Source: Granulicella sp.
GTDB taxonomy: Bacteria; Acidobacteriota; Terriglobia; Terriglobales; Acidobacteriaceae
Assembly (NCBI GenBank): GCA_025357875.1
Contig: JANYLK010000180.1
Span: 23,985-87,984 of the forward strand
Length of the DNA stretch: 64,000 nt
Direction of reading: 5' to 3'
The position numbers and the translations under genes were made by a program. Shown piece after piece: positions 1-64,000 of the stretch. Position 1 is the first letter of the stretch. Each line of letters begins with the position of its first letter. Below the pieces are notes generated by a model. It saw only the letters and a program-made list of their open reading frames with translations, had not been told where the DNA came from and did no database searches.

Positions 1-1
1 C

Positions 2-1141
2 CTCTCCGGCCGCATGACCATCCCTATCCCCAAACTCCGCCGAGAGCCAGGCCGCGAGCACCTCCACCTCACCGGAGCGCGCATCCACAATCTCCGCGGC
101 GTCGACATTGACATCCCCCTCAACCTCCTCTGCTGCGTCACTGGAGTCAGCGGCAGCGGCAAGTCCACACTCATCCACCAGGTCCTTTACCGAGCCCTCA
201 TGCAATCGCTCAACCGCGAACCCGGCGCCTCCGAACCCGAGCCAACCCACCTCTTCCGCGCCCTCTCCGGCACCCAGCACCTCAACGACGTCATCCTCGT
301 CGACCAGTCCCCCATCGGCCGCACACCGCGATCAAATCCAGTTACATATATAAAAGCCTTTGATGAAGTCCGCTCGCTCTTCGCCTCACAACCGGACTCC
401 AAACGCAAAGGCTTCAGTCCTGGCAGTTTTTCCTTCAACGTCCCCGGCGGCCGCTGCGACGTATGCGAGGGCGATGGCACGGTCACCGTAGAAATGCAGT
501 TCCTCGCCGACATCGAACTCCCCTGCGAAGAATGCAACGGAACCCGTTACAAATCCTCCATCCTCGACATCAAATACAAGGGTAAGAACATCCACGACGT
601 TCTCAATATGACCGTCAAGGGAGCCCTCACCTACTTCGCTGGCATTCCCAAGATCGTCGACAAGCTCTACGTCCTCGACGAGGTAGGCCTCGGATACGTT
701 CGCCTAGGCCAGTCCGCCACCACCCTCTCCGGTGGCGAAGCTCAGCGCGTCAAATTAGCCTCCCACCTCGCCACAGCGCGGTCTATCTCCAACCGCAGCA
801 GCTCGGATTCTGCCAGCAGCATCGCAGCCCGCGCGCGCAGCCGCACCCTCTACATCCTCGACGAGCCCACCACCGGCCTTCACTTCGACGACGTCCAAAA
901 ACTCCTCGCAGCCTTCCGCAAACTCATCGAAGGCGGAGGCTCCCTGCTCGTCATCGAACACAACCTCGACGTCATTAAGTCTGCCGACTGGGTCATCGAC
1001 ATGGGACCCGAGGGCGGCAGTGCCGGCGGCGAAATCGTAGCCATCGGCACCCCCGAAGAAATCGCCGCCAACCCCCACTCCCATACCGGCCACTACCTCG
1101 CCAAAGTCCTTGGCCTCACGCCACCAATCACCAATCGCTAA
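2..1141 (+). CDS. uvrA: Excinuclease ABC subunit UvrA, C-terminal part (5' end outside window)
   Basis: UvrA is the damage-recognising ATPase of nucleotide excision repair, acting with UvrB in the cytoplasm. The reading frame is open at the window edge (LSGR precedes the first Met, matching the family's SGxxxIPxPxxRR stretch), so the ATG at 14 is internal. Visible parts are the second Walker A (GVSGSGKST, near residue 44 of the fragment), the zinc module CDVC-x19-CEEC (residues 148-174), the ABC signature LSGGEAQRVKLA and Walker B LYILDEPTTGLH. Between signature and Walker B lies a Ser/Ala/Arg-rich insert (RSISNRSSSDSASSIAARAR) longer than the few residues usual there. Roughly 600 N-terminal residues are missing from view. 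Identification is secure. Confidence 0.96.
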   Translation, partial: LSGRMTIPIPKLRREPGREHLHLTGARIHNLRGVDIDIPLNLLCCVTGVSGSGKSTLIHQVLYRALMQSLNREPGASEPEPTHLFRALSGTQHLNDVILVDQSPIGRTPRSNPVTYIKAFDEVRSLFASQPDSKRKGFSPGSFSFNVPGGRCDVCEGDGTVTVEMQFLADIELPCEECNGTRYKSSILDIKYKGKNIHDVLNMTVKGALTYFAGIPKIVDKLYVLDEVGLGYVRLGQSATTLSGGEAQRVKLASHLATARSISNRSSSDSASSIAARARSRTLYILDEPTTGLHFDDVQKLLAAFRKLIEGGGSLLVIEHNLDVIKSADWVIDMGPEGGSAGGEIVAIGTPEEIAANPHSHTGHYLAKVLGLTPPITNR

Positions 1142-1208
1142 CATCGCGGATCGTCATTCCCTACGGGTCGTCACTCTGAGCGCAGCTCAGAATCTCAATA
1201 GTTGCTTT

Positions 1209-1274
1209 TTTGTTTGTCATTCCGCAACGCTTTGTTTGTCATTCCGCAGCGCTTTGTTTGTCATTCCGCAGCGC
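1209..1274. repeat. Three tandem 22-bp units, TTTGTTTGTCATTCCGCAGCGC
   Basis: Three consecutive 22-bp copies follow uvrA: 1209-1230, 1231-1252 and 1253-1274. The first differs from the others by one base (CAACGC for CAGCGC). The array runs into GCAGCGGAGGAATCTGC, a phrase resembling the intergenic GTCATTC...GAGGAATCTGC repeats common in acidobacterial genomes. A related phrase (GTCACTCTGAGCGCAGCTCAGAATCTC) sits just upstream at about 1169-1195. No gene is seen in 1142-1336. Confidence 0.85.
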
Positions 1275-1336
1275 AGCGGAGGAATCTGCTTTTATTCTCT
1301 CGCTAGTCATCGGCAAATCGGCGCAAATCCTTCTAC

Positions 1337-2814
1337 TCACTTCACCCCCACTGGCTGCAACCAAGCCCCATCTCCCGCCGAATCCCACACCGCCAACCTA
1401 ACCCACTTCTTCCCGGTAGCATCAAACGGAATCCTCAGCGTCTTAGTCCCAAACGCCGTAGTATCGGTCAGCTTAACTATCTTCCGATCGACGGTAGTCC
1501 CATCGCTCCAAACCACCTCCGCAAAATCCAACGGAAACGTGTACTCAATATCCGCCATATAAACGCTTTCGTGCCGGCGCCTTCAATGGCCCAGCTATGA
1601 AAAAAATATCTCCCCGGTAGTTCCAAATAAATTTCCTTCGTGAATCCCCTCCACAATAGGCGCTCAGCTCTCGTTGTAAGTCGGGAGCTTATCCAGCTTC
1701 AAGTAATTAATAGCTAGAAACGGATAAGTATCGTCATCGTGGCCACTTCATATAAGTGTCGCCCTCAGCCAGTATGAACTTCGGCTTCTGAGCCCAGTTA
1801 CTCATCTCGTAATTCCAACCAAAGCACCGTACCTCACACAACCGTTGTGCGAAAGATCAACCGGCAGTGACTCCGACGACCCACCATTAAACCGATCGCT
1901 CAAAAACAAATCCTTATCCTTATACATATCCGGAAACAGAGCCGAGCTCTTCGTCCGCGGATGCGCCACCCACAAAATGCTCTTCGTCTCATCCACAAAC
2001 TTCAGTACGTAATCTGCTGAGTTGAGGTGGTAAACCGTCCCATATCCCGGCACCTCCTCCTCAAACGGCTGCCCCGCATCCCGCGGACCAGAGTGAGTAA
2101 AGTAAGTCGGCTTCGGATTCATCAAATACCAATGCCCGTCGAGAAAAGTATTAGCCTCCTCTTCCGGCATCACTAGAAAATTCTTGTCAGATAGCTTCCG
2201 AGCACCCTCGAAATAGGCCTTCTGCTCCGTCAACCTCTTTGAGATGGTGCGAGATCGCGGGACTTCGGATTTATGTCCGACGCTGGGGTTGTTTGCGCGT
2301 GATTTGCAGTACAAGCATCTGATCTGTAACTCACCGCGGCACATTTTATCTCAGACTCCGTCCGCCCCGGCCCCACCCAGTGGCTCGCATCCGTACCCGG
2401 CACGGCCAGCGGAGCATCCCAGAACACATTCCACTTGTACCGCTCCTCGTTCTCCGGAGTGTCCAGCTTAAGCCGCTTCAAGATATCTAGTTCGGTCTTC
2501 GACATCCGCCGCCGTCCCGTCGTTACCTCGAACTGCGGTGCCAAATTCTTCCCCAGTACCACCCACGCCCCACCCATCTTCCGCGCCGCCAGCTCTGCCA
2601 TCACCGGCTGTCCATCGTGCACAGAAAACTCCCCCCTTAAGCCCTGCTGCCCTTCTCCTTGCCACGTCAGCGTCACTCCACCGTGCGCCGCCACCGCCCG
2701 CACCCCATCCACAGCTTTGTAAGCCTGCATCTTACAGTTCACATCCTGCGCGGCTCCCGCAACGGAAATCATCCCCAAACCCAACACAACCGCGAGCATC
2801 TTCATCTGATCCAT
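1337..2814 (-). pseudogene. Decayed secreted metallohydrolase-like gene (acidobacterial CehA/McbA-like type)
   Basis: Pieces of one long secreted protein lie in order on the minus strand but in different frames. The N-terminus (2230-2814) has a signal peptide ending near GAAQDVNC and a WNVFWDAPLAVPG stretch. A central piece (1802-2344) reads FLVMPEEEANTFLDGHWYL and WVAHPRTKSSALFPD. Between the listed ORFs I can read FILAEGDTYMKW, NYLKLDKLPTYNES and FFHSWAIEGAGTKAF, each separated by a frame change or stop. The C-terminus (1337-1558) reads FAEVVWSDGTTVDRKI. Intact relatives, as I recall them, are about 900-1000 residues, so several hundred codons are missing, mainly between the first and second pieces. 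At least four frame changes and several stops rule out one intact protein. The family name is from memory and less certain than the decay. Confidence 0.8.
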
Positions 2815-3018
2815 TTAGTTTTCCCATTTCGCTCCGCCGTTAGTCCCACCCGGCAGACAGGTTCGCAAGCTCTCACGCCGCCCACCGCTGCATGACAGAA
2901 GCAAAATCAACGGACCTCACTACACCACGGCCTGTTATCACGCGAAGCGCAGCCTTGCTCCGCAAATTGATCCCGACTGCAGCACTTCTCGCGGAGCATC
3001 GCGTTTGATACCACTTTT

Positions 3019-3363
3019 GTGGGAGTGTCGCTGTACCATCTCCAAGCTAATTTAAGTCTGGTAGATCGCGGCGCGCGTACAAGGGGGCTTCCTTTGGTAG
3101 AACCGATCCCAACTTTCATTCCGCACGAATCAAATCGATCCCTCCTCGCTGGCCTCTCAGGCGATGAGTCTGGACAGGACCTGATCGAATACGCTTTGCT
3201 TGCGGGTGTCCTCGCCCTCGGTGCAATTGCCAGCACTAGTGACCTTGCCGCTACCGTCGCCAACAACGTGAACAATATCGCCAACGCAGTCACCAACATA
3301 TTTCCAGCAGCGCCGCCCGCCGACGACGATGGAGGCCACGGCGGGGATCACGGCCACGGCTAA
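3019..3363 (+). CDS. Flp/Fap-type pilin subunit
   Basis: A short protein with the class III pilin core GQDLIEYALLAGVLALGAIA: a charged region ending in Gly, then an acidic residue and a single hydrophobic helix, as in Flp pilins of Tad secretion systems. The mature part ends in an unusual Asp/Gly/His-rich tail (DDDGGHGGDHGHG). The ORF track begins at a GTG with a 45-residue leader, longer than usual for Flp. The true start is probably an internal GTG or TTG, because no ATG lies close to the pilin core. No tad/cpa assembly genes are in the window. It would be inserted in the inner membrane, processed by a prepilin peptidase and assembled outside. A short hairpin follows. Confidence 0.75.
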   Translation: MGVSLYHLQANLSLVDRGARTRGLPLVEPIPTFIPHESNRSLLAGLSGDESGQDLIEYALLAGVLALGAIASTSDLAATVANNVNNIANAVTNIFPAAPPADDDGGHGGDHGHG

Positions 3364-3431
3364 CACTCCCACCCATGACTTTCGAAATCCCGGTAGCCCC
3401 AAGCCCTTGATATAATCAATGCAAAGACAAA

Positions 3432-3460
3432 GCCCGGCCCCATGCCGGGCCTTAGCTTTT
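3432..3460 (+). terminator. Hairpin after the pilin gene
   Basis: GCCCGGC (3432-3438) pairs with GCCGGGC (3444-3450) around a 5-nt loop, followed by CTTAGCTTTT. This has the shape of a weak intrinsic terminator between the pilin gene and the TPR gene. Confidence 0.55.
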
Positions 3461-3485
3461 AAGCCGCCGCAAGGGTCATCGCACA

Positions 3486-4958
3486 ATGCCACTAGGATCC
3501 ATTTCAGACGTTCACGCGCTCAGGCGAAACTTCTCTCTTTGTTCTGTCTGCACTGTTCGCTGCATCGTCGTCGCGTTCTCGCTTTTTCCAACGGCTCTGC
3601 CCGCCCAGGACTTTTCCCACCCAGACACCCGACCCGACCCGCAAGCAGCCCTAGTCCAGCAAGCCAACGACGCCGTAGCCGCCCGCGACTTCCCCGCCGC
3701 GCTGAAAGTCCTCACCACCCTCAACGCACAGACGCCCAACAATCCTCAAATTCTCTACAACCTCGGCCTCACCCTTGAGGCACTGGCGACCGACGCACTC
3801 CCTCCGTATACCGCTGAAACTAGCCGATCCACCTCGATCGCAGCTACCGGCACGGTACTGACCGCCGAATCCTGCTACCGCGCAGCCATCGCCGCCGACC
3901 CCACGTTCGCCGACTCGCACGTCGCACTCGGCCTTCTGCTCGCGCGCTCCAACCATTCCAGCCAGCCACAACTCGCCGAAGCCCGCACCCAACTCCTGGC
4001 TGCAACCGCGCTCCCCGACGCCGCCCCCACCCTCAAAGCCCACGCCTTTCGCGCTCTCGCCCGCCTCGATCTCCAGGCCGCCCCACCCAATCCCACCGCA
4101 GCCTCCACCGACCTCCTCGCCGCTCTCAAACTCACCGCCGAGCAGCCCGACGACATCCTGCTCTCCGCCCAGATCGCCGAAGCCGCCGCAGACCTTCCCG
4201 CAGCCGAGCAAGCCTATCGACGCTATCTCGCCCTCGCCGACAACGCCACCAACCCGCAGGCTACCGCCGACCTCGCCCACATCCTGCTAGCAGAGCATCA
4301 CCCCGCCGACGCCGAAGCCGTGCTCATCCCCGCCCTCGCCGCAGACCCCACCAATCCCAGCTTCATTGCCCAACTTGCGGAAGCCTACCTCGCCTCGGGC
4401 GACCAAACCAAAATCGCCCAGGCCGTCCCGCTCGTCGAAGCTCTCCACACAAAAATCCCCGCCAACTCCAACATCACACGCATGCTAGCCCGCGTCTACC
4501 TCGAAACCGGCCATCCCGAACAGGCCGACCCACTCTATGCCGCTCTTATCTCCGCCCAGTCCGACCACCCCGATCCGACGCTACTCGACGACCGTGCCGA
4601 GGTTCTCCTCCGCCTCCACCGCCCCGCCGCAGCCGAAAAACTGCTCAAGCAGGCCGTCGCCAACCCCGCCGCCTTTCCCGATCCTCAGGCCTTCGCTGAC
4701 GCGGCTACCCACCTGGCCTTCGCCGCCGCCGAGATTGACGACCCAAGAATTACTTTGCAAGCGTTAGCTCTCCGTGCTACAGTCCAGCAACCTTCACCGT
4801 CGTCTCTCTTCCTTGAGGCAACGGCGAACGACAATTTGCATCAAAATGGCAAGGCTGCCGCACTCTACAAACAGTTTCTCGCAGTGGCCCACGGAACGTT
4901 GCCCGATCAGGAGTTGCAGGCGTCCACCCGTCTCGCCGCCCTCCAACACACGAAGTAA
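3486..4958 (+). CDS. Secreted tetratricopeptide-repeat protein
   Basis: A 490-residue Ala-rich protein with a signal-peptide-like N-terminus (hydrophobic CIVVAFSLFPTALPAQ, cleavage near residue 41) followed by TPR-like helical pairs across most of its length. Examples are ALKVLTTLNAQTPNNPQILYNLGLTLEA, DSHVALGLLLARS and ITRMLARVYLETGHPEQADPLYAAL. TPR domains act as protein-binding scaffolds; no enzymatic motif is visible. Export to periplasm or outer membrane is inferred. It is followed after 25 bp by a small secreted protein and then by a second one, probably as one transcription unit. The ATG at 3486 is chosen because it precedes the signal peptide directly. Partner and function are unknown. 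Confidence 0.8.
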   Translation: MPLGSISDVHALRRNFSLCSVCTVRCIVVAFSLFPTALPAQDFSHPDTRPDPQAALVQQANDAVAARDFPAALKVLTTLNAQTPNNPQILYNLGLTLEALATDALPPYTAETSRSTSIAATGTVLTAESCYRAAIAADPTFADSHVALGLLLARSNHSSQPQLAEARTQLLAATALPDAAPTLKAHAFRALARLDLQAAPPNPTAASTDLLAALKLTAEQPDDILLSAQIAEAAADLPAAEQAYRRYLALADNATNPQATADLAHILLAEHHPADAEAVLIPALAADPTNPSFIAQLAEAYLASGDQTKIAQAVPLVEALHTKIPANSNITRMLARVYLETGHPEQADPLYAALISAQSDHPDPTLLDDRAEVLLRLHRPAAAEKLLKQAVANPAAFPDPQAFADAATHLAFAAAEIDDPRITLQALALRATVQQPSPSSLFLEATANDNLHQNGKAAALYKQFLAVAHGTLPDQELQASTRLAALQHTK

Positions 4959-4983
4959 GCACGCGATCACCAAGAGGTGACTC

Positions 4984-5487
4984 ATGAGCTCTCCCCTTCG
5001 GCCCCCCGCCCGTCTCACCCAACTCTTCAGCCCGATGCTGCACCTCGCCTGCCTGGGGATTCTCTCCACCCTCTGTATCGCGATCCCCGCCCGCGCCGCA
5101 GCCGACGAGGTCATTCCCAGCCCCGACGTCCTCGCCCAACTTGAGTTGCGCGCCAGCCAGGCCAATCCCCGCGAGCAGTGCTTCCTTTACACCCAACTCA
5201 TCCACACCATGACCCAGAAGGCTGGCCGTGAGATCGCCGACGGCGACACCGAACAAGCCGCCCACACGCTCACCCAGGTTAACCACTACGCCCACCTCAT
5301 CCACGTCAACCTCGCCCACGACGCCAAACGAATTAAAGACGCGGAGCAGTTGATGCATAACACTACTTACCGCCTGGCCCAGGTTCTCCACCTCGTATCC
5401 GGCCAGGACAAAGCCACCGTCCAGGACACCCTCAAGCAGCTCGACCAGGTGAATGACGAACTCCTGGCGCAGGTCTTCACCCACTGA
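4984..5487 (+). CDS. Small secreted helical protein, function unknown
   Basis: A 167-residue protein with a clear signal peptide (LACLGILSTLCIAIPARAAADE) and a mature part predicted by eye to be nearly all helical: PREQCFLYTQLIHTMTQKAGREIADGDTEQAAHTL and onward. It has one mature cysteine inside a P-x-E-Q-C-FLYTQL stretch. A similar stretch, PPDCVLLYAKFL, occurs in the next gene at 5612, so the two look like diverged paralogues. It lies 25 bp downstream of the TPR gene, suggesting co-expression and a shared complex (inference). I do not recognise a named family. Confidence 0.7.
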   Translation: MSSPLRPPARLTQLFSPMLHLACLGILSTLCIAIPARAAADEVIPSPDVLAQLELRASQANPREQCFLYTQLIHTMTQKAGREIADGDTEQAAHTLTQVNHYAHLIHVNLAHDAKRIKDAEQLMHNTTYRLAQVLHLVSGQDKATVQDTLKQLDQVNDELLAQVFTH

Positions 5488-5611
5488 TCGCGAACAGAAT
5501 TGCCCCGCTGAGAAGTGACTTGCCACACCGCCCTCCCCATCTATGTGATCCTTGGCGTAGAATCCGCGTTAGGCCGGTTTCATCCTAAGCGTAAACTCCC
5601 CAATCTCCTTA

Positions 5612-6244
5612 TTGTCATCCGCGAAGGACCCCAGTATTTTGCGACCTATTCCGTCAGCGCGCCGGCATCCTCAGATCTTTCGGAAGAGCGCCTTCGCACT
5701 CATTGCGATCTCCTTGTTTCTCTGCATTCTCACTTGCATCCCAGTCCGCGCCCAGATCCGCGATTCCGCCCTCTCCGAAGCCGAGATAGAAAAAGTCCGC
5801 GAACTCCGCTACTACCCACCCGACTGCGTTCTGCTCTATGCAAAATTCCTGGACCTCCGCACCCAGGAGATCCACGACGTCTACGCCAAGCCCCGCCGCC
5901 CCGGCCGCGAGCAGGATACCCACGACCTACTTGAGCAGTTCACCTCCATCGCCGATGAGCTACTGGACAACCTCGACGACTACGGCCCTCGTCACGTAGA
6001 CATCCGCAAGGCGCTCCCCAAGATCATCGAAGCCACCGACCGCTGGGCCTCTGCCCTCAAGTCCCCGCCGGACAACGAAACCTACGACGTCGCACGCAAG
6101 GTTGCGCTGGAATCTATCCGCGATCTCCGCGAATCCGCAACCGAACTAGCTGCCTCTCAGTCCACCTGGTTTAAAGCCCATCCGCCCTCCAAGCAACCCA
6201 GCCAAAACCCCGACGCAGCCCCACCCATAGACATTCCCCGCTAA
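5612..6244 (+). CDS. Secreted helical protein, probable paralogue of the preceding gene
   Basis: A 210-residue protein with an N-terminal hydrophobic segment (FALIAISLFLCILTCIPVRAQ) that looks like a signal peptide with a long positively charged leader. The mature region is helical and contains PPDCVLLYAKFLDLRTQEIHDVY, aligning by eye with PREQCFLYTQLIHTMTQ in the gene before. It ends in a Pro/Gln-rich low-complexity tail. The start is a TTG at 5612; no better start precedes the signal sequence, so the N-terminus is uncertain. It sits 124 bp after the upstream gene on the same strand. The function is unknown; the conserved single cysteine and the pairing with a TPR protein are the only clues. 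Confidence 0.65.
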   Translation: MSSAKDPSILRPIPSARRHPQIFRKSAFALIAISLFLCILTCIPVRAQIRDSALSEAEIEKVRELRYYPPDCVLLYAKFLDLRTQEIHDVYAKPRRPGREQDTHDLLEQFTSIADELLDNLDDYGPRHVDIRKALPKIIEATDRWASALKSPPDNETYDVARKVALESIRDLRESATELAASQSTWFKAHPPSKQPSQNPDAAPPIDIPR

Positions 6245-6413
6245 CCACAAACGCGATCGCAGAAGCGCCGCACGTGTACAGCTATCCACCAGGGAACACC
6301 TTGCACCACATACAACTCAAGGGCTGGCTAGCCGCGTTTCCCAACTGGAAAATGCAACGTCGCCAGCACCTGACCGTATCAAACATCATCGCTCGCAGTG
6401 CGCGGCCAAAGAA

Positions 6414-6530
6414 CTAAAAGTTAATCTTCCCAGCGAACTGCAGAAAACGTCGCTCGTCGTTCGAGCCGCCGTTGTTTCCAATCCCGCACGAACCGACGCC
6501 AAACCGCTCGTCGGAGCCGAGACCCTGCCC
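6414..6530 (-). pseudogene. Stub of a TonB-dependent receptor C-terminus
   Basis: Reading the minus strand just beyond the 3' end of the ABC ATPase gene gives QGLGSDERFGVG...NDERRFLQFAGKINF followed by TAG at 6414-6416. ND-x-RxLQFAGK-x-x-F at the extreme C-terminus is typical of the last beta strand of large acidobacterial TonB-dependent receptors. Nothing else of such a gene remains, so this is about 38 codons left after a deletion whose far side is now the ABC gene. The rest of 6245-6413 shows no recognisable feature. Confidence 0.5.
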
Positions 6531-7345
6531 TACCACGCATGGAAGAACCCATCCTGCTCCGTCACCCGAACCTCCGCTCCGAACAGCTCGCTCAACACCG
6601 CCCCGGTCAACAGCTTCTCCTTCGCCCCATCCGCCACGATCCGACCTGCCCGCATCAGGATAACGCGCTCAATCTCCGGCAGAATATCCGCAATGTGGTG
6701 TGTGATCAGCAGAATCCCAGTCCCCTGCTGCGCCAAACGCCGCAGCATCCTGCGCAACTCCTGCTGCGCCGCCAGGTCCAGGGCATTCGAAGGCTCATCC
6801 AGCAGCAACATCTGTTCAGTCGCACCAGGATCGGCGCTGGCCGCGGCGCTTGCACCCGAACCCACCAGCGCGCGCCCAATCATCACCCGCCGCTGCTCAC
6901 CCGCCGACATCTCGCCCACTACCTTGTCTCCGATCTCCACCGCGCCGACCAGCTCCAGCACCTCCTCCGCACGAGCCCGCATCCCGTCCGTCACGGTGAG
7001 ATTCGGCCACAGCGTCGAGCTCGAAAAGAATCCCGTCAGCACCGCATCCCGCCCTGTAGTCCGCAGCGTCGCCTTTCCCGGCAACTCAGCCGACACCACA
7101 CCCAGCCGCTTCTTCAGCTCAGTCAAATCCCACCGTTCACGCCCAAAGATGCTTACCCGCGTTCCGTCCACCGCCAACGGATAGCACTCACACGTCATCG
7201 TCTTGATGAGCGTCGATTTGCCGCATCCATTCGGTCCAAGGATGGCAATATGCTCGCCCGCATCCACTTGCAGATTGACATCATGGAGCACAGTTGTCTC
7301 GCCACGCGCCACGTTCACATGCTCCAATTTAATAAAGGAAGACAT
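6530..7345 (-). CDS. ABC transporter ATP-binding protein (ModF/YlmA-like)
   Basis: A single 271-residue ATP-binding domain. Walker A is GPNGCGKST (residues 37-45), the signature is MSAGEQRRVMIGRAL instead of LSGGQ, Walker B is MLLLDEPSNALD, and the switch histidine lies in LLITHH. A short Ala/Ser/Gly insert (GSGASAAASADPGATEQ) separates signature and Walker B. The variant signature and layout resemble stand-alone ModF/YlmA-type ATPases. No permease or binding protein is adjacent, so the cargo cannot be stated. It is divergent from the GT-C gene at 7417, with a 71-bp shared promoter region. Confidence 0.85.
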   Translation of the reverse strand: MSSFIKLEHVNVARGETTVLHDVNLQVDAGEHIAILGPNGCGKSTLIKTMTCECYPLAVDGTRVSIFGRERWDLTELKKRLGVVSAELPGKATLRTTGRDAVLTGFFSSSTLWPNLTVTDGMRARAEEVLELVGAVEIGDKVVGEMSAGEQRRVMIGRALVGSGASAAASADPGATEQMLLLDEPSNALDLAAQQELRRMLRRLAQQGTGILLITHHIADILPEIERVILMRAGRIVADGAKEKLLTGAVLSELFGAEVRVTEQDGFFHAW

Positions 7346-7416
7346 GCCTCAAGAATAGTCGGCCGTGCGCGCCAACGCATCCTTCTATAATCACGATTGG
7401 TCCGAGCCACCAAACA

Positions 7417-9003
7417 ATGCCCTCAGAAGTCAGTCTGACCCAAACAGAACGGCCCGCCTCCTCAAACTTGGCGAGCTTTGTGATTCTGGCTGTTGCCACA
7501 CTCTGGTGCATCTACTGGTTTATCCACGCGCGCGGATATTGGGAAGACGACGCCTATATCCATCTCGAGTTCGCCCGCAGTGTCGCCACCGGCCGCGGCT
7601 TTGCCTTCAACGGCCACGTCGTCGCCGGCGACACCGCGCCGCTCTGGGTTTTGCTCCTCGCCGCAATGCACGTCATCATCCCCGACTGGCTGAGCGCGGG
7701 CAAAGCCCTCACAGTCTGCGGCGCGATCTTCGGACTCGCAGGAATTTACGCCTTCGCCCGCAACCTCGCCGCGCAGCTTCTGCCCACTGCGACACTCTTC
7801 CCAGCCGCGATGATACTGCTCATCGTCGCTAACCCGTACTCCTGCTACTGGCTCTTCTCCGGAATGGAACCCATCACAGCCGCAGGGCTATCCTGCTTCG
7901 CCGTCCTCGCCGCCACCCGCGATCAGCCGACCACGAAGTCATTCCTCACCGCTTGCCTGCTCGCCGGCGTCGCCCCGCTCCTGCGACCGGAGATGATCTT
8001 CCTCACCGCACTACTGGTACTCCCGCTCTTCGCGCAATTCCGCCGCCTTCCCGCTGCATCGGCTCGTCTCCCCATCCTTATCGCTGGCCTGATCCTGCTC
8101 TGCGCGCCGCTCGCACTCTGGTCCATTTACTCGCTCCACGCCTTTGGCCATGTACTCCCCAACACTAACGCCGCGAAGCGCGCAAACCCTGGAGACTCCG
8201 TCGTCCGCCGCCTCGCGTCTGCCTACTCGCTCGGCTTCCCTGTGATTGCCGGCGGATTCTTCGCTGGAATCGCCTGTCTCTTTCTTCGACCACTAACGTT
8301 TCGTCGCTCGATCCAGCACGCAGTTGCCTCAACCTTCGCGGGAGTCTCAGAGCCCTCAACCAGCCTTCCATCCGCAGGCTGGATCTTCATTCTCTGGCCG
8401 TCGATCGCGGCGTTCTTCTACGTGGTCGACCACACCTACGTGCAGACTCGATACATCCTCGTCAGTGCTCCCGGATTGTCCATCGTCATCCTGCTACTCG
8501 CGCTCCAGGCATCCCGATTCGCAGGCCGAGCGGTCTATATTGTTGCGCTCGTTGCAGCGCTTACCGTCAGCATTGTCACGGTCCGGCCCTTTATCCGTAA
8601 CAAAGGAATCTCCTGCCAAGCGACCAAAGAGTTTGCCCTCTTCATTCGAGACCATATTCCGGCCGACGAGCCCGTCGCCGCCTACGCAATAGGCCAAATC
8701 GCCTTCGTCTCCGAACACCCAATCGTCGACACCGGCGGAATCACGCGTCCCGGAGCGATTCCCTACCTCAACTCACCACCTGACCTGTTGCGCTGGGCAC
8801 ACTCGCAGGGCGCACGATACCAAATCACCGACCATCAGCCTGAGCCTGGAGCAACAGTGGCTTACTCCGCCTATATGCCGTTCATCGGATGGACCTTCCA
8901 CACCGCGCGTTACGCCTCGTCCGCGCGAGGCGAAATATGGAAGCTCGCTCCTTCCTCCAACGCGCTCCAGCAGGCGGATGGACCGCGCGCAACACAACCA
9001 TAA
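7417..9003 (+). CDS. Polytopic membrane glycosyltransferase, GT-C/ArnT-like
   Basis: A 528-residue integral membrane protein with about ten hydrophobic helices (first at VILAVATLWCIYWFI). The first periplasmic loop carries an acidic pair in GYWEDDAYIHLEFARS, the position and form expected for the catalytic/metal-binding motif of GT-C enzymes using polyprenyl-phosphate sugars. A soluble C-terminal region follows (residues about 400-528). The family (glycosyltransferase 39-like) is inferred from this architecture; substrate and acceptor cannot be read. The gene starts at an ATG 71 bp from a divergent ABC ATPase gene and is followed 25 bp later by a dehydrogenase gene on the same strand. Confidence 0.7.
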   Translation: MPSEVSLTQTERPASSNLASFVILAVATLWCIYWFIHARGYWEDDAYIHLEFARSVATGRGFAFNGHVVAGDTAPLWVLLLAAMHVIIPDWLSAGKALTVCGAIFGLAGIYAFARNLAAQLLPTATLFPAAMILLIVANPYSCYWLFSGMEPITAAGLSCFAVLAATRDQPTTKSFLTACLLAGVAPLLRPEMIFLTALLVLPLFAQFRRLPAASARLPILIAGLILLCAPLALWSIYSLHAFGHVLPNTNAAKRANPGDSVVRRLASAYSLGFPVIAGGFFAGIACLFLRPLTFRRSIQHAVASTFAGVSEPSTSLPSAGWIFILWPSIAAFFYVVDHTYVQTRYILVSAPGLSIVILLLALQASRFAGRAVYIVALVAALTVSIVTVRPFIRNKGISCQATKEFALFIRDHIPADEPVAAYAIGQIAFVSEHPIVDTGGITRPGAIPYLNSPPDLLRWAHSQGARYQITDHQPEPGATVAYSAYMPFIGWTFHTARYASSARGEIWKLAPSSNALQQADGPRATQP

Positions 9004-9027
9004 TCTTTCGGCCACCGAATCGACCCC

Positions 9028-10041
9028 ATGCTCCGAGTTTCCTATCACGACCTTTACCAAACGCTCCAGCGCGCGATGCAGCATCTCGGACTGCAAGGAG
9101 ATCGCGCCACCCTCTGCGCACGCCTCTTCGCCGAGACCACGCGCGACGGCGTCTACACGCACGGCCTCAACCGATTTCCCCGATTCGCTGAGATGGTCGC
9201 CAACGGCTGCGTTGACGTCAGTGCCGAACCCACGCGAGTCGCAGGCGCAGGCGCATTGGAGCGCTGGGACGGCCATCTTGGCCCTGGCAATCTAAACGCC
9301 CACAGCGTGATGCAACGCGCCATCGCACTCGCTCGTCAACACGGTATTGGCGGAGTCGCCCTGGCCAACACCAACCACTGGATGCGCGGCGGAAGCTACG
9401 GGTGGCTCGCTGCCGAAGCAGGCGTCTTCGCCATCTGCTGGACCAACACACTCGCCAATCTACCTCCGTGGGGCGCGTTGACCCCCGCGATCGGCAACAA
9501 TCCTCTGGTCATCGCAATCCCGCGCCCCGCTGGTGCCCACGTAGTTCTCGATATGGCAATGTCTCAGTTTTCCTATGGCGCGTTGTCCGCCTACAGCGCC
9601 AAGGGTCAGCAACTTCCAGTCGCAGGAGGATATGACGAGGCAGGCCAGCTAACCTGCGACCCCGCCGCGATCGAAGCCTCGAAACGCGCACTCGCCATCG
9701 GCTACTGGAAGGGTTCCGGTCTCTCGCTCGTACTCGACATGCTCGTCGCCATGCTCTCCGGAGGCAATGCCACTCACGAGATTCCCCAGGAACCAACACG
9801 CGAATCCGGAGTCAGCCAGATATTCCTCGCCATCGATCCGTCCAGCTTCGCCGCTCGCGAAAACATGGATGCAATTGCCACCGCAATCCTCGACTCGCTC
9901 GGCAAAGCCACCCCAATCGATCCGGCCCAGCCCGTTCGCTATCCTGGGGAGCACACGCTTCAACTTCGCCAGGAAAATCTTAGGCTGGGAGTTCCTGTCG
10001 ATCCCGAAATTTGGCAGAACCTGCAAAAGCTCTCGTTCTAG
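9028..10041 (+). CDS. dlgD: 2,3-diketo-L-gulonate reductase-like dehydrogenase (LDH2/MDH2 family)
   Basis: A 337-residue NAD(P)H-dependent oxidoreductase of the malate/L-lactate dehydrogenase-2 (YlbC/DlgD) fold, unrelated to Rossmann dehydrogenases. Characteristic stretches are ETTRDGVYTHGLNRFPRF, NTNHWMRGGSYGW, TNTLANLPPWG, VLDMAMSQFSYG and GYWKGSGLSLVLDM. These follow E. coli DlgD/YiaK closely in order and spacing, including the His of THGxNRFPRF taken as catalytic. Family length matches (about 330). DlgD reduces 2,3-diketo-L-gulonate in L-ascorbate or related sugar-acid breakdown, but no other pathway gene is adjacent, so the physiological substrate is inferred by similarity only. Confidence 0.85.
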   Translation: MLRVSYHDLYQTLQRAMQHLGLQGDRATLCARLFAETTRDGVYTHGLNRFPRFAEMVANGCVDVSAEPTRVAGAGALERWDGHLGPGNLNAHSVMQRAIALARQHGIGGVALANTNHWMRGGSYGWLAAEAGVFAICWTNTLANLPPWGALTPAIGNNPLVIAIPRPAGAHVVLDMAMSQFSYGALSAYSAKGQQLPVAGGYDEAGQLTCDPAAIEASKRALAIGYWKGSGLSLVLDMLVAMLSGGNATHEIPQEPTRESGVSQIFLAIDPSSFAARENMDAIATAILDSLGKATPIDPAQPVRYPGEHTLQLRQENLRLGVPVDPEIWQNLQKLSF

Positions 10042-10050
10042 CTAGCACTG

Positions 10051-11220
10051 TTAGGGGTTGACCACGCCAGGCGAGCCCTGAGCCGATGCAGCAGTTCCAA
10101 CCCGCGGATAGTACCCGCTGCGCGTGCGGACCGAAAGCTTCGAGAATCCCTTCTGCTTGGCGTCGACATGCACCACACGGTATCCGCCCAGCGTCGGCGA
10201 CCTGGACGAATGGTAGGCGATTGTGTACTGGGTTCGGATATCGTTCGCCACTTCTTTGGTAATGGCGTCGACCTCCTTCACAGATTTGGGGAAGTAGGCC
10301 TGGCCGCCCGTCTCTTCGGAGAGCGTCTCCAGCACGCGTCGAGCGTGGCGTGCCTCCCCCTTGTTGGTGTCGTCGCCGAACAGCAGACCGATGCAATAGA
10401 TCACCGGCCCGTCAAAATCCTGAATGCGGCGAATGGCCTGATCGAGCGTCGCGCTGGAGGCATTATCCTCGCCGTCGGTAATCACCAGCAGCACTTGCTT
10501 GGGGTGCTTGGCGTTCTTCGAAAGATAATCTGCCGAAGCTACCAGCGCATCGTAGATCGCGGTGCCGCCGCTTGATTTGATGTACGAAAGACCCTGCTGA
10601 AGCTTGTTGATATCGCTTGTAAAGTCCTGATCGATGAACGCCTCCCACGAGAAATCGACCACGAAGGCCTCATCCTCCCGATTGGAAAGCTTGACCAGGT
10701 CAAGCGATGCTTCGTCCACCGCGACGCGCTTGTCGTACATGGACCCGGAACTGTCGATCAGGATTCCCAGCGAGACCGGAAGATCCTCATGGCGAAATCC
10801 GGCGATATTCTGCGGAACGCCGTCTTCATAGACGTGAAACGCGTCCTTGTCCAACGTCTGCACGCTGTGGCCGGACGCATCGAAGACCGAGGCGTTCAGG
10901 CGGACTTCATAGGCGTCTTCGTGCAGGGTATATAGGCCGCCCGTGCCGCGCGCAATTGTCCCCACGGGCCCGGCGGGCTGTTGATTGCCGACAGACTGCG
11001 GAGGCGGATCGGGGTCGGGCGATGGAACAGGATCGCGATCAACCTCCAGCGAAGGTTGCGGGTGTCCCGACGTTTGCGGAAGCGTGCTCCGTTGCGGGGC
11101 TGCCTGCGTACCCGAGGGTTGCTGCGAGAGTGCCCCCAGGCTCACGAACCCAAAGAGCGCGGCAGAGGCGAAAAATCCGCCTACACCTCGAAGCCTGTTT
11201 TCTCTACTCCGACGGTGCAT
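10051..11220 (-). CDS. Secreted VWA-domain protein (VWFA-related, acidobacterial type)
   Basis: A 389-residue protein with an N-terminal hydrophobic segment (GFFASAALFGFVSLGALSQQ), a Pro/Gln/Ser-rich linker (residues 35-90), then a beta-rich module typical of acidobacterial VWFA-related proteins (VRLNASVFDASGHSVQTLDKDAFHVYEDG). A von Willebrand A domain follows with a complete MIDAS sequence, ILIDSSGSM, and LLVITDGEDN. Such domains bind a divalent metal and mediate protein-protein contacts outside the cytoplasm. Its start overlaps the 3' end of the related VWA gene at 11204 by 17 nt, so the two are almost certainly co-translated. Ligand unknown. Confidence 0.85.
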   Translation of the reverse strand: MHRRSRENRLRGVGGFFASAALFGFVSLGALSQQPSGTQAAPQRSTLPQTSGHPQPSLEVDRDPVPSPDPDPPPQSVGNQQPAGPVGTIARGTGGLYTLHEDAYEVRLNASVFDASGHSVQTLDKDAFHVYEDGVPQNIAGFRHEDLPVSLGILIDSSGSMYDKRVAVDEASLDLVKLSNREDEAFVVDFSWEAFIDQDFTSDINKLQQGLSYIKSSGGTAIYDALVASADYLSKNAKHPKQVLLVITDGEDNASSATLDQAIRRIQDFDGPVIYCIGLLFGDDTNKGEARHARRVLETLSEETGGQAYFPKSVKEVDAITKEVANDIRTQYTIAYHSSRSPTLGGYRVVHVDAKQKGFSKLSVRTRSGYYPRVGTAASAQGSPGVVNP

Positions 11221-12325
11221 AATACCCCTGGCGAAAATGTACGGTCAGATTTGGAAGACCGGGCGGAGGCAAAAGTCTCACCTTCAATTTACGCCAGTTC
11301 CCGTCGTGCTTCACCTGCGACGGCGAATATCCGATCACATATTCGTTGCGCAATTCCGATGAGATGCGGGTTGCTACGTCCTGCAAATCGCTCACGTCAC
11401 CGCCGACGTTGAACATGCGGCCTCCCGTCATCTCACAGATGTCCTTCAGCAGGTCGGGACCAAGCTGCTCCTCGGTTGTCGGAGCGTAGCTATCAAAGAT
11501 GCCGATGGCATAAATCTGCACGTCACTCTCGCGGACAACGCGGCGCAACTCGCCCTCTGTATACCGGCTGCGATTGTCACCTCCATCGGAGATAATCAGC
11601 AGCGCCTTGCGTTCGTACCTCGCCTTGCGTAGATGATCGATGCCAAGATACACCGCATCAATCAGCGCAGTCCTGTTCTCCGGCTTCAACATCACCATGC
11701 GAGCCTCGACATCGTCCGGGTCGGACGTATAGTCGACGATCACTGACGGACGGTCATTGAATCCCACCACAAAGAACTCGTCCTGAGGGTTCGAGGTTCG
11801 AAGGAACTCGGTGAGCGCCTTGCGTGCGCGCACAAATTTGGTGGACATGCTTCCGCTCAGGTCAAAAACTACGCCGATTGTCAGCGGTGCGTCCTGGCTT
11901 GAAAAGTACTTGATCGACTGACCGACATTGTTGTCGAACAAATTGAAATTTTCTTTCTCAAGGCCAGTCACCAGGCGGTTCATTGGGTCGGTGACGGTCA
12001 GGGGGACCTGCACCAAATTAACCTCCACGCGTATGCGAGCGTCGTGGCGAGAAGTTGCCTCGGCGGCAACGTTGGCGGCACCCTCTATGACCGGCTTCAA
12101 CTCATCCGGCGTCTTGGGCTTCGGCGGAGCGGTTGGCGTCTGCACATTATCGAGCGGATTTTCCTGCGCGAAGCTCGAAATCGTCAGCGACGAGAATCCA
12201 AGAGCCGCGAGACACACGAGCAGCAAGAGCCGGAAGCAAGTCGCCAGACCTCTTCGCGCCATCTCACCCGTCTGATCCCGCGTTTCAAATCGCATACCGT
12301 TCACAAGACCTATATCATCTCTCAT
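11204..12325 (-). CDS. Secreted VWA-domain protein (VWFA-related, acidobacterial type)
   Basis: A paralogue of the downstream gene: signal-like segment (CFRLLLLVCLAALGFSSLTISSFAQ), Pro/Lys linker, the module VNLVQVPLTVTDPMNRLVTGLEKENFNLFDN, then a VWA domain with MIDAS sequence VVFDLSGSM and LLIISDGGDN, ending in LTVHFRQGYYAP. The ORF begins with about 20 residues that do not look like a signal peptide. In-frame ATGs at 12292 and 12262 (MARRGLATCFRLL) are plausible true starts, the latter placing the hydrophobic stretch correctly. It is the first gene of a two-gene unit. A surface or periplasmic adhesive role is inference. Confidence 0.85.
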   Translation of the reverse strand: MRDDIGLVNGMRFETRDQTGEMARRGLATCFRLLLLVCLAALGFSSLTISSFAQENPLDNVQTPTAPPKPKTPDELKPVIEGAANVAAEATSRHDARIRVEVNLVQVPLTVTDPMNRLVTGLEKENFNLFDNNVGQSIKYFSSQDAPLTIGVVFDLSGSMSTKFVRARKALTEFLRTSNPQDEFFVVGFNDRPSVIVDYTSDPDDVEARMVMLKPENRTALIDAVYLGIDHLRKARYERKALLIISDGGDNRSRYTEGELRRVVRESDVQIYAIGIFDSYAPTTEEQLGPDLLKDICEMTGGRMFNVGGDVSDLQDVATRISSELRNEYVIGYSPSQVKHDGNWRKLKVRLLPPPGLPNLTVHFRQGYYAPSE

Positions 12326-12652
12326 CTCGCGGTATTTCTCATCCGAAAGGTTGTCGCGATTGCGCCCAATGAAAAATAGGATGCAAGTTGGGGTTCCCCG
12401 CTAGCGATGCGCGCTGCACTCGAAGCCTACTACTTCTCCATCTGACTCGACTTGACAGCAGAAGGAGAGCGGAATCGCGTGCACCGGAACGACGGCAGGA
12501 CCCTCGTGGCTGGAGTCTGCAGTCGAGCCAGGCAGCGCAGGAGTAAGACTGAATCTTGCATGGAATTGTGGATATCGTGTTTCCTTCCATAAATGTGGAC
12601 CCTATCGCCCGTACAATCGAACCAGACCACTCCAGGAGACCTAAGACCGAGC
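12326..12652. other. Divergent intergenic region between VWA genes and the DUF1015 gene
   Basis: About 330 bp without a supported gene if DUF1015 starts at 12653. A TTGACA occurs at 12452-12457 but has no matching -10 hexamer at the right distance. AGGAG lies about 14 nt before the ATG at 12653. No repeat or RNA element was recognised. Confidence 0.5.
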
Positions 12653-14059
12653 ATGGCCCGCATTTATCCGTTTCGCGCCCTTCGTTACGACACCTCCCGC
12701 GTTCGCATGGAGGACGTGGTTACCCAGCCCTACGACAAGATCACTCCGGAGATGCAGCAAGGCTATTACGAGCGAAGTCCCTACAACCTGATCCGGATCA
12801 TCCTTGGCAAGCGCGAACCCGACGACACCGAACCGCAGGACTTTCTGCCCACGGGCGAGCAGGCGCACAACTGCTACACCCGCGCCGCGGAATCGCTCAA
12901 GGAGTGGCGCGAGGAACGAATCCTGGCCGAAGAGGCGGAGCCTGCGTTGTACGGCTATTCGCAGACCTACACCGTGCCGCACACGTCAGAAGTTCGCGAG
13001 CGGCGCGGGTTCATCGCGCTGGGCCATCTCTACGACTACGCGGACAAAGTTGTCTACCGCCACGAGCAGACCTTCCCTAAGCACAAGTCGGACCGACTAG
13101 CCTTGTTCAAGGCCACGCGCGCCTACTGCGAGCAGATCTACATGCTCTATTCCGACCCGGCATTCACCTCCGAGAAGCTGATCTTTGGAGCAAAGGCCGG
13201 CGATGGACCGGGTAAGGATACCCGGCCGGCCGATCTCGCCATTACCGATGAATACGGCGTGGTCCATCGTGTCTGGAAGCTGACCGACCCATCGCTAATC
13301 AACCTAATCGTCACCGCCATGGCAGACAAGAAGCTGATCATCGCCGACGGTCACCATCGCTATGAGACTTCAGTCGCCTACGCGAAAGAGCGGTCGGCGC
13401 AACTCAAGCTGGCTCTGGGCGAGCCCCTCGATCCCGATGAAAAAGTCGGCCCTGGCCACCTTCCCGCGCCGCCGTTTCCCGAGGCCGCGATGATGATGAC
13501 CTTCGTCAACATGGACGCTTCAGGAATCACCATCCTGCCAACGCATCGCGTAGTCTTCGGCCTGGAAAACTTCTCTTCTGCGAACTTCATCACCGATGCC
13601 AGCCGTTATTTTGACATCACCGAAGTGGCAGACAATCTCGCCGGTCAAGCATTGATCGAACGCCTCGCCACAACCCCCGGCGAATCCTTCATCGCAGCTA
13701 CCGGAGACGGCAATTACATCCTGACGCCCAGGCCGGAAGAAATCGCTCCTCTGCTCGTGGGGATGCCGCCAAAGCAGCGCCAACTTGGCGTGGCGCAGCT
13801 TCACGGCGTCGTCCTCGACCACCTGCTCGGTCTCGACCAGGACACCATCACCCGCCTTGGCAATGTGCATTACATTCGCGATGCCCAGGAAGCCGTCGCG
13901 CTGGTGGAATCCGGCGAGGCCGACGTTACCTTCCTCATCAAGCCGATTACGCTCGAACAGTTGCGCGATGTATCGCTTTCGGGCGACGTGATGCCGCAGA
14001 AATCGACCGACTTCTATCCGAAGCTTTTAAGCGGACTGGCAATCTATGCACTCGACTGA
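12653..14059 (+). CDS. DUF1015 family protein
   Basis: A 468-residue cytoplasmic protein of the DUF1015 family, opening with MARIYPFRALRYD and continuing VVTQPYDKITPEMQQGYYERSPYNLIRI. The central motif KLIIADGHHRYETSVAYAKER recalls the D-G-x-H-R motif of ParB/Srx-fold proteins such as serine kinases, so a nucleotide- or amino-acid-linked activity is possible but unproven. The ORF track starts 20 codons earlier at 12593. The ATG at 12653 fits the family N-terminus, and the upstream residues look untranslated. Followed 45 bp later by the amidase gene. Family identification is strong; function is unknown. Confidence 0.85.
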   Translation: MARIYPFRALRYDTSRVRMEDVVTQPYDKITPEMQQGYYERSPYNLIRIILGKREPDDTEPQDFLPTGEQAHNCYTRAAESLKEWREERILAEEAEPALYGYSQTYTVPHTSEVRERRGFIALGHLYDYADKVVYRHEQTFPKHKSDRLALFKATRAYCEQIYMLYSDPAFTSEKLIFGAKAGDGPGKDTRPADLAITDEYGVVHRVWKLTDPSLINLIVTAMADKKLIIADGHHRYETSVAYAKERSAQLKLALGEPLDPDEKVGPGHLPAPPFPEAAMMMTFVNMDASGITILPTHRVVFGLENFSSANFITDASRYFDITEVADNLAGQALIERLATTPGESFIAATGDGNYILTPRPEEIAPLLVGMPPKQRQLGVAQLHGVVLDHLLGLDQDTITRLGNVHYIRDAQEAVALVESGEADVTFLIKPITLEQLRDVSLSGDVMPQKSTDFYPKLLSGLAIYALD

Positions 14060-14104
14060 CCTGAAGCGAATTCCTCAACCTGAGTCTGGTTCGAATCAAA
14101 GCCT

Positions 14105-14992
14105 TTGATCCCTTTGCGCAAGCACGCCGCCGTCCTCCTCGTCACATTGGCGAGCGCGTCGACGGCTGCAATCACCGTTCGGGCGCAGACGCAGGCTGCA
14201 GCATCCATAAAAGCTAACGCTCCGGCCGGATGGCCGATCAATCACACCCTGGTCGTGCTCGATCCTGCGCACGGAGGCACGGAAGGCGGCGCCGTCCTGG
14301 GCGATCATGTAGCGGAGAAGGACATTACACTAGCCGTCGCTTCAAAGCTACGCGCCGCGCTGTCGACCAACGGCTTCAATGTAGTCTCTACTCGCGACGC
14401 CGGCGGCTCCGATCCCCTATCCACCGACCAGCGGGCAGAGATTGCGAACCGCACCCATGCCGCGGCCTGCATCGTGCTCCATGCCACGGCAACGGGATCC
14501 GGCGTCCATCTCTACACCTCAGACCTGCAGGCGCCAAATCAAGACCCCGATCTTACCGCTGGATTTGTGCCAATTCCGTGGGACGCGGCCCAGTCAGGAT
14601 TCGTGCGACAAAGTGCAGATCTTGCGGTTAGTTTGAGCACCGCCCTGGGCAAAGCCCATCTACCAGCGACGTTGGGCCAGGCGCCCATCCGGCCATTGAA
14701 CAACCTCATGTGCCCGGCCGTAGCAATCGAGTTGTCTCCGCTTGCGGCCCCCGGCGCGGCGGCAACTCCTGCGACTGACGGAAACTATCAGCAGCAGGTA
14801 GTGAATGCACTGACGGTCGCGCTGCGTGCGTGGCGCGACAGCCCCGCTCTTTTGCCGGTGGCAGATGCCAGCACGGGAGGCCAGACCAGCGCTCAATCCA
14901 AGGCTATTGCCGCTGCGGAGGCGACCGGGCGCGCGGCCGCTAAAGTGCGGACCTCTCCCACTCCACCGCCCGCACAGAAGGGGCCGCAATGA
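14105..14992 (+). CDS. N-acetylmuramoyl-L-alanine amidase, Amidase_3 type
   Basis: A secreted zinc amidase that would cleave the lactyl-amide bond of peptidoglycan. After a signal peptide (HAAVLLVTLASASTAAITVRAQ) come the family motifs: LDPAHGG with the zinc His (near residue 54), GGAVLGDHVAEKDITLAVASKL with the metal Glu region, STRDAGGSDPLSTDQRAEIAN, and a late MCPAVAIELSPLA where the catalytic Glu is expected. The usual H-x-N-A of NSIHxNA appears here as IVLHATATGSG, a divergence. The only start in frame after an upstream stop is a TTG at 14105. The last 4 nt (ATGA) overlap the GerMN gene, and murI follows, forming a cell-wall operon. Confidence 0.85.
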   Translation: MIPLRKHAAVLLVTLASASTAAITVRAQTQAAASIKANAPAGWPINHTLVVLDPAHGGTEGGAVLGDHVAEKDITLAVASKLRAALSTNGFNVVSTRDAGGSDPLSTDQRAEIANRTHAAACIVLHATATGSGVHLYTSDLQAPNQDPDLTAGFVPIPWDAAQSGFVRQSADLAVSLSTALGKAHLPATLGQAPIRPLNNLMCPAVAIELSPLAAPGAAATPATDGNYQQQVVNALTVALRAWRDSPALLPVADASTGGQTSAQSKAIAAAEATGRAAAKVRTSPTPPPAQKGPQ

Positions 14993-15648
14993 TTCCCCGC
15001 TATCAACGCGTTCTCTTCTGGATCCTGTCCGGCGCGATCCTTTTGATGGCGCTGGTGCTGCTGCGGGGATGTGAGCAGACGCGCGAGAAGCTCACTCGGC
15101 ATCGCGACGAGACGCCGTTGTCTGCACCCGTAGTTACTCCAAGTGAAACGGTGCAATTAGCGCTCGCCAGCGATACGGATGGCTCGATCACACTGGTCGA
15201 ACGGGAGATCGCGCTGCCGTCGGAGAAATCCGCGCGAGCACACGCTCTGCTGGCTCGTCTCATCGCGGAATATTCTTACAAAAATTCAGCCCACCCGATC
15301 GAAAGCGGCCCGGCCGTGGACGACGTCTTCCTCATCGATCTCCCTCTGCACTCGCACTCCGGGGCTGTAGGCAGTGATTTCTCCGGCGAATTACAAGTTC
15401 TCACTGGGCAGATGGCTGTGGTCAATTTGCACGAAGCGTTTACCGACCATCACACGTCTGGCATTGAGTCCGAGACGTTGACCATCAAGTCAATCATCGG
15501 AACCTTGTATGCGAACTTTCCGGAGATCCAGCACGTACGTTTTCTGGTCGACGGCCGCTCCCGAGAAACTTTGAACGGTCACGCTGATCTGCTCCGTACC
15601 TACGCGGTGGTCAACACCACCAACAAGCCCGCGCAGGGAGTTCGCTAG
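14989..15648 (+). CDS. GerMN-domain membrane-anchored protein
   Basis: A 219-residue protein with one N-terminal transmembrane anchor (VLFWILSGAILLMALVLLRGC) and an extracytoplasmic GerMN-like domain from about residue 60. The domain includes EIALPSEKSARAHALLARLI, DVFLIDLP and QMAVVNLHEAFTDHHTSGIESETLTIKSIIGTLYANFPEIQHVRFLVDG, the last being the most diagnostic part. GerMN domains occur in spore germination proteins and in non-sporulating bacteria next to peptidoglycan amidases, where they are thought to act in wall metabolism. It overlaps the amidase by ATGA and shares a nucleotide with murI (TAGTG), so all three should be translated together. Confidence 0.85.
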   Translation: MIPRYQRVLFWILSGAILLMALVLLRGCEQTREKLTRHRDETPLSAPVVTPSETVQLALASDTDGSITLVEREIALPSEKSARAHALLARLIAEYSYKNSAHPIESGPAVDDVFLIDLPLHSHSGAVGSDFSGELQVLTGQMAVVNLHEAFTDHHTSGIESETLTIKSIIGTLYANFPEIQHVRFLVDGRSRETLNGHADLLRTYAVVNTTNKPAQGVR

Positions 15649-16451
15649 TGTGCGCGACCACGATCGGAGTGTTCGATTCAGGTTTTGGTGGCCTGACTGT
15701 CCTGCGCGAACTGCTTCCTCTCATCCCCGGCGCGCACTTCATCTACCTGGGTGATTCAGCGCGGCTGCCGTATGGGTCCAAGTCGCAGACCACCATCGCG
15801 CGTTATGCGGTAGAGAGTGCCCGCTTCCTCGAAGCGCACGGCGCAGATCATCTCGTGATCGCCTGCAATACCGCGTCAGCGCTAGCGATGCGAGAGATTC
15901 AAGAGGCGGTAGCGATACCGGTAACCGGCGTCATCGATCCCGTCGTCGATGCCGCATATCAGCGACATCCGAACTCCGATGTCTTGGTCCTCGCCACCAC
16001 CGCCACGGTGCAATCGCATGCGTATCGCGACCAATGCGCCACTCATGGTCTGCGTGCCAACGAGAAAGCCTGCCCGCTGCTAGTGCCGCTCGTCGAAGAG
16101 GGATGGGTCGACAACCCCATCACCCGCGATGTCCTGCGTGTCTATCTCAGCGAAGCGCTGTCTGAAAGCTCCCCCGAAGCCGTCCTTCTCGGTTGCACAC
16201 ACTACCCGTTGATTGCCCCGGTAATTCAGGCTGTTCTGCAGGAGTTGGGCTCATCGGCGGAAGTAATCGATTCCGCACGAGCCACCGCTATAGCCATTGA
16301 ACGTGCCATTCGGCTCTCCCATCCTGCCTCCTCTGGACCCGCAACCTTCCAGTGCTACGCCACCGACTCAGTCGATAAATTCGCGCGTCTGGGCAGTCAA
16401 TTCCTCGGCCAGCCCATGCCGCGAGTAGAACTTCTCGACCTCGGCGGCTAA
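15648..16451 (+). CDS. murI: Glutamate racemase
   Basis: MurI interconverts L- and D-glutamate to supply D-Glu for peptidoglycan. The protein (267 residues, normal length) shows the N-terminal GVFDSGFGGLTVLREL, the first catalytic cysteine in VIACNTASALAM (near residue 75), the second in LLGCTHYPLI (near residue 184), and YLGDSARLPYG. All are hallmarks of the cofactor-independent Asp/Glu racemase fold. It starts with GTG overlapping the stop of the GerMN gene by one base. With the amidase and GerMN genes it forms a compact wall-metabolism operon. Confidence 0.96.
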   Translation: MCATTIGVFDSGFGGLTVLRELLPLIPGAHFIYLGDSARLPYGSKSQTTIARYAVESARFLEAHGADHLVIACNTASALAMREIQEAVAIPVTGVIDPVVDAAYQRHPNSDVLVLATTATVQSHAYRDQCATHGLRANEKACPLLVPLVEEGWVDNPITRDVLRVYLSEALSESSPEAVLLGCTHYPLIAPVIQAVLQELGSSAEVIDSARATAIAIERAIRLSHPASSGPATFQCYATDSVDKFARLGSQFLGQPMPRVELLDLGG

Positions 16452-16503
16452 ACTGATCTTGCACGTTGCACCTCACCTTGAACCTGGTACCTCGACCCCA
16501 CCC

Positions 16504-16884
16504 ATGACCTATCTGCTGAAGACCGAACCCACCAAATACTCCTTCGAAGACCTGCTGCGCGACGGTGAAACCACGTGGGATGGCATCTCCAATAACCAGG
16601 CGCTGCTCACCCTGCGCAACATGAAGAAGGGCGAGAAGCTGGTCATCTATCACTCGAACGTCGGCAAGGCCGCGGTGGGAACGGCGAAGGTAGTCTCGGT
16701 CGACGCAACCGATCCGAGGAACCCGCTCGTGCGCATCAAAGGCGTCAAGCGTTTGCAGCGCGAAAAGCCGCTTGCCGAAATCCGCGAAGCGAGCATATTC
16801 CAGGGTTCACTCCTGTTTCGCCAGTTCCGTCTCTCCGTCGTACCGCTCACCGACGAGCAGTATGACTGGCTGACGCTGAGTTAG
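16504..16884 (+). CDS. EVE domain protein
   Basis: A 126-residue single-domain protein of the EVE (PUA-like) family, related to thymocyte nuclear protein 1. It begins MTYLLKTEPTKYSFEDLLRDGETTWDGISNNQALLTLRNMKKGEKLVIYHSN, with the family's W-DGI-N-A-R pattern, and contains VGTAKVVS and LVRIKGVKRL. EVE domains bind modified nucleobases in DNA or RNA; the ligand here is unknown. The ORF track starts 15 codons earlier. The ATG at 16504 matches the conserved family N-terminus. It follows murI by about 50 bp and may be read through from that operon. Confidence 0.92.
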   Translation: MTYLLKTEPTKYSFEDLLRDGETTWDGISNNQALLTLRNMKKGEKLVIYHSNVGKAAVGTAKVVSVDATDPRNPLVRIKGVKRLQREKPLAEIREASIFQGSLLFRQFRLSVVPLTDEQYDWLTLS

Positions 16885-16945
16885 TCGCTGATCGCCACAA
16901 CTGTTCGGCCCGCTACAACTTAAGTGCCCTTCTTATCAATCTTGT

Positions 16946-18232
16946 ATGTGGCTAAGATTGCTCAAAGGTTGGGCGCGTATGTACGTTTTTTCTTGGTTAG
17001 ATAACCGTACTCTCATTGCTTGCGACTTCATGCTGGCGCTGGCATTTGCCATCGTGTTCTTCGGCATGAAGCGAAGCTACCCCAACCTGCGTGGAATAAA
17101 CACTATAGCTATCAGCTTCCTGCTGTGCGTTCCCGGCACCTTTTTGATCGCCTCGCGCGGCTCCATTCCCTACTTCATCTCCGTCACCATCGGAAATTGC
17201 TTGATCTTCGGATCGTTCGTCTTCCTGTACCGCGGTGTCCTTCGATTTATCGGCAGCAGGCGGACCGCATTGATTCCCATTTCCGTCTCGTGCATCGCCT
17301 TGGGTGTCCTGTTTTATTACAGTCAGATTCAGAATAAAGTCGTCCCGCGCATCGTCGCGATCTCGCTAACCGTCGGCCTGGTTCGCGGCATGATCGCACT
17401 TGAGCTCTTCCGAAAATCCCCTAATTTCACCAGTCCCACAGCCCTGCGACTGTTTGCTGCGGCAATGTCCTTGTTCGCCGCTGTCGCCGTCAACTGCGGC
17501 ATCATGACCATACTTCATGGTGCGCCTTCCGGCCGCTTGGAAAGCAACGGCGTCGGCACCGCGACCTTGTTTGTCAGCGTGGTTTCACTCTTCGTCACCG
17601 GCCTCTTCATTTTAATCCTGTCCAGTGGAGAACTCATCGCCGCCAGCCGCGACGAGTCGCTGAAAGACTCGCTATCCGGCGCCTTCAATCGCCGAGGCAT
17701 CGAGCTGAAGCTCGCAGCGGAACTCCATCGCATACAAAACAGCAAGAACAAACTTTCCGTCGCACTCATCGACGTCGACTACTTCAAGTCGATCAACGAC
17801 ATCCAGGGACATGCTGCCGGCGATGCGGCTCTGCGCGACGTGGCGGAAACCATCTCCACCCATCTACGAGGTCGGGATTACCTTGGCCGATATGGCGGCG
17901 ACGAGTTTCTCCTAATTCTTCCGCAGACCCTATGCAGCATAGCTGTCGGAGTTACCGAGCGTTTGTGCAACGCCGTTAGCAGCCTCGGTATTTCCGGTGG
18001 CACAATGCCGCTGACTCTCAGCATCGGCCTCACCGAGGCTGTTCCCGAAGACGACGCCGTCACCCTGATCGCCCGCGCCGACAAGGCGCTCTACCAGGCT
18101 AAGAGCGATGGACGCAACTGCCGGCGCGTGGTCATAGCCGACGCTGACGCGCCCGTTTCAGACCCCGTACTGCAGAACGCCGCCCGAGGCGCCATCCTGA
18201 TCTCCTCGGTGGAATCCTCTTTACTGCAGTAA
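16946..18232 (+). CDS. Membrane-bound diguanylate cyclase (GGDEF)
   Basis: A 428-residue protein: six or seven predicted transmembrane helices in the first 230 residues form an uncharacterised sensory region, then a GGDEF domain (about 235-400). The domain has the intact active-site motif YGGDEFLLILPQ and DYFKSINDIQGHAAGDAALRDVA. An RxxD pair (RGRD) lies five residues before GGDEF, the position of the product-inhibitory I-site. It should therefore make cyclic di-GMP and be feedback-inhibited. An in-frame ATG at 16979 (MYVFSWLDNRTLIACDF) is an equally good start. No c-di-GMP target gene is adjacent. The signal sensed is unknown. Confidence 0.9.
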   Translation: MWLRLLKGWARMYVFSWLDNRTLIACDFMLALAFAIVFFGMKRSYPNLRGINTIAISFLLCVPGTFLIASRGSIPYFISVTIGNCLIFGSFVFLYRGVLRFIGSRRTALIPISVSCIALGVLFYYSQIQNKVVPRIVAISLTVGLVRGMIALELFRKSPNFTSPTALRLFAAAMSLFAAVAVNCGIMTILHGAPSGRLESNGVGTATLFVSVVSLFVTGLFILILSSGELIAASRDESLKDSLSGAFNRRGIELKLAAELHRIQNSKNKLSVALIDVDYFKSINDIQGHAAGDAALRDVAETISTHLRGRDYLGRYGGDEFLLILPQTLCSIAVGVTERLCNAVSSLGISGGTMPLTLSIGLTEAVPEDDAVTLIARADKALYQAKSDGRNCRRVVIADADAPVSDPVLQNAARGAILISSVESSLLQ

Positions 18233-18340
18233 AAGTCTGCACCGCCCGCTTACCTCCTCGTCACAAGCCATTTGTGTAAGGGATGTGTGTTTCTCTTCAA
18301 TCGGCTGGTATCCTAACCGTCGGGGTATCGAGGGAAATTA

Positions 18341-19117
18341 ATGATTGATTTGAAGGGCAAAGTGGCCGTGGTGTTCGGCCTTGCGAACAAGCGCAGTATT
18401 GCTTACAGTGTGGCGCAGAAACTGGCCGAGGCTGGCGCGACCTTGGTGCTCTCGTATCAGTCAGAGCGCCTGCAGCGCGAGGCCGAAGAACTTCTCAGCG
18501 ACCTGGGCCAGACCGGCACCGGCCGCGCCTTCCAATGTGACGTCTCCCGCGACGACCAGATCGATGCGCTGTTCGCGCAGATCGCCTCGGCGTTCCCGAA
18601 GATCGATATCCTTATCCACTCCATTGGGTTTGCGCCCGCCGATGCGCTGAAAAATGATTTCCTGCTCACCACCCGCGAGGACTTCCGCATCGCCCACGAC
18701 GTCAGCGTCTACTCGCTGATTGCCGTTGCACGTGGCGCTACCCCCTTAATGACGGACGGCGGAGCGATGTTGACTCTGACATACTACGGCGCGGAAAAGG
18801 TCTTCCCAAATTACAATGTTATGGGCGTGGCCAAGGCCGGGCTGGAAGCCGCAGTGCGCTATCTCGCGACTTCCCTCGGAGCAAAGAATATTCGTGTCAA
18901 CGCGATCTCCGCCGGCCCCATCAGAACTCTCGCCGCCCGCGGCATCGGTGAATTCAGCCAGATACTCAACGCCGTCACCGCACGCGCTCCGCTGCACAGA
19001 AATGTGGAGCAGGCCGAAGTCGGCAACACTGCGCTCTTCCTCTGTTCTCCGCTGGCAAGCGGCATTACCGGGGAAATTACCTTCGTAGATTGTGGGTTTA
19101 ATATCACTGGTGTGTAG
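18341..19117 (+). CDS. fabI: Enoyl-[acyl-carrier-protein] reductase
   Basis: FabI carries out the last reduction in each cycle of type II fatty acid synthesis. The protein (258 residues, normal length) has the divergent FabI nucleotide motif VVFGLANKRSIAYSVAQKLAEAGA, the stretch HSIGFAPAD, and the catalytic Tyr-x6-Lys in NYNVMGVAKA, preceded by TLTYYGAEKV. It ends FVDCGFNITGV. A GAGGG ribosome-binding site precedes the ATG by about 7 nt. It is followed 12 bp later by a DinB-type gene, probably on the same transcript. Confidence 0.96.
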   Translation: MIDLKGKVAVVFGLANKRSIAYSVAQKLAEAGATLVLSYQSERLQREAEELLSDLGQTGTGRAFQCDVSRDDQIDALFAQIASAFPKIDILIHSIGFAPADALKNDFLLTTREDFRIAHDVSVYSLIAVARGATPLMTDGGAMLTLTYYGAEKVFPNYNVMGVAKAGLEAAVRYLATSLGAKNIRVNAISAGPIRTLAARGIGEFSQILNAVTARAPLHRNVEQAEVGNTALFLCSPLASGITGEITFVDCGFNITGV

Positions 19118-19129
19118 AAAGGATGACCG

Positions 19130-19639
19130 ATGACCACTGCGGAACTTCTCCTTCAGGATTTCGACATCGAAATGGCTAGCGCCCGCCGCGTATTGGAACG
19201 CCTCCCCGAAGACAAGCCCGACTTCAAATGTCACGACAAGTCCATGCCGCTCGGCAAGCTAGCCATGCACGTCGCCACGCTCCCTGTCTTCGGCAAGAAG
19301 ATCCTGACCACTCCCAGCATGGATATGGCGGCCCCGGGGCAGTCCTGGCCTGACATGACCTTCCGTACGCGCGACATCACTCTTGCAACTTTCGACGCCT
19401 CCGCGCTGGAGACCCGTGCCGCACTAGCCGCCTGTTCCGACGCGGACCTTGCTGCGCCGTGGAAGTTCTCATTCGGCGACCACGTCATTTCGGACACCCC
19501 GCGCTCGCTCGCCTATCGGCACATGTTCTTCAATCACCTGCTCCATCATCGCGCCCAGCTAAGCGTGTACCTGCGACTGAATGACATTCCCGTGCCCGGA
19601 CTCTACGGTCCTTCCGCCGACGAGCCTTTTACTCCGTAA
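19130..19639 (+). CDS. DinB-superfamily protein (DUF1993-like)
   Basis: A 169-residue four-helix-bundle protein. Candidate metal-binding histidines fall where DinB proteins have them: KLAMHVATLP near residue 47, and FFNHLLHHRAQLSVYLRLND near residues 136-146. DinB-superfamily members include metal-dependent thiol transferases and many proteins of unknown activity. The third ligand pattern and length fit DUF1993-type members best, but this is family-level recognition only. It lies 12 bp after fabI, which may reflect co-transcription without a functional link. Confidence 0.8.
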   Translation: MTTAELLLQDFDIEMASARRVLERLPEDKPDFKCHDKSMPLGKLAMHVATLPVFGKKILTTPSMDMAAPGQSWPDMTFRTRDITLATFDASALETRAALAACSDADLAAPWKFSFGDHVISDTPRSLAYRHMFFNHLLHHRAQLSVYLRLNDIPVPGLYGPSADEPFTP

Positions 19640-19651
19640 TCTCCTCATCGC

Positions 19652-20947
19652 TCACGGACGCCGAAACACACTTCCGTTCTTCATCACGAAGCCAACCCTG
19701 GCCAGCGCAGATATATCATCCAGCGGATTTCCTTCAACCGCGATGACGTCGGCGTAAAAGCCTGCCTTGAGTTCCCCAATCTCTCCCGCCCAGCCCAGCA
19801 GACGCGCACCGTTTAGCAGGTCGGCGCGAAGTACCTCCGCTGTCCCCATGCCGTACTTCACCATCAATGCAAGTTCGCGAGCCTGCGTACCATGCGGAAA
19901 CGGGCCTACATCGCTGCCCACCGCAAATGGAACTCCGGCCTCTAGTTGGCGTTTAAACTGTGCAGCGTGGAAGGCCTGCATCGCCTCAAACCTCTTGCCC
20001 GCACCAGCCGTTTCAGGATGTTCGCCGAAGTACTCCATGATGGCAAACGTGGGCACTGCGTAGATGTGCTTCGACTTCATCTCCGCCATGGTGCGGTCGG
20101 ATAGGAAGTAGGCGTGGTCAAGCGATGCCACCCCTGCGTCGACTGCAAGTCCAGTCCCAGGTTCGCCGGTGCAGTGGACGGCAACGCCCATCGCATTAGA
20201 AGCACCAGCGCCAAGACGGCCGGACTCTACGACCGCCGCATGCAGTTCCGCTTCACTGTATTGGTACGGCGTGGTGAGTGCGCCATCCGTGAGCGAGTCG
20301 GGGCCCGTCTCGTAGATCTTGGCGAAGTCCGCGCCTTCCTTGTGCTGCCGGCGCATGACGCGCACAAGGTCCTCCGCCGAATCGGCGTAATCCGCATTCG
20401 ACGGAACATGCGCCGCGGAATTGTAGCCGATAGCGTCCTCGTGACCGCCGGTGATGTCGATTGCGTTGCCGCTCATCCTCATGCGCGGACCCGGGATCAG
20501 ACCTGCATCAATTGCCTTGCGGACAGCCGTGGACGCAGATCCCGCACCTTCAGTCCCCATGTCACGCTCAGCCGTGAAGCCGGCCATCAGGTCAGCCTTC
20601 GCCGCGACTTCAGCGAGGATAACGCGCTGCGCAACATTCTCCTGAATAGTCTGGAGATCCTCCGCACCCGGATGAAGAAAGAGGTGGACGTGCGCGTCGA
20701 TGAGCCCTGGCATCAACGTGCGGTCGCCGAGATCGATCACCTCGGCGTTGGCAGGACGGTCCACGCGCCCACCGGCTGCGACGATTCGCTCGCCAATCAC
20801 CAACACTTCGCCGGGTGACACAACCTTCCCAGCGGCGACATCCAGTATCCGCGCGGCGTGCAGAACAATGGCGTGAGGCGTCGGCGACTGTGCCTGTGCA
20901 TTAAGACCTGCGAGCGCAATTGCAACTCCAGCAACCAATCTCTTCAT
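19652..20947 (-). CDS. Secreted metal-dependent amidohydrolase
   Basis: An exported member of the amidohydrolase superfamily (imidazolonepropionase/prolidase-like branch). A signal peptide (MKRLVAGVAIALAGLNAQAQ) precedes LMPGLIDAHVHLFLHPG, whose H-x-H binds the first metal. Further elements are DFAKIYE with the candidate bridging lysine, VAVHCTGEPG and LDHAYFL with metal histidines, and FAVGSDVGPFPHG with the catalytic Asp. It ends GFYADVIAVEGNPLDDISAL, the usual beta-sandwich closure. The ORF track begins 26 codons upstream. The ATG at 20947 starts exactly at the signal peptide. The substrate may be an Xaa-Pro dipeptide or a cyclic amide; this cannot be decided. Convergent with the DinB gene. 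Confidence 0.88.
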   Translation of the reverse strand: MKRLVAGVAIALAGLNAQAQSPTPHAIVLHAARILDVAAGKVVSPGEVLVIGERIVAAGGRVDRPANAEVIDLGDRTLMPGLIDAHVHLFLHPGAEDLQTIQENVAQRVILAEVAAKADLMAGFTAERDMGTEGAGSASTAVRKAIDAGLIPGPRMRMSGNAIDITGGHEDAIGYNSAAHVPSNADYADSAEDLVRVMRRQHKEGADFAKIYETGPDSLTDGALTTPYQYSEAELHAAVVESGRLGAGASNAMGVAVHCTGEPGTGLAVDAGVASLDHAYFLSDRTMAEMKSKHIYAVPTFAIMEYFGEHPETAGAGKRFEAMQAFHAAQFKRQLEAGVPFAVGSDVGPFPHGTQARELALMVKYGMGTAEVLRADLLNGARLLGWAGEIGELKAGFYADVIAVEGNPLDDISALARVGFVMKNGSVFRRP

Positions 20948-21084
20948 GATCTCAGCAGAATAGCAGCGAACGAGCATTTTGCTGGTTCGGGCGTGATTAT
21001 CAACACCCTGGGTCGAAGTCACCATCTAATCACCGAGCGGCGCGATCTACCGGCTACTCAATTTCCGTATCGGAGGTAAAAGCT

Positions 21085-21393
21085 ATGGCAGCATCACCGA
21101 AGTCACACAGTTCTCACGAATCTACGCACGCCCTCTCCGCAGACGATCGCAAAGATATAAAAGATTCAGACTATGCCTTCCCGGCCAAGCGCAAAGAGCC
21201 GCTGAATGATGCCTCGCATGTCCGCAATGCGATTGCGCGTTTTGACCAGGTAAAAGGTGTCTCGGACAAGGAACGCGAAGAGGCGTTTCATCACATCAAG
21301 TCGGCGGCAAAGAAGTTTGGCGTCGAGATGACCGAGACGAACTGGAAACAGCTGGGCGCCAAGCCACATACTGCCAACTCAGCGAAGAAATAA
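21085..21393 (+). CDS. Small conserved protein, DUF6582-like
   Basis: A 102-residue soluble protein with the core DSDYAFPAKRKEPLNDASHVRNAIARFDQVKGVSDKEREEAFHHIKSAAKKFGV. This is a widespread small bacterial family that I associate with DUF6582; its molecular role is not established. The pattern resembles a compact helical domain with a charged N-terminal tail. A strong ribosome-binding site, CGGAGGT, lies about 7 nt before the ATG. It is monocistronic, ending in a perfect inverted repeat terminator shared with the convergent PEP-CTERM gene. Confidence 0.8.
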   Translation: MAASPKSHSSHESTHALSADDRKDIKDSDYAFPAKRKEPLNDASHVRNAIARFDQVKGVSDKEREEAFHHIKSAAKKFGVEMTETNWKQLGAKPHTANSAKK

Positions 21394-21420
21394 AAGTGTC
21401 AGACCGGCTTAGCAAGCAGA

Positions 21421-21448
21421 CAAAGCCCTCGCCAAGGCGAGGGCTTTG
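21421..21448. terminator. Bidirectional terminator between convergent genes
   Basis: CAAAGCCCTCGCC and GGCGAGGGCTTTG are perfect 13-nt arms separated by AA. The A/T-rich outer ends supply a T-run in both directions, fitting a shared intrinsic terminator for the DUF6582-like gene (+) and the PEP-CTERM gene (-). Confidence 0.85.
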
Positions 21449-21477
21449 CACTTCAAGTGAGGATGCAGTCGGCTGAA

Positions 21478-22317
21478 TTACGCCTTCAGTTTGCGACGGA
21501 ATGCTCCGATCATGCCAAGCGCGCCCGTGCCAAACAGCACCAGGCTGCTGGGCTCAGGAGTCGCCCCCGACGGAGGCGGCAGGACCGTTGCGTAGTCGGC
21601 CGACAGATCTTCGACCAGGAAGGAGAAATCGCTCGGCGCACCCGTAATGTTTAGGGTCTTGATGAAGGTACCTGACGTATCGAACTCGTTGAGCCCGGGA
21701 GAATAGAGGTTGGAGGTGAAGAAGGTGGTTCCGTCGAATGCGATGCCCGTGGACGATCCCGAAGACGTGATGAACGCTGCGGTCTTGAGACTTCCGTCTA
21801 GGTTATATACGTCGTAAATGTTACCGCCATCATCCCGGTTTTCGATCAGGTAGCCAATGCCCCCTTGCTGGAAATATTCCAGGCCATCGCAATAACCAGT
21901 GCAATTGGCGAGATTCAAAGTAGCAATATATGCGCCGGTGGTAGTGTATTTGTAGACTTGGTTTGTCCCGCTATAGTCGCCGACGTAAAAATTAGTTCCG
22001 TCATATGCGATAGTCGATAATCCCGCAGCACCCGGAACTGTGAAGATGGAGCCGTTGTCGGTGCTGGTCGCAAGATTGTAGGAGTAGATGGAGCTGTTGT
22101 TTGCAGCCGTATAGTACATCGTGGTGCCAACCACAACAACACCGCGACCATTGTTTCCACTTAGTCCAGTGTAAGTTTGGACTATTGCTCCGCTGGTCTT
22201 GTCGATCTTGAAGATGTAAGGCGATCCACCTGTTGCGTTATTGCCATAGATGAAGTTGTCGGCGTAGCAAGCAGTGCTTAGGGCAGCGAGAAAACAAAGG
22301 ACGAGAATGCGTTTCAT
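21478..22317 (-). CDS. PEP-CTERM sorting-signal protein, predicted beta-propeller
   Basis: A 279-residue secreted protein: signal peptide MKRILVLCFLAALSTACYAD, then repeating blades such as GIAFDGTTFFTSNLYSPGLNEFDTSG and TIAYDGTNFYVGDYSGTNQVYKYTTTG that resemble a propeller of about five repeats. It ends with a PEP-CTERM tail: TPEPSSLVLFGTGALGMIGAF followed by RRKLKA. That tail is recognised and removed by exosortase in envelope-exopolysaccharide systems. Neither exosortase nor polysaccharide genes are in the window. A GAGGTG ribosome-binding site precedes the ATG, and a candidate sigma-54 promoter lies about 50 bp upstream. Confidence 0.9.
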   Translation of the reverse strand: MKRILVLCFLAALSTACYADNFIYGNNATGGSPYIFKIDKTSGAIVQTYTGLSGNNGRGVVVVGTTMYYTAANNSSIYSYNLATSTDNGSIFTVPGAAGLSTIAYDGTNFYVGDYSGTNQVYKYTTTGAYIATLNLANCTGYCDGLEYFQQGGIGYLIENRDDGGNIYDVYNLDGSLKTAAFITSSGSSTGIAFDGTTFFTSNLYSPGLNEFDTSGTFIKTLNITGAPSDFSFLVEDLSADYATVLPPPSGATPEPSSLVLFGTGALGMIGAFRRKLKA

Positions 22318-22368
22318 TGGTACACCTCAAATGAATTTGTCTACTTGGGTGAGTACGCTTTCATAGGA

Positions 22369-22385
22369 AGCAATCTAAGGGCCAA
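22369..22385 (-). promoter_or_regulatory. Candidate sigma-54 (-24/-12) promoter of the PEP-CTERM gene
   Basis: On the minus strand the sequence is TTGGCCCTTAGATTGCT, with the invariant GG and GC separated by 10 nt as in the RpoN consensus TTGGCAC-N5-TTGC. A start site about 12 nt downstream would leave a 5' leader of roughly 40 nt before the ATG at 22317. Sigma-54 control of PEP-CTERM genes (PrsK-PrsR) is known in other bacteria; its use here is inference. Confidence 0.6.
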
Positions 22386-22470
22386 CTTTAACACAATAGA
22401 ATCAACTGTTTAGAAGATAGGACACTTGGTAGAGTGCAACTAATTGCAGCCTTGACGGAAGGTGTCTACC

Positions 22471-22998
22471 CTACTGCTTGTCGTACACCAGATGGTTCTT
22501 TTGCATGCTCCCCGGAAGGGCAAACTCTTCGTGCAAAGTGCGCCCGTCCCCGCTGATGCGAAAGGTGCCTAAGTTGACAATCGTTCCGTTGTACTTGTTC
22601 GACGTTGCAAACTCCTGGGGACCCTCGGGCGTGATCGAGATTGTGATCCCATCCGGCACAGAGGGGCCGGACATTTTCGCGTCAGACCCATCTAGCGTCA
22701 CGTCGGCATACTCCCCGGTGTCAGGAAACGCAATGTGCAAAGTCTGGTCTTTCTGGGCCAACTGTAGGTGTTTCGGACTAGTCGTAAAGGGGTTCGCAAG
22801 CTTCCATCCGCCCGCGAAGCCAGTGGTTCCAGAATCGCGCTCATAGGAAGTTGCTGCCGGCGTTACTAATCCCTTGCCGCCCGCCGCAGCCGAGATAACG
22901 GTTAAAAGTCTTCCATCAGCGATAGTGGATTTCTGCACCCCAAGTCCCCTTATCCCTTGCAGTGAAATAGCTCCAGGGACAACGAACACGAATTTCAC
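22471..22998 (-). pseudogene. 5'-truncated secreted-type protein gene
   Basis: The ORF encodes 175 residues without a signal peptide. Its body, GFAGGWKLANPFTTSPKHLQLAQKDQTLHIAFPD through GRTLHEEFALPGSMQKNHLVYDKQ, resembles acidobacterial proteins of repeated GxWKLN beta domains that normally carry a signal sequence and another copy of the domain. The visible N-terminus (MKFVFVVPGAISLQGIRGL) looks like the interior of a protein joined to unrelated DNA. Just across the junction, from about 22985, a different protein fragment reads on the opposite strand. I therefore treat it as a gene remnant, although the ORF itself is open and could still be expressed. Confidence 0.5.
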
Positions 22999-23095
22999 CC
23001 TGTCTGGTCCGGCGGATCATGGCTCATTCTTTACGTTTGACTTCGGAACTCTTGCTGCGGGCGGCTCAACGACGTTCAGTTTGCACTTAAAAGGA
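22985..23095 (+). pseudogene. Orphan coding fragment, secreted-protein type
   Basis: The plus-strand frame reads NTNFTLSGPADHGSFFTFDFGTLAAGGSTTFSLH, which has the style of extracellular beta-sandwich or PEP-CTERM proteins. It has no start of its own: upstream it is antisense to the truncated gene, and downstream the frame loses protein-like character. It lies between two genes with no partner sequence. Probably a short leftover from a deletion. Confidence 0.35.
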
Positions 23096-23193
23096 CACAA
23101 AGTTCCCCTGATGACCACGTTAACACTGGTACAACTCTCTGTTTTAGTAGAGTGCCTTAGTGCCGAATTCGATGGCGATTCCCGAAACACGAA

Positions 23194-25023
23194 TCAGCCC
23201 GCCTTCTCGGTCAGCTCAGCCCATCGCGCATAAAGTTCATCCGCGACAGCTTGAGCCTGCTCCATCTCGTGCAGAGCCGCCGTCAACGCGTCAGCATTGG
23301 TAGCGACACTTGGCTCGTCCAGCAAATCGCGCGCGACGTTCAGCCGCTCCTCCGCGGCTTCCACCCTATCCTCAATCGACGCATACTCACGCGCCTCCAG
23401 GTAGGAAAGTTTCTTCTTACCCACGTTCGGCGACGTTGATGCAGCTTGTACCGGCGTAGCAGTCGCGCTGGCTGAACTGCCATCGCTGTTCGCAGAGCCT
23501 TGTTCCCGCTGCCACTGCTCCCACTGCGAGTAGTCCGCAAACGTCTCAGCGTTCCCTAGTCCATCGAGTCCCAGAACAATAGTCGACACGCGGTCGAGCA
23601 TGTATCGATCGTGAGTTACCAGTACCAGCGCCCCGGCATATTCAAGAAGACTCTCCTCCAGAATCTCAAGCGTCGCGATATCCAGATCGTTCGTAGGCTC
23701 GTCGAGCAAAAGCAGATCAGCCGGCTCGAGCATCAGTTTGGCGATCAGCACCCTCGCCCGCTCGCCTCCGCTCAGGCGCTCCACTGGCTGGTTCAGTTGC
23801 TCCGAGGTAAACAAAAATTTGGTCGCGTAGCTGGCGACGTGAACCACTCGCCCCTGATACATCACCGAGTCGGAATCAGGTGCAAGAGCGCGGCGCAGGG
23901 TGACAGACTCGTCGAGTTCGCGCATCTGCGAAAAGTAAACAATCTTCAGCGCGGCCGCCTTCTTGATCGAGCCCGCGCTCGGATCCAACTCGCCGGTAAG
24001 CAGGCGCAGCAGCGTTGTCTTCCCGCTCCCATTGGGGCCAACCAGGCCAACCCGCATTCCGTTGGTAATCAGGAAGTCGAGATGCTCCACGATCTTCTTC
24101 TCACTCGCACCTTCACCGAAACTCAAGGCGACGTCTTCAAATTCCACCAACCGCTTGGTCTGCCGGTCGGTGGCCGCAAAGTCGATTCCTGCTGTGGCCG
24201 TCTGCACGCGCTGGTTCACATCGCGCAGCTGGCCGATCAAATCCTGCGCGTTGTCGATCCGCGCCTTGGCCTTGGTGGAGCGCGCTTTGGGGCCACGCCG
24301 CAGCCACTCAACCTCGATCTTCACGCGATTCTTTAGCGCATCCTGCAACTTCGACTGCGCCTCCAGGTAAGCCTGTTTCCCTTCGATAAACTTCGAGTAA
24401 GTCCCCTTCACGCGCAGCAGCCCTTCCGCATACACGCGGTTCAGTTCGACGATCTCCGTCGCGACATTTTCCAGAAAATATCGATCGTGGCTGACCATGA
24501 CGCAGGCAAAGTTCGCTTCGTTAAGCAGCTCTTCGAGCCAGGCGATACCTGCGAGGTCAAGATGGTTGGTCGGCTCGTCAAGCAGAAGCACATCGGGATG
24601 AGTGACGATAGCCTCGGCAATGGCGAGGCGCTTGCGCCAGCCTCCAGAGAGCGTCGCTGCCTCAGCGGCTAGGTCCGGAAATCCGGTGCGGCCGGATGTC
24701 TCACGCAGTCGGCCCTCGTGTTCGCCGTCCGCCACCTTGGCGCGAACTAAGGCCTCTTCAAGCACTTCGCGAACTGTCAGCCCCGACGCGAAATTCGATT
24801 CCTGAAGCACGTAAGCGATGCGGGCGCGCTTGCGTGTAGCAACGTCGCCCGAGTCCGCGTCCTGCTCGCCAGCGAGCACGGCGAGTAGCGTGGACTTGCC
24901 TGCGCCGTTCGGCCCGATCAGGCCGATACGGTCGCCGTCAGATACTGGAAAGCTGATGTCTTGAAACAACGGCACGGCGCCAAATCGTTTTGACAGACCT
25001 TGTGCGTTAAGAATTGGCGGCAT
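23194..25023 (-). CDS. uup: ABC-F ATPase, Uup-like
   Basis: A 609-residue soluble protein with two ABC domains and no membrane segment. Walker A motifs are GPNGAGKST (about residue 37) and GPNGSGKTT (about 331), signatures LSGGWRKRLAIAEAI and LSGGERARVLIAKLM, and Walker B LLLDEPTNHLD and LLLDEPTNDLD. A charged linker (YLEAQSKLQDALKNRVKIEVEWLRRGPKARSTKAKARI) separates the domains, as in ABC-F translation factors. After a Ser/Ala/Thr spacer the C-terminus forms a coiled coil (LSYLEAREYASIEDRVEAAEERLNVAR), the Uup-type extension linked to DNA binding and ribosome rescue in E. coli. Monocistronic. Confidence 0.9.
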   Translation of the reverse strand: MPPILNAQGLSKRFGAVPLFQDISFPVSDGDRIGLIGPNGAGKSTLLAVLAGEQDADSGDVATRKRARIAYVLQESNFASGLTVREVLEEALVRAKVADGEHEGRLRETSGRTGFPDLAAEAATLSGGWRKRLAIAEAIVTHPDVLLLDEPTNHLDLAGIAWLEELLNEANFACVMVSHDRYFLENVATEIVELNRVYAEGLLRVKGTYSKFIEGKQAYLEAQSKLQDALKNRVKIEVEWLRRGPKARSTKAKARIDNAQDLIGQLRDVNQRVQTATAGIDFAATDRQTKRLVEFEDVALSFGEGASEKKIVEHLDFLITNGMRVGLVGPNGSGKTTLLRLLTGELDPSAGSIKKAAALKIVYFSQMRELDESVTLRRALAPDSDSVMYQGRVVHVASYATKFLFTSEQLNQPVERLSGGERARVLIAKLMLEPADLLLLDEPTNDLDIATLEILEESLLEYAGALVLVTHDRYMLDRVSTIVLGLDGLGNAETFADYSQWEQWQREQGSANSDGSSASATATPVQAASTSPNVGKKKLSYLEAREYASIEDRVEAAEERLNVARDLLDEPSVATNADALTAALHEMEQAQAVADELYARWAELTEKAG

Positions 25024-25213
25024 AACTTTAGTTTACCGTGCCTAAGTAGCTGGCAGCTCAGCGCACGGAATAATGCAAAACTCAGCCGGCTTCACAAGCT
25101 GCAGAAAAACTCGGAAAGCCCGCCGTTGGGAGTAGCGGCGAGATTCAGCCCGGGGTAAGCAATCCAAAGAAAACCGGCTTTAGCGGTGGGTTTTATTCAC
25201 TCACCTTCACCCG

Positions 25214-25522
25214 CTATTCAAGATCGAAGTCCCGCATCGGTCGCTCCGTCATCGGCTTTTCCTTCGCCTTCTTCACAGCCTCGGCGAACTTCTTTGCCAT
25301 CAGGTCGTCCCTGTTCTTCTGCGCATCGACGCTCTGGGCAAAGATAGAGTCGCGACGCGCATCGGCCTCACGCAGCGCATTCGCAGCATCTGTAAAGTCC
25401 TCGAACATACGCTTTCGCGGAGCGGGAGTGTGCGCAATGATAGCCCGCGTTACCGGGTCAACCTTCAGCATCCCCCCGCAGTCCGGGCAACACACTTCAA
25501 ATGCTTCGTCACTCATACCCAT
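25214..25522 (-). CDS. Small zinc-ribbon-like protein
   Basis: A 102-residue protein with an N-terminal CCPDCGG knuckle (one C-x2-C pair, so at most half a zinc site by itself), followed by a helical, highly charged region: FTDAANALREADARRDSIFAQSVDAQKNRDDLMAKKFAEAVKKAKEK. A GAGGTG ribosome-binding site lies 8 nt before the ATG at 25522. The function is not known; dimerisation to complete a zinc site is possible. The 190 bp between it and the ABC-F gene downstream show no gene. Confidence 0.7.
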   Translation of the reverse strand: MGMSDEAFEVCCPDCGGMLKVDPVTRAIIAHTPAPRKRMFEDFTDAANALREADARRDSIFAQSVDAQKNRDDLMAKKFAEAVKKAKEKPMTERPMRDFDLE

Positions 25523-25864
25523 GGTCCGTTCACCTCACCGGCAACCATTCTAGAACGGTTATCCATTCCGGGTGCAGGTATCGAACGTACGGCCGACTCG
25601 TCATACGATGGACGCCGGGAAGGCCGCGTCGACCTGAACGCCGAAGGCCGCTCTAATACGCTTCGCCGGGATGGCCGCATTGACCGTCACCTTGCCGAGA
25701 CACCACGCTGATTAGATCTTGCCGGGAGCGCCAATGGCCCGGCAACACCAGCACAAGGCTGAAGGCGTGGGTATCCAATCGCCGAGAATCCGAGGGCTGA
25801 AGGCCCGACCCATCCGACCAGACCGACTGAGCTGAAGGCCATAATCATCTTTGTAGAATCAGGT
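25523..25864. repeat. Intergenic region with GCTGAAGGC repeats
   Basis: About 340 bp with no supported gene. It carries three copies of GGCTGAAGGC or AGCTGAAGGC (near 25757, 25795 and 25830, spaced about 35-37 bp), plus imperfect GAAGGCCGC phrases at about 25618-25655. The style matches short dispersed acidobacterial intergenic repeats and resembles the GGGCTTCAGCC units at 33517-33608. No promoter was assigned. Confidence 0.5.
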
Positions 25865-26248
25865 CTAGCCGCGAAGCTTGGCGAGCAGGTCGGTCGGATG
25901 AACGGGCTTGGCAAGAATCTCGAATTCGTGACCATTCAGGCGCGCCTTCTCCAGCAAATCGGCGGTGGCAGCCTGACCTGAAAATAGCAGAATCTTGCAG
26001 TTGGGCAACTTTTCCCGAGTCGCAATCGCAGCCTCAATGCCGGTCATCCCGGTCATAATCACGTCCGAGATCAGCATGTCGGGTTGAAAGCTCTCCAACA
26101 ATTCAATCGCTTTTTCGCCACTGTAAACGGCGCGCGCTTCGAAGCCAGCCTGGTTAAGAATGATGGCGAGCGTATTGGCAATCACCTGTTCGTCGTCGGC
26201 TACGAGCACTTTGCGTTTGGAGGTAGGTGCCGCTGGAATTTCAGACAT
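25865..26248 (-). CDS. Single-domain response regulator
   Basis: A 127-residue receiver domain with no output domain. Motifs are KVLVADDEQ (acidic pocket), DMLISDVIMTGMTG with the phosphoryl-accepting Asp near residue 60, ILLFSGQA (Ser switch) and EILAKPVHP with the conserved Lys-Pro. It begins after a short Pro/Ser/Lys leader (MSEIPAAPTSKRK). The ORF track adds 22 upstream codons; the ATG at 26248 is preferred. Stand-alone receivers work as phosphorelay carriers or bind a partner protein. No histidine kinase is adjacent, so the pathway is unknown. Confidence 0.92.
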   Translation of the reverse strand: MSEIPAAPTSKRKVLVADDEQVIANTLAIILNQAGFEARAVYSGEKAIELLESFQPDMLISDVIMTGMTGIEAAIATREKLPNCKILLFSGQAATADLLEKARLNGHEFEILAKPVHPTDLLAKLRG

Positions 26249-26424
26249 GCGATGGTCCCCAAAATGAATGGAATGATAGTACTGTGCGGGTTGATAACAA
26301 TCTGGACCCGGCAACTCGCTCTATGCGTACGTCGCAATGATACGCTGAGCGGAGTGAAAGGTGCCGGTCCCAGACAATAATTTCTGGCCTACCTGCCCCG
26401 AAGTCCCCTAAAAAGAAGAAATTC

Positions 26425-27774
26425 ATGCCTGAGACGATAATCCGTGCCGAACGTGTCGAGAAATATTACGCCCAGCCCAGCGCCAACCGCATCCAGGTCA
26501 TCGCCCCAACCGACCTATCTGTGTGCTCAGGCGAGATCCTTGCCCTCCTCGGCCCCTCAGGTTCCGGAAAATCGACCCTGCTGCGTATGCTGACAGGTCT
26601 TTCCGCGCCCTCGGCCGGTCAGGTTTACTGGCACGACAAGCCCATTGCCCTGGCGGACCCCAATGTTTCCATCGTCTTTCAAAGCTTTGCACTCTTCCCC
26701 TGGCTGACCGTCCTTGAAAATATCGAGGCGCCGCTACAGGCGCGGGGTATGAACGCAGCCGAGCAGCGCAAACGCGGCTTGAGCATCCTCGACACGGTCG
26801 GCCTCGACGGTTTCCAGACGGCCTACCCTAAGGAGCTCTCCGGCGGAATGCGCCAGCGCGTCGGATTCGCGCGCGCTCTGGTAGTCGAGCCTGAAGTCCT
26901 CTTCATGGACGAGCCCTTCTCAGCGCTCGATGTGCTAACGGCCGAGAACCTGCGCAGCGAACTGCTCGAGTTGTGGCAGAAGAAGACCATCCCTACCAAG
27001 GCAATCTTCCTCGTGACCCACAACATCGAGGAGGCGGTACTCCTCGCCGACCGAATCATCGTGTTGGGCCGTAATCCCGGAGTGATCCGCACCGACTTCA
27101 AAGTAACTCTGCCGCATCCTCGCGACCGCAAGAGCGAAGAGTTCACCCAACTCGTCGACTACATCTACAAGGTATTAACGCAGCCCGGCGAGCGCCCTCC
27201 CGCGCTGCCCGGAGTCTCCGTGAAGACGGCACCCGACGCCCGCATCGCCCACTACCAGGAGCTTCCACACGCCCGTCCCGGAGGTATCGCAGGATTGCTT
27301 GAATTGCTGATTGACCGGCACGGCAAAGATGACATCTACCGCTTGGCAAGTGACCTCGGATTTGAGATCGACGACCTCTTGCCCATCGTCGACGCGGCCC
27401 AGATCCTCGGCTTCCTCACTGTTACTGAGGGCGACGCCGAAGTAACGACCGCCGGCGCCGAATACGCAAACTCCGAGATTCTGCGCCAGAAGGAACTCTT
27501 CCGCAAGGCCGCCGTCGACAACGTCCTCTTACTCCGCCAGATCGTCCGCGCCATTGAGACAAAGACCGACCACACCGTCCCCGAGGAGTTCTTCCACGAC
27601 CTGCTCGACGAACAATTCACCGAAGAAGTGACCCTGCGCCAACTTGAGACCGCGATCAGTTGGGGCCGATATGCAGAACTCTTCGACTTCGACGCCGCAC
27701 GCCGCCGGTTCATCCAGCCGGAAAAGACCTCGCCCGACTCAGTCGACGATCCTGACGCGGAGATCGAAGAGTGA
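26425..27774 (+). CDS. ABC transporter ATP-binding protein with C-terminal AAA-associated domain (nitrate/sulfonate/taurine type)
   Basis: The ATPase of a nitrate/sulfonate/bicarbonate-type importer. Walker A GPSGSGKST, signature LSGGMRQRVGFARAL, Walker B VLFMDEPFSALD and LVTHNIEEAV lie in residues 1-260. A second region (about 285-430) reads GGIAGLLELLIDRHGKDDIYRLASDLGFEIDDLLPIVDAAQILGFL and matches the helical domain often fused to such ATPases (AAA_assoc_C type), thought to sense or regulate. The stop overlaps the permease start (GTGA), so the two are translationally coupled. No periplasmic binding protein is nearby; the substrate is unknown. Confidence 0.9.
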   Translation: MPETIIRAERVEKYYAQPSANRIQVIAPTDLSVCSGEILALLGPSGSGKSTLLRMLTGLSAPSAGQVYWHDKPIALADPNVSIVFQSFALFPWLTVLENIEAPLQARGMNAAEQRKRGLSILDTVGLDGFQTAYPKELSGGMRQRVGFARALVVEPEVLFMDEPFSALDVLTAENLRSELLELWQKKTIPTKAIFLVTHNIEEAVLLADRIIVLGRNPGVIRTDFKVTLPHPRDRKSEEFTQLVDYIYKVLTQPGERPPALPGVSVKTAPDARIAHYQELPHARPGGIAGLLELLIDRHGKDDIYRLASDLGFEIDDLLPIVDAAQILGFLTVTEGDAEVTTAGAEYANSEILRQKELFRKAAVDNVLLLRQIVRAIETKTDHTVPEEFFHDLLDEQFTEEVTLRQLETAISWGRYAELFDFDAARRRFIQPEKTSPDSVDDPDAEIEE

Positions 27775-29552
27775 ATCCGCTTCACACCAATTTCAGCTAC
27801 ACCCGCGGGCGAGAGACCTTAGCGCGCGCCCTGGTGCTGCGTCGTACCTGGCCGGTGGTGCTGGATCTCTGCGTCGCCGCGATCGGGCTCGCGATCTTCT
27901 ATGCAATTGTGCGCATCGCCATGCTGTGGGCCGGTCCGCCATCGGAGCAGATGGTTGTATCGCTCAGCCCGAGCGCTCTGCCCATGTATGCGTTCTATTC
28001 GCTGGTTCGCATCTTTCTGGCGTACGTACTCAGCATCGTCTTCGCCGTGAGCTATGGATATCTCGCGGCCTACAACACACGCGTAGAAGCGATCATGATC
28101 GCCGTGCTCGACATCCTGCAGTCGATTCCTGTTCTCAGCTTTCTGCCGCCAGTAATGCTCGCGATGATTGCGCTCTTCCCTACTCGCCACTTAGGTGTCG
28201 AACTGGGCGCGATCATCCTGCTCTTCACCGGCGCCGTATGGAACATGGCCTTCAGCTTTTACTCCTCCATCAAGAGCATCCCGCGCGAACTGTGTGAGGC
28301 AGCCGACGTCAACCGCTTCTCATGGCTCCAGCGCCTGGTCCAATTAGAGCTCCCTTACGCCGCCATCGGCCTGGTTTGGAATTCCATCATGTCGGTAGCC
28401 GGCGCCTGGTTCACCCTGATGGCGTGCGAGATGTTTCACTTCGGATCGAAAGACTTTCGCCTTCCCGGACTCGGCTCCTACCTGCAGACCGCAGCCGATG
28501 TGAAGGACGGTAAGGCAATCGCGTGCGGCCTGATCACGATGATTGCGATTATCGTCGCCATCGACCAGTTCATCTGGCGGCCTCTGATCGCGTGGAGCGA
28601 CAAGTTCAAGTTCGAGCAGGTAGAAAGCTCGCAGCACGTAACCTCTCCGCTGCTGCACCTCTTCACCCACTCCAATGTTCTTGCATCGATTGCGCGACAC
28701 ACCACCGAGCCGCTCAACGAAGCAATCTACATCAACCTCGCCAACCGCCGCCGCAAACAGGTCGCACAATTAGCCGCGCATCCCCCGACATCCCCCGGCA
28801 CCGGCTCCAGGGTGACCATGTGGATAGTGGCTGCCCTATTGGGCGCCGCCGTCCTCATCGCCGCGCAGCACGCGCTTGAGTTAGTCCGGCCAGTCACCGG
28901 CGCCCAGTATGTCGAGCTGCTCAAGGGTGCGGGCGCAACATTCCTCCGCGTCAATTTCTCGCTCCTCCTCGCAGCAGCGTGGACAATCCCTGTAGGCGTC
29001 GCAATTGGCTCACACCCGCCTCTCGCAAGACTTGCTCAACCCCTCGCGCAAATCGCAGCCTCCGTACCCGCGACCGCGCTCTTCCCCGTCGTCCTCCTCG
29101 TGCTGATCCGGCTCGGCGGCGGAATCGGCATCGGATCCATTGCCCTGATGCTCCTCGGCACCCAGTGGTACATCTTGTTCAACGTCATCGCCGGCGCGAT
29201 GGCAATTCCCACCGACCTCAAAGAAGTCGCAACTCTCTTCCGCTTCTCGAACGTAGAACGCTGGAGAAAATTGATCCTGCCCGGAATCTTTCCTTTTCTT
29301 GTAACCGGAATGGTTACAGCCTCCGGCGGCGCCTGGAATGCCAGCATCTTCGCCGAGTACTTCACCCTGAACGGCAAGACCCTCACGACCCTCGGCCTCG
29401 GCGAGCAGATCAACGCAGCCACCGCTGAAGGCCAATTTCCAATCATCCTGCTGGGCACGATCCTTATCTCGCTCATGGTGGTCACCACCAACCGCCTGCT
29501 GTGGCGCCGTCTCTACAGACTCGCCGAATCCCGCTACCGCCTCGAAGGCTGA
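27771..29552 (+). CDS. ABC transporter permease, two fused BPD-type domains
   Basis: A 593-residue inner-membrane permease made of two tandem binding-protein-dependent permease domains (about residues 80-290 and 365-585). Each has a coupling EAA-like loop: ELCEAADVNRFSWLQRLVQLELPYAAIGL in the first, DLKEVATLFRFSNVERWRKLILPGIFPFLVTG in the second. Fusion of both halves in one chain removes the need for a dimer. The start is a GTG overlapping the ATPase stop by 4 nt. With the upstream ATPase it forms a complete membrane core lacking only a substrate-binding protein. Confidence 0.9.
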   Translation: MNPLHTNFSYTRGRETLARALVLRRTWPVVLDLCVAAIGLAIFYAIVRIAMLWAGPPSEQMVVSLSPSALPMYAFYSLVRIFLAYVLSIVFAVSYGYLAAYNTRVEAIMIAVLDILQSIPVLSFLPPVMLAMIALFPTRHLGVELGAIILLFTGAVWNMAFSFYSSIKSIPRELCEAADVNRFSWLQRLVQLELPYAAIGLVWNSIMSVAGAWFTLMACEMFHFGSKDFRLPGLGSYLQTAADVKDGKAIACGLITMIAIIVAIDQFIWRPLIAWSDKFKFEQVESSQHVTSPLLHLFTHSNVLASIARHTTEPLNEAIYINLANRRRKQVAQLAAHPPTSPGTGSRVTMWIVAALLGAAVLIAAQHALELVRPVTGAQYVELLKGAGATFLRVNFSLLLAAAWTIPVGVAIGSHPPLARLAQPLAQIAASVPATALFPVVLLVLIRLGGGIGIGSIALMLLGTQWYILFNVIAGAMAIPTDLKEVATLFRFSNVERWRKLILPGIFPFLVTGMVTASGGAWNASIFAEYFTLNGKTLTTLGLGEQINAATAEGQFPIILLGTILISLMVVTTNRLLWRRLYRLAESRYRLEG

Positions 29553-29656
29553 CTCCGAAGACTCACTGTGCAGACCGACGCACCCAGACCGTTCCTGTAT
29601 CCTTCTGGGAGCGATGCGGCGGACGATTCCGAGCCTATGTGTCCCAAGGAACTTTT

Positions 29657-30397
29657 TTGCGGAAAGCCGCACTCGTTTCAATCTTTGCCGGCCTGGTATC
29701 TCTGCCATATCTTGGTGGCGCCGTCATGGGCCAGGAATCCACCAGTGTTTCCGGTATCCAAAGCTTCGGTTTCTCATCCTCCTACAGCCCTGACTCCAGC
29801 CACATCCTGATCGGCGAGTCCGAGCATCGACGCATCTGGACGCTCGGTGCCGAATACACGCACCGCCTACACCAGCAGTCGCTCTTCCGCCTCGACTACG
29901 AAGGTTCGTTGATTCCCATCTACGAGGAGACCGATCCAACCGTAGTTGGCACCAAGTTCACCCTCGCCGGCCAGGATTTCTTTACGCGGCTTGCTCCCGT
30001 GCGCGTCGTCTCCGTAGCTCACGGTCCGGTCGGCAGCGCTGCAACCGGGCTTACTGCCAGCGTGCCTATCTACGCGCTCTCGGGACGGCAGAATACTTAC
30101 GCCGCAGCCTTCTCCCCCCTAGGAGTAAGGATGAGCGCTCTCCCGCGTTGGCGCCTCCAGCCAAGTTTCGCCGTCGACTTGGGCGCCGTTTTCTCCGCGC
30201 GAGATATCCCGGTCGATCATGCCGCCCAGTTCAATTACATAATCGCGATGGGTCCCGGTCTCCAGTTCTTCGGCGATAACCATCTCTCCTGGCGCCTCGA
30301 GTACCTCTATCGCCACGTGTCGAACGCCGGCCGCGGAGCGCAGAATCCCGGCGTCGATCAGGGCGTCGTCCGCGTCACCGTCAGCCGCCACCGCTAG
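29657..30397 (+). CDS. Outer-membrane lipid A 3-O-deacylase-like protein (PagL/acyloxyacyl hydrolase family)
   Basis: About 246 residues: signal peptide RKAALVSIFAGLVSLPYLGGAVMGQ, then a beta-barrel-like region with alternating strands. The C-terminal catalytic motif is YRHVSNAGRGAQNPGVDQG, matching the family's H-x-S-N-A-G pattern that carries the catalytic His and Ser. PagL removes the 3-O-acyl chain of lipid A. The ORF track starts inside the permease gene. The TTG at 29657, preceded by AAGGA at 29646-29650, places the signal peptide correctly and is preferred; a GTG at 29639 is an alternative. Convergence with hopanoid and Mla genes on an envelope-lipid theme is suggestive only. Confidence 0.75.
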   Translation: MRKAALVSIFAGLVSLPYLGGAVMGQESTSVSGIQSFGFSSSYSPDSSHILIGESEHRRIWTLGAEYTHRLHQQSLFRLDYEGSLIPIYEETDPTVVGTKFTLAGQDFFTRLAPVRVVSVAHGPVGSAATGLTASVPIYALSGRQNTYAAAFSPLGVRMSALPRWRLQPSFAVDLGAVFSARDIPVDHAAQFNYIIAMGPGLQFFGDNHLSWRLEYLYRHVSNAGRGAQNPGVDQGVVRVTVSRHR

Positions 30398-30418
30398 CCG
30401 GAATGCTAATCTAACCTC

Positions 30419-31114
30419 ATGAAGTTCGGCGTTCTGGTGTTCCCCGGATCCAACTGCGACCACGATACGCACCACGCCCTCGGCGGCGTGCTGGGCCAGC
30501 CCGTAACCTATCTCTGGCACCAGTCGCACGACCTCGAGGGCTGCGACGCTATCCTTGTTCCCGGCGGTTTTGCCTACGGAGACTACCTGCGTACCGGAGC
30601 CATCGCGCGCTTCGCTCCAATCATGCAGAGCGTCCGGCGATTCGCAGGCACGGGCGGCCTGGTCATGGGAATCTGCAACGGTTTCCAGATCCTATGCGAA
30701 GCCGCACTGCTTCCCGGCGCGCTGATGCGCAACGCAGGCCAGCGCTATATCTGCCGCCAACTTCATCTCCGCGTCGAGACTCCAAACTCCCCATTCACCG
30801 ACGGACTAACCCAGGGGCAGGTCCTCCGCATGCCCATTGGACACATGGAGGGCAACTACTTCTGCGACGCCCCCACGCTCGACACGCTCAAGCGCGACGA
30901 CCGCATCGCCTTGCGCTACGCCACCGCACTGGGTGAGATCACGGGCGAGGCAAACCCAAATGGCTCGCTGGAAAATATCGCCGGAATTCTCAGCGAAGGC
31001 CGCAACGTCCTCGGCATGATGCCTCACCCGGATCGCTCCAGCGAGGCCCTGCTTGGCTCGACCGACGGGCTTTTGCTCTTTCAGTCCTTGGCTCGCAGTC
31101 TCGCGGCAGCGTAG
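30419..31114 (+). CDS. purQ: Phosphoribosylformylglycinamidine synthase, glutaminase subunit
   Basis: PurQ supplies ammonia from glutamine to PurL in purine synthesis (FGAR to FGAM). The 231-residue protein is a class I glutamine amidotransferase: [23 protein letters not shown], the nucleophile cysteine in [19 protein letters not shown] (near residue 86), and the His/Glu pair near the C-terminus in [27 protein letters not shown] is the typical N-terminus. It lies 21 bp after the PagL-like gene. purL and purS are not in the window. Confidence 0.96.
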
Positions 31115-31218
31115 CTCCTGCTAGCTCGATACACCTCACGCTCTAACCGCATCGCATGACATAGCCGCGGCCACGATTCCGGTGCTGTCCTCGAGGCGGA
31201 GTTACTCTGACGGGTGCA

Positions 31219-32022
31219 ATGGTAGACATACATCATCATCTTCTTCCCGGACTGGACGACGGCTCCGACAGCATCGAAACCTCGGTCGCGATGGCCAGGC
31301 AAGCCGCCGCCGATGGCATCACCCACATCGTTTGCACTCCTCATGCGAACGGTCAGTACACCTACGATCCAGCCGTCAACGCCGCTAAGACCGACGAACT
31401 CCGCACGCGTCTAGCCAGCGAGGGTATCCCACTCACACTAGGCAGCGGCTGCGACTTTCATCTTTCCTTCGATAACGTGAACGATGCCAAAAAGGATGCC
31501 GCGCGATTCAGCATCAACGGGCTCGGCTACCTCCTGGTCGAGGTACCGGACTACGGTCTTCCCCCCGGGCTAACCGAAACTTTTTACGAACTCCAACTCG
31601 CGGGACTGACTCCGATCCTCACCCATCCCGAACGCAATCCAACATTGCAGAAAGAGCCCGCCCGCCTGATGGAATGGCTGCGTGGTGGCGTGCTCATTCA
31701 AGTGACTGCGGATTCGCTGACCGGGCACAAGGGCAAACACGCGCAGCGCATGGCCCAAGACCTGCTGGAGAAACGCTGGGTCCACTTTCTCGCTACCGAC
31801 GCACACAACACCACTTCCCGTCCCCCGCGTATGCGCGACGCCCACGATCTGGTCGCGACTAAGTACAGCGCAAGCTACGCCCACGCTCTCTGCCTCACGA
31901 ATCCGCTAGCCGTCTTTCTAGGCAAGCAGTTCGAAGTGGAGGATGAACCCCGCACCCTCTTTGAAGACGTGAAGGAACCCAACTGGTGGCAGCGAGTCGC
32001 CGCCGTCTTGAACCGCCGCTAG
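31219..32022 (+). CDS. CpsB/YwqE-type tyrosine-protein phosphatase (PHP family)
   Basis: A 267-residue manganese-dependent PHP-fold phosphatase. Metal ligands are visible in MVDIHHHLLPGLDDGSDS at the start, HIVCTPHAN, ILTHPERNPTLQ and LATDAHNTTSRPP. These match CpsB/YwqE enzymes that dephosphorylate BY-family tyrosine kinases controlling capsule and exopolysaccharide synthesis. Neither the kinase nor polysaccharide genes are adjacent, so the target is elsewhere. The ATG at 31219 lies directly before the first metal motif, as in relatives. Confidence 0.9.
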   Translation: MVDIHHHLLPGLDDGSDSIETSVAMARQAAADGITHIVCTPHANGQYTYDPAVNAAKTDELRTRLASEGIPLTLGSGCDFHLSFDNVNDAKKDAARFSINGLGYLLVEVPDYGLPPGLTETFYELQLAGLTPILTHPERNPTLQKEPARLMEWLRGGVLIQVTADSLTGHKGKHAQRMAQDLLEKRWVHFLATDAHNTTSRPPRMRDAHDLVATKYSASYAHALCLTNPLAVFLGKQFEVEDEPRTLFEDVKEPNWWQRVAAVLNRR

Positions 32023-32120
32023 CATGAATTAGTTAGCACGTAAATAAAGTGTCATCCGGAGCGGAATTCGGCGCGCACTTGTGTTTAACGCAGTCAAAGG
32101 GCCTGCGCTTTTTGGCCACG

Positions 32121-32882
32121 TTACAACCCCAGTCCACCGTCCACCGCCATCAATTGCCCCGTGATGAAATGCGGCCCGGTAGCAAAGAACATCACCGCCT
32201 CCGCCACATCCTCCGCCTTCCCATTCCTCCGCATCGGAGTCTTCTCCGCGAACTGCACGTACGCCTCGCCAACCTCACCCTGCACGATCATTCCCGGCGC
32301 AACACAGTTCACGCTGATCTCCGGCGCCCAAGCCTTCGCCATCGTCTGCGACAACATGTGCAGCGCCGCCTTGGACGTGCAGTAGTGCGCATGCGTCGCC
32401 CACGGATGAATACCCCCCAACGACCCAATGTTAATGATCCGCCCCCCCGCCTCGCGTAGCTGCGGATAAGCCGCCTGAGCCACAAGAAAGGGGGCGCGCG
32501 TGTTTGTCGCGAACATCTGGTCCCACTGCTCTACAGAGATGCTCTCCAGCGCAGCCGGCTCAAATAAGCCTGCGTTATTAACGAGAACGTCCAACCGTCC
32601 GAATTCCAAGACTATCGCCGCGACCATCTCGCGGATGCTCTCCGGATCGCCAAGGTCGGTTCGCACCGCAAACGCATCGACATCAAGCCGGGCAAGTTCG
32701 CGTACAGTGTCTTCCGCCTCAACCTGCGAACCTTTGTAAGTGATCGCAACATTCGCACCACCGGCCGCAAGCCGCAGCGCAATCGCCCGGCCAATCCTCT
32801 TCGCCCCGCCGGTCACCAGCGCAGTCTTATCGGCAAGCGGGCGCGGCGCCCTTCGTTCTCCTCTAGTGTGGGACTTCGGCAT
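32121..32882 (-). CDS. Short-chain dehydrogenase/reductase (FabG-like)
   Basis: A 253-residue classical SDR: nucleotide motif VTGGAKRIGRAIALRL, NNAG in VLVNNAGLFEPAAL, catalytic Ser in IINIGSLGG, and Tyr-x3-Lys in HYCTSKAALHML. It ends FITGQLMAVDGGLGL. The sequence most resembles 3-oxoacyl-ACP reductase or pteridine-reductase-like SDRs; the substrate cannot be fixed. The ORF track extends 30 codons upstream into an Arg-rich stretch that is antisense-like and overlaps the neighbouring gene's end. The ATG at 32882 (MPKSHTRGERR) is preferred and leaves a 10-bp gap. Confidence 0.88.
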   Translation of the reverse strand: MPKSHTRGERRAPRPLADKTALVTGGAKRIGRAIALRLAAGGANVAITYKGSQVEAEDTVRELARLDVDAFAVRTDLGDPESIREMVAAIVLEFGRLDVLVNNAGLFEPAALESISVEQWDQMFATNTRAPFLVAQAAYPQLREAGGRIINIGSLGGIHPWATHAHYCTSKAALHMLSQTMAKAWAPEISVNCVAPGMIVQGEVGEAYVQFAEKTPMRRNGKAEDVAEAVMFFATGPHFITGQLMAVDGGLGL

Positions 32883-32892
32883 CACGAACCGG

Positions 32893-33453
32893 CTACAACT
32901 TCGGCTTGCTGCCGGAGCTGGACGACGGCGTAACCGCAGCCGCCTTCTTCGGTCGGATCGGCTCCTGCACACCCGGACTCATCTGCGCAGCCTTGCCCTG
33001 GTTGTCCACGTAGGTCGAAATCTGCTCTCGCGGCCGAATCATCGGGATGACGATTGACCGGTTCGCCTCCTTGACGATGTAGTCCTCGGCGTAGGTAGCA
33101 AACCCGTCCGCAAGTACCTGGATGCGTACTGAGCTGCCGGTCGGGATCACGTCGATCGATACTTTGCCATCCTGATGCGTCTTGACTTCCAGATTGCCCT
33201 CATCCACCCCGTCCTTCACCGGATGGAAGATTACGTGGGCGCCATCAATCGGCTTCTTATTAAAACCCTTGAGCACAGTCACCTCAATGTGCGACGTCTC
33301 AGGCGGCGACTTATACTTGCGGCCGTGCTGCTCGGCCTTCGGGTTGTCTTCGTCCTGCGCGAATACATGCCTCGGCGCAACGGACGCGATTGTGAGCAGC
33401 GATACAGCGATACCAAGGAAGAAAGCGACACGAGAGTATTTACGAAACACCAT
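32893..33453 (-). CDS. Secreted carboxypeptidase-regulatory-like domain protein
   Basis: A 186-residue exported protein: signal peptide FFLGIAVSLLTIASVAPRHVFAQD, then a beta-sandwich (about 55-140) reading IEVTVLKGFNKKPIDGAHVIFHPVKDGV...EVKTHQDGKVSIDVIPTGSSVRIQVLADGFATYAEDY. This is the pattern of carboxypeptidase-D regulatory (transthyretin-like) domains common in Acidobacteria. The tail is Pro/Lys/Ser-rich. It precedes the SDR by 10 bp on the same strand and may share its transcript. Role unknown. Confidence 0.75.
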   Translation of the reverse strand: MVFRKYSRVAFFLGIAVSLLTIASVAPRHVFAQDEDNPKAEQHGRKYKSPPETSHIEVTVLKGFNKKPIDGAHVIFHPVKDGVDEGNLEVKTHQDGKVSIDVIPTGSSVRIQVLADGFATYAEDYIVKEANRSIVIPMIRPREQISTYVDNQGKAAQMSPGVQEPIRPKKAAAVTPSSSSGSKPKL

Positions 33454-33516
33454 TTCGTAATTTTACGCCAGTCCTGCTTCATAGCAGTGGACTTCAGCTT
33501 TAATCCAGTGGCCTGG

Positions 33517-33608
33517 AGTAGCAGCGGGCTTTAGCCGCAGTTAGTAGCGGCCCTCAGCCGCAGTTAGCAGCGAGCTTCAGCCGCAATTAGCCGCGGGCTT
33601 CAGAGCCT
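33517..33608. repeat. Tandem 23-bp repeat, four units (GTTAGCAGCGGGCTTCAGCCGCA)
   Basis: Four consecutive 23-bp units lie at 33517-33539, 33540-33562, 33563-33585 and 33586-33608, each of the form TTAGcaGCGGGCTTCAGCCGCA with a few substitutions. A more decayed unit may precede them at 33481. GGCTNNAGCC inside each unit is self-complementary, so single-stranded copies could fold. It lies in the gap between the secreted protein gene and groES. Confidence 0.8.
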
Positions 33609-33642
33609 GCTGAAGAGGCGCAGAAAGTCTCGTTCCTGAGAT

Positions 33643-33666
33643 ATGCCGGGACCTTAGACCCGGCAT
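33643..33666. repeat. Inverted repeat ATGCCGGG / CCCGGCAT
   Basis: Perfect 8-nt arms (33643-33650 and 33659-33666) around ACCTTAGA. No T-run follows in either direction, so it is recorded as a hairpin without assigned function. The remaining 33667-33930 holds no supported gene. Confidence 0.5.
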
Positions 33667-33930
33667 CACCAGCTCAGAATTAGCCGTCCGTTTAGCCACT
33701 GGAATATGCCTTCTGCGCGCCAAAGATCGGAGTCTTCCTTTCCAGCCCCTCTTTGCCCTCGGCCGTGTATTCGCGTACCGAGCCGGAGCGCGCTTGATTC
33801 CCCGCCCCTGCACCAAGCCGTTTGACACGGACTTGTAGTGCAAGATGAGCCTAACCCCCTCCGTTGCAACGGGATAGTTTAGCGTCGGCGGGACTTGAGC
33901 GCCTTTCACTCATATTTCACACTCGAAGGG

Positions 33931-33960
33931 TTGACAGGTCGCCTCATCATGTCCTATTGT
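33931..33960 (+). promoter_or_regulatory. Sigma-70-type promoter of groES-groEL
   Basis: TTGACA at 33931-33936 and TATTGT at 33955-33960, separated by 18 bp. The -10 hexamer adjoins the CIRCE operator, so repressor binding would block the start site. The predicted leader before groES is about 135 nt. Confidence 0.75.
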
Positions 33961-33986
33961 TAGCAATCGAAGGACTCGAGTGCTAA
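33960..33986. promoter_or_regulatory. CIRCE operator (HrcA binding site)
   Basis: TTAGCAATC-N9-GAGTGCTAA, matching the CIRCE consensus TTAGCACTC-N9-GAGTGCTAA at all but one position. It lies between the groES promoter and the coding sequence, where HrcA represses chaperonin genes in many bacteria. hrcA is not in the window. Confidence 0.9.
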
Positions 33987-34103
33987 CGCACCTCTGAGAC
34001 CTGATTCCCACGGTGCAAAGATTGCCCGGCGACGTGCCGAGGCACCCGTAGCCCGTACCCAAAACTGCAGCCAACATTTCTTTCAACGAAGGAGACACAC
34101 GCA

Positions 34104-34403
34104 ATGGCAACAACAAAGTTTACCCCCCTGCACGACCGGATTCTTGTCCGTCGTCTGGAAGAGGGCGAGAGCGTCCGTGGCGGCATCATCATCCCCGATT
34201 CAGCCAAAGAAAAGCCCCAGCAGGGCGAAGTCATCGCGGTTGGCAAGGGCAAATCCAACGACGAGGGCAAAGTATTCCCGCTCGACGTCAAGGCTGGCGA
34301 CACCATCCTGTTCGGCAAGTACTCAGGTACCGAGATCAAGCTGGACGCTGAAGAGTTCCTCATCATGCGCGAAGAAGAAGTCCTCGGCATAGTCAAGAAG
34401 TAG
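34104..34403 (+). CDS. groS: Co-chaperonin GroES
   Basis: The 99-residue GroES subunit forms the seven-membered lid of the GroEL folding chamber. Typical stretches are [14 protein letters not shown] at the start, the mobile loop [24 protein letters not shown], and [33 protein letters not shown] at the end. A GAAGGAGA ribosome-binding site precedes the ATG. It lies behind a CIRCE-controlled promoter and 111 bp before groEL. Confidence 0.97.
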
Positions 34404-34493
34404 GCACTTCGTGCCGTTCTCGACCGCTTAGCGGTGAAGACAACGACCACGAATACTTCGGTTCTGCAACAACAAAATTTTCGATCGGCGTAA

Positions 34494-36185
<1,692 letters not shown>

Positions 36186-36215
36186 GCCTCCCTGCTCTAC
36201 AAAACGCAATCAAAC

Positions 36216-36252
36216 AAGCCCCGAAGCGAATCACTTGCTTCGGGGCTTTCCT
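36216..36252 (+). terminator. Intrinsic terminator of groESL
   Basis: AAGCCCCGAAGC (36216-36227) pairs perfectly with GCTTCGGGGCTT (36237-36248) across a 9-nt loop, followed by TCCTT. It lies 30 bp after the groEL stop codon. Confidence 0.85.
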
Positions 36253-36386
36253 TATGCAACCAATCTTTCCCGAAAAACCTTTGCTCAGTACGCAAGCTAG
36301 TACGTATACTTGCGCGGTTCCTGCTCACAGCGTTCCAACGCACCTAAACACATATTTTCACCATAATGAATTGACAAGGAGATCGT

Positions 36387-36863
36387 ATGGGAAAAATCAA
36401 CATAGGCCGTGTTTTGCTCGGAGGCATCGTTGCCGGGCTTGTTGCCGATGTCCTGGGTTATCTGGTCGACGGCCTGTTGCTTGCGCCCCGCTGGGGTGAC
36501 GAGCTGATGGCTCTTGGGCGCGAAGACTTTATTCCGGCCCAATTGATCTGGTTCAACGTGCTAGGACTCATCGGAGGCATCGCAGTTATCTGGATCTACG
36601 CTGCCATCCGACCACGGTTCGGCGCCGGCCCGATGACTGCAGTCTTCGCTGGCCTGGTCGTTTGGGTTGTGGGATCGCTTATCCCGAATGTCAGCTTCAT
36701 GCTGGTAGTCGGCCTTTTTTCTCACCGCCTGGCCGCGTACACAACAGCTGGCGCATTGGTCGAGATTGTAGCTGGCGCGCTCGCAGGCGCCACTCTCTAC
36801 AAGGAACCCGTTCGGCAGTCGGTTCCATCCGATCAAGTCCGGACCACGCCGCGCACACATTGA
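36387..36863 (+). CDS. Four-helix integral membrane protein, function unknown
   Basis: A 158-residue protein with four predicted transmembrane helices: VLLGGIVAGLVADVLGYLVDGLLL, LIWFNVLGLIGGIAVIWIYAAI, MTAVFAGLVVWVVGSLIPNVSFMLVVGLF and TTAGALVEIVAGALAGATLY. Short loops and a hydrophilic C-terminal tail follow. An AAGGAGAT ribosome-binding site precedes the ATG by 4 nt. No named family is recognised. A short palindromic stretch around 36298-36312 (TAGTACGTATAC) lies upstream. Confidence 0.75.
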   Translation: MGKINIGRVLLGGIVAGLVADVLGYLVDGLLLAPRWGDELMALGREDFIPAQLIWFNVLGLIGGIAVIWIYAAIRPRFGAGPMTAVFAGLVVWVVGSLIPNVSFMLVVGLFSHRLAAYTTAGALVEIVAGALAGATLYKEPVRQSVPSDQVRTTPRTH

Positions 36864-36883
36864 TTCGTGTGACCAGCACGCCC

Positions 36884-37426
36884 TTACTTGATATGAAAGT
36901 GTGATTGAAACTCGAGAATCAGCCCGCGCACAACCACCGGCCACGGCAAATCCTGAGTGCCGGAAAATGTCTCTGCCCACACTAAATTCCCGCGTGTGCC
37001 GTCGGTCGCGGCAGTATAGACACGCAGCGTACCCAGCTCCGCGTTTCCCGCCCCATTGACGATTCCAGACGGATCAATGGGCATCATCAGAAAAATTAGA
37101 TCTGCCGGAACACCTTTGGTCGCAATCGACTTATTCAGCTTCTTCGTCAACAGATCCATCAACTGGCTTCGCGCCACACCATCCGCATTGTGAGCCTCCA
37201 CCGAGACTGTCTTCGCCCTCAGGAGCATAGCCTGAAAGGCTGCGCCATCGCAGCGGTATACGTGGTCTTTCAACGTGCAGCTGGCAGTATCTTTTGAGTC
37301 AGGCTCATTCTGAGCCCGCAGCGCCGCGGGTGACAGTAGGCATAAGAAACTTGCTGCAATGAGCATCCACGTTAGCAGACCTGATCCACGCCCAAACGCG
37401 CCGACAACAAACAACCCTTTTATCAT
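36884..37426 (-). CDS. Secreted protein of unknown function
   Basis: About 180 residues. A long N-terminal hydrophobic segment (LTWMLIAASFLCLLSPAALRAQ) serves as signal peptide. The mature part begins NEPDSKDTASCTLKDHVYRCDGAAFQAMLLRAKTVSVEAHNADGVARSQLMDLLTKKL and contains two cysteines that may pair. The ORF track starts 14 codons earlier; the ATG at 37426 (MIKGLFVVG) is preferred but not proven. It lies downstream of the VWA-like gene at 37478 on the same strand, so the two probably form one unit. No family recognised. Confidence 0.65.
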   Translation of the reverse strand: MIKGLFVVGAFGRGSGLLTWMLIAASFLCLLSPAALRAQNEPDSKDTASCTLKDHVYRCDGAAFQAMLLRAKTVSVEAHNADGVARSQLMDLLTKKLNKSIATKGVPADLIFLMMPIDPSGIVNGAGNAELGTLRVYTAATDGTRGNLVWAETFSGTQDLPWPVVVRGLILEFQSHFHIK

Positions 37427-37477
37427 GCCCAACGTCGTACTCCGTGCTTCCGGAACGAACCTCTCCACATCTGCTGA

Positions 37478-38434
37478 CTATTCCTGGTTACCCGGACGCA
37501 CTTCTTCCGGTGCATGAAGCTTGGTCTTCGCGGCAGAAAACTTCACGCGCACCATATCCCGCTGCGGATTATTGCCCATGGGGGCATTAAATGTTGCGAT
37601 GTAGGTCTCTGCGACCGCATGTTGAAACTGAGCTAGAAACGGGGCCATCGAAACTGGATTACCACTACCTTGCCAATAGTTAATGCCGCCAGTTCCCTGC
37701 GTCAGTTGCGCGAGATAACTCTGACCGCTGTTGTTCGCCGAATCGCCGCGCATGCCGGCGCCGCCGTAGTAGATCGTATACACGGCAACCCCAGCTCGCT
37801 GCGCGTCCGTCACTGCAGCGGCAACGTAAGGGCTGTCCTGATTCATAATGCTGGTACTTCCGTTGTATGGATCAACTCCATCGGAAAGCATCAGCACAAA
37901 TCGTGCTTTGTGCCGCGATGCAGTTCCAATCTCGTTTCCATCTGACGATGAACCAGCGACGGGCCAATGCTTCACAAAGTCCGACAGGCACAGGTATGGG
38001 CTCGCGCTCATGCCGGGCAAACCATCGGGCAAATGAAGTGTTGAAGCTGCCAACTCGTGATCCGTGCTAAAGGGCTGCTGCGATACGACGCGACCAAACT
38101 GCATGAAGCCGACCAGTACCTCAACGCCAGGCGGCAAGGTACGAACAAATTTTCGCAGATTGTCGAGCTCACGCCCAACGCTCTCGCGCAAGCCATCGTC
38201 GATTAGTAAAGCCACCTGGGCATTGCCAGGAACCACAGACTCCCACGCCGTCAGTGGCCCTTTGTGGTCATTGACGGAGACGATCACCGCGGATGCATTT
38301 TCCGGCGGCGTTGACTTGGCATCAACGGTAACCAGTACCTGCGTCGGCACCGGACCTTCCCGCTGGGCTGGTGCAGCATTGCTTGACACTAGGGCGGCTG
38401 TAACGAGTAATCCGAATTGCAAAATGATTTTCAT
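37478..38434 (-). CDS. Secreted VWA-like protein with degenerate MIDAS
   Basis: A 318-residue exported protein (signal peptide MKIILQFGLLVTAALVSSNAAPAQ) with an acidobacterial VWFA-related layout: VLVTVDAKSTPPENASAVIVSVNDHKGPLTAWESV, then ALLIDDGLRESVGRELDNLRKFV where a VWA domain would carry D-x-S-x-S. The serines are absent there, so metal-ion coordination of the usual type is doubtful. LMLSDGVDPYNGSTS supplies the later D-G motif. The C-terminal part (ETYIATFNAPMGNNPQRDMVRVKFSAAKTKLHAPEEVRPG) fits the same family. It differs clearly from the pair at 10051-12325. Confidence 0.75.
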   Translation of the reverse strand: MKIILQFGLLVTAALVSSNAAPAQREGPVPTQVLVTVDAKSTPPENASAVIVSVNDHKGPLTAWESVVPGNAQVALLIDDGLRESVGRELDNLRKFVRTLPPGVEVLVGFMQFGRVVSQQPFSTDHELAASTLHLPDGLPGMSASPYLCLSDFVKHWPVAGSSSDGNEIGTASRHKARFVLMLSDGVDPYNGSTSIMNQDSPYVAAAVTDAQRAGVAVYTIYYGGAGMRGDSANNSGQSYLAQLTQGTGGINYWQGSGNPVSMAPFLAQFQHAVAETYIATFNAPMGNNPQRDMVRVKFSAAKTKLHAPEEVRPGNQE

Positions 38435-38451
38435 ACCTACTGATTAGACGT

Positions 38452-38496
38452 GTGCGGGGCCGGATCGACGCACCAGTACCAATTCAGGCCCCGCAC
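38452..38496. repeat. Long-loop inverted repeat after the btuB-like gene
   Basis: GTGCGGGGCC (38452-38461) and GGCCCCGCAC (38487-38496) are perfect 10-nt arms around 25 nt. They lie just beyond the stop of the TonB receptor gene. No T-run follows, so a Rho-independent terminator role is uncertain. Confidence 0.5.
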
Positions 38497-38509
38497 CGCA
38501 AATCGACGT

Positions 38510-41023
38510 TCACTCGCCGCCAATCCTTACCTTCAGTCCCGCACGCACCGTGAATGGCAGTCCCGGATACCCAATAGGCCCAATGTGCTGTTGGCTCAGC
38601 AAATTATCAAGTTCGCTGAACATGGTTACATGCCTCTTCACCGCATAGGTAAAGTTAGCGTCCAGTTTTGCGTAACCAAAATCAAGATTGCGATTCGGCA
38701 GAATCAGAGAGTTGCCAAAGTCCGGATCGAAGCCATCCAAAAATGTGGAATCGTCCGAGCGGCTGGCTAGTGCGCCTTTGAATGCCGCACCAAACTTTGT
38801 GCCGGTGTATTGCACCGCGAAGAATCCCGTATGCGGGGGGCGTCGAAACGGTCGCGCCCCAATCAACGGACCTTCTGCCCCAATCCGGACCCCCGGCAAG
38901 TTAGGGTTATTGCTCGCGGTGCCATTGCTATACGCATCGCTCGAGAAGGACTGAGTCACAACCGCATTCAGGTAGGTATAGCCGCCGCGCACAATGAATC
39001 GCGAGAGCGGTTGCCAACGCAGCTCCGTCTCAAATCCCTGCGCACGAAAAGCCAAAGAGTTGAGATATGGAGTGAATACCATCTGCGCCGTACTCGGCGA
39101 AAAATGGAAGATTTGCTGTAGCGCGCCCGAGTCAACGCCCTCAAGCTGGTGGTTAAACGAATTATGAAAGTAGTCGACCTTCAGCATCAACTTCTCGCCT
39201 CGGATGTTTTGGTCGACACCTCCATCGTAAGAACGCGATCGCTCCGGCCCCGCTGGCATCACGTGATACTTGGCAATGTCAGCCGTGTCGCCTGCTTGTT
39301 GGAGCTGGGTATAGAGGCTGGCGAACTGGATACCCAGCGTGGGCTCCTGCACTCCAGTAGCCGCATTCACACGCAGCAAAGTACCGTGGAACCACTTTGT
39401 CCCTGGGCGCACCGGCGCGTATGACAAACCAAGTCGCGGAGTTCCCGTGATGCCGTAGAGATGATTCTTTTCGAGTCCGCCACCAGCGGAATAAAAGAGG
39501 CGGTTCTTGATCGCACCCTGAAGCTGCAAAGTGTATTCGTAGTTCGTCCGCTGCAACTTTTCATCGGAAAACGAAGTTACAAAGCTGCCGCGCTCGTTCT
39601 CATATCGGAAGCCGAACAGCGCAGTCACATAATGGCTAAAGCTATAGTCGGACTGATAATACAGCTCGTCGCGATTTGAAACCTGTTTCTCCGTAGGGAG
39701 GAAGAACGAAGCCCGTCCGGTTGCGCTGTATCCATTCGCCCCGCGAATTGTGACCACGTTGCCGAAGTATTCCGTGAAGCAGTTAGCCGTTGGAGCGCTG
39801 CAGGGTACGGTTCCGAAATTGAATGTGATCGGCGTTCCTACATCCTCGAACTGCTTCGCCTGCTCGCGCTTACGGGCGATGCCGTAACGCACCAAATTGT
39901 GCCAGTTCCCCGCCACGCGGTTCTGCAAGGTCAGTCCCGAGTACAGATCCTGGTCACTCTGCTTGCCACTGGCGGAAATGCCGTAGAAATCATGCGCGCC
40001 AGGAAGCCCCGCAGCCGAAACAGCATTCCGAATGGTGAAACGAGCCTGCGTATTCGCCAGCAGATCGTATCCAAGGTTGGCCGCCGACGTAGCCGAATGG
40101 TACTCGTCCCTCGCCAGCGCGTTCGACGTATCGAAGCGCGAGAATGCCGTGTAGTAATCAAGCTTTTGGTGCGCCCCGCTCACCGCCAACTCGTCGCGGT
40201 ACGTATGAAAGTTGCCGGCGTCACCAGAGTAGATAGCAACCGGCTTCGCAGTACTGCCACGCGGGGTCTCCAGATTCAGCACCGACGCTCCAGCATCGGT
40301 CCCGTACAGCGCAGAGTTGGGCCCACGATAGAGTTCGAGACTGGCCAACCCAGTCGAGGACACAGTCCCGAAGTCGAACGTACCACCAACATCCCCGACG
40401 GGAATGCCGTCAATCAGCACCTGATTCGCAGTGGAATTTCCACCCCGCACAAACAGCGAAGTCACGCCGCCAGTTTGCCCGCTCTGCACCACATCAACAC
40501 CAGGAGATTGCCGCAGCGCATCTACCACTCCGACTGCCGTTGCCAGATAAGAAACCGGAATCAGTGTCACCGCCGAGCTCGACTGCTCGATCGGTGTCGG
40601 CATGCCCGTAGCTGTCACCGTGATCGCCTCGTGTACCGAGGATGTTTCGAGTACAACGTTCTGCACCACCACGTCGGTCGAGCCACCGTAAAAATCCAGC
40701 CCGATGCCGGGATAGAACGTCGCCGACGACGTCAGCAGGATAAAACGGCCGGCCTCAGTAGATCGAATTTCGTATGCGCCGTCCAAGCCGGCCATACCAA
40801 TCGCAATTGGTTTCGACCCCTGAATAAGTTGAAGTCGCGCCCCGGGAAGTGGCTTGCCCAGCGGGTCTGTCACCACGCCGCGAACCACCACGGCATGCGC
40901 GGCGGTCGAGAACAGCAGCAAAAGTTGTAAGAGAATCGCGAAGGCGGCAAGCGTCGAAAATCTGCGCATGGCAGACGCACGCAAACTAGATGCGGCCATC
41001 GAACGGCCGTGGACGATAAACAT
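38510..41023 (-). CDS. btuB: TonB-dependent outer-membrane receptor, probable vitamin B12 (cobalamin) transporter
   Basis: About 837 residues. Signal peptide FAILLQLLLLFSTAAHA is followed by a carboxypeptidase-regulatory domain (VVVRGVVTDPLGKPLPGARLQLIQGS...GAYEIRS). A plug domain follows (DALRQSPGVDVVQSGQTGGVTSLFVRGGNSTANQVLIDGIPVGDVGG) and then a large barrel ending LPFTVRAGLKVRIGGE. BtuB of E. coli is near 600 residues; the extra N-terminal domain is typical of acidobacterial receptors. The cobalamin riboswitch directly upstream is the strongest reason to assign B12 or a related corrinoid as substrate. The ATG at 41023 has AGGAG about 9 nt upstream; the ORF track's longer start runs through the riboswitch and is rejected. 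tonB, btuF, btuC and btuD are not in view. Confidence 0.85.
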   Translation of the reverse strand: MFIVHGRSMAASSLRASAMRRFSTLAAFAILLQLLLLFSTAAHAVVVRGVVTDPLGKPLPGARLQLIQGSKPIAIGMAGLDGAYEIRSTEAGRFILLTSSATFYPGIGLDFYGGSTDVVVQNVVLETSSVHEAITVTATGMPTPIEQSSSAVTLIPVSYLATAVGVVDALRQSPGVDVVQSGQTGGVTSLFVRGGNSTANQVLIDGIPVGDVGGTFDFGTVSSTGLASLELYRGPNSALYGTDAGASVLNLETPRGSTAKPVAIYSGDAGNFHTYRDELAVSGAHQKLDYYTAFSRFDTSNALARDEYHSATSAANLGYDLLANTQARFTIRNAVSAAGLPGAHDFYGISASGKQSDQDLYSGLTLQNRVAGNWHNLVRYGIARKREQAKQFEDVGTPITFNFGTVPCSAPTANCFTEYFGNVVTIRGANGYSATGRASFFLPTEKQVSNRDELYYQSDYSFSHYVTALFGFRYENERGSFVTSFSDEKLQRTNYEYTLQLQGAIKNRLFYSAGGGLEKNHLYGITGTPRLGLSYAPVRPGTKWFHGTLLRVNAATGVQEPTLGIQFASLYTQLQQAGDTADIAKYHVMPAGPERSRSYDGGVDQNIRGEKLMLKVDYFHNSFNHQLEGVDSGALQQIFHFSPSTAQMVFTPYLNSLAFRAQGFETELRWQPLSRFIVRGGYTYLNAVVTQSFSSDAYSNGTASNNPNLPGVRIGAEGPLIGARPFRRPPHTGFFAVQYTGTKFGAAFKGALASRSDDSTFLDGFDPDFGNSLILPNRNLDFGYAKLDANFTYAVKRHVTMFSELDNLLSQQHIGPIGYPGLPFTVRAGLKVRIGGE

Positions 41024-41067
41024 GTCGGAACTCCTACGCTCCCCCCCGGGAACGTGGTTACTGTACG

Positions 41068-41275
41068 TCGCAGAACCGGTCTCCTGACTCACGCGGGCAC
41101 ATGCAGCCGATAAAACTCGACCTCCCTTCCCGTCGCCTGGCGGCTTCAGTGGGAAAATCCTGGCTGGCATTCACGCTCTCCAGTGTCTTGGAACAGCGTG
41201 CGCGTTCACAGTTGCGGGGCAGTGGCGGATTTTCACCGCGCTTCCCGAACATTCCGTTACGGGCAAAAGTTGTGG
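41068..41275 (-). promoter_or_regulatory. Cobalamin (B12) riboswitch upstream of the btuB-like gene
   Basis: On the minus strand the leader contains the B12 box AATCCGCCACTGCCCCGCAA continuing CTGTGA (about 41205-41232), preceded by GGGAAgcgcGGTG. After variable stems comes AGTCAGGAGACCGGTTCTGC (about 41071-41090), the conserved 3' core element. Order and spacing match the adenosylcobalamin riboswitch class. It ends about 45 nt before the btuB start codon, suggesting control of translation or early termination by corrinoid binding. Confidence 0.93.
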
Positions 41276-41420
41276 GTGACGCGACCGCCAGACGAAGGCC
41301 AGACGCAAAAGGGCGAGATCCAATTAGTAAGCGATCTTGTTCGCGAAGTCAAAACTCTGCAGACTTGTCGGACTGCACACAACCAGCTAATCTCACGATC
41401 TCTGATCAACGGGTCGCTGC

Positions 41421-42633
41421 TTAGGTCTGGTCGGTGGACTTGGAGTTGGAGCCACGATCCAGGACTACCAGGAGCTGGCCAAAGCGCACGACCAGTTGGT
41501 CCGCATCCAAATCACCGTCGTCAGGCGGCTCGAGGAACGCATTGAACAGCTTTGAGCACAAGCCTTCGCGGCTCGCCAACCTCGTGCGTCGAGCCCGCAG
41601 AAACCCAAAACGAAAGGGAGAATTATTCTCAATCTCCTGCAAAAATTCTGCCAAGAAGAATTGTTGCGAGTCTGCCACCGCTCCGACAATCAGCGATCGC
41701 CAACTCATCCTCAACAAATCTTTGAGCATCGCCGAACCGTGCGGCAGCCGATCCATTCTGGCTCCAACCTGCTCGCTGAAGCTGAGCAGTTGAGTCGCGA
41801 GGCCGCCCATTGCTGTCGCTCTCCAAAATTGTGCGATCGAACCACGCTGCAAATCCTCACGTACATCCTGCAGGCCGTCCCCCAATTGCAGCAGCACGCC
41901 CCACTTAAGCGAGAAATCGGCGCTCTGTCGCATTCAGGCAGCCGCGCGCGAGACACGCATCTGCCAGCACCGAGCTTCCACCCTTCGCGCAGCTCATCCG
42001 CAATACTTCCGTATCGCTGAAATTTGCGGTGCTCTTCACTTGTGCAATGCTCTCCTGCTGCGCCCGATGGATCGCCAATAAGCACTGGTAAACCTATGGA
42101 TAATGCTCTCGACTGAATTGCCCTTCGATCAACTCGACCAGGGCCCACAGCGAAGCTTCCCGTCCGTCCCCAGCGGAAATTCTCTCTCCGCGCAAGCGCT
42201 CTCGAAAGCGCTCGCCGAATCTTTGCTTGCCCTCATCGAAAATATCAATGCGATCCAGAAAGTTATCGGTGTAGCGGTAGAGCAGGCTGTACCCCAGGAT
42301 GGATGCAGTCAATTCGACAGTCTTCCCTGAAACCGGTTGAAGCCCGCACGCGGTCCAGGCATTCCTGTTCGCCTGGATGATATCTGCCATGCTCAGGCTG
42401 TCGTCGAATCGCCTGGCCCAACGCGCCAGCTTCGTACCCACGGGCAGAAAGTCATCCGTAAGCAGCTGAACCGCATGCCGTTCCAGATTTAGCCCAGCGC
42501 CGGAAAATCGTGCGAAGCCGGTAATTCGTTGCTGCGCTGCAAGCCGATCTGAATGTGTAATGCGCGCCGCCCTGAGCGGACTACGCACAGCAAGCGTTCC
42601 AGACTTCAATCGTCTGCGTACTCTATGCCTCAA
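41421..42633 (-). pseudogene. Class I isoprenoid synthase-like gene with nonsense and frameshift lesions
   Basis: The minus strand encodes, in pieces, a protein of the all-helical isoprenoid/squalene-phytoene synthase-like superfamily. The first piece (to 42094) reads ANRNAWTACGLQPVSG, LLYRYTDNFLDRIDIFDEGKQRFGERF and ALVELIEGQFSREHYP, then TAG. The same frame continues without its usual Gln: VYQCLLAIHRAQQESI...MSCAKGGSSVLADACLARGCLNATERRF. One extra base then shifts the frame to SLKWGVLLQLGDGLQDVREDLQRG and FRFGFLRARRTRLAS. Acid-rich TDNFLD and LGDGLQDVRED sit where substrate-Mg motifs occur. One nonsense and one frameshift in otherwise well-preserved sequence indicate recent inactivation. 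Confidence 0.8.
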
Positions 42634-42732
42634 CCCACGCCCAATCGAAAGTCTCCCTCATTCTCTCCTGAGTTATGCAGTCCCGACATCGCCGGTTCCA
42701 TCGTCCACGCAGGTCCGCGCTTTCATTCGCCG

Positions 42733-43707
42733 CTACGGAATCAGTAGCACCTTCCCCGTCGTCTTGCGCGCCTCGAGATCGCGGTGAGCCTGCGCCGCGT
42801 CCGCCAGCGGATAGTTATGCTCCAGCCGCAGCTTCAGCGTCCCCTCCGCAACCCACCGCAGAACATCGCCAGCCCGCTGCTCAAGGTCCGCGCGGGTTGC
42901 CGTATAGTCCTTGAGCGTGGGCCGCGTCACGTACAACGATCCCTTCGTCGACAGTTGAATCAGATCGAACGGTGGCACCGCGCCGCTTGATCCACCGTAT
43001 AGCGCCATGACGCCGCGCGGTCGCAGACACGCCAGGCTGCCATCGAACGTTGTCTTGCCAACCGAGTCATACACCACCGGAACGCCCTTGCCGCCAGTCA
43101 ACTCGCGCACCTTCGTGGCAAAGTCCTCGCGCGTATACAGGATCGTCTCGTCCGCTCCAGCCTCACGCGCCAGCGCCGCTTTCTCCTCAGTCGACACCGT
43201 AGTCAGCACACGCGCCCCAAGCCTCTTCGCCATCTGGATCAGAAGCAGCCCAACCCCACCCGCCCCCGCGTGGATCAACACCGTATCCCCCGCCTGAATC
43301 GCGTAGGTCGAGTGCGCAAGGTAGTGCGCCGTCATCCCTTGCAGCATTGCTGCCGCAGCCTGCCGCACACTGATGCTCTCGGGAATTGCAATCAGCTTGG
43401 ACAACGGTGCAACCGCAAACTCAGCGTATGTGCCCATCACATGGCACCAAACCACCCGGTCGCCCACCTTGAACGAGTCTGATGCAACATCCGCCCCAAG
43501 TGCAATCACGGTCCCCGCCGCCTCCTGTCCGGGGACAAACGGAAGCTGCGACGGATACCGCCCCTCGCGCAGATATACGTCAATAAAATTAACGCCGCAC
43601 GCCTCGATTTGCATCAGCGCCTGACCAGGCCCCGGCGTTGGATTAGGAAGATCGCGGAGCGCCAGCACATCGGGCCCGCCAGTTTGTGTAATTTGAATGG
43701 CTCGCAT
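42733..43707 (-). CDS. Quinone oxidoreductase (zinc-independent MDR family)
   Basis: A 324-residue medium-chain dehydrogenase/reductase of the NADPH:quinone oxidoreductase (QorA) group. It begins MRAIQITQTGGPDVLALRDLPNPTPGPGQALMQIEACGVNFIDVYLREGRY, has the nucleotide-binding GAGGVGLLLIQMAKRLGA and YDSVGKTTFDGSL, and lacks the structural-zinc cysteine cluster. It ends ARKTTGKVLLIP. The ORF track adds 12 codons; the ATG at 43707 fits the family N-terminus. Divergent from the gene at 43831. Physiological substrate unknown. Confidence 0.9.
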   Translation of the reverse strand: MRAIQITQTGGPDVLALRDLPNPTPGPGQALMQIEACGVNFIDVYLREGRYPSQLPFVPGQEAAGTVIALGADVASDSFKVGDRVVWCHVMGTYAEFAVAPLSKLIAIPESISVRQAAAAMLQGMTAHYLAHSTYAIQAGDTVLIHAGAGGVGLLLIQMAKRLGARVLTTVSTEEKAALAREAGADETILYTREDFATKVRELTGGKGVPVVYDSVGKTTFDGSLACLRPRGVMALYGGSSGAVPPFDLIQLSTKGSLYVTRPTLKDYTATRADLEQRAGDVLRWVAEGTLKLRLEHNYPLADAAQAHRDLEARKTTGKVLLIP

Positions 43708-43830
43708 GATTTCCCATGCTACTCCACGCGAATCACGGCACAAAACGCATCCCTATCCTGCGAAGGCGACCCGCATCCAGAGACAAACCCTCGTGCGCTC
43801 CACCGCACTTTCTGCGACAATACTCACTGC

Positions 43831-44292
43831 ATGCAACCCGACAATCTCATCTCACTCAAAGACGACATGGTGGCCTTCATCGCTGGCCACGGCATGCGTC
43901 GTTTCAATGGATATGTCACCGAAGAAGTCCCCACTGTCATCTTCGAAGATGAAGACCTCGACTCGTGGAAGGACTTTGTCGAGCACGCCAAGGCTGCCGG
44001 CGCCACCTTCGTCACCATGAGCGAAGTAATGCTGGAAAAATCCGACATAGCCATCCTGCTCCAGCAACTTCGCGACCAGGCCTACCCAGACTCCGACGCG
44101 CCCGAAATCGACGACGCCGAATACCTCGTCAACCACGTGGGCAAACTCGGCTACCTTCAACTCGGGTTTGCGCACCAGGGCGTGATGTTCCTCTTCGAAA
44201 CATCGACCGAGTGGTATGAGCGTTTCCAGGAACTTATCGAAACCATCACCGACCTCGGCGGCATCGTGGTCGACGAAAGCGACGAAGACTAA
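43831..44292 (+). CDS. Conserved acidic cytoplasmic protein, function unknown
   Basis: A 153-residue acidic alpha/beta protein: MQPDNLISLKDDMVAFIAGHGMRRFNGYVTEEVPTVIFEDEDLDSWKDFVEHAKAAGATFVTMSEVMLEKSD, ending ITDLGGIVVDESDED. There is no signal peptide or membrane segment. I recognise the style of a conserved acidobacterial hypothetical protein but no named family. The ORF track begins 74 codons upstream within antisense sequence. The ATG at 43831 is chosen because protein-like composition starts there. It precedes recJ by 17 bp on the same strand. Confidence 0.75.
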   Translation: MQPDNLISLKDDMVAFIAGHGMRRFNGYVTEEVPTVIFEDEDLDSWKDFVEHAKAAGATFVTMSEVMLEKSDIAILLQQLRDQAYPDSDAPEIDDAEYLVNHVGKLGYLQLGFAHQGVMFLFETSTEWYERFQELIETITDLGGIVVDESDED

Positions 44293-44309
44293 AACTGGAC
44301 ACCTCCGAA

Positions 44310-46244
44310 TTGCAGGGTCCAAACCCGGATCAGGATCGCCAGACGGTGCAACAGCAATCCATTCCAGCTCCGTCCTCCACATGGCTCGCCAAGGCTGCTG
44401 CCGACCCAGATATACTTCGCCCACTCGCCGCCCAACTTAACTGTCCGCTCGCAATCGCCCAGATGCTTATCACGCGCGGGATCGATACGCCTGCCGCTGC
44501 CGAAGTCTTCCTCAATCCATCGCTGGCAGCCCTGCTGGATGACCCCGCCACCGATCCCGCGCAGATGCTCGGCATGGCTGCTGCAGTCGAGCGAATCCTT
44601 TCGGCCATTCACGCCGCCCAACCCATCCTCATCTATGGCGACTACGACGTCGACGGCACCACAGCAACCGTGCTGCTCAAAACCACTATCGAGCGAATCG
44701 CCCACGCCATCGACCCCACCAAGCCCGCGACCGTAACGTACCATGTCCCCCATCGCATCCGCGAAGGATACGGCATGCAAAATGCCATCCTCGCCGAAGC
44801 CGCCGCCGCTGGCATCCGCCTCGTTATCAGCGTCGACACAGGTATCCGCGCAATAGCCGAAGCCATCGAAGCCCACGCCCTCGGCCTCGACCTGATCGTC
44901 ACCGACCATCATCTCCCCGACGACACTTCGATCCCCGACGCACTCGCCGTTATAAATCCCAATCAGCCCGGCTGCCCATACCCCAACAAACATCTCTGCG
45001 GAGCAGCCGTAGCCTTCAAGCTCGCGCAAGCCCTCCTGCTCGCCGCCGCTCCTCTGGTTCCCGATCCACACGCCTTCCGCACCCGCATCCGCACGGTCCT
45101 CATTCCCTCTTTTCTAAAGCTCGTAGCCATTGCCACAATCGCCGATTCGGTCCCGCTAACTGGCGAAAATCGCGCCATCGCCGCGCTCGGCCTCGCCGCG
45201 TTGGCCAACCCCGTCCAACCGGGACTTCGCGCCCTCATGGAGCTTGCCAAGATACCGCTGGACCGAGCGCCCACCGCGACTGAGGTCGGCTTTCGCCTCG
45301 CACCAAGAATCAACGCCGCCGGCCGCATGGACATCGCCTCCGACGTTGTCGAACTCTTTCTCACGCGCGATCCCGCACGTGCCCACGAGCTCGCCGTCAA
45401 ACTCGACAGCCTCAATCAAGACCGCCGCGCCTCCGAGGCTCAGGCCCTCGACGCCATCGAAAAGATTCTCCTCACGCTGATCGACGCCAATGGTGCGTAT
45501 CCGGCCGACTGCATCATCCTCGACCACGCCGACTGGCATCGCGGTGTCCTTGGTATTCTCGCCTCGCGCGTCGTCGACCGCACCGGACGCCCAGCCCTTA
45601 TCCTTAGCCACGCCGACGGTAACGTTCACGGCTCAGGCCGCTCCATAGCCGGCTTTCACCTGCTTGACGCCATCACCGCCGCCGATGCAGGTGAGCCCGA
45701 AACCCCTCTCTTCCATCGCTTCGGAGGCCACGCCCACGCTGTCGGATTTTCACTCCCTCTGGCGCGGCTTCCCCTGCTCCGCGCCCGCATGCATGCCTAC
45801 TCTCCTACCCAGCTCACCACGTCGCTGCTCATCCCGCAGCTTGATTACGACGCGGAACTCGCGCTCGCCGACATTAATCTCAATCTCGCCTCGTGGATAG
45901 CTCGGTGCGCACCCTTCGGCATCGGCAACCATGAGCCCATATTCCTTACCCGCAACGCCATCGTCGCTGCTCCCGTCCGCTTTATCCAGGAACGTCACGT
46001 CTGTCTGCAACTCACGCAGCCCACCTCTCCTGCTCCGATCCAGGCGCTCGGGTGGAGCCGCGGCCCCGTCGACTGGCGAGCTCTCTGCGCTGAAATCGCC
46101 GAGGGCAGTATTATCGAGATCCTTTACCGCCTCCGGCAAAACACTGGCTCTTATGCCAGTCCTCACTTCGGAGGCCTCGAACTTGAACTCCGAGCCCTCC
46201 GGCCCGCTGCGGCGGCAGCGCTGCTTCCAGTGCCGTTCAATTGA
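44310..46244 (+). CDS. recJ: Single-stranded-DNA-specific exonuclease RecJ
   Basis: RecJ degrades single-stranded DNA 5' to 3' in recombination and mismatch repair. The 644-residue protein shows the DHH-family motifs in order: ILIYGDYDVDGTTATVLL (motif I), VISVDTGIRA (II), LIVTDHHLPD (III), and HLCGAAVAFKLAQALL. Later come LAPRINAAGRMD (DHHA1 linker) and GRSIAGFHLLDAI...FGGHAHAVGFSL. All catalytic Asp and His residues are present. The start is a TTG 17 bp after the preceding gene; a GTG a few codons later is possible. The C-terminal OB-like region is complete. Confidence 0.95.
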   Translation: MQGPNPDQDRQTVQQQSIPAPSSTWLAKAAADPDILRPLAAQLNCPLAIAQMLITRGIDTPAAAEVFLNPSLAALLDDPATDPAQMLGMAAAVERILSAIHAAQPILIYGDYDVDGTTATVLLKTTIERIAHAIDPTKPATVTYHVPHRIREGYGMQNAILAEAAAAGIRLVISVDTGIRAIAEAIEAHALGLDLIVTDHHLPDDTSIPDALAVINPNQPGCPYPNKHLCGAAVAFKLAQALLLAAAPLVPDPHAFRTRIRTVLIPSFLKLVAIATIADSVPLTGENRAIAALGLAALANPVQPGLRALMELAKIPLDRAPTATEVGFRLAPRINAAGRMDIASDVVELFLTRDPARAHELAVKLDSLNQDRRASEAQALDAIEKILLTLIDANGAYPADCIILDHADWHRGVLGILASRVVDRTGRPALILSHADGNVHGSGRSIAGFHLLDAITAADAGEPETPLFHRFGGHAHAVGFSLPLARLPLLRARMHAYSPTQLTTSLLIPQLDYDAELALADINLNLASWIARCAPFGIGNHEPIFLTRNAIVAAPVRFIQERHVCLQLTQPTSPAPIQALGWSRGPVDWRALCAEIAEGSIIEILYRLRQNTGSYASPHFGGLELELRALRPAAAAALLPVPFN

Positions 46245-46365
46245 ACCATTGCTGCCAGGTTCACGTTTGCTTCCACTCAGCCGGTAGGCCGTTGTAACTT
46301 GGCTTCGAAGAAATTTATGGGTCGTTTTGCGCGAACGTGTGTCTTATATACTGATAACTAAACAC

Positions 46366-47610
46366 ATGGCACTCGTTACCAAGTCAAATCGCTCGACGCA
46401 GTTTGTAGTCTGGGGATCAGCCCTCGTCCTCGTCTTTCTAGGAATCTATGCAGTCCGTTCGCTCACCCGAGAGCGAATCACGGTTCGAGTAGCACAAGTT
46501 TCCTACGGTGACCTATCCCGATCTTTTTCGACCACCGGAAAGATCGAGCCGGTGAACGATTTCCAGGTTCACGCCCAAGCCGCAGGTCAGGTACAGGACG
46601 TCTACGTGGATTTGGGCGAAAAGGTCAAGGCTGGCCAATTGCTCATCAAAATGGATGACAAGTACGCGTTGGCAAATCTCGCACACGCCAACTCCACACT
46701 CCAGGCTGCGCAACTCGCTACCAGCGACATCCAGCACGGCGGCACGCAGGATGAGCGAAACAGCTTCGCAGCGGATTTGAGCCGCGCCAAATTGCAGCGA
46801 CAGCAGGACGCCGCATCACTCGCTTCACTCCAACAACTGCAGCAAAAAGGCGCGGCCTCAACCGCCGAGGTCGCCGCCGCTGAGCATCGCGTCCAGGTCG
46901 ATGACAGCAATCTCAACACCATCGAACAGCACAGCTCGCAGCGTTACGGTCAGGCAGACCAGACTCGTGCTCAGGCTGAACTCGCCGACGCGCGCGCAGC
47001 AGTCGTCGCCGCCCAGAGCGGCTACGCCACCGCCAACATCCGCAGCAAGATCGCCGGCACTGTGTACTATCTCCCCGTCGCTAGGTACGACTACGTCAGT
47101 ACGGGGGAAGACCTGGTCTACGTCGCAGACCTGAGCCGCATGCACGTCACGGCTTATTTCGACGAGCCCGATATCGGCAGTCTCGCCGCCGGGCAGTCAG
47201 TCGTAATCACCTGGGAGGCAAAGCGCGGGACAATCTGGCACGGACACATTACCCAGCCCCCTACTACCGTTATCAATTATCAACAACGTTTTGTTGGCGA
47301 GTGCATCATCACCGTCGACGATGGCAGCGGCACTCTCGATCCCAACGCGAACGTTACTGTAACCGTCACAACCGCGCAGAACAAGCACGTCCTCGAAGTT
47401 CCGCACTCAGCCCTGAAGCAAGACTCGGCTGGTTACTTTGTGTACCGTGTTATTCAAAATAAGCTTGTCCTAACCCGGGTTCAGACAGGCATCATCAACC
47501 TGAACGAAGCCGAAATCACCAGTGGCCTTAGCGAAGGCGACATCGTTGCCACCACTCCGACAATCAATCGCGATCTCACCAATGGCCTTGAGGTAACACC
47601 CGTCCAATAA
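46366..47610 (+). CDS. Efflux periplasmic adaptor (HlyD/MacA-type membrane fusion protein)
   Basis: A 414-residue adaptor: N-terminal membrane anchor (FVVWGSALVLVFLGIYAVRSL), lipoyl half IEPVNDFQVHAQAAGQVQDVYVDLGEKVKAGQLLIKMDDKYALANL, and a long Gln/Ala-rich coiled-coil hairpin (about residues 95-215). The second lipoyl half is NIRSKIAGTVYYLPVARYDYVSTGEDLVYVADLSRMHV, followed by beta-barrel and membrane-proximal domains. It would bridge an inner-membrane pump to a TolC channel. The ATG at 46366 is preferred over an upstream TTG. The gene directly abuts a TolC-family gene (TAAATG), but no pump permease is present beside them. Confidence 0.88.
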   Translation: MALVTKSNRSTQFVVWGSALVLVFLGIYAVRSLTRERITVRVAQVSYGDLSRSFSTTGKIEPVNDFQVHAQAAGQVQDVYVDLGEKVKAGQLLIKMDDKYALANLAHANSTLQAAQLATSDIQHGGTQDERNSFAADLSRAKLQRQQDAASLASLQQLQQKGAASTAEVAAAEHRVQVDDSNLNTIEQHSSQRYGQADQTRAQAELADARAAVVAAQSGYATANIRSKIAGTVYYLPVARYDYVSTGEDLVYVADLSRMHVTAYFDEPDIGSLAAGQSVVITWEAKRGTIWHGHITQPPTTVINYQQRFVGECIITVDDGSGTLDPNANVTVTVTTAQNKHVLEVPHSALKQDSAGYFVYRVIQNKLVLTRVQTGIINLNEAEITSGLSEGDIVATTPTINRDLTNGLEVTPVQ

Positions 47611-49023
47611 ATGAGCATTCGCCCAACATCCTCCTTCCTGTCATTGAACTGGACACTCCAGCCAGCTATCCTCGGGACCATGCGGCGCTTTATCCTCCCG
47701 CTCACTCTGAGCTCTCTCTTTCTGTGTCCAAATTTCATGGGAGCTCAGATCTCGCTTACCACCGCCGTCGATCTTGCGCTTCGTATCAGCCCGCGCGTTC
47801 AGGGGGCGCAGGCCGATGTTATAAAGGCTAACGCCCAGGTCTCACAAACCCTAGACGCCTATGTCCCTTCCATCACGGTTGGAGCCGGGCTCGGTCAGGC
47901 ATACGGTTTTAGTCCTAACCCACCCACCCTGGCAACCGTCTCCGGCGGGGGGCTCGTCTTCAATGCATCGCAGTCGTTCTATATTCGCTCGGCACGGGCA
48001 GGCCTGAACGCCGCTCGTCTCGCGCTCGAGGACGCCCGTGAGGCAGTCGCGCAAGACGCCGCACTTGCCTTCATCGCGCTCAATCACGACCAGCAGCGCG
48101 AGCAGGCCATCGACCAGCAGGCCGGATACGCCAACGCCCTCGCCACCATCGTTCAGGCGCGCGTCGATGCTGGGCAGGATTCTCCAATCGATCTGACCCG
48201 GTCTAAACTCACTGCCGCCGAACTCCGCGTCGCAATCCTCAAGGCTCACGACGACGTCGCCTACGATCGCGAACACCTCGCACGCCTGATCGGACTGCCG
48301 CCCACCGCACTGAGCATCGACCCGGACTTTCCCGTGAGCCCCGTCGCCTTCAACGCATCGGAACCCACAGCCGCCCACGGCTATGCCAACGCCGCGGTGG
48401 CCTCGGCATTCGCCTCTGCGGAAGCCCGACGGCAGCAGGCGGCCGGAGATGCTCGCTATCATTTCTGGCCGGAGTTCAACCTGGTCGCCCAGTACCAGCG
48501 CTACGCCACATTCACCGACTCGTTTGCCGCGCTGCAAAAACTGAATGGCACAATCAAGGCCGACGAAGGCGTCTTCGGCGTTCAGATTATCCTCCCCATC
48601 CTGGATAAAGGTCACAGTGCAAAAGCGCGCGAGTCCGCGGCAGTAGCATCGCGCACCTTCCACGATGCGCAATCCGCGCAGATGGACGCCCTCGATGGCC
48701 AGTCTCGCCTCCGCCACAGCCTCGCTGAACTGCAGGCCCAGGGAGAAGTTGCCACCCTTCAGCAACAACTTGCGCAACAACAGCTTGACGTGACCCGTCT
48801 GCAATTGCAATCGGGCAGCGGCGATCCTAACGCCCCCCAGATGACTCCGAAAGATGAACAGAAAGCCCGCATCGCGGAGCGCGACAAATATCTCGCCGTC
48901 ATCGACGCCAGCTTCCAACTCCACCAGGCTGAGATCCAACTTCTCCGCCAAACTGGCGACCTCGAAACCTGGCTCAAACCGGCTACTACGCCGCGACCGA
49001 CCACTGTTTCAGTCCCGCAATAA
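47611..49023 (+). CDS. TolC-family outer-membrane channel protein
   Basis: A 470-residue OEP/TolC-type protein with signal peptide MRRFILPLTLSSLFLCPNFMGAQ and two long helical repeats: SLTTAVDLALRISPRVQGAQADVIKANAQVSQ and AVASAFASAEARRQQAAGDARYHFWPEFNLVAQYQRYA. These form the trimeric outer-membrane tunnel. An internal ATG at 47680 starts exactly at the signal peptide; the ATG at 47611 directly after the adaptor stop is the ORF-track start and would add 23 residues. Downstream come convergent transporter genes. The inner-membrane partner is not in this window. Confidence 0.85.
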   Translation: MSIRPTSSFLSLNWTLQPAILGTMRRFILPLTLSSLFLCPNFMGAQISLTTAVDLALRISPRVQGAQADVIKANAQVSQTLDAYVPSITVGAGLGQAYGFSPNPPTLATVSGGGLVFNASQSFYIRSARAGLNAARLALEDAREAVAQDAALAFIALNHDQQREQAIDQQAGYANALATIVQARVDAGQDSPIDLTRSKLTAAELRVAILKAHDDVAYDREHLARLIGLPPTALSIDPDFPVSPVAFNASEPTAAHGYANAAVASAFASAEARRQQAAGDARYHFWPEFNLVAQYQRYATFTDSFAALQKLNGTIKADEGVFGVQIILPILDKGHSAKARESAAVASRTFHDAQSAQMDALDGQSRLRHSLAELQAQGEVATLQQQLAQQQLDVTRLQLQSGSGDPNAPQMTPKDEQKARIAERDKYLAVIDASFQLHQAEIQLLRQTGDLETWLKPATTPRPTTVSVPQ

Positions 49024-49062
49024 AACCTCCCAGCTAGCCCAACTCCCCGTCCCTGACACGCT

Positions 49063-49455
49063 CTACTTTGAAAGCAGAAATACGCCAGCGCACACAAACA
49101 GCGCAGCCAGCCATCGCCGCCGATCCACATTCTCTTTCAAAAAGAATTTCGCCGCCACCGCATTGCCGATGTACGTAAGCGAGGCAGTAGCCGGAGCCGC
49201 GAGCGAGACATCAACAACACTCAGCGTAAATAGCAGTGCAAAAAAATTCAATGCCATCGCCACCGACCCAATCAGGAACATTGGGCTGGTAAGCACAGCG
49301 CGAATCGCCCCCGGCAACCCACTCTTCGCCCGAATCACGTCAAGGTCGCCAATCCGCCGCATGGCTCCCGCCGTTAGCACCTCACCCGTAATCGCCAGCG
49401 CCGCAACAGTAAGAATGCAGCACCAGGTCTCGAACGTCCGCGTCAGGTGCATCAA
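49063..49455 (-). CDS. Half-size DMT/EamA transporter subunit
   Basis: A 130-residue membrane protein with four predicted helices: ILTVAALAITGEVLTAGAM, MFLIGSVAMALNFFALLFTLSVV, ASLTYIGNAVAAKFFL and WLAALFVCAGVFLLS. This is one EamA half (drug/metabolite transporter superfamily). It overlaps the preceding half-size gene by 4 nt (ATGA), so both are co-translated and likely form a heterodimer, like small multidrug resistance pairs or the ArnE/ArnF flippase. Cargo unknown. Confidence 0.8.
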   Translation of the reverse strand: MMHLTRTFETWCCILTVAALAITGEVLTAGAMRRIGDLDVIRAKSGLPGAIRAVLTSPMFLIGSVAMALNFFALLFTLSVVDVSLAAPATASLTYIGNAVAAKFFLKENVDRRRWLAALFVCAGVFLLSK

Positions 49456-49886
49456 CGGCCGGCTCCGGAGTCCATAACTTCAAGCGCAGTCGGTTCGTGT
49501 TCAGTCCGCGATGGCCCGTTAGCGACGAACCCCACCGCACACACAATCGTCAGTATGCCTGCCCACCGATACGCGCTCAGATGCTCATGCAACCAGAAGC
49601 GACTCAATAGCGCGACCACCACGTAGCCGAACGCCGTCGCCGGCATCACAAAAGTAAGATCGGCCCAGCTCAGCGCGGTCAAATAACTCGAAAAAAATCC
49701 AATCAGCAGCACAATTCCGCCGATAACCCACGGGTTGCGGAGCGCTGCAAGCAGTAACCCAAGATGATGGAAGTCGACAGCACCAATCTGCGACATGCCG
49801 TGCGAAAGCATCGTGTCGCCAACCGATGCAGTCAGCAAAACCGTAAGCAAAATTAAATACCGCTGCGGAGAAAGTGTGTGTTTCAT
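49452..49886 (-). CDS. Half-size DMT/EamA transporter subunit
   Basis: A 144-residue partner of the gene at 49063, also four helices: LILLTVLLTASVGDTMLSHGM, WVIGGIVLLIGFFSSYLTALSW, FVMPATAFGYVVVALLSRFWL and YRWAGILTIVCAVGFVA. The FLHE-like loop SRFWLHEHLSAYRWAG parallels AKFFLKENVDRRRWLA in the partner, showing the two halves are paralogues. A short polar tail (PSRTEHEPTALEVMDSGAGR) follows. First gene of the two-gene unit. Confidence 0.8.
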   Translation of the reverse strand: MKHTLSPQRYLILLTVLLTASVGDTMLSHGMSQIGAVDFHHLGLLLAALRNPWVIGGIVLLIGFFSSYLTALSWADLTFVMPATAFGYVVVALLSRFWLHEHLSAYRWAGILTIVCAVGFVANGPSRTEHEPTALEVMDSGAGR

Positions 49887-49928
49887 CTCCCTCCAGTTTA
49901 GAGGACATAAGCCCGCCTCGCGCCCGCG

Positions 49929-50435
49929 CTAGAACGACACATCCGCCGGCTGCGTCACCTTCATCACCGACTGGTCCCCTGTCTTTTGCTTCCACGCCGC
50001 GCGAATCGCCTCAATCTTCGCTGCATTCGCGGCCGTCGGCGGATAGTCGATGATCAACTCCTTCGACCGTATTCGTTCCGGGGCCTTCTCCTGCTTGCCT
50101 TGCCATTGCCCGTAGACATCCATGACCGACAGGCCCGCCGGAAATCGCGGCGTCACTTCCTTGTCGAGAAACTCACGCCACGCCGACTCCGACACACCCT
50201 TATCCGGCGCATCCGCCGGCCCCAGCCCAAAGTACAGCCGCGTATCTACCCAGTGTTGCCCATGCGCCGGATGTGCCGCGTCGCCCTTCAAAGTCGCACT
50301 CGCATGCTTTTGCGTTACTGCCTGCGCGGATGCCGCTCCACAAATATCGCCGGACAGCAACCCACCGGCCGCTGCAGCGCCCAGCATCACAGCAAGAAGA
50401 ACCAGCCAGCGCGACACCGAGTTAGTCTGTCTCAC
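49929..50435 (-). CDS. DUF3574 family secreted protein
   Basis: About 168 residues: membrane/signal segment WLVLLAVMLGAAAAGGLLSG, then the DUF3574-like domain HWVDTRLYFGLGPADAPDKGVSESAWREFLDKEVTPRFPAGLSVMDVYGQWQGKQEKAPERIRSKELIIDYP. The family is of unknown function. The GTG at 50435 overlaps the stop of the upstream PH-domain gene (GTGA) and has GGAGG about 14 nt upstream, making it the most likely start. The ORF track's longer version is antisense to that neighbour's frame. Confidence 0.8.
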   Translation of the reverse strand: MRQTNSVSRWLVLLAVMLGAAAAGGLLSGDICGAASAQAVTQKHASATLKGDAAHPAHGQHWVDTRLYFGLGPADAPDKGVSESAWREFLDKEVTPRFPAGLSVMDVYGQWQGKQEKAPERIRSKELIIDYPPTAANAAKIEAIRAAWKQKTGDQSVMKVTQPADVSF

Positions 50436-50893
50436 CAAACCTTGGTTTCCTCCAGCACCGACTGTGGAACATATTGTCTCAGCTCGGTTATGAATTCCTG
50501 AGTTTGCTCCACCTTCAAACTCATCTTCTTCATCCCTGATCCGTAAACTTCGGTCGTGACAGCGGAACTTCCCATACCGCTGCAAGCCACTCCGCGAATC
50601 CGCTCGATCTGCGGGTACTCAACGGAGCGATGCCACAACCCTGCCTGATACTCCAGCGACGACGGGGTCAGTTCGACATAGCTGTAAAGATATTGCAATA
50701 ACAGGATCAGCGGCGTGCTGAGAAGAAGGTACGGGTAAAGGATGTGCCAAAAAGAGCCGACTCCATCGTAGGTGTGGCTTTTCTGATGGAGAAACTGACT
50801 TATGCCCTCAACGAATGGGAATGTCGCCAGAAAATACTCGCGCGATTGATATGAAGTCGATATCGCATCGCAAACAGAATACCGCACAAACAA
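50432..50893 (-). CDS. Membrane-anchored bacterial PH-domain-like protein
   Basis: A 153-residue protein with a hydrophobic region (FWHILYPYLLLSTPLILLLQYLYSY) followed by a PH-like stretch, YVELTPSSLEYQAGLWHRSVEYPQIERIRGVA...EVYGSGMKKMSLKVEQTQEFITELRQYV, typical of YdbT/bPH modules. The start (TTG at 50893) is weak. Translationally coupled to the DUF3574 gene by a 4-nt overlap. What the pair does is unknown. Confidence 0.65.
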   Translation of the reverse strand: MFVRYSVCDAISTSYQSREYFLATFPFVEGISQFLHQKSHTYDGVGSFWHILYPYLLLSTPLILLLQYLYSYVELTPSSLEYQAGLWHRSVEYPQIERIRGVACSGMGSSAVTTEVYGSGMKKMSLKVEQTQEFITELRQYVPQSVLEETKVW

Positions 50894-50940
50894 AAGCGGC
50901 CAGCCGAAGCTGACCGCCTTCTCTCAATCCATGGCCTGAA

Positions 50941-52422
50941 CTAAGCGCCCTGCCCGACCGACTCCTGCGCCTTCAATGCCGACGCCGCGCGACTCGCCTT
51001 GTTTCGCTGGCTACGCAGCTTCATGAACGAGCGTGCCTCGGTATACAAACGCGGAAGATCGCGGTGCAACACTGCCTGCCAGATCACGCGGAATGCCGCC
51101 TTCGGCCGGAAGAAGTACTCGTCGTAGAATTTGTGCACCATCTCCATAACGTACTCGACCGGCAGACCGGGGTACTCGATGTGCGCCATCTGGTGGCCGC
51201 CCTCGTCCGACATCGCCTCGTTGGTGATGAACCCATTTTCCTTCGCGTAATCGAAGAATTCGGTGCCTGGAAACGCATGCGCAATCGACACCTGAATCGT
51301 CTCGCAGTCAAGCTGCTTGGCGAACTCAATCGTGTTGCGAATCGACTCCCGAGTCTCGCCTGGCAGGCCGAGAATGAAGTCGCCATGCACAACCAATCCA
51401 AGCTTGTGACAGTCGCGCTGGAAGTCAAGCGCCCGCTGAACCGTTGCGCCCTTTTTGATGTTCTTCAAAATCTGCGGATCGCCCGATTCAAAACCAACGA
51501 TCAGCAACCGGCAACCGGCCTCCTTCATCGCCTTCAGCGTGTCGAAATCCGTGGTCACGCGCGACGTGCACGACCATGTCAGACCCAGCGGCTTCAACTT
51601 CTCGCAAAGCTCAACCGTGCGCGCTTTCTGAATGTTGAAGGTGTCGTCGTCGAAGAAAAATTCCTTCACATTCGGGAACAGTTTCTTTGCATTCGCCATC
51701 TCCGCGGCAACATCGTCGGTAGAGCGCTTACGCCACGCATGTCCGCTCAGAGTTTGCGGCCACAGGCAGAACGTGCATTGCGCCGGGCATCCACGCGTTG
51801 AATACAGCGACACAAAAGGATGCAGCAGAAATGGCACGCTGTACTTCGTCACGTCGAGGTCACGCGCGTAAATCTCAGTCGCCCAGGGCATCTCATCAAG
51901 CTGCTCCGGAGTTACCTGCGCCCGGTCCGGATTGTGCTGGATCACGCCGTTCGCGTCCCTATAACTGACCCCGAGAATCTCGTTCAGCGGCTTGCCATTG
52001 GCAAACTCCACCACCGAAAAATCAAACTCGCGCCGACAGATAAAGTCGATCGCAGGGCACTCGTTCAAAGCCTTATCCGGCGATGTCGTCACCGGCGGTC
52101 CGACGAACGAAATCTTGATCGAGGGATACGTCTGCTTGATCACTTCGGCCATCTTCTGGTCGCCGTCCCAGCCCATGGTGCTGGTAAACAGGACCAGGAA
52201 CTCATAGTCCTTCAGAATCGTCACCACTTCCGCCCACTTAATGTGGTGCGGCGGAGCGTCCAGCAGGCGCGAGCCTTCCAGCATTCCGGCGGGGTACGTC
52301 AACCAGACCGGGTACCAATACGACTCGATCTCGCGGGTTGCGGGCCAGCGACTGCTGGCGCCACCATCAAACTTTTCAAAGGAGGGCGGGTTCAGGAACA
52401 GCGTCTTCAGGGGCGTTGTCAT
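50941..52422 (-). CDS. hpnJ: Hopanoid-associated radical SAM protein HpnJ
   Basis: A 493-residue B12-binding-type radical SAM enzyme. The N-terminus reads LFLNPPSFEKFDGGASSRWPATREIESYWYPVWLTYPAGML, diagnostic for HpnJ. The radical SAM cluster is RGCPAQCTFCLWPQT (C-x3-C-x2-C, about residues 208-222), then KEFFFDDDTFNI and LIVGFESGDPQILKNIKKG. HpnJ acts late in hopanoid side-chain modification (cyclitol ether formation). It is separated by 5-6 kb from the hpnCDE operon. An unusual feature is that it stands alone here, without hpnH, hpnG, hpnI or shc adjacent. Confidence 0.9.
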   Translation of the reverse strand: MTTPLKTLFLNPPSFEKFDGGASSRWPATREIESYWYPVWLTYPAGMLEGSRLLDAPPHHIKWAEVVTILKDYEFLVLFTSTMGWDGDQKMAEVIKQTYPSIKISFVGPPVTTSPDKALNECPAIDFICRREFDFSVVEFANGKPLNEILGVSYRDANGVIQHNPDRAQVTPEQLDEMPWATEIYARDLDVTKYSVPFLLHPFVSLYSTRGCPAQCTFCLWPQTLSGHAWRKRSTDDVAAEMANAKKLFPNVKEFFFDDDTFNIQKARTVELCEKLKPLGLTWSCTSRVTTDFDTLKAMKEAGCRLLIVGFESGDPQILKNIKKGATVQRALDFQRDCHKLGLVVHGDFILGLPGETRESIRNTIEFAKQLDCETIQVSIAHAFPGTEFFDYAKENGFITNEAMSDEGGHQMAHIEYPGLPVEYVMEMVHKFYDEYFFRPKAAFRVIWQAVLHRDLPRLYTEARSFMKLRSQRNKASRAASALKAQESVGQGA

Positions 52423-52582
52423 TACCCTCCATTTTAGCAGTTTCAGCGGCCATTCCGCACTGAGAATAGCGCTATTCGTGAGTATTCGCCCTGATGCCCG
52501 CGAATCATCTTCCGCAGACGTAACCTGTTGATTTACCTCGTTCGCCCAACCCGTGCGATAGGCTTACATCGAGGACATACGA

Positions 52583-53221
52583 ATGAAGTTCAACATGGAA
52601 GAAACAGCGCATCGGCAGGTCTACAACCTGCTCATCGGCCTGGTAGCCCCGCGACCCATTGCCTGGATCACCAGCATGGACGAAGAGGGCACGCTCAACG
52701 CCGCACCCTTTAGCGCGTACAACTACCTCTGCACTGACCCGCCCATCGTTGGCATTGGCGTAACCAATCGCCCGGGCCGCGAAGCCGTCCCCAAGGACAC
52801 CGCGCGCAACATCCGCCGCACCGGCGAATTCGTCATCAACGTCGTCACCGAAGACCTGCTCGAAAAGATGAACATCTGCGCCACCGACTTCCCCTCTGGC
52901 GTCAACGAACTCGAGATGGCCGGCCTCACCACCGCGCCCTCCTCCATCGTCAAAGTCCCGCGCATCGCCGAGGCCCACGCCGCACTCGAGTGCAAGGAGT
53001 TCACCTCCATGGAGATTGGCCGATCGCGAATCATCCTCGGCCGAGTCGTCGCCATGTACGTCGAAGACCGCTTTGTCGACCCCGCGGGCCCCTACATCAA
53101 GGCCGATGAGCTGCACGCTGTCGGCCGGATGAACGGTCTTGGCACATACGTCCACACCCGCGACTCCCTCCTCACCGTCCCCCGCATCTCCTACGAGGAG
53201 TGGGAAAGGGGAAAACGCTAA
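52583..53221 (+). CDS. Flavin reductase-like FMN-binding protein
   Basis: A 212-residue split-barrel flavoprotein of the flavin reductase/DIM6-NTAB family. Conserved stretches are LLIGLVAPRPIAWITSMDEEGTLNAAPFSAYNYLCTDPPIVGIGV, KDTARNIRRTGEFVINVVTEDL and FTSMEIGRSRIILGRVVAMYV, then YIKADELHAVGRMNGLGTYV. Such proteins reduce flavin or act as FMN-dependent oxidoreductases; the substrate is unknown. A minus-strand ORF covers this whole gene in antisense. Confidence 0.88.
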   Translation: MKFNMEETAHRQVYNLLIGLVAPRPIAWITSMDEEGTLNAAPFSAYNYLCTDPPIVGIGVTNRPGREAVPKDTARNIRRTGEFVINVVTEDLLEKMNICATDFPSGVNELEMAGLTTAPSSIVKVPRIAEAHAALECKEFTSMEIGRSRIILGRVVAMYVEDRFVDPAGPYIKADELHAVGRMNGLGTYVHTRDSLLTVPRISYEEWERGKR

Positions 53222-53809
53222 CACCTTCTCGTACATCGCCAACTCGACGACGGTCCGGCAGATTCCGTCGCCCACTTGCAGCGAGGAGGAATTCTGGACG
53301 ACGGCGAGCGCGGCGGTTTCGATGGGCGGCTGGGGGAACTCCGGGGGGTCTGTGGATTCTGATTCGGCGGGGTCTTCGATCTCGCAGGTGCGGCCTGGAG
53401 GGGCGATGTCCGGGTTGGTTTCGGGGACGGCGGTCCATGACTCCTTGCAAACCTCGCGGACGAGTTGGGTGGGGCGGCGGACGATACACAATCCGCGGGC
53501 GTTGGCGGAGGCGAGCTGGAGGCCATAGAAGAGCGAGTTGGCGTCCTTGCGGTCGATACAGCCGGTGGCAAGCGCGTTGATGACAGTGGAGATCGCCAGC
53601 TGTGTGGACTCGCGGTCCTCGATGGCTGGGAGTTGGAGGACGAAGGGATGATCCATCATTTTGGCGGACTGGAAATAGGCCTTGTCGCGATAGAGGTCGT
53701 GGCTGCGGTGGAGGCGATTGTGGAAGTAGCAGAAAACCGAGGCTGTGAGTGCGGCTCCGTGGCATTGCAGGCCGTTGGTCTTGATATGGCGACAGAGATC
53801 GACTTTCAA
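53222..53809 (-). CDS. Conserved CxxxxTNGxxC-type acidobacterial protein, 3' end abnormal
   Basis: The credible part of a 434-codon ORF. It opens MKVDLCRHIKTNGLQCHGAALTASVFCYFHNRLHRSHDLYR, a Cys/His-rich head (two C and C-x-x-H-type positions, possibly zinc-binding) that I recognise from acidobacterial hypothetical proteins. It continues to about residue 195 with plausible protein sequence (PFVLQLPAIEDRESTQLAISTVINALATGCIDRKDANSLFYGLQLASAN). Beyond that the frame runs, without a stop, antisense through the entire flavin reductase gene to 52505, giving a Gly/Asp/Val-rich tail that looks like antisense translation. The natural stop appears lost. Confidence 0.55.
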
Positions 53810-54297
53810 TGGATTGCTCCTTTGGGTGGTACCCCCCGGGGGGGGTGGTCTTAAGTGACTGCGGCAGAGCGAGTTAGGATTTTGGCCTTCTATAACAAGC
53901 TGATTACAATGCGGTTAGGGTCAAATATCTCCAAACACGCGAGTTACGCCTGTTGGCGAGGCGGATTCCGGCATTACCTGGTGCCCGACGGCCTATTTTT
54001 TTCAATGCTGCGAATGGATTAGAAACGTCTCCCCAAGGCGTTTTCAGATGAGAGGACAGGGTCAGGCACATGGCCGCACTCCTACTTCTCCTTTCACTAA
54101 TCCTATCGTGCCTGTCAAGCTTTGGCCGGTGGAAAAGATGGTCGCAGGCTGTGGTGGAGCGGGTTTTGTGGAGTGTACTGAGATTGGTGCGTGCTTACTT
54201 TTTTGACAATCGCATCGAGCGTGCTGGGCCAGTGAACTTGCTCAAAAGCCCAACTCACCGGCAGTGCGGCTCGACTCGTTCTCTTTCCAATCAGATT
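53810..54297. other. Intergenic region without a supported gene
   Basis: Nearly 490 bp. It includes a G/C palindrome (ACCCCCCGGGGGGGGT type) near 53829-53845 just upstream of the Cys/His-rich gene. A 107-codon ORF at 54070 overlaps vapC and lacks protein-like character after its hydrophobic start. No RNA gene or repeat was recognised. Confidence 0.5.
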
Positions 54298-54693
54298 TCA
54301 GTGCAACCGGCGTACGCGCGGCTGGCGGGCAAAAGCCTTATCGAAGGTCAGGATTTCATTGGCGCCGGCGGCAAAGGATATTTCCGCGATTAGGTGGTCG
54401 GCAAAGCCCGCGGTGCCGCTGCGCGCGGCGTCCAGGGACTTCCGTGCAAGTGCCGGCGATTCGACCTGAACACCACGAGTTCGCAGCATTCCGTCCAAGG
54501 TGTCGATAACCTTCTCCCTCTCCCATCGGCTGCGAAGCACCCACGAGAGTTCAGCCAGTACGAGCAAAGGAACGAAGATGCCGCCCGCAGATCGCGCCTG
54601 CGCGAGAGCCGCTTTCGCCTTGGCGGCCTGGGCCTTGTCGTCTTCGAGCAGGGCACGCGCCCAGACATTCGTGTCGGCAGCCAGCATCACCAT
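54298..54693 (-). CDS. vapC: PIN-domain toxin VapC
   Basis: A 131-residue PIN ribonuclease. Acidic catalytic residues appear in LAADTNVWARALLEDD (Asp near residue 7), LAELSWVL (Glu), GFADHLIAEISFAAG (Asp) and ILTFDKAF (Asp). VapC toxins cleave specific tRNA or rRNA sites. The ATG at 54693 overlaps the antitoxin stop (ATATGGTGATG); an internal ATG at 54687 is equally possible. Downstream partner of vapB. Confidence 0.88.
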   Translation of the reverse strand: MVMLAADTNVWARALLEDDKAQAAKAKAALAQARSAGGIFVPLLVLAELSWVLRSRWEREKVIDTLDGMLRTRGVQVESPALARKSLDAARSGTAGFADHLIAEISFAAGANEILTFDKAFARQPRVRRLH

Positions 54694-54959
54694 ATCCTTT
54701 GCCCCTTGGCAGCATTCATTTCATCGAAGCCCATTACGCCTGCGGGCTTAGGACCGGCATCTGCCATCCGCCACAGGTCCTCCAGCTCATAGCGAACGGG
54801 CTCGACCTCAACAGGGCCGATGGTTGGAATGCTGAACCGAATGCGGCTGCCTTTGTGAAGGCCCAACCGCTTCCGCAATTCACTGGGAAGCGTGACTTGG
54901 CCCTTGGAGGTAACCGTGGCTTCAATCGTCATAGGCGAATTGTGAGAAACAGAAGACAT
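54687..54959 (-). CDS. vapB: AbrB/SpoVT-fold antitoxin VapB
   Basis: A 90-residue DNA-binding antitoxin: SPMTIEATVTSKGQVTLPSELRKRLGLHKGSRIRFSI is the swapped-hairpin AbrB fold. The C-terminal part (ELEDLWRMADAGPKPAGVMGFDEMNAAKGQRIW) would wrap the toxin. AAGGAGG lies 8 nt before the ATG at 54959 and a TATTAT -10-like hexamer lies directly upstream of it, so the leader is very short. It should autoregulate the operon. Confidence 0.88.
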   Translation of the reverse strand: MSSVSHNSPMTIEATVTSKGQVTLPSELRKRLGLHKGSRIRFSIPTIGPVEVEPVRYELEDLWRMADAGPKPAGVMGFDEMNAAKGQRIW

Positions 54960-55107
54960 AGCAGACCCCTCCTTACATAATACGCGAGAATGCCTTACCT
55001 GCGAGAAGCCGATGTCAACTCAACTCGTAGGGGCCAGCGGAGGGCAAATTCGTACTTGGTCAAAATACCGATTTAGAGGCGATTCGTGGAAGATACCCCC
55101 GCTTGCG

Positions 55108-55126
55108 TTATCGTAAATAACGATAA
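55108..55126. promoter_or_regulatory. Palindrome TTATCGT-AAATA-ACGATAA in the DUF2975-HTH promoter
   Basis: A perfect 7-nt inverted repeat in an A/T-rich stretch 90 bp upstream of the DUF2975 gene, followed by related sequences (TTATTGATAA, ATATTGATAATCACGATATTG) at 55129-55172. It is a good candidate operator for the HTH protein encoded at 55771. The region differs sharply in base composition from its surroundings. Regulatory role is inferred. Confidence 0.6.
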
Positions 55127-55216
55127 AATTATTGATAAACATTAAAAAGATATTGATAATCACGATATTGTGTCTCATATTGAAGTGCATGAGGCATCTC
55201 AAGGAGACAATCTTCC

Positions 55217-55759
55217 ATGCAACCTGAAAACGAAGCCAGATTGACCAAAATAAAGAAAATCAGTGGTTTCCTTCGTGTGCTGTGCGTTCTCTACATTCTC
55301 CTCTGCGTACATATGCTCTGGGTTATAGCTACAGGACCGATTTTCACGCATGGACCTTATTGGGGCGTTGGAACCGTTTTGTATACCTACAACGGAGTCG
55401 AATTCAAGGCGTACAGTCTTGTCACTCGGGATCGCGTTATAGCAGGCGTATTCTTTGCCCTGTATTGGGGAATCGCCATCTTGTGCGGCGTTCAACTCTT
55501 TCGTTTGCTGGGCTTCTACTCCCACGGAGATATCTTCACTAGGAAGTCTGCTGGCCAGATTCGTGGATGGGGTTTTGGCTGTGTGGCGCTTGGCATCGTC
55601 AAGGTTGGCTATGCGATGATGCCGTTCCTGGTTGCCAACTCACGGCGCACACAGGACATAGACTACAGCGTACTCGTGAATGGACTGATCATCGTGGCAA
55701 TCTCGTGGTTTATGGAGATGGCCGCGGAGATGCGAGAAGAAAACGAACTCACGGTCTGA
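55217..55759 (+). CDS. DUF2975 family membrane protein (YoaS-like)
   Basis: A 180-residue integral membrane protein of the DUF2975 family, four helices: FLRVLCVLYILLCVHMLWVIATG, VIAGVFFALYWGIAILCGVQLFRLL, GWGFGCVALGIVKVGYAMMPFLV and VNGLIIVAISWFMEMAAEM. The conserved stretch QLFRLLGFYSHGDIFTRKSAGQIRGWG is characteristic. AAGGAGA precedes the ATG. It pairs with a small Cro/CI-type regulator 11 bp downstream, the same arrangement as yoaS-yozG of Bacillus subtilis. Membrane protein plus regulator modules of this type have no established function. Confidence 0.88.
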   Translation: MQPENEARLTKIKKISGFLRVLCVLYILLCVHMLWVIATGPIFTHGPYWGVGTVLYTYNGVEFKAYSLVTRDRVIAGVFFALYWGIAILCGVQLFRLLGFYSHGDIFTRKSAGQIRGWGFGCVALGIVKVGYAMMPFLVANSRRTQDIDYSVLVNGLIIVAISWFMEMAAEMREENELTV

Positions 55760-55770
55760 CGGAGAATTCA

Positions 55771-56010
55771 ATGCCGATTGTCGTAAACGTGGATGTCATG
55801 CTCGCACGTCGAAAAATGCGCTTGAATACGCTGGCAGAGATGGTTGGAATCACGGCGCAAAACCTGTCTGTGCTCAAGACAGGCCGCGCCAAAGCCATTC
55901 GCTTCAGTACCCTCGAACGCCTGTGCGAAGTGCTCGAGTGCGGACCAGGGGATCTGCTGGCGTATGAGCAAGGAACTGCGTCGGATTTGGCAACAGAGGA
56001 ACCCGACTAG
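55771..56010 (+). CDS. Cro/CI-type HTH regulator (YozG-like)
   Basis: A 79-residue DNA-binding protein: MPIVVNVDVMLARRKMRLNTLAEMVGITAQNLSVLKTGRAKAIRFSTLERLCEVLECGPGDLLAYE is the compact HTH of the YozG/DUF2975-linked family. The ATG at 55771 has GGAGA 7 nt upstream; the ORF track's start 68 codons earlier lies in the partner gene. It is the second gene of the pair, likely autoregulatory through the palindrome at 55108. Followed by an intrinsic terminator. Confidence 0.9.
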   Translation: MPIVVNVDVMLARRKMRLNTLAEMVGITAQNLSVLKTGRAKAIRFSTLERLCEVLECGPGDLLAYEQGTASDLATEEPD

Positions 56011-56078
56011 TCTCTCCGATGGGGAGAAGCGCGAACCTGTCGAAATACGGGGTTTTGAGAAACTACGATTTCCCCGAA

Positions 56079-56106
56079 CACGCCTTCGGCGTGGATGATA
56101 TTTTTT
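56079..56106 (+). terminator. Intrinsic terminator after the HTH gene
   Basis: CACGCC-TTC-GGCGTG (56079-56093), a hairpin of the stable C(TTCG)G type, followed by a TTTTTT run at 56101-56106. Confidence 0.8.
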
Positions 56107-56139
56107 GACTACCCCATCAGTGGCTGCATACGTTGCAAC

Positions 56140-56195
56140 GGGTGGCGGCATAACTTTGCTGAGGGTGGCGGCAAATCAGTGAAATGGGTGGCGGG
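56140..56195. repeat. Three GGGTGGCGG boxes phased at 23 bp
   Basis: GGGTGGCGGCA at 56140-56150, GGGTGGCGGCA at 56163-56173 and GGGTGGCGGG at 56186-56195, each start exactly 23 bp after the last. The intervening sequences are unrelated to one another. Multiple short direct repeats of this kind occur at ends of some insertion sequences (IS21-type), but no transposase is here. They lie immediately downstream of the mlaF-like gene on its far side. Confidence 0.75.
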
Positions 56196-56222
56196 ATCGA
56201 TTGCAGCCAGCGACCGACCAAC

Positions 56223-57071
56223 TCACGACAGATACTCCTTGATCCACGGGTCGGTCGACTTCATCAATTCCTCGGTCGTTCCATGGAAGACCACGCCGCC
56301 CTCATTCAGCATGAGAAACTTCGTGCTCTCGTCCATACCGTGATTCGGCCCATCCTTCGGCAAAGGCACCATTCCTTTGTCAGGAACAAAGCGGTGTGTC
56401 GCCATCACAAACGCATCCTGCAGCCGATGCGTTACCAGCAGCGAAGTTGTGTGCGAAACATCCCGCTGCTTCATCACCAACTCGATGATCGTCGTGGATG
56501 TAATCGGGTCAAGTCCACCCGTGGGCGAGTCGTAAAGAATCAGGTCAGGTCCGGAGATGATCGCCCGCGCAATGGATACGCGGCGACGCATGCCTCCCGA
56601 AAGCTCAGACGGGAACTTGTCAATCGCCTGCTCCAACTCCACAAATTTCAGAGCCTCGACTACCCGCTTATGCGCCTCATCTTCGGCCACATGCTCTTCG
56701 TGCAATCGATACGCGACATTGTCCTCTACCGTAAGCGAGTCGAACAGCGCCGACTCCTGGAACACCATGCCGATGTGCGCGCGCAACTTGTACAGGTCCG
56801 CCTCCGGCATCGTCGTAATCTCCTGTCCGAAGATCTTGATCGATCCGGAGTCAGGCGCGAGCAATCCATTCGCAAGCTTCAGCAGCACCGACTTTCCGCA
56901 TCCCGCCGGCCCAAGCAGGATCAGCGTCTCGCCGCGTTCCACCGTAAAGGAAATATTCTGCAGTACCGGCTTCACGTCGAACGTGATGGAGACATCTTTA
57001 AATTCGACGACCGGGCCCTTGTCGGGCAGGTCGATCGCAGCAGCATCGGAACTCGGATTAGTTTCACTCAT
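56223..57071 (-). CDS. mlaF: Phospholipid/organic-solvent ABC transporter ATPase (MlaF-type)
   Basis: A 282-residue ATPase of the Mla/Ttg2 lipid-transport system. Motifs are GPAGCGKSVLLKLANGLL (Walker A), LSGGMRRRVSIARAIISGPDLILYDSPTGGLDPITSTTI (signature and Walker B, with Asp-Ser in place of Asp-Glu at the usual catalytic carboxylate) and LLVTHRLQDAF. It starts 9 bp after the mlaE-like permease gene and should work with it at the inner membrane. MlaD is not in the window. The Walker B variation (YDSPTGG) also occurs in some MlaF/Mkl proteins. Confidence 0.85.
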   Translation of the reverse strand: MSETNPSSDAAAIDLPDKGPVVEFKDVSITFDVKPVLQNISFTVERGETLILLGPAGCGKSVLLKLANGLLAPDSGSIKIFGQEITTMPEADLYKLRAHIGMVFQESALFDSLTVEDNVAYRLHEEHVAEDEAHKRVVEALKFVELEQAIDKFPSELSGGMRRRVSIARAIISGPDLILYDSPTGGLDPITSTTIIELVMKQRDVSHTTSLLVTHRLQDAFVMATHRFVPDKGMVPLPKDGPNHGMDESTKFLMLNEGGVVFHGTTEELMKSTDPWIKEYLS

Positions 57072-57080
57072 AGGCTGCGC

Positions 57081-57860
57081 TCAGCTGCCGAAGATCCCGA
57101 TCATGGCGCGAGTAACCAGCAGATCCACGATGATGATGAACACCGACGACACCACCACCGCCTGCGTGGTAGAACGACCGACACCCTGGGTGCCGCCCGT
57201 CGTCTTCATCCCGAAGTAGCAGCCGACCGTGGCAATGATGAAACCGGAAAACAGAGGCTTGGTCAGCCCCTGGACAACATCGCCATAGAGCAGGCTTTGG
57301 TACGAGCTATGCAGATACGAGCTTCCATTCAGTCCGAGCAGGTAGATCGCCACCAGCGCGCCGCCCATGATCCCGAATGCATCGGCGACGATGGTAAGGA
57401 AGAACAGCATGAAGACAGTAGCGATGAGGCGCGGCGCAACCAGCTTGCGGATGGGGTCCGTCCCCAGCGCACGCATCGCGTCAATCTGCTCAGTCACCTT
57501 CATCGAACCCAGTTCAGACGCCATACCCGCAGCGTTACGGCCCGAGACCATTAACCCGGTCAGCACAGGCCCAAGTTCCTTGACCATCGACAGTGAGACC
57601 AGCGATCCGGTCTTGGAGACGGCACCAAACTCCTGCAGCGCAGTCACCGACTGCAGAGCGAGTACGCATCCGGTAAAAAATCCGGTGAGCACGATGATCG
57701 GCATCGAACCTACGCCGATCGAGTCCATCTGCGTGTAAACATCAGCCCAGTATCGCGGCCGTGTAAAGAGATCGGCGATCGCCGTGCCAGACAGAACGGA
57801 GTACTCCTGAATGGCAGCAATTTGCTTTTTGAGAAATACCTCTGGGGACAGTAAGGCCAT
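57081..57860 (-). CDS. mlaE: Lipid transport permease (MlaE-type)
   Basis: A 259-residue MlaE/Ttg2B permease. Conserved parts are GVGSMPIIVLTGFFTGCVLALQSVTALQEFGAVS, LGPVLTGLMVSGRNAAGMASELGSMKVTEQIDAMRALGTDPIRKLVAPRLIAT, and a C-terminal helix VSSVFIIIVDLLVTRAMIGIF. MlaE with MlaF and the hexameric MlaD ring moves phospholipids between membranes. Followed by mlaF after 9 bp, and divergent from the dehydrogenase-hpnCDE operon across a 150-bp promoter region. Confidence 0.9.
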   Translation of the reverse strand: MALLSPEVFLKKQIAAIQEYSVLSGTAIADLFTRPRYWADVYTQMDSIGVGSMPIIVLTGFFTGCVLALQSVTALQEFGAVSKTGSLVSLSMVKELGPVLTGLMVSGRNAAGMASELGSMKVTEQIDAMRALGTDPIRKLVAPRLIATVFMLFFLTIVADAFGIMGGALVAIYLLGLNGSSYLHSSYQSLLYGDVVQGLTKPLFSGFIIATVGCYFGMKTTGGTQGVGRSTTQAVVVSSVFIIIVDLLVTRAMIGIFGS

Positions 57861-58011
57861 AGTTTTCTGAGGCTCAGAGTATCAGATGCAGGAATGCGGC
57901 CAGCGTATGCAGTCAGTTCTTTGACTACCGAATCGAGTCGAACGCCCGATGGCCAACAGCAGCGTTGCCGTGTCGCGGTCGGCCGACGCCTAAAAGTGAG
58001 AAGATAAATGG

Positions 58012-59112
58012 ATGATTGCGGAAACTCCGGCGGAGTCTATGTTGGCCGCCGTCCTACACGGCAAGGAAGACCTGCGCATGGAGCAGATTCCCATTCCTCG
58101 CGTCGGCGATGGAGAGCTTCTGGTCCGGGTAGGCGCCGCTCTGACGTGTGGAACCGACCTGAAAGTCTATCGCCGCGGATACCATGCCTTGATGCTCAAT
58201 CCGCCCATCGTCTTCGGCCACGAACTTGCCGGCACAGTGACCCAGGTTGGCACCGGAGTGACGAAGTTCTCCATCGGCGACCGCGTCGTCCCGATGAACT
58301 CGGCCCCCTGCTACACCTGTTACTTTTGCCTCCACGGCCAGCACAATCTCTGCGAAAACATCCTCTTCAACAACGGGGCCTACGCAGAATACATGCGCCT
58401 TCCCGCCCGTATCGTGGAGAAGAACACACTACTTGTCCCCGCCCACATGCCGCTCGAACAAGCCGCCCTCACCGAGCCGCTCGCCTGCGTAATACACGGA
58501 TTCAACCAGACCGGACCGCAGGTCAGAGACACCATGGTCGTCATCGGCGCCGGACCTATTGGTCTAATGTTTATCCACGTCGCGCAACTCCACGGTCTGC
58601 GCGTAATCGCAGTCGTGAAACGAAACGACCAGGTCGCCGCAGCAACCCTCTTCGGAGCCTCCGAAGTAGTCCAGATAGCCGCAGGCGTCGACACGGTCGC
58701 AGCTGTGCGAGCACTTACCGACAACGCTCGCGGCGCCGACATCGTCATCGAAGCTGTAGCCACACCCGCCACATGGGAATCGGCGGTCGCCATGGTGCGC
58801 AAGGGTGGGGTCGTGAACTTCTTCGGCGGCCCGCCGAAAGGCACCATCGTCGGCCTCGATACCAACCGCCTTCACTACGGCGACATCACCCTCAAGGCCA
58901 GTTTCCACCACACGCCCGCCGCATGCGCAACGGCCCTCAAGCTGATCTGTGGCGGTAAATTCAAGGCCGCAGAGTTCATCACACGCACCGCCAAGTTGGA
59001 CGAAGTGCCCTCCGTCTTCGCCCGTATGATGACGCGCAGCGCCGACAACGTCATCGACATCAAAACCGCCGTTCTGCCTAATGGCTACCGCCCCAATGGG
59101 AGCGGCCGATGA
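58012..59112 (+). CDS. Zinc-dependent alcohol dehydrogenase coupled to the hpn operon
   Basis: A 366-residue zinc-type medium-chain dehydrogenase. Catalytic-zinc ligands are CGTDLK (Cys) and GHELAGTV (His); structural-zinc cysteines are in APCYTCYFCLHGQHNLC; the nucleotide motif is VIGAGPIGLMFI. It resembles threonine or sorbitol dehydrogenase-type enzymes. Its stop overlaps the hpnC start (ATGA), so it is translated with squalene-synthesis genes. Its role there is unknown; it could act on an isoprenoid alcohol or a hopanoid side chain (inference). The ATG at 58012 is used. Confidence 0.88.
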   Translation: MIAETPAESMLAAVLHGKEDLRMEQIPIPRVGDGELLVRVGAALTCGTDLKVYRRGYHALMLNPPIVFGHELAGTVTQVGTGVTKFSIGDRVVPMNSAPCYTCYFCLHGQHNLCENILFNNGAYAEYMRLPARIVEKNTLLVPAHMPLEQAALTEPLACVIHGFNQTGPQVRDTMVVIGAGPIGLMFIHVAQLHGLRVIAVVKRNDQVAAATLFGASEVVQIAAGVDTVAAVRALTDNARGADIVIEAVATPATWESAVAMVRKGGVVNFFGGPPKGTIVGLDTNRLHYGDITLKASFHHTPAACATALKLICGGKFKAAEFITRTAKLDEVPSVFARMMTRSADNVIDIKTAVLPNGYRPNGSGR

Positions 59113-60077
59113 CCGCCCAGGCCGAGGTAGCCGCTCGCGCCGCCGACACGCTCATCGGAGCACCGCCCGAATATCTGACGCCCGAAGATCGTCCTACGCT
59201 CGACCAAGCCCGCGCCTGGTGTCATGCGCTCGCCACCTCGCACTATGAGAACTTCCACGTCGCCACTTTCTTCCTCCCTAAACGAGTGCGACCGCATTTC
59301 GAGAGCGTCTACGCCTTCTGCCGTGTCTCCGACGACCTGGGCGATGAGGTGGCGGATACCACAACCGCACTCCGTCTGCTACAGGCATGGGGCGCGATGC
59401 TGGACGAGTGCTATGACGCTCCGGGGCGGTCTCATCACCCTGTATTCGTCGCTCTGCACGAGACCATCGTAGCCTGCGACCTTCCACGCACACTGTTTCA
59501 CGATCTCCTTCGCGCCTTCTGCCAGGACCAGATCAAGACCCACTATGGAACCTGGGATGAGGCGGTCGAATACTCACGCTACTCCGCCAACCCTGTCGGT
59601 CGGCTCGTCTTGATGATCTGCGGCTATCGAGACGAGCAACGAGCCCTGCTTTCCGACGACATTTGCACCGGCCTGCAACTCGCCAACTTCTGGCAGGATG
59701 CCGTGCGCGACTCTGAGATCCAGCGTCGCTATATTCCCACGGAGTACATGGAGAGATTCGGCGTAGCCGAGGGTCAGATCGAGGGCCGCGTTTTCACACC
59801 CGAATTCGCCGCCATGATGCGCGCCCTCGTCGATCGCACCCGCGATATGCTGCGTCAAGGTGCTCCGATCAGCGCCCTGGTTGACGACGAACTCCGCGTA
59901 ACACTCGACCTCTTCCGCAAAGGCGGCGAGGCTATCCTCGACGGTATTGCCGCGCAGAAATACGACGTGCTCCGCGGCCGCCCCGTCGTCACTCGACGTA
60001 GGAAACTTGTCCTGCTGCTCGGCGCGCTCTTCGGAAAGCTCAGCGTTGTCAGGGACTCAGGAGTTCGACCGGCGTGA
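59109..60077 (+). CDS. hpnC: Hydroxysqualene synthase HpnC
   Basis: A squalene/phytoene synthase-family protein of 322 residues. Substrate-Mg motifs are VSDDLGDEVAD (first Asp-rich motif, about residue 75) and NFWQDAVRDSEIQRRYIPTE (second). HFESVYAFCRVSDD is the family start of the active site. HpnC converts presqualene diphosphate to hydroxysqualene in the three-enzyme squalene route (HpnD, HpnC, HpnE). It overlaps the upstream dehydrogenase (ATGA) and the downstream hpnD (GTGA). Confidence 0.92.
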   Translation: MTAQAEVAARAADTLIGAPPEYLTPEDRPTLDQARAWCHALATSHYENFHVATFFLPKRVRPHFESVYAFCRVSDDLGDEVADTTTALRLLQAWGAMLDECYDAPGRSHHPVFVALHETIVACDLPRTLFHDLLRAFCQDQIKTHYGTWDEAVEYSRYSANPVGRLVLMICGYRDEQRALLSDDICTGLQLANFWQDAVRDSEIQRRYIPTEYMERFGVAEGQIEGRVFTPEFAAMMRALVDRTRDMLRQGAPISALVDDELRVTLDLFRKGGEAILDGIAAQKYDVLRGRPVVTRRRKLVLLLGALFGKLSVVRDSGVRPA

Positions 60078-61015
60078 GCGGAGCACCGAACCCGAAGACC
60101 GTCGACGCTTACAAGTTCTGTCGCGACATAGCCCGCCACGAAGCGAAGAACTTCTATTGGGCATTTCGTGTCTTACCCCGCCATAAAAGCGACGCCATGT
60201 GTGCCGTCTATGCCTTCATGCGCCGCGCCGACGATATCTCCGACGACGAGTCCAAACTTGTTGAAGCTCGCCGAATCGAGATGCAGCAGTGGCTCGAAGA
60301 ATGGCGTGCCTCCAGGATCACAGGCGTTGTGGGAAATTGGGAACATGACTCCGATCCAGTATTCATAGCAGTCGCGGATACGCAGCACCGCTTCGGAATC
60401 CCCGATGAGTTACTCGAAGAACTCGTTGCAGGTACCACTATGGACCTCGAACCGAGAACCTCGGATCTCGCACCTGTTCAGACCTACGCCACCTTCGACG
60501 ACCTCTACCGCTATTGCTACCTTGTTGCGTCGGTTGTCGGCCTCGTCTGCATCAAGATCTTCGGATACACTGACCAGCGCGCCGAACAATTCGCCGAAGA
60601 AACCGGCATCGCATTCCAGCTCACCAACATCCTCCGCGACGTGAAGGAAGATGTCGAGCGCGGCCGCGTCTATCTTCCCATCGATCTCCTCGACGAGTTC
60701 GGCGAGACACCATCGGAGTTACGCGAACTCGCTGCCGGTCGTGCGATGACCGAGCGAGAACGCGGTATGCTCGCCACTCTCGCCATCCGCGCAGAGAAAT
60801 ACTACCTCGCTGCAAACAAGCTCATCCCATTGCTTGACCGCGACAGCCGTGCAGCCATGTGGGTTCTCGTCACTATCTACCACCGCCTCCTCAGCCGCAT
60901 TGCCGACAACAAGATGGAAGTATTCCGCGAGCGTGTCGGCCTCTCCACCTCCAAAAAACTCGCCATCTTCGGACGCGGCGCCGCAATGGCAATTTGGAAT
61001 CGAGTGTCCGGATGA
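60074..61015 (+). CDS. hpnD: Presqualene diphosphate synthase HpnD
   Basis: A 313-residue paralogue of HpnC. Motifs are YAFMRRADDISDDES (first Asp motif) and FQLTNILRDVKEDVERGRVYLPIDLLDEFG (second), typical of HpnD, which condenses two farnesyl diphosphates. The start is a GTG overlapping the hpnC stop. A variable loop (MDLEPRTSDLAPVQTYATFDDLYRYCYLVASVVGLV) precedes the second half. The next gene hpnE starts in its last 4 nt (ATGA). Family length is normal. Confidence 0.93.
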   Translation: MSGAPNPKTVDAYKFCRDIARHEAKNFYWAFRVLPRHKSDAMCAVYAFMRRADDISDDESKLVEARRIEMQQWLEEWRASRITGVVGNWEHDSDPVFIAVADTQHRFGIPDELLEELVAGTTMDLEPRTSDLAPVQTYATFDDLYRYCYLVASVVGLVCIKIFGYTDQRAEQFAEETGIAFQLTNILRDVKEDVERGRVYLPIDLLDEFGETPSELRELAAGRAMTERERGMLATLAIRAEKYYLAANKLIPLLDRDSRAAMWVLVTIYHRLLSRIADNKMEVFRERVGLSTSKKLAIFGRGAAMAIWNRVSG

Positions 61016-62475
61016 GCACGCTCCGACGCAGCGTGGTCGTCGTTGGCGCGGGAGTCGCGGGACTTGCCGCTGCGACTGCGCTCGCAGCCGACGGCGCATC
61101 GGTTACGCTGCTGGAACGCCGCCCATTCGTGGGAGGTCGTGCCTACTCCTACCAGCATCCAGCCCTCGAAGAGACGATCGATTCGCAACACGTCATCCTG
61201 GGCTGTTGCACCAACTTCATCGACCTCATCGCGCAAGCCGGCGCAGCCCAATCCATCCGCTGGTATGACGAACTCTGCTTCCTCCAACCCGTTCATGTAC
61301 CCCAAAATACTGGGTTGCCCCATGCCCGAGACAGCTCCATCGTCACGAACATGGGAATACAAACCTGGCTCAAACCCGGCGGCCTGCCAGCCCCCCTCCA
61401 CCAGTCCCTCAGCTTCCTCCGCGCTCCTATGCTCAATCTGCGCGACAAAGCTGGAATTGCCGCCGGACTGACGCACTTCCTTCGCGGTTATCCTGCAGAC
61501 GACACCGAGAGCTTCGCCACCTGGCTCAAGCGCACTCACCAAAGCGACCGCGCAATCCGCCACTTCTGGGAGCCTGTCGTCATGGGCGCACTCAACGACA
61601 CCTTCGAACGCTGCTCCACAAAATATGCCGGAAAGATATTCCACGAGTCGTTCCTGCGATCCCGTGAAGGCGGCCGCCTGGGCATCCCCGCTGCTCCGCT
61701 CAGTGAATTCTTCCGGCCGGTCATGGCCCATGCTCGCGCACGCGGCGTCGATATGCGTTTCAGCTCAGGAGCGGACACGATCACGCAAACGCCGCAAGGC
61801 AGATGGCAAGTGAGGACTGGCGATGAGGAACTTGAGACCGACTCACTTGTACTCGCAACCGACTTCCGCCAGACCGAGCGAATTCTGAGCACACTCCGTT
61901 CGCCCGACAGAACTACGGACGCGCACTGTTCGTCCCCATCCCAATTCGATCAATTTGTCGCCGCGCCCATCACCACCATCCACCTCTGGTACGACCGCGA
62001 GGTCACCGATCTCGACCACGCCGTCCTGCTCGACACACGCATCCAGTGGATGTTCACCAAGTCCCGGATCCGCCGCTGGGAGCCGACCCGGGGCAGTTAC
62101 CTGGAACTCGTCATCAGCGCCTCATGGCCTGAGATCTCCATGCCGCGCGAGCAAATTCTCGCCTCAGCCCTCCGCGAGATAGAGCTGTTTCTCCCAGTCG
62201 TCCGCGAAGCAAAGCTAGTAAAAAGCACCGTCCTCAAGGAAGCCCGAGCGACCTTCTCCGTACTTCCGGGACTTGACCACTTCCGCCCCCCGCAGACCAC
62301 GGCCTATCGTAACCTCTTCGTCGCAGGTGATTGGACAGCAACCGAGTGGCCCTCGACGATGGAGGGCGCGATCCGCGGTGGCCGTCTGGCCGCCGGCGAA
62401 GTCGTCGGCGACCGCAACCGTTTCCTCGCCGCTGAAGCCCCAGCCAAAGGCTTAATGCGCTGGCTTACCCGCTAA
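61012..62475 (+). CDS. hpnE: Hydroxysqualene dehydroxylase HpnE
   Basis: A 487-residue FAD-dependent enzyme of the phytoene-desaturase/amine-oxidase fold. The dinucleotide motif is VVVVGAGVAGLAAATALAADGASVTLLERRPFVGGRA, and the C-terminal FAD motif is LFVAGDWTATEWPSTMEGAIRGGRLAAGEV. HpnE reduces hydroxysqualene to squalene, the cyclase substrate. The ORF track starts 51 codons earlier inside hpnD; the ATG at 61012 overlaps the hpnD stop. It ends the four-gene coupled operon. Squalene-hopene cyclase itself is not in the window. Confidence 0.93.
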   Translation: MSTLRRSVVVVGAGVAGLAAATALAADGASVTLLERRPFVGGRAYSYQHPALEETIDSQHVILGCCTNFIDLIAQAGAAQSIRWYDELCFLQPVHVPQNTGLPHARDSSIVTNMGIQTWLKPGGLPAPLHQSLSFLRAPMLNLRDKAGIAAGLTHFLRGYPADDTESFATWLKRTHQSDRAIRHFWEPVVMGALNDTFERCSTKYAGKIFHESFLRSREGGRLGIPAAPLSEFFRPVMAHARARGVDMRFSSGADTITQTPQGRWQVRTGDEELETDSLVLATDFRQTERILSTLRSPDRTTDAHCSSPSQFDQFVAAPITTIHLWYDREVTDLDHAVLLDTRIQWMFTKSRIRRWEPTRGSYLELVISASWPEISMPREQILASALREIELFLPVVREAKLVKSTVLKEARATFSVLPGLDHFRPPQTTAYRNLFVAGDWTATEWPSTMEGAIRGGRLAAGEVVGDRNRFLAAEAPAKGLMRWLTR

Positions 62476-62583
62476 CGGGTGCCCTATGATCGGCGCAAGC
62501 TTGACCGCGCCTATCCGTGGAATGTGTCACTCACCGATGACATGACGTCAAAAGAGCCAAAGAGCGGATGAAAGACGCCAATA

Positions 62584-63018
62584 CTACAGACTAGTGCCTT
62601 CAGCGGAAGCAATCTTCTCCGCCGCCTCGCGCATCGTTGCATTAGCGTACTTGTACTTTGCAGGATCGTCGCCTGCGTCTTGCCAGGCTTTCTCACCGTC
62701 CTGAAGTTCTTTTGTAGCCTCGGCCTTGTCGATCTCTTCCGGACGCAGTGCCGTTTCCGCAAGAATCGTCACCCGCTCGGGAAGCACCTCGGCGAATCCC
62801 CACGCAACGAAGAACTTCTGGTCGCCTGACGATCCGCCATGAAGCCGCACTTCGCCCGCGCCAAGTTCTGCTAGTAATGGAGCGGCGCCGTATAGCGCTT
62901 CCAGATACCCTGACGCCGACGGCAGTTCTACCGCCTCCGCCGTAGCTTCCAGCAGCAGCCGATCCGGGCTTACCAGCCGGACGATCAACAGTCCCGAATT
63001 GCCTGCACTCTCTGCCAT
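62584..63018 (-). CDS. atpC: ATP synthase F1 epsilon subunit
   Basis: A 144-residue F1 epsilon subunit: LLIVRLVSPDRLLLEATAEAVELPSASGYLEALYGAAPLLAELGAGEVRL is the N-terminal beta-sandwich, followed by FFVAWGFAEVLPERVTILAETALRPEEIDKAEA and a helical C-terminus that can inhibit ATP hydrolysis. An ATG at 63018 is preferred over the GTG at 63021. It lies 22 bp after atpD. Convergent with hpnE. Confidence 0.92.
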   Translation of the reverse strand: MAESAGNSGLLIVRLVSPDRLLLEATAEAVELPSASGYLEALYGAAPLLAELGAGEVRLHGGSSGDQKFFVAWGFAEVLPERVTILAETALRPEEIDKAEATKELQDGEKAWQDAGDDPAKYKYANATMREAAEKIASAEGTSL

Positions 63019-63043
63019 CACTCGCCTTCAACTCGCAACGCTC

Positions 63044-64000
<957 letters not shown>

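Follow-up and report, generated by a model that had tools for sequence, protein, structure and literature searches.

A conserved cobalamin riboswitch predicted ahead of a BtuB-like TonB-dependent receptor in Granulicella and related Acidobacteriaceae

The 64,000-nucleotide stretch analyzed here (the window) belongs to an assembly of 4.56 Mb in 229 contigs, judged 97.5% complete; among named organisms, its closest relatives belong to Granulicella and Edaphobacter (Acidobacteriaceae). On the reverse strand, an open reading frame running from an ATG at 41023 to 38510 encodes a TonB-dependent receptor (Table 1). A cmscan of the window placed a match to the Cobalamin family (RF00174) ahead of this gene, at 41271-41057 (-), with a score of 59.8 bits (E 2.6e-12) against a gathering score of 31.5 bits. 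The match spanned the full model (positions 1-189). No second RF00174 match was found anywhere in the assembly, and there was no other Rfam match in the window.

An earlier note had proposed that a cobalamin riboswitch controls an 837-residue receptor. The covariance-model score above the gathering score, the position of the aptamer upstream of the ATG, and the length of the reading frame with its ribosome-binding site all agree with that proposal. Three details needed correction. The distance from the B12 box (AGTCAGGAGACC) to the receptor ATG is 54 nt rather than about 45 nt; the "B12 box" and the "AGTCAGGAGACC core" are present but are one and the same element; and the interval given, 41068-41275, covers most of the aptamer but ends short of the expression platform at 41057-41031.

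Table 1. Features of the riboswitch and receptor locus, in window coordinates.
Feature	Position	Strand	Evidence
Cobalamin riboswitch aptamer, class I type (predicted)	41057..41271	-	RF00174; presence at 51/80 orthologous loci
Outer aptamer helix, 5' strand CGGAAU	41251..41256	-	Partner 41076-41071; both sides changed in 5/6 pairs; 95% of cells paired
Outer aptamer helix, 3' strand GUUCUG	41071..41076	-	Same covariation count
L5 CCCC, predicted kissing-loop half	41216..41219	-	Invariant; role by analogy (PMC10653944)
Extra accessory helix between P7 and P8 (P7/P8), 5' strand	41195..41200	-	Partner 41177-41172; 6/6 pairs with double changes
Extra accessory helix, 3' strand	41172..41177	-	Same covariation count
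B12 box AGTCAGGAGACC	41078..41089	-	Sequence; invariant across 42 aligned leaders
CC opposite GG (41034-41033) of the Shine-Dalgarno	41056..41057	-	RNAalifold, unprompted; 98.8% of cells paired
P13 hairpin, with L13 G-run GGGG at 41046-41043 (predicted)	41038..41053	-	Both sides changed in 4/5 pairs; 98% of cells paired
Shine-Dalgarno UAGGAG, 7 nt ahead of ATG	41031..41036	-	Sequence
TonB-dependent BtuB-like receptor, 837 aa	38510..41023	-	Open reading frame; family and fold matches
Carboxypeptidase-regulatory-like domain, residues 45-120	40664..40891	-	PF13620 sub-threshold here, 16/16 orthologues; beta-domain in model
Putative TonB box EAITVTATG, residues 132-140	40604..40630	-	Sequence; all 16 orthologues share V136, T137 and G140
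Plug domain, residues 163-246	40286..40537	-	PF07715, 56.3 bits

Orthologous receptor loci were collected from named genomes of related Acidobacteriaceae (80 loci), and 42 leaders were aligned. Across the 43 base pairs counted in the canonical structure, 94.3% of cells were paired, compared with 85.8% in 500 shuffles and 37-47% in slid controls, whose highest value was 46.5%. Both sides had changed in 24 of these pairs, a count that none of the 500 shuffles reached. The conserved core pairing and the B12 box were retained throughout, and aptamer core positions were invariant in all 42 sequences. RNAalifold recovered most aptamer helices, the extra helix between P7 and P8, P13, and the pairing of CC with the Shine-Dalgarno (SD) without prompting. 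It joined the P3 5' strand to L5 rather than to the B12-box side, and that alternative is also invariant. The folding energy of the window leader was no better than that of shuffles (z of 0.02). The aptamer and its covariation are observed features of these leaders, while the P13/SD hairpin is a covarying prediction.

Aptamers with the same core preceded 51 of the 80 orthologous receptors. Among the remaining loci, some contigs end at the receptor; 12 others were scanned with Rfam and gave no cobalamin match. Within the genus, 21 of the 24 other genomes compared had receptor orthologues with 56-74% identity; two (G006 and G019) had only relatives with 42-45% identity, and one (G004) had only a C-terminal fragment (68%). 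The element before these receptors scored 49-66 bits, while other cobalamin riboswitches in the genus mostly scored 80-130 bits. In a phylogeny of 75 receptors, 13 gains or losses are required to account for the element's distribution, at least 11 of them on well-supported branches.

The low scores and the repeated absences would both fit an aptamer decaying into a relic, which is nevertheless extremely improbable: the low score is common to all 12 genus orthologues that have the element, the core does not vary, and compensatory changes occur across the helices, including paired replacement of GGG/CCC by GAA/UUC in the outer helix. Since family-wide conservation is accompanied by compensatory base changes, chance is likewise unlikely. 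The re-sequenced outer helix and the extra helix plausibly account for the low covariance-model scores, and they explain them well enough that a deeper structural anomaly was rejected. The extra helix appears to lie in the P6 accessory region, which differs widely among cobalamin riboswitches (PMC9600662), and for that reason is not new in kind. Taken together, the leader in the window reads as a genuine and well-conserved cobalamin riboswitch, with a corrinoid as its probable ligand.

The distribution of the element is most simply accounted for by an old riboswitch that was lost repeatedly. Orthologues without it occur in several lineages, and hence not every such receptor requires control by B12. 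CbiC was found in eight of the 24 genus genomes compared, and seven of those eight lack the element on this receptor. A link between riboswitch loss and B12 production was considered and set aside, because independent changes on the tree are too scarce to back such a link. Separately, a relative within the genus retains a P13-like hairpin together with an SD before the receptor at one locus (L059, about 2425-2470), where no aptamer is detectable; this arrangement is possibly a step in riboswitch loss.

The receptor itself resembles BtuB by several measures. TIGR01779 (TonB-B12) was its best NCBIfam family at 79.6 bits, a score that falls outside the family given its cut-off of 599.7. BtuB was the best PDB match by phmmer and also by profile (98.8 bits), with Cir next at 94.0 bits; the sequence similarity to BtuB is mostly confined to the plug. 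An AlphaFold model built from a 56-sequence alignment had a mean pLDDT of 84.6, and each of the ten top-ranked PDB fold matches was BtuB, covering plug and barrel with target TM-scores of 0.83-0.90. The score for SusC/RagA (TIGR04056) was 48.2 bits, below the 368.25 bits that define that family. The remark that sequence alone would leave this receptor generic was therefore overstated, since BtuB tops the NCBIfam, PDB sequence and PDB fold searches, even if the sequence margin is not decisive. The BtuB-like fold is a confident model prediction.

Ahead of the plug, the extra N-terminal domain described in the earlier note was recovered as a PF13620-like region. PF13620 aligned to receptor residues 47-107 with a sub-threshold score of 22.2 bits (cut-off 32.3) and matched in all 16 orthologues scanned (best E 2e-10), and the AlphaFold model places a beta-domain at this region. 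As a distinguishing mark of the receptor the domain carries less weight: many genus open reading frames of 900-1200 residues match the receptor over roughly residues 20-155 only, and the module is common among receptors of the genus.

Corrinoid physiology was assessed from gene content. MetH is represented in the genome by a fragment lying at the edge of a contig, and methylmalonyl-CoA mutase, accompanied by MeaB, is present, as is BtuR. CbiC, CobS, MetE (PF01717) and a PduO-type adenosyltransferase were not found in the genome by searches that were positive in control genomes. Because MetH, methylmalonyl-CoA mutase and BtuR are present and CbiC, CobS and MetE were not found, the genome appears to be corrinoid-dependent and apparently unable to make vitamin B12. 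Other genomes of the genus have cobalamin riboswitches ahead of nrdA, metE, cobU, and cobG-type genes, the usual B12 regulon.

These data also bear on what the receptor carries. A functional riboswitch could use B12 as a signal while the receptor transports something other than a corrinoid, such as a cobalt or nickel chelate or a tetrapyrrole. The largely plug-limited similarity, the TIGR01779 score far below the equivalog cut-off, and the closeness of Cir to BtuB in the profile search are compatible with such cargo, but the uniform BtuB fold matches, the apparent corrinoid need of the genome, and the finding that no other gene there lies under a detected cobalamin riboswitch make it very unlikely. 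On present evidence the receptor would work like BtuB, although outside TIGR01779, with a corrinoid as the probable substrate.

A FecCD/BtuC-type permease was also not found in this genome by a search positive in control genomes, and FecCD was present in only three of the 19 genus genomes searched. The inner-membrane step of corrinoid import consequently lacks an explanation, which counts against the corrinoid-uptake reading. It is conceivable, though rather doubtful, that most genus members, this corrinoid-dependent species among them, take up corrinoid via this receptor and then by an inner-membrane transporter that is neither BtuCDF nor of any described type. Auxotrophs that keep BtuB but miss BtuCDF are already known in general (PMC6072759), so the present genome is an example of that gap and not its discovery.

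Between the aptamer and the start codon, the leader has the arrangement of a btuB-type translational platform: a P13 loop complementary to L5 (the kissing itself is predicted) and an SD predicted to be sequestered. The CC opposite the SD was invariant among the 42 leaders, and P13 together with the SD, joined through the CC:GG extension, had a folding energy of -16.2 kcal/mol when folded alone. In E. coli btuB and env8HyCbl, L5-L13 kissing makes P13 more stable and favors a hairpin in which the ribosome site is hidden (PMC10653944). Because the layout matches the kissing loop and ribosome-site hairpin of E. coli btuB, the best-fitting interpretation is that corrinoid would repress translation.

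Under the proposed mechanism, binding of adenosyl-corrinoid when corrinoid is plentiful would allow L5 (CCCC) to kiss L13 (GGGG). The kiss would hold P13 and its extension in place, CC would pair with the GG of the SD, and ribosomes could not start. When corrinoid is scarce, the ribosome site would be freed and the receptor made, and the predicted corrinoid auxotroph could then scavenge from its surroundings. With no variation in the L5 and L13 runs, the kissing interaction draws no covariation support from these leaders, and the stability of the P13/SD hairpin alone means that release of the SD without ligand is unexplained by this mechanism. In some related receptors of about 41% identity (e.g., G017_L073), a G-run lies close ahead of the start codon and may be the SD itself.

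Control acting mainly on transcription, through termination or mRNA decay, rather than on ribosome access was weighed against this layout. Some cobalamin riboswitches do use terminators (PMC10653944), and a terminator-like pattern occurs at 41009-40993 (-), just within the coding region; such patterns are at chance level, however (one found, 1.1 expected from shuffles), and the covarying P13 hairpin links the invariant CC to the SD in a translational layout, so that this alternative is highly improbable. Repression of translation is thus retained: very probably, a class-I-type riboswitch lowers translation of a BtuB-like corrinoid receptor at high adenosyl-corrinoid, where ligand, kissing, direction and substrate are predicted. 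The earlier interpretation of a receptor under a cobalamin riboswitch is supported overall.

Several neighboring genes were also considered. HpnJ, at 50941-52422 (-), was confirmed by TIGR03471 (732 bits, cut-off 578). Its presence in the window had been offered in connection with B12, to which it adds little because some 10 kb separates it from the receptor and the Rfam scan of the window found no riboswitch ahead of it. A VWA-type protein gene at 37478-38434 (-) has a weak TIGR03436 match and a first motif of IDDGLR, not the DxSxS pattern. At 43 of 75 related loci, such a gene follows the receptor in the same orientation. An operon of receptor and VWA gene as one system was rejected, as the VWA gene shows no tie to the riboswitch: both are present at 27 loci, the VWA gene alone at 16 and the riboswitch alone at 24. 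Between a quinone reductase gene and the riboswitch, the stretch 41300-42700 (-) contains several overlapping short open reading frames that match nothing in Pfam and have no DNA counterpart at related loci; it is possibly a decayed gene. Elsewhere in the window, a pair of neighboring genes at 10051-12325 (-) each score over the cut-off for the acidobacterial VWA family TIGR03436, and an ABC ATPase with a C-terminal AAA-associated domain is followed by a BPD_transp_1 permease at 26425-29552 (+), with no link to the riboswitch.

No description of this receptor or its riboswitch in Acidobacteria was found among open-licence papers. The analysis would give a confident corrinoid-uptake label, based on sequence and modeled fold, to a receptor family spread over the Acidobacteriaceae. 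This family scores far under the curated BtuB cut-off, and surveys that rely on the cut-off could miss such receptors. The arrangement is notable mainly because no gene for the usual inner-membrane B12 importer was found in this genome, leaving a concrete gap in which a corrinoid-dependent genome has the receptor, MetH, methylmalonyl-CoA mutase and BtuR with the FecCD permease undetected.

Compared with known systems, the locus is like E. coli btuB in having an aptamer before a TonB-dependent corrinoid receptor and, by prediction here, L5-L13 kissing coupled to a hairpin that sequesters the ribosome-binding site. It differs in having a G-run as L13, opposite CCCC, and in the lack of a detected FecCD permease in the genome; moreover, the receptor, with its N-terminal domain, is about 220 residues longer than BtuB (more than 200 had been claimed) and only about 14% identical to it over the fold alignment, though BtuB is the best fold match. 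The leader resembles RF00174 in its full-length match, B12 box, L5 and P3-P7 core, but its outer helix is GAA/UUC where the model has GG/CC, a short loop replaces a longer insertion of the model, and there is an extra covarying accessory helix. Bacteroides BtuB/BtuG loci likewise place TonB receptors for B12 under cobalamin riboswitches, but with genes for surface lipoproteins and an ABC transporter (PMC10404256), whereas here no such partner was seen to be conserved beside the receptor, only the VWA-type gene. SusC-type TonB receptors share a carboxypeptidase-regulatory-like domain ahead of the TonB box, an N-terminal extension whose function in SusC proteins is unknown (PMC7782687); the barrel here fits BtuB best and the TIGR04056 cut-off is not reached. 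Overall, a riboswitch with a BtuB-like receptor is a sound but expected arrangement that is known in kind.
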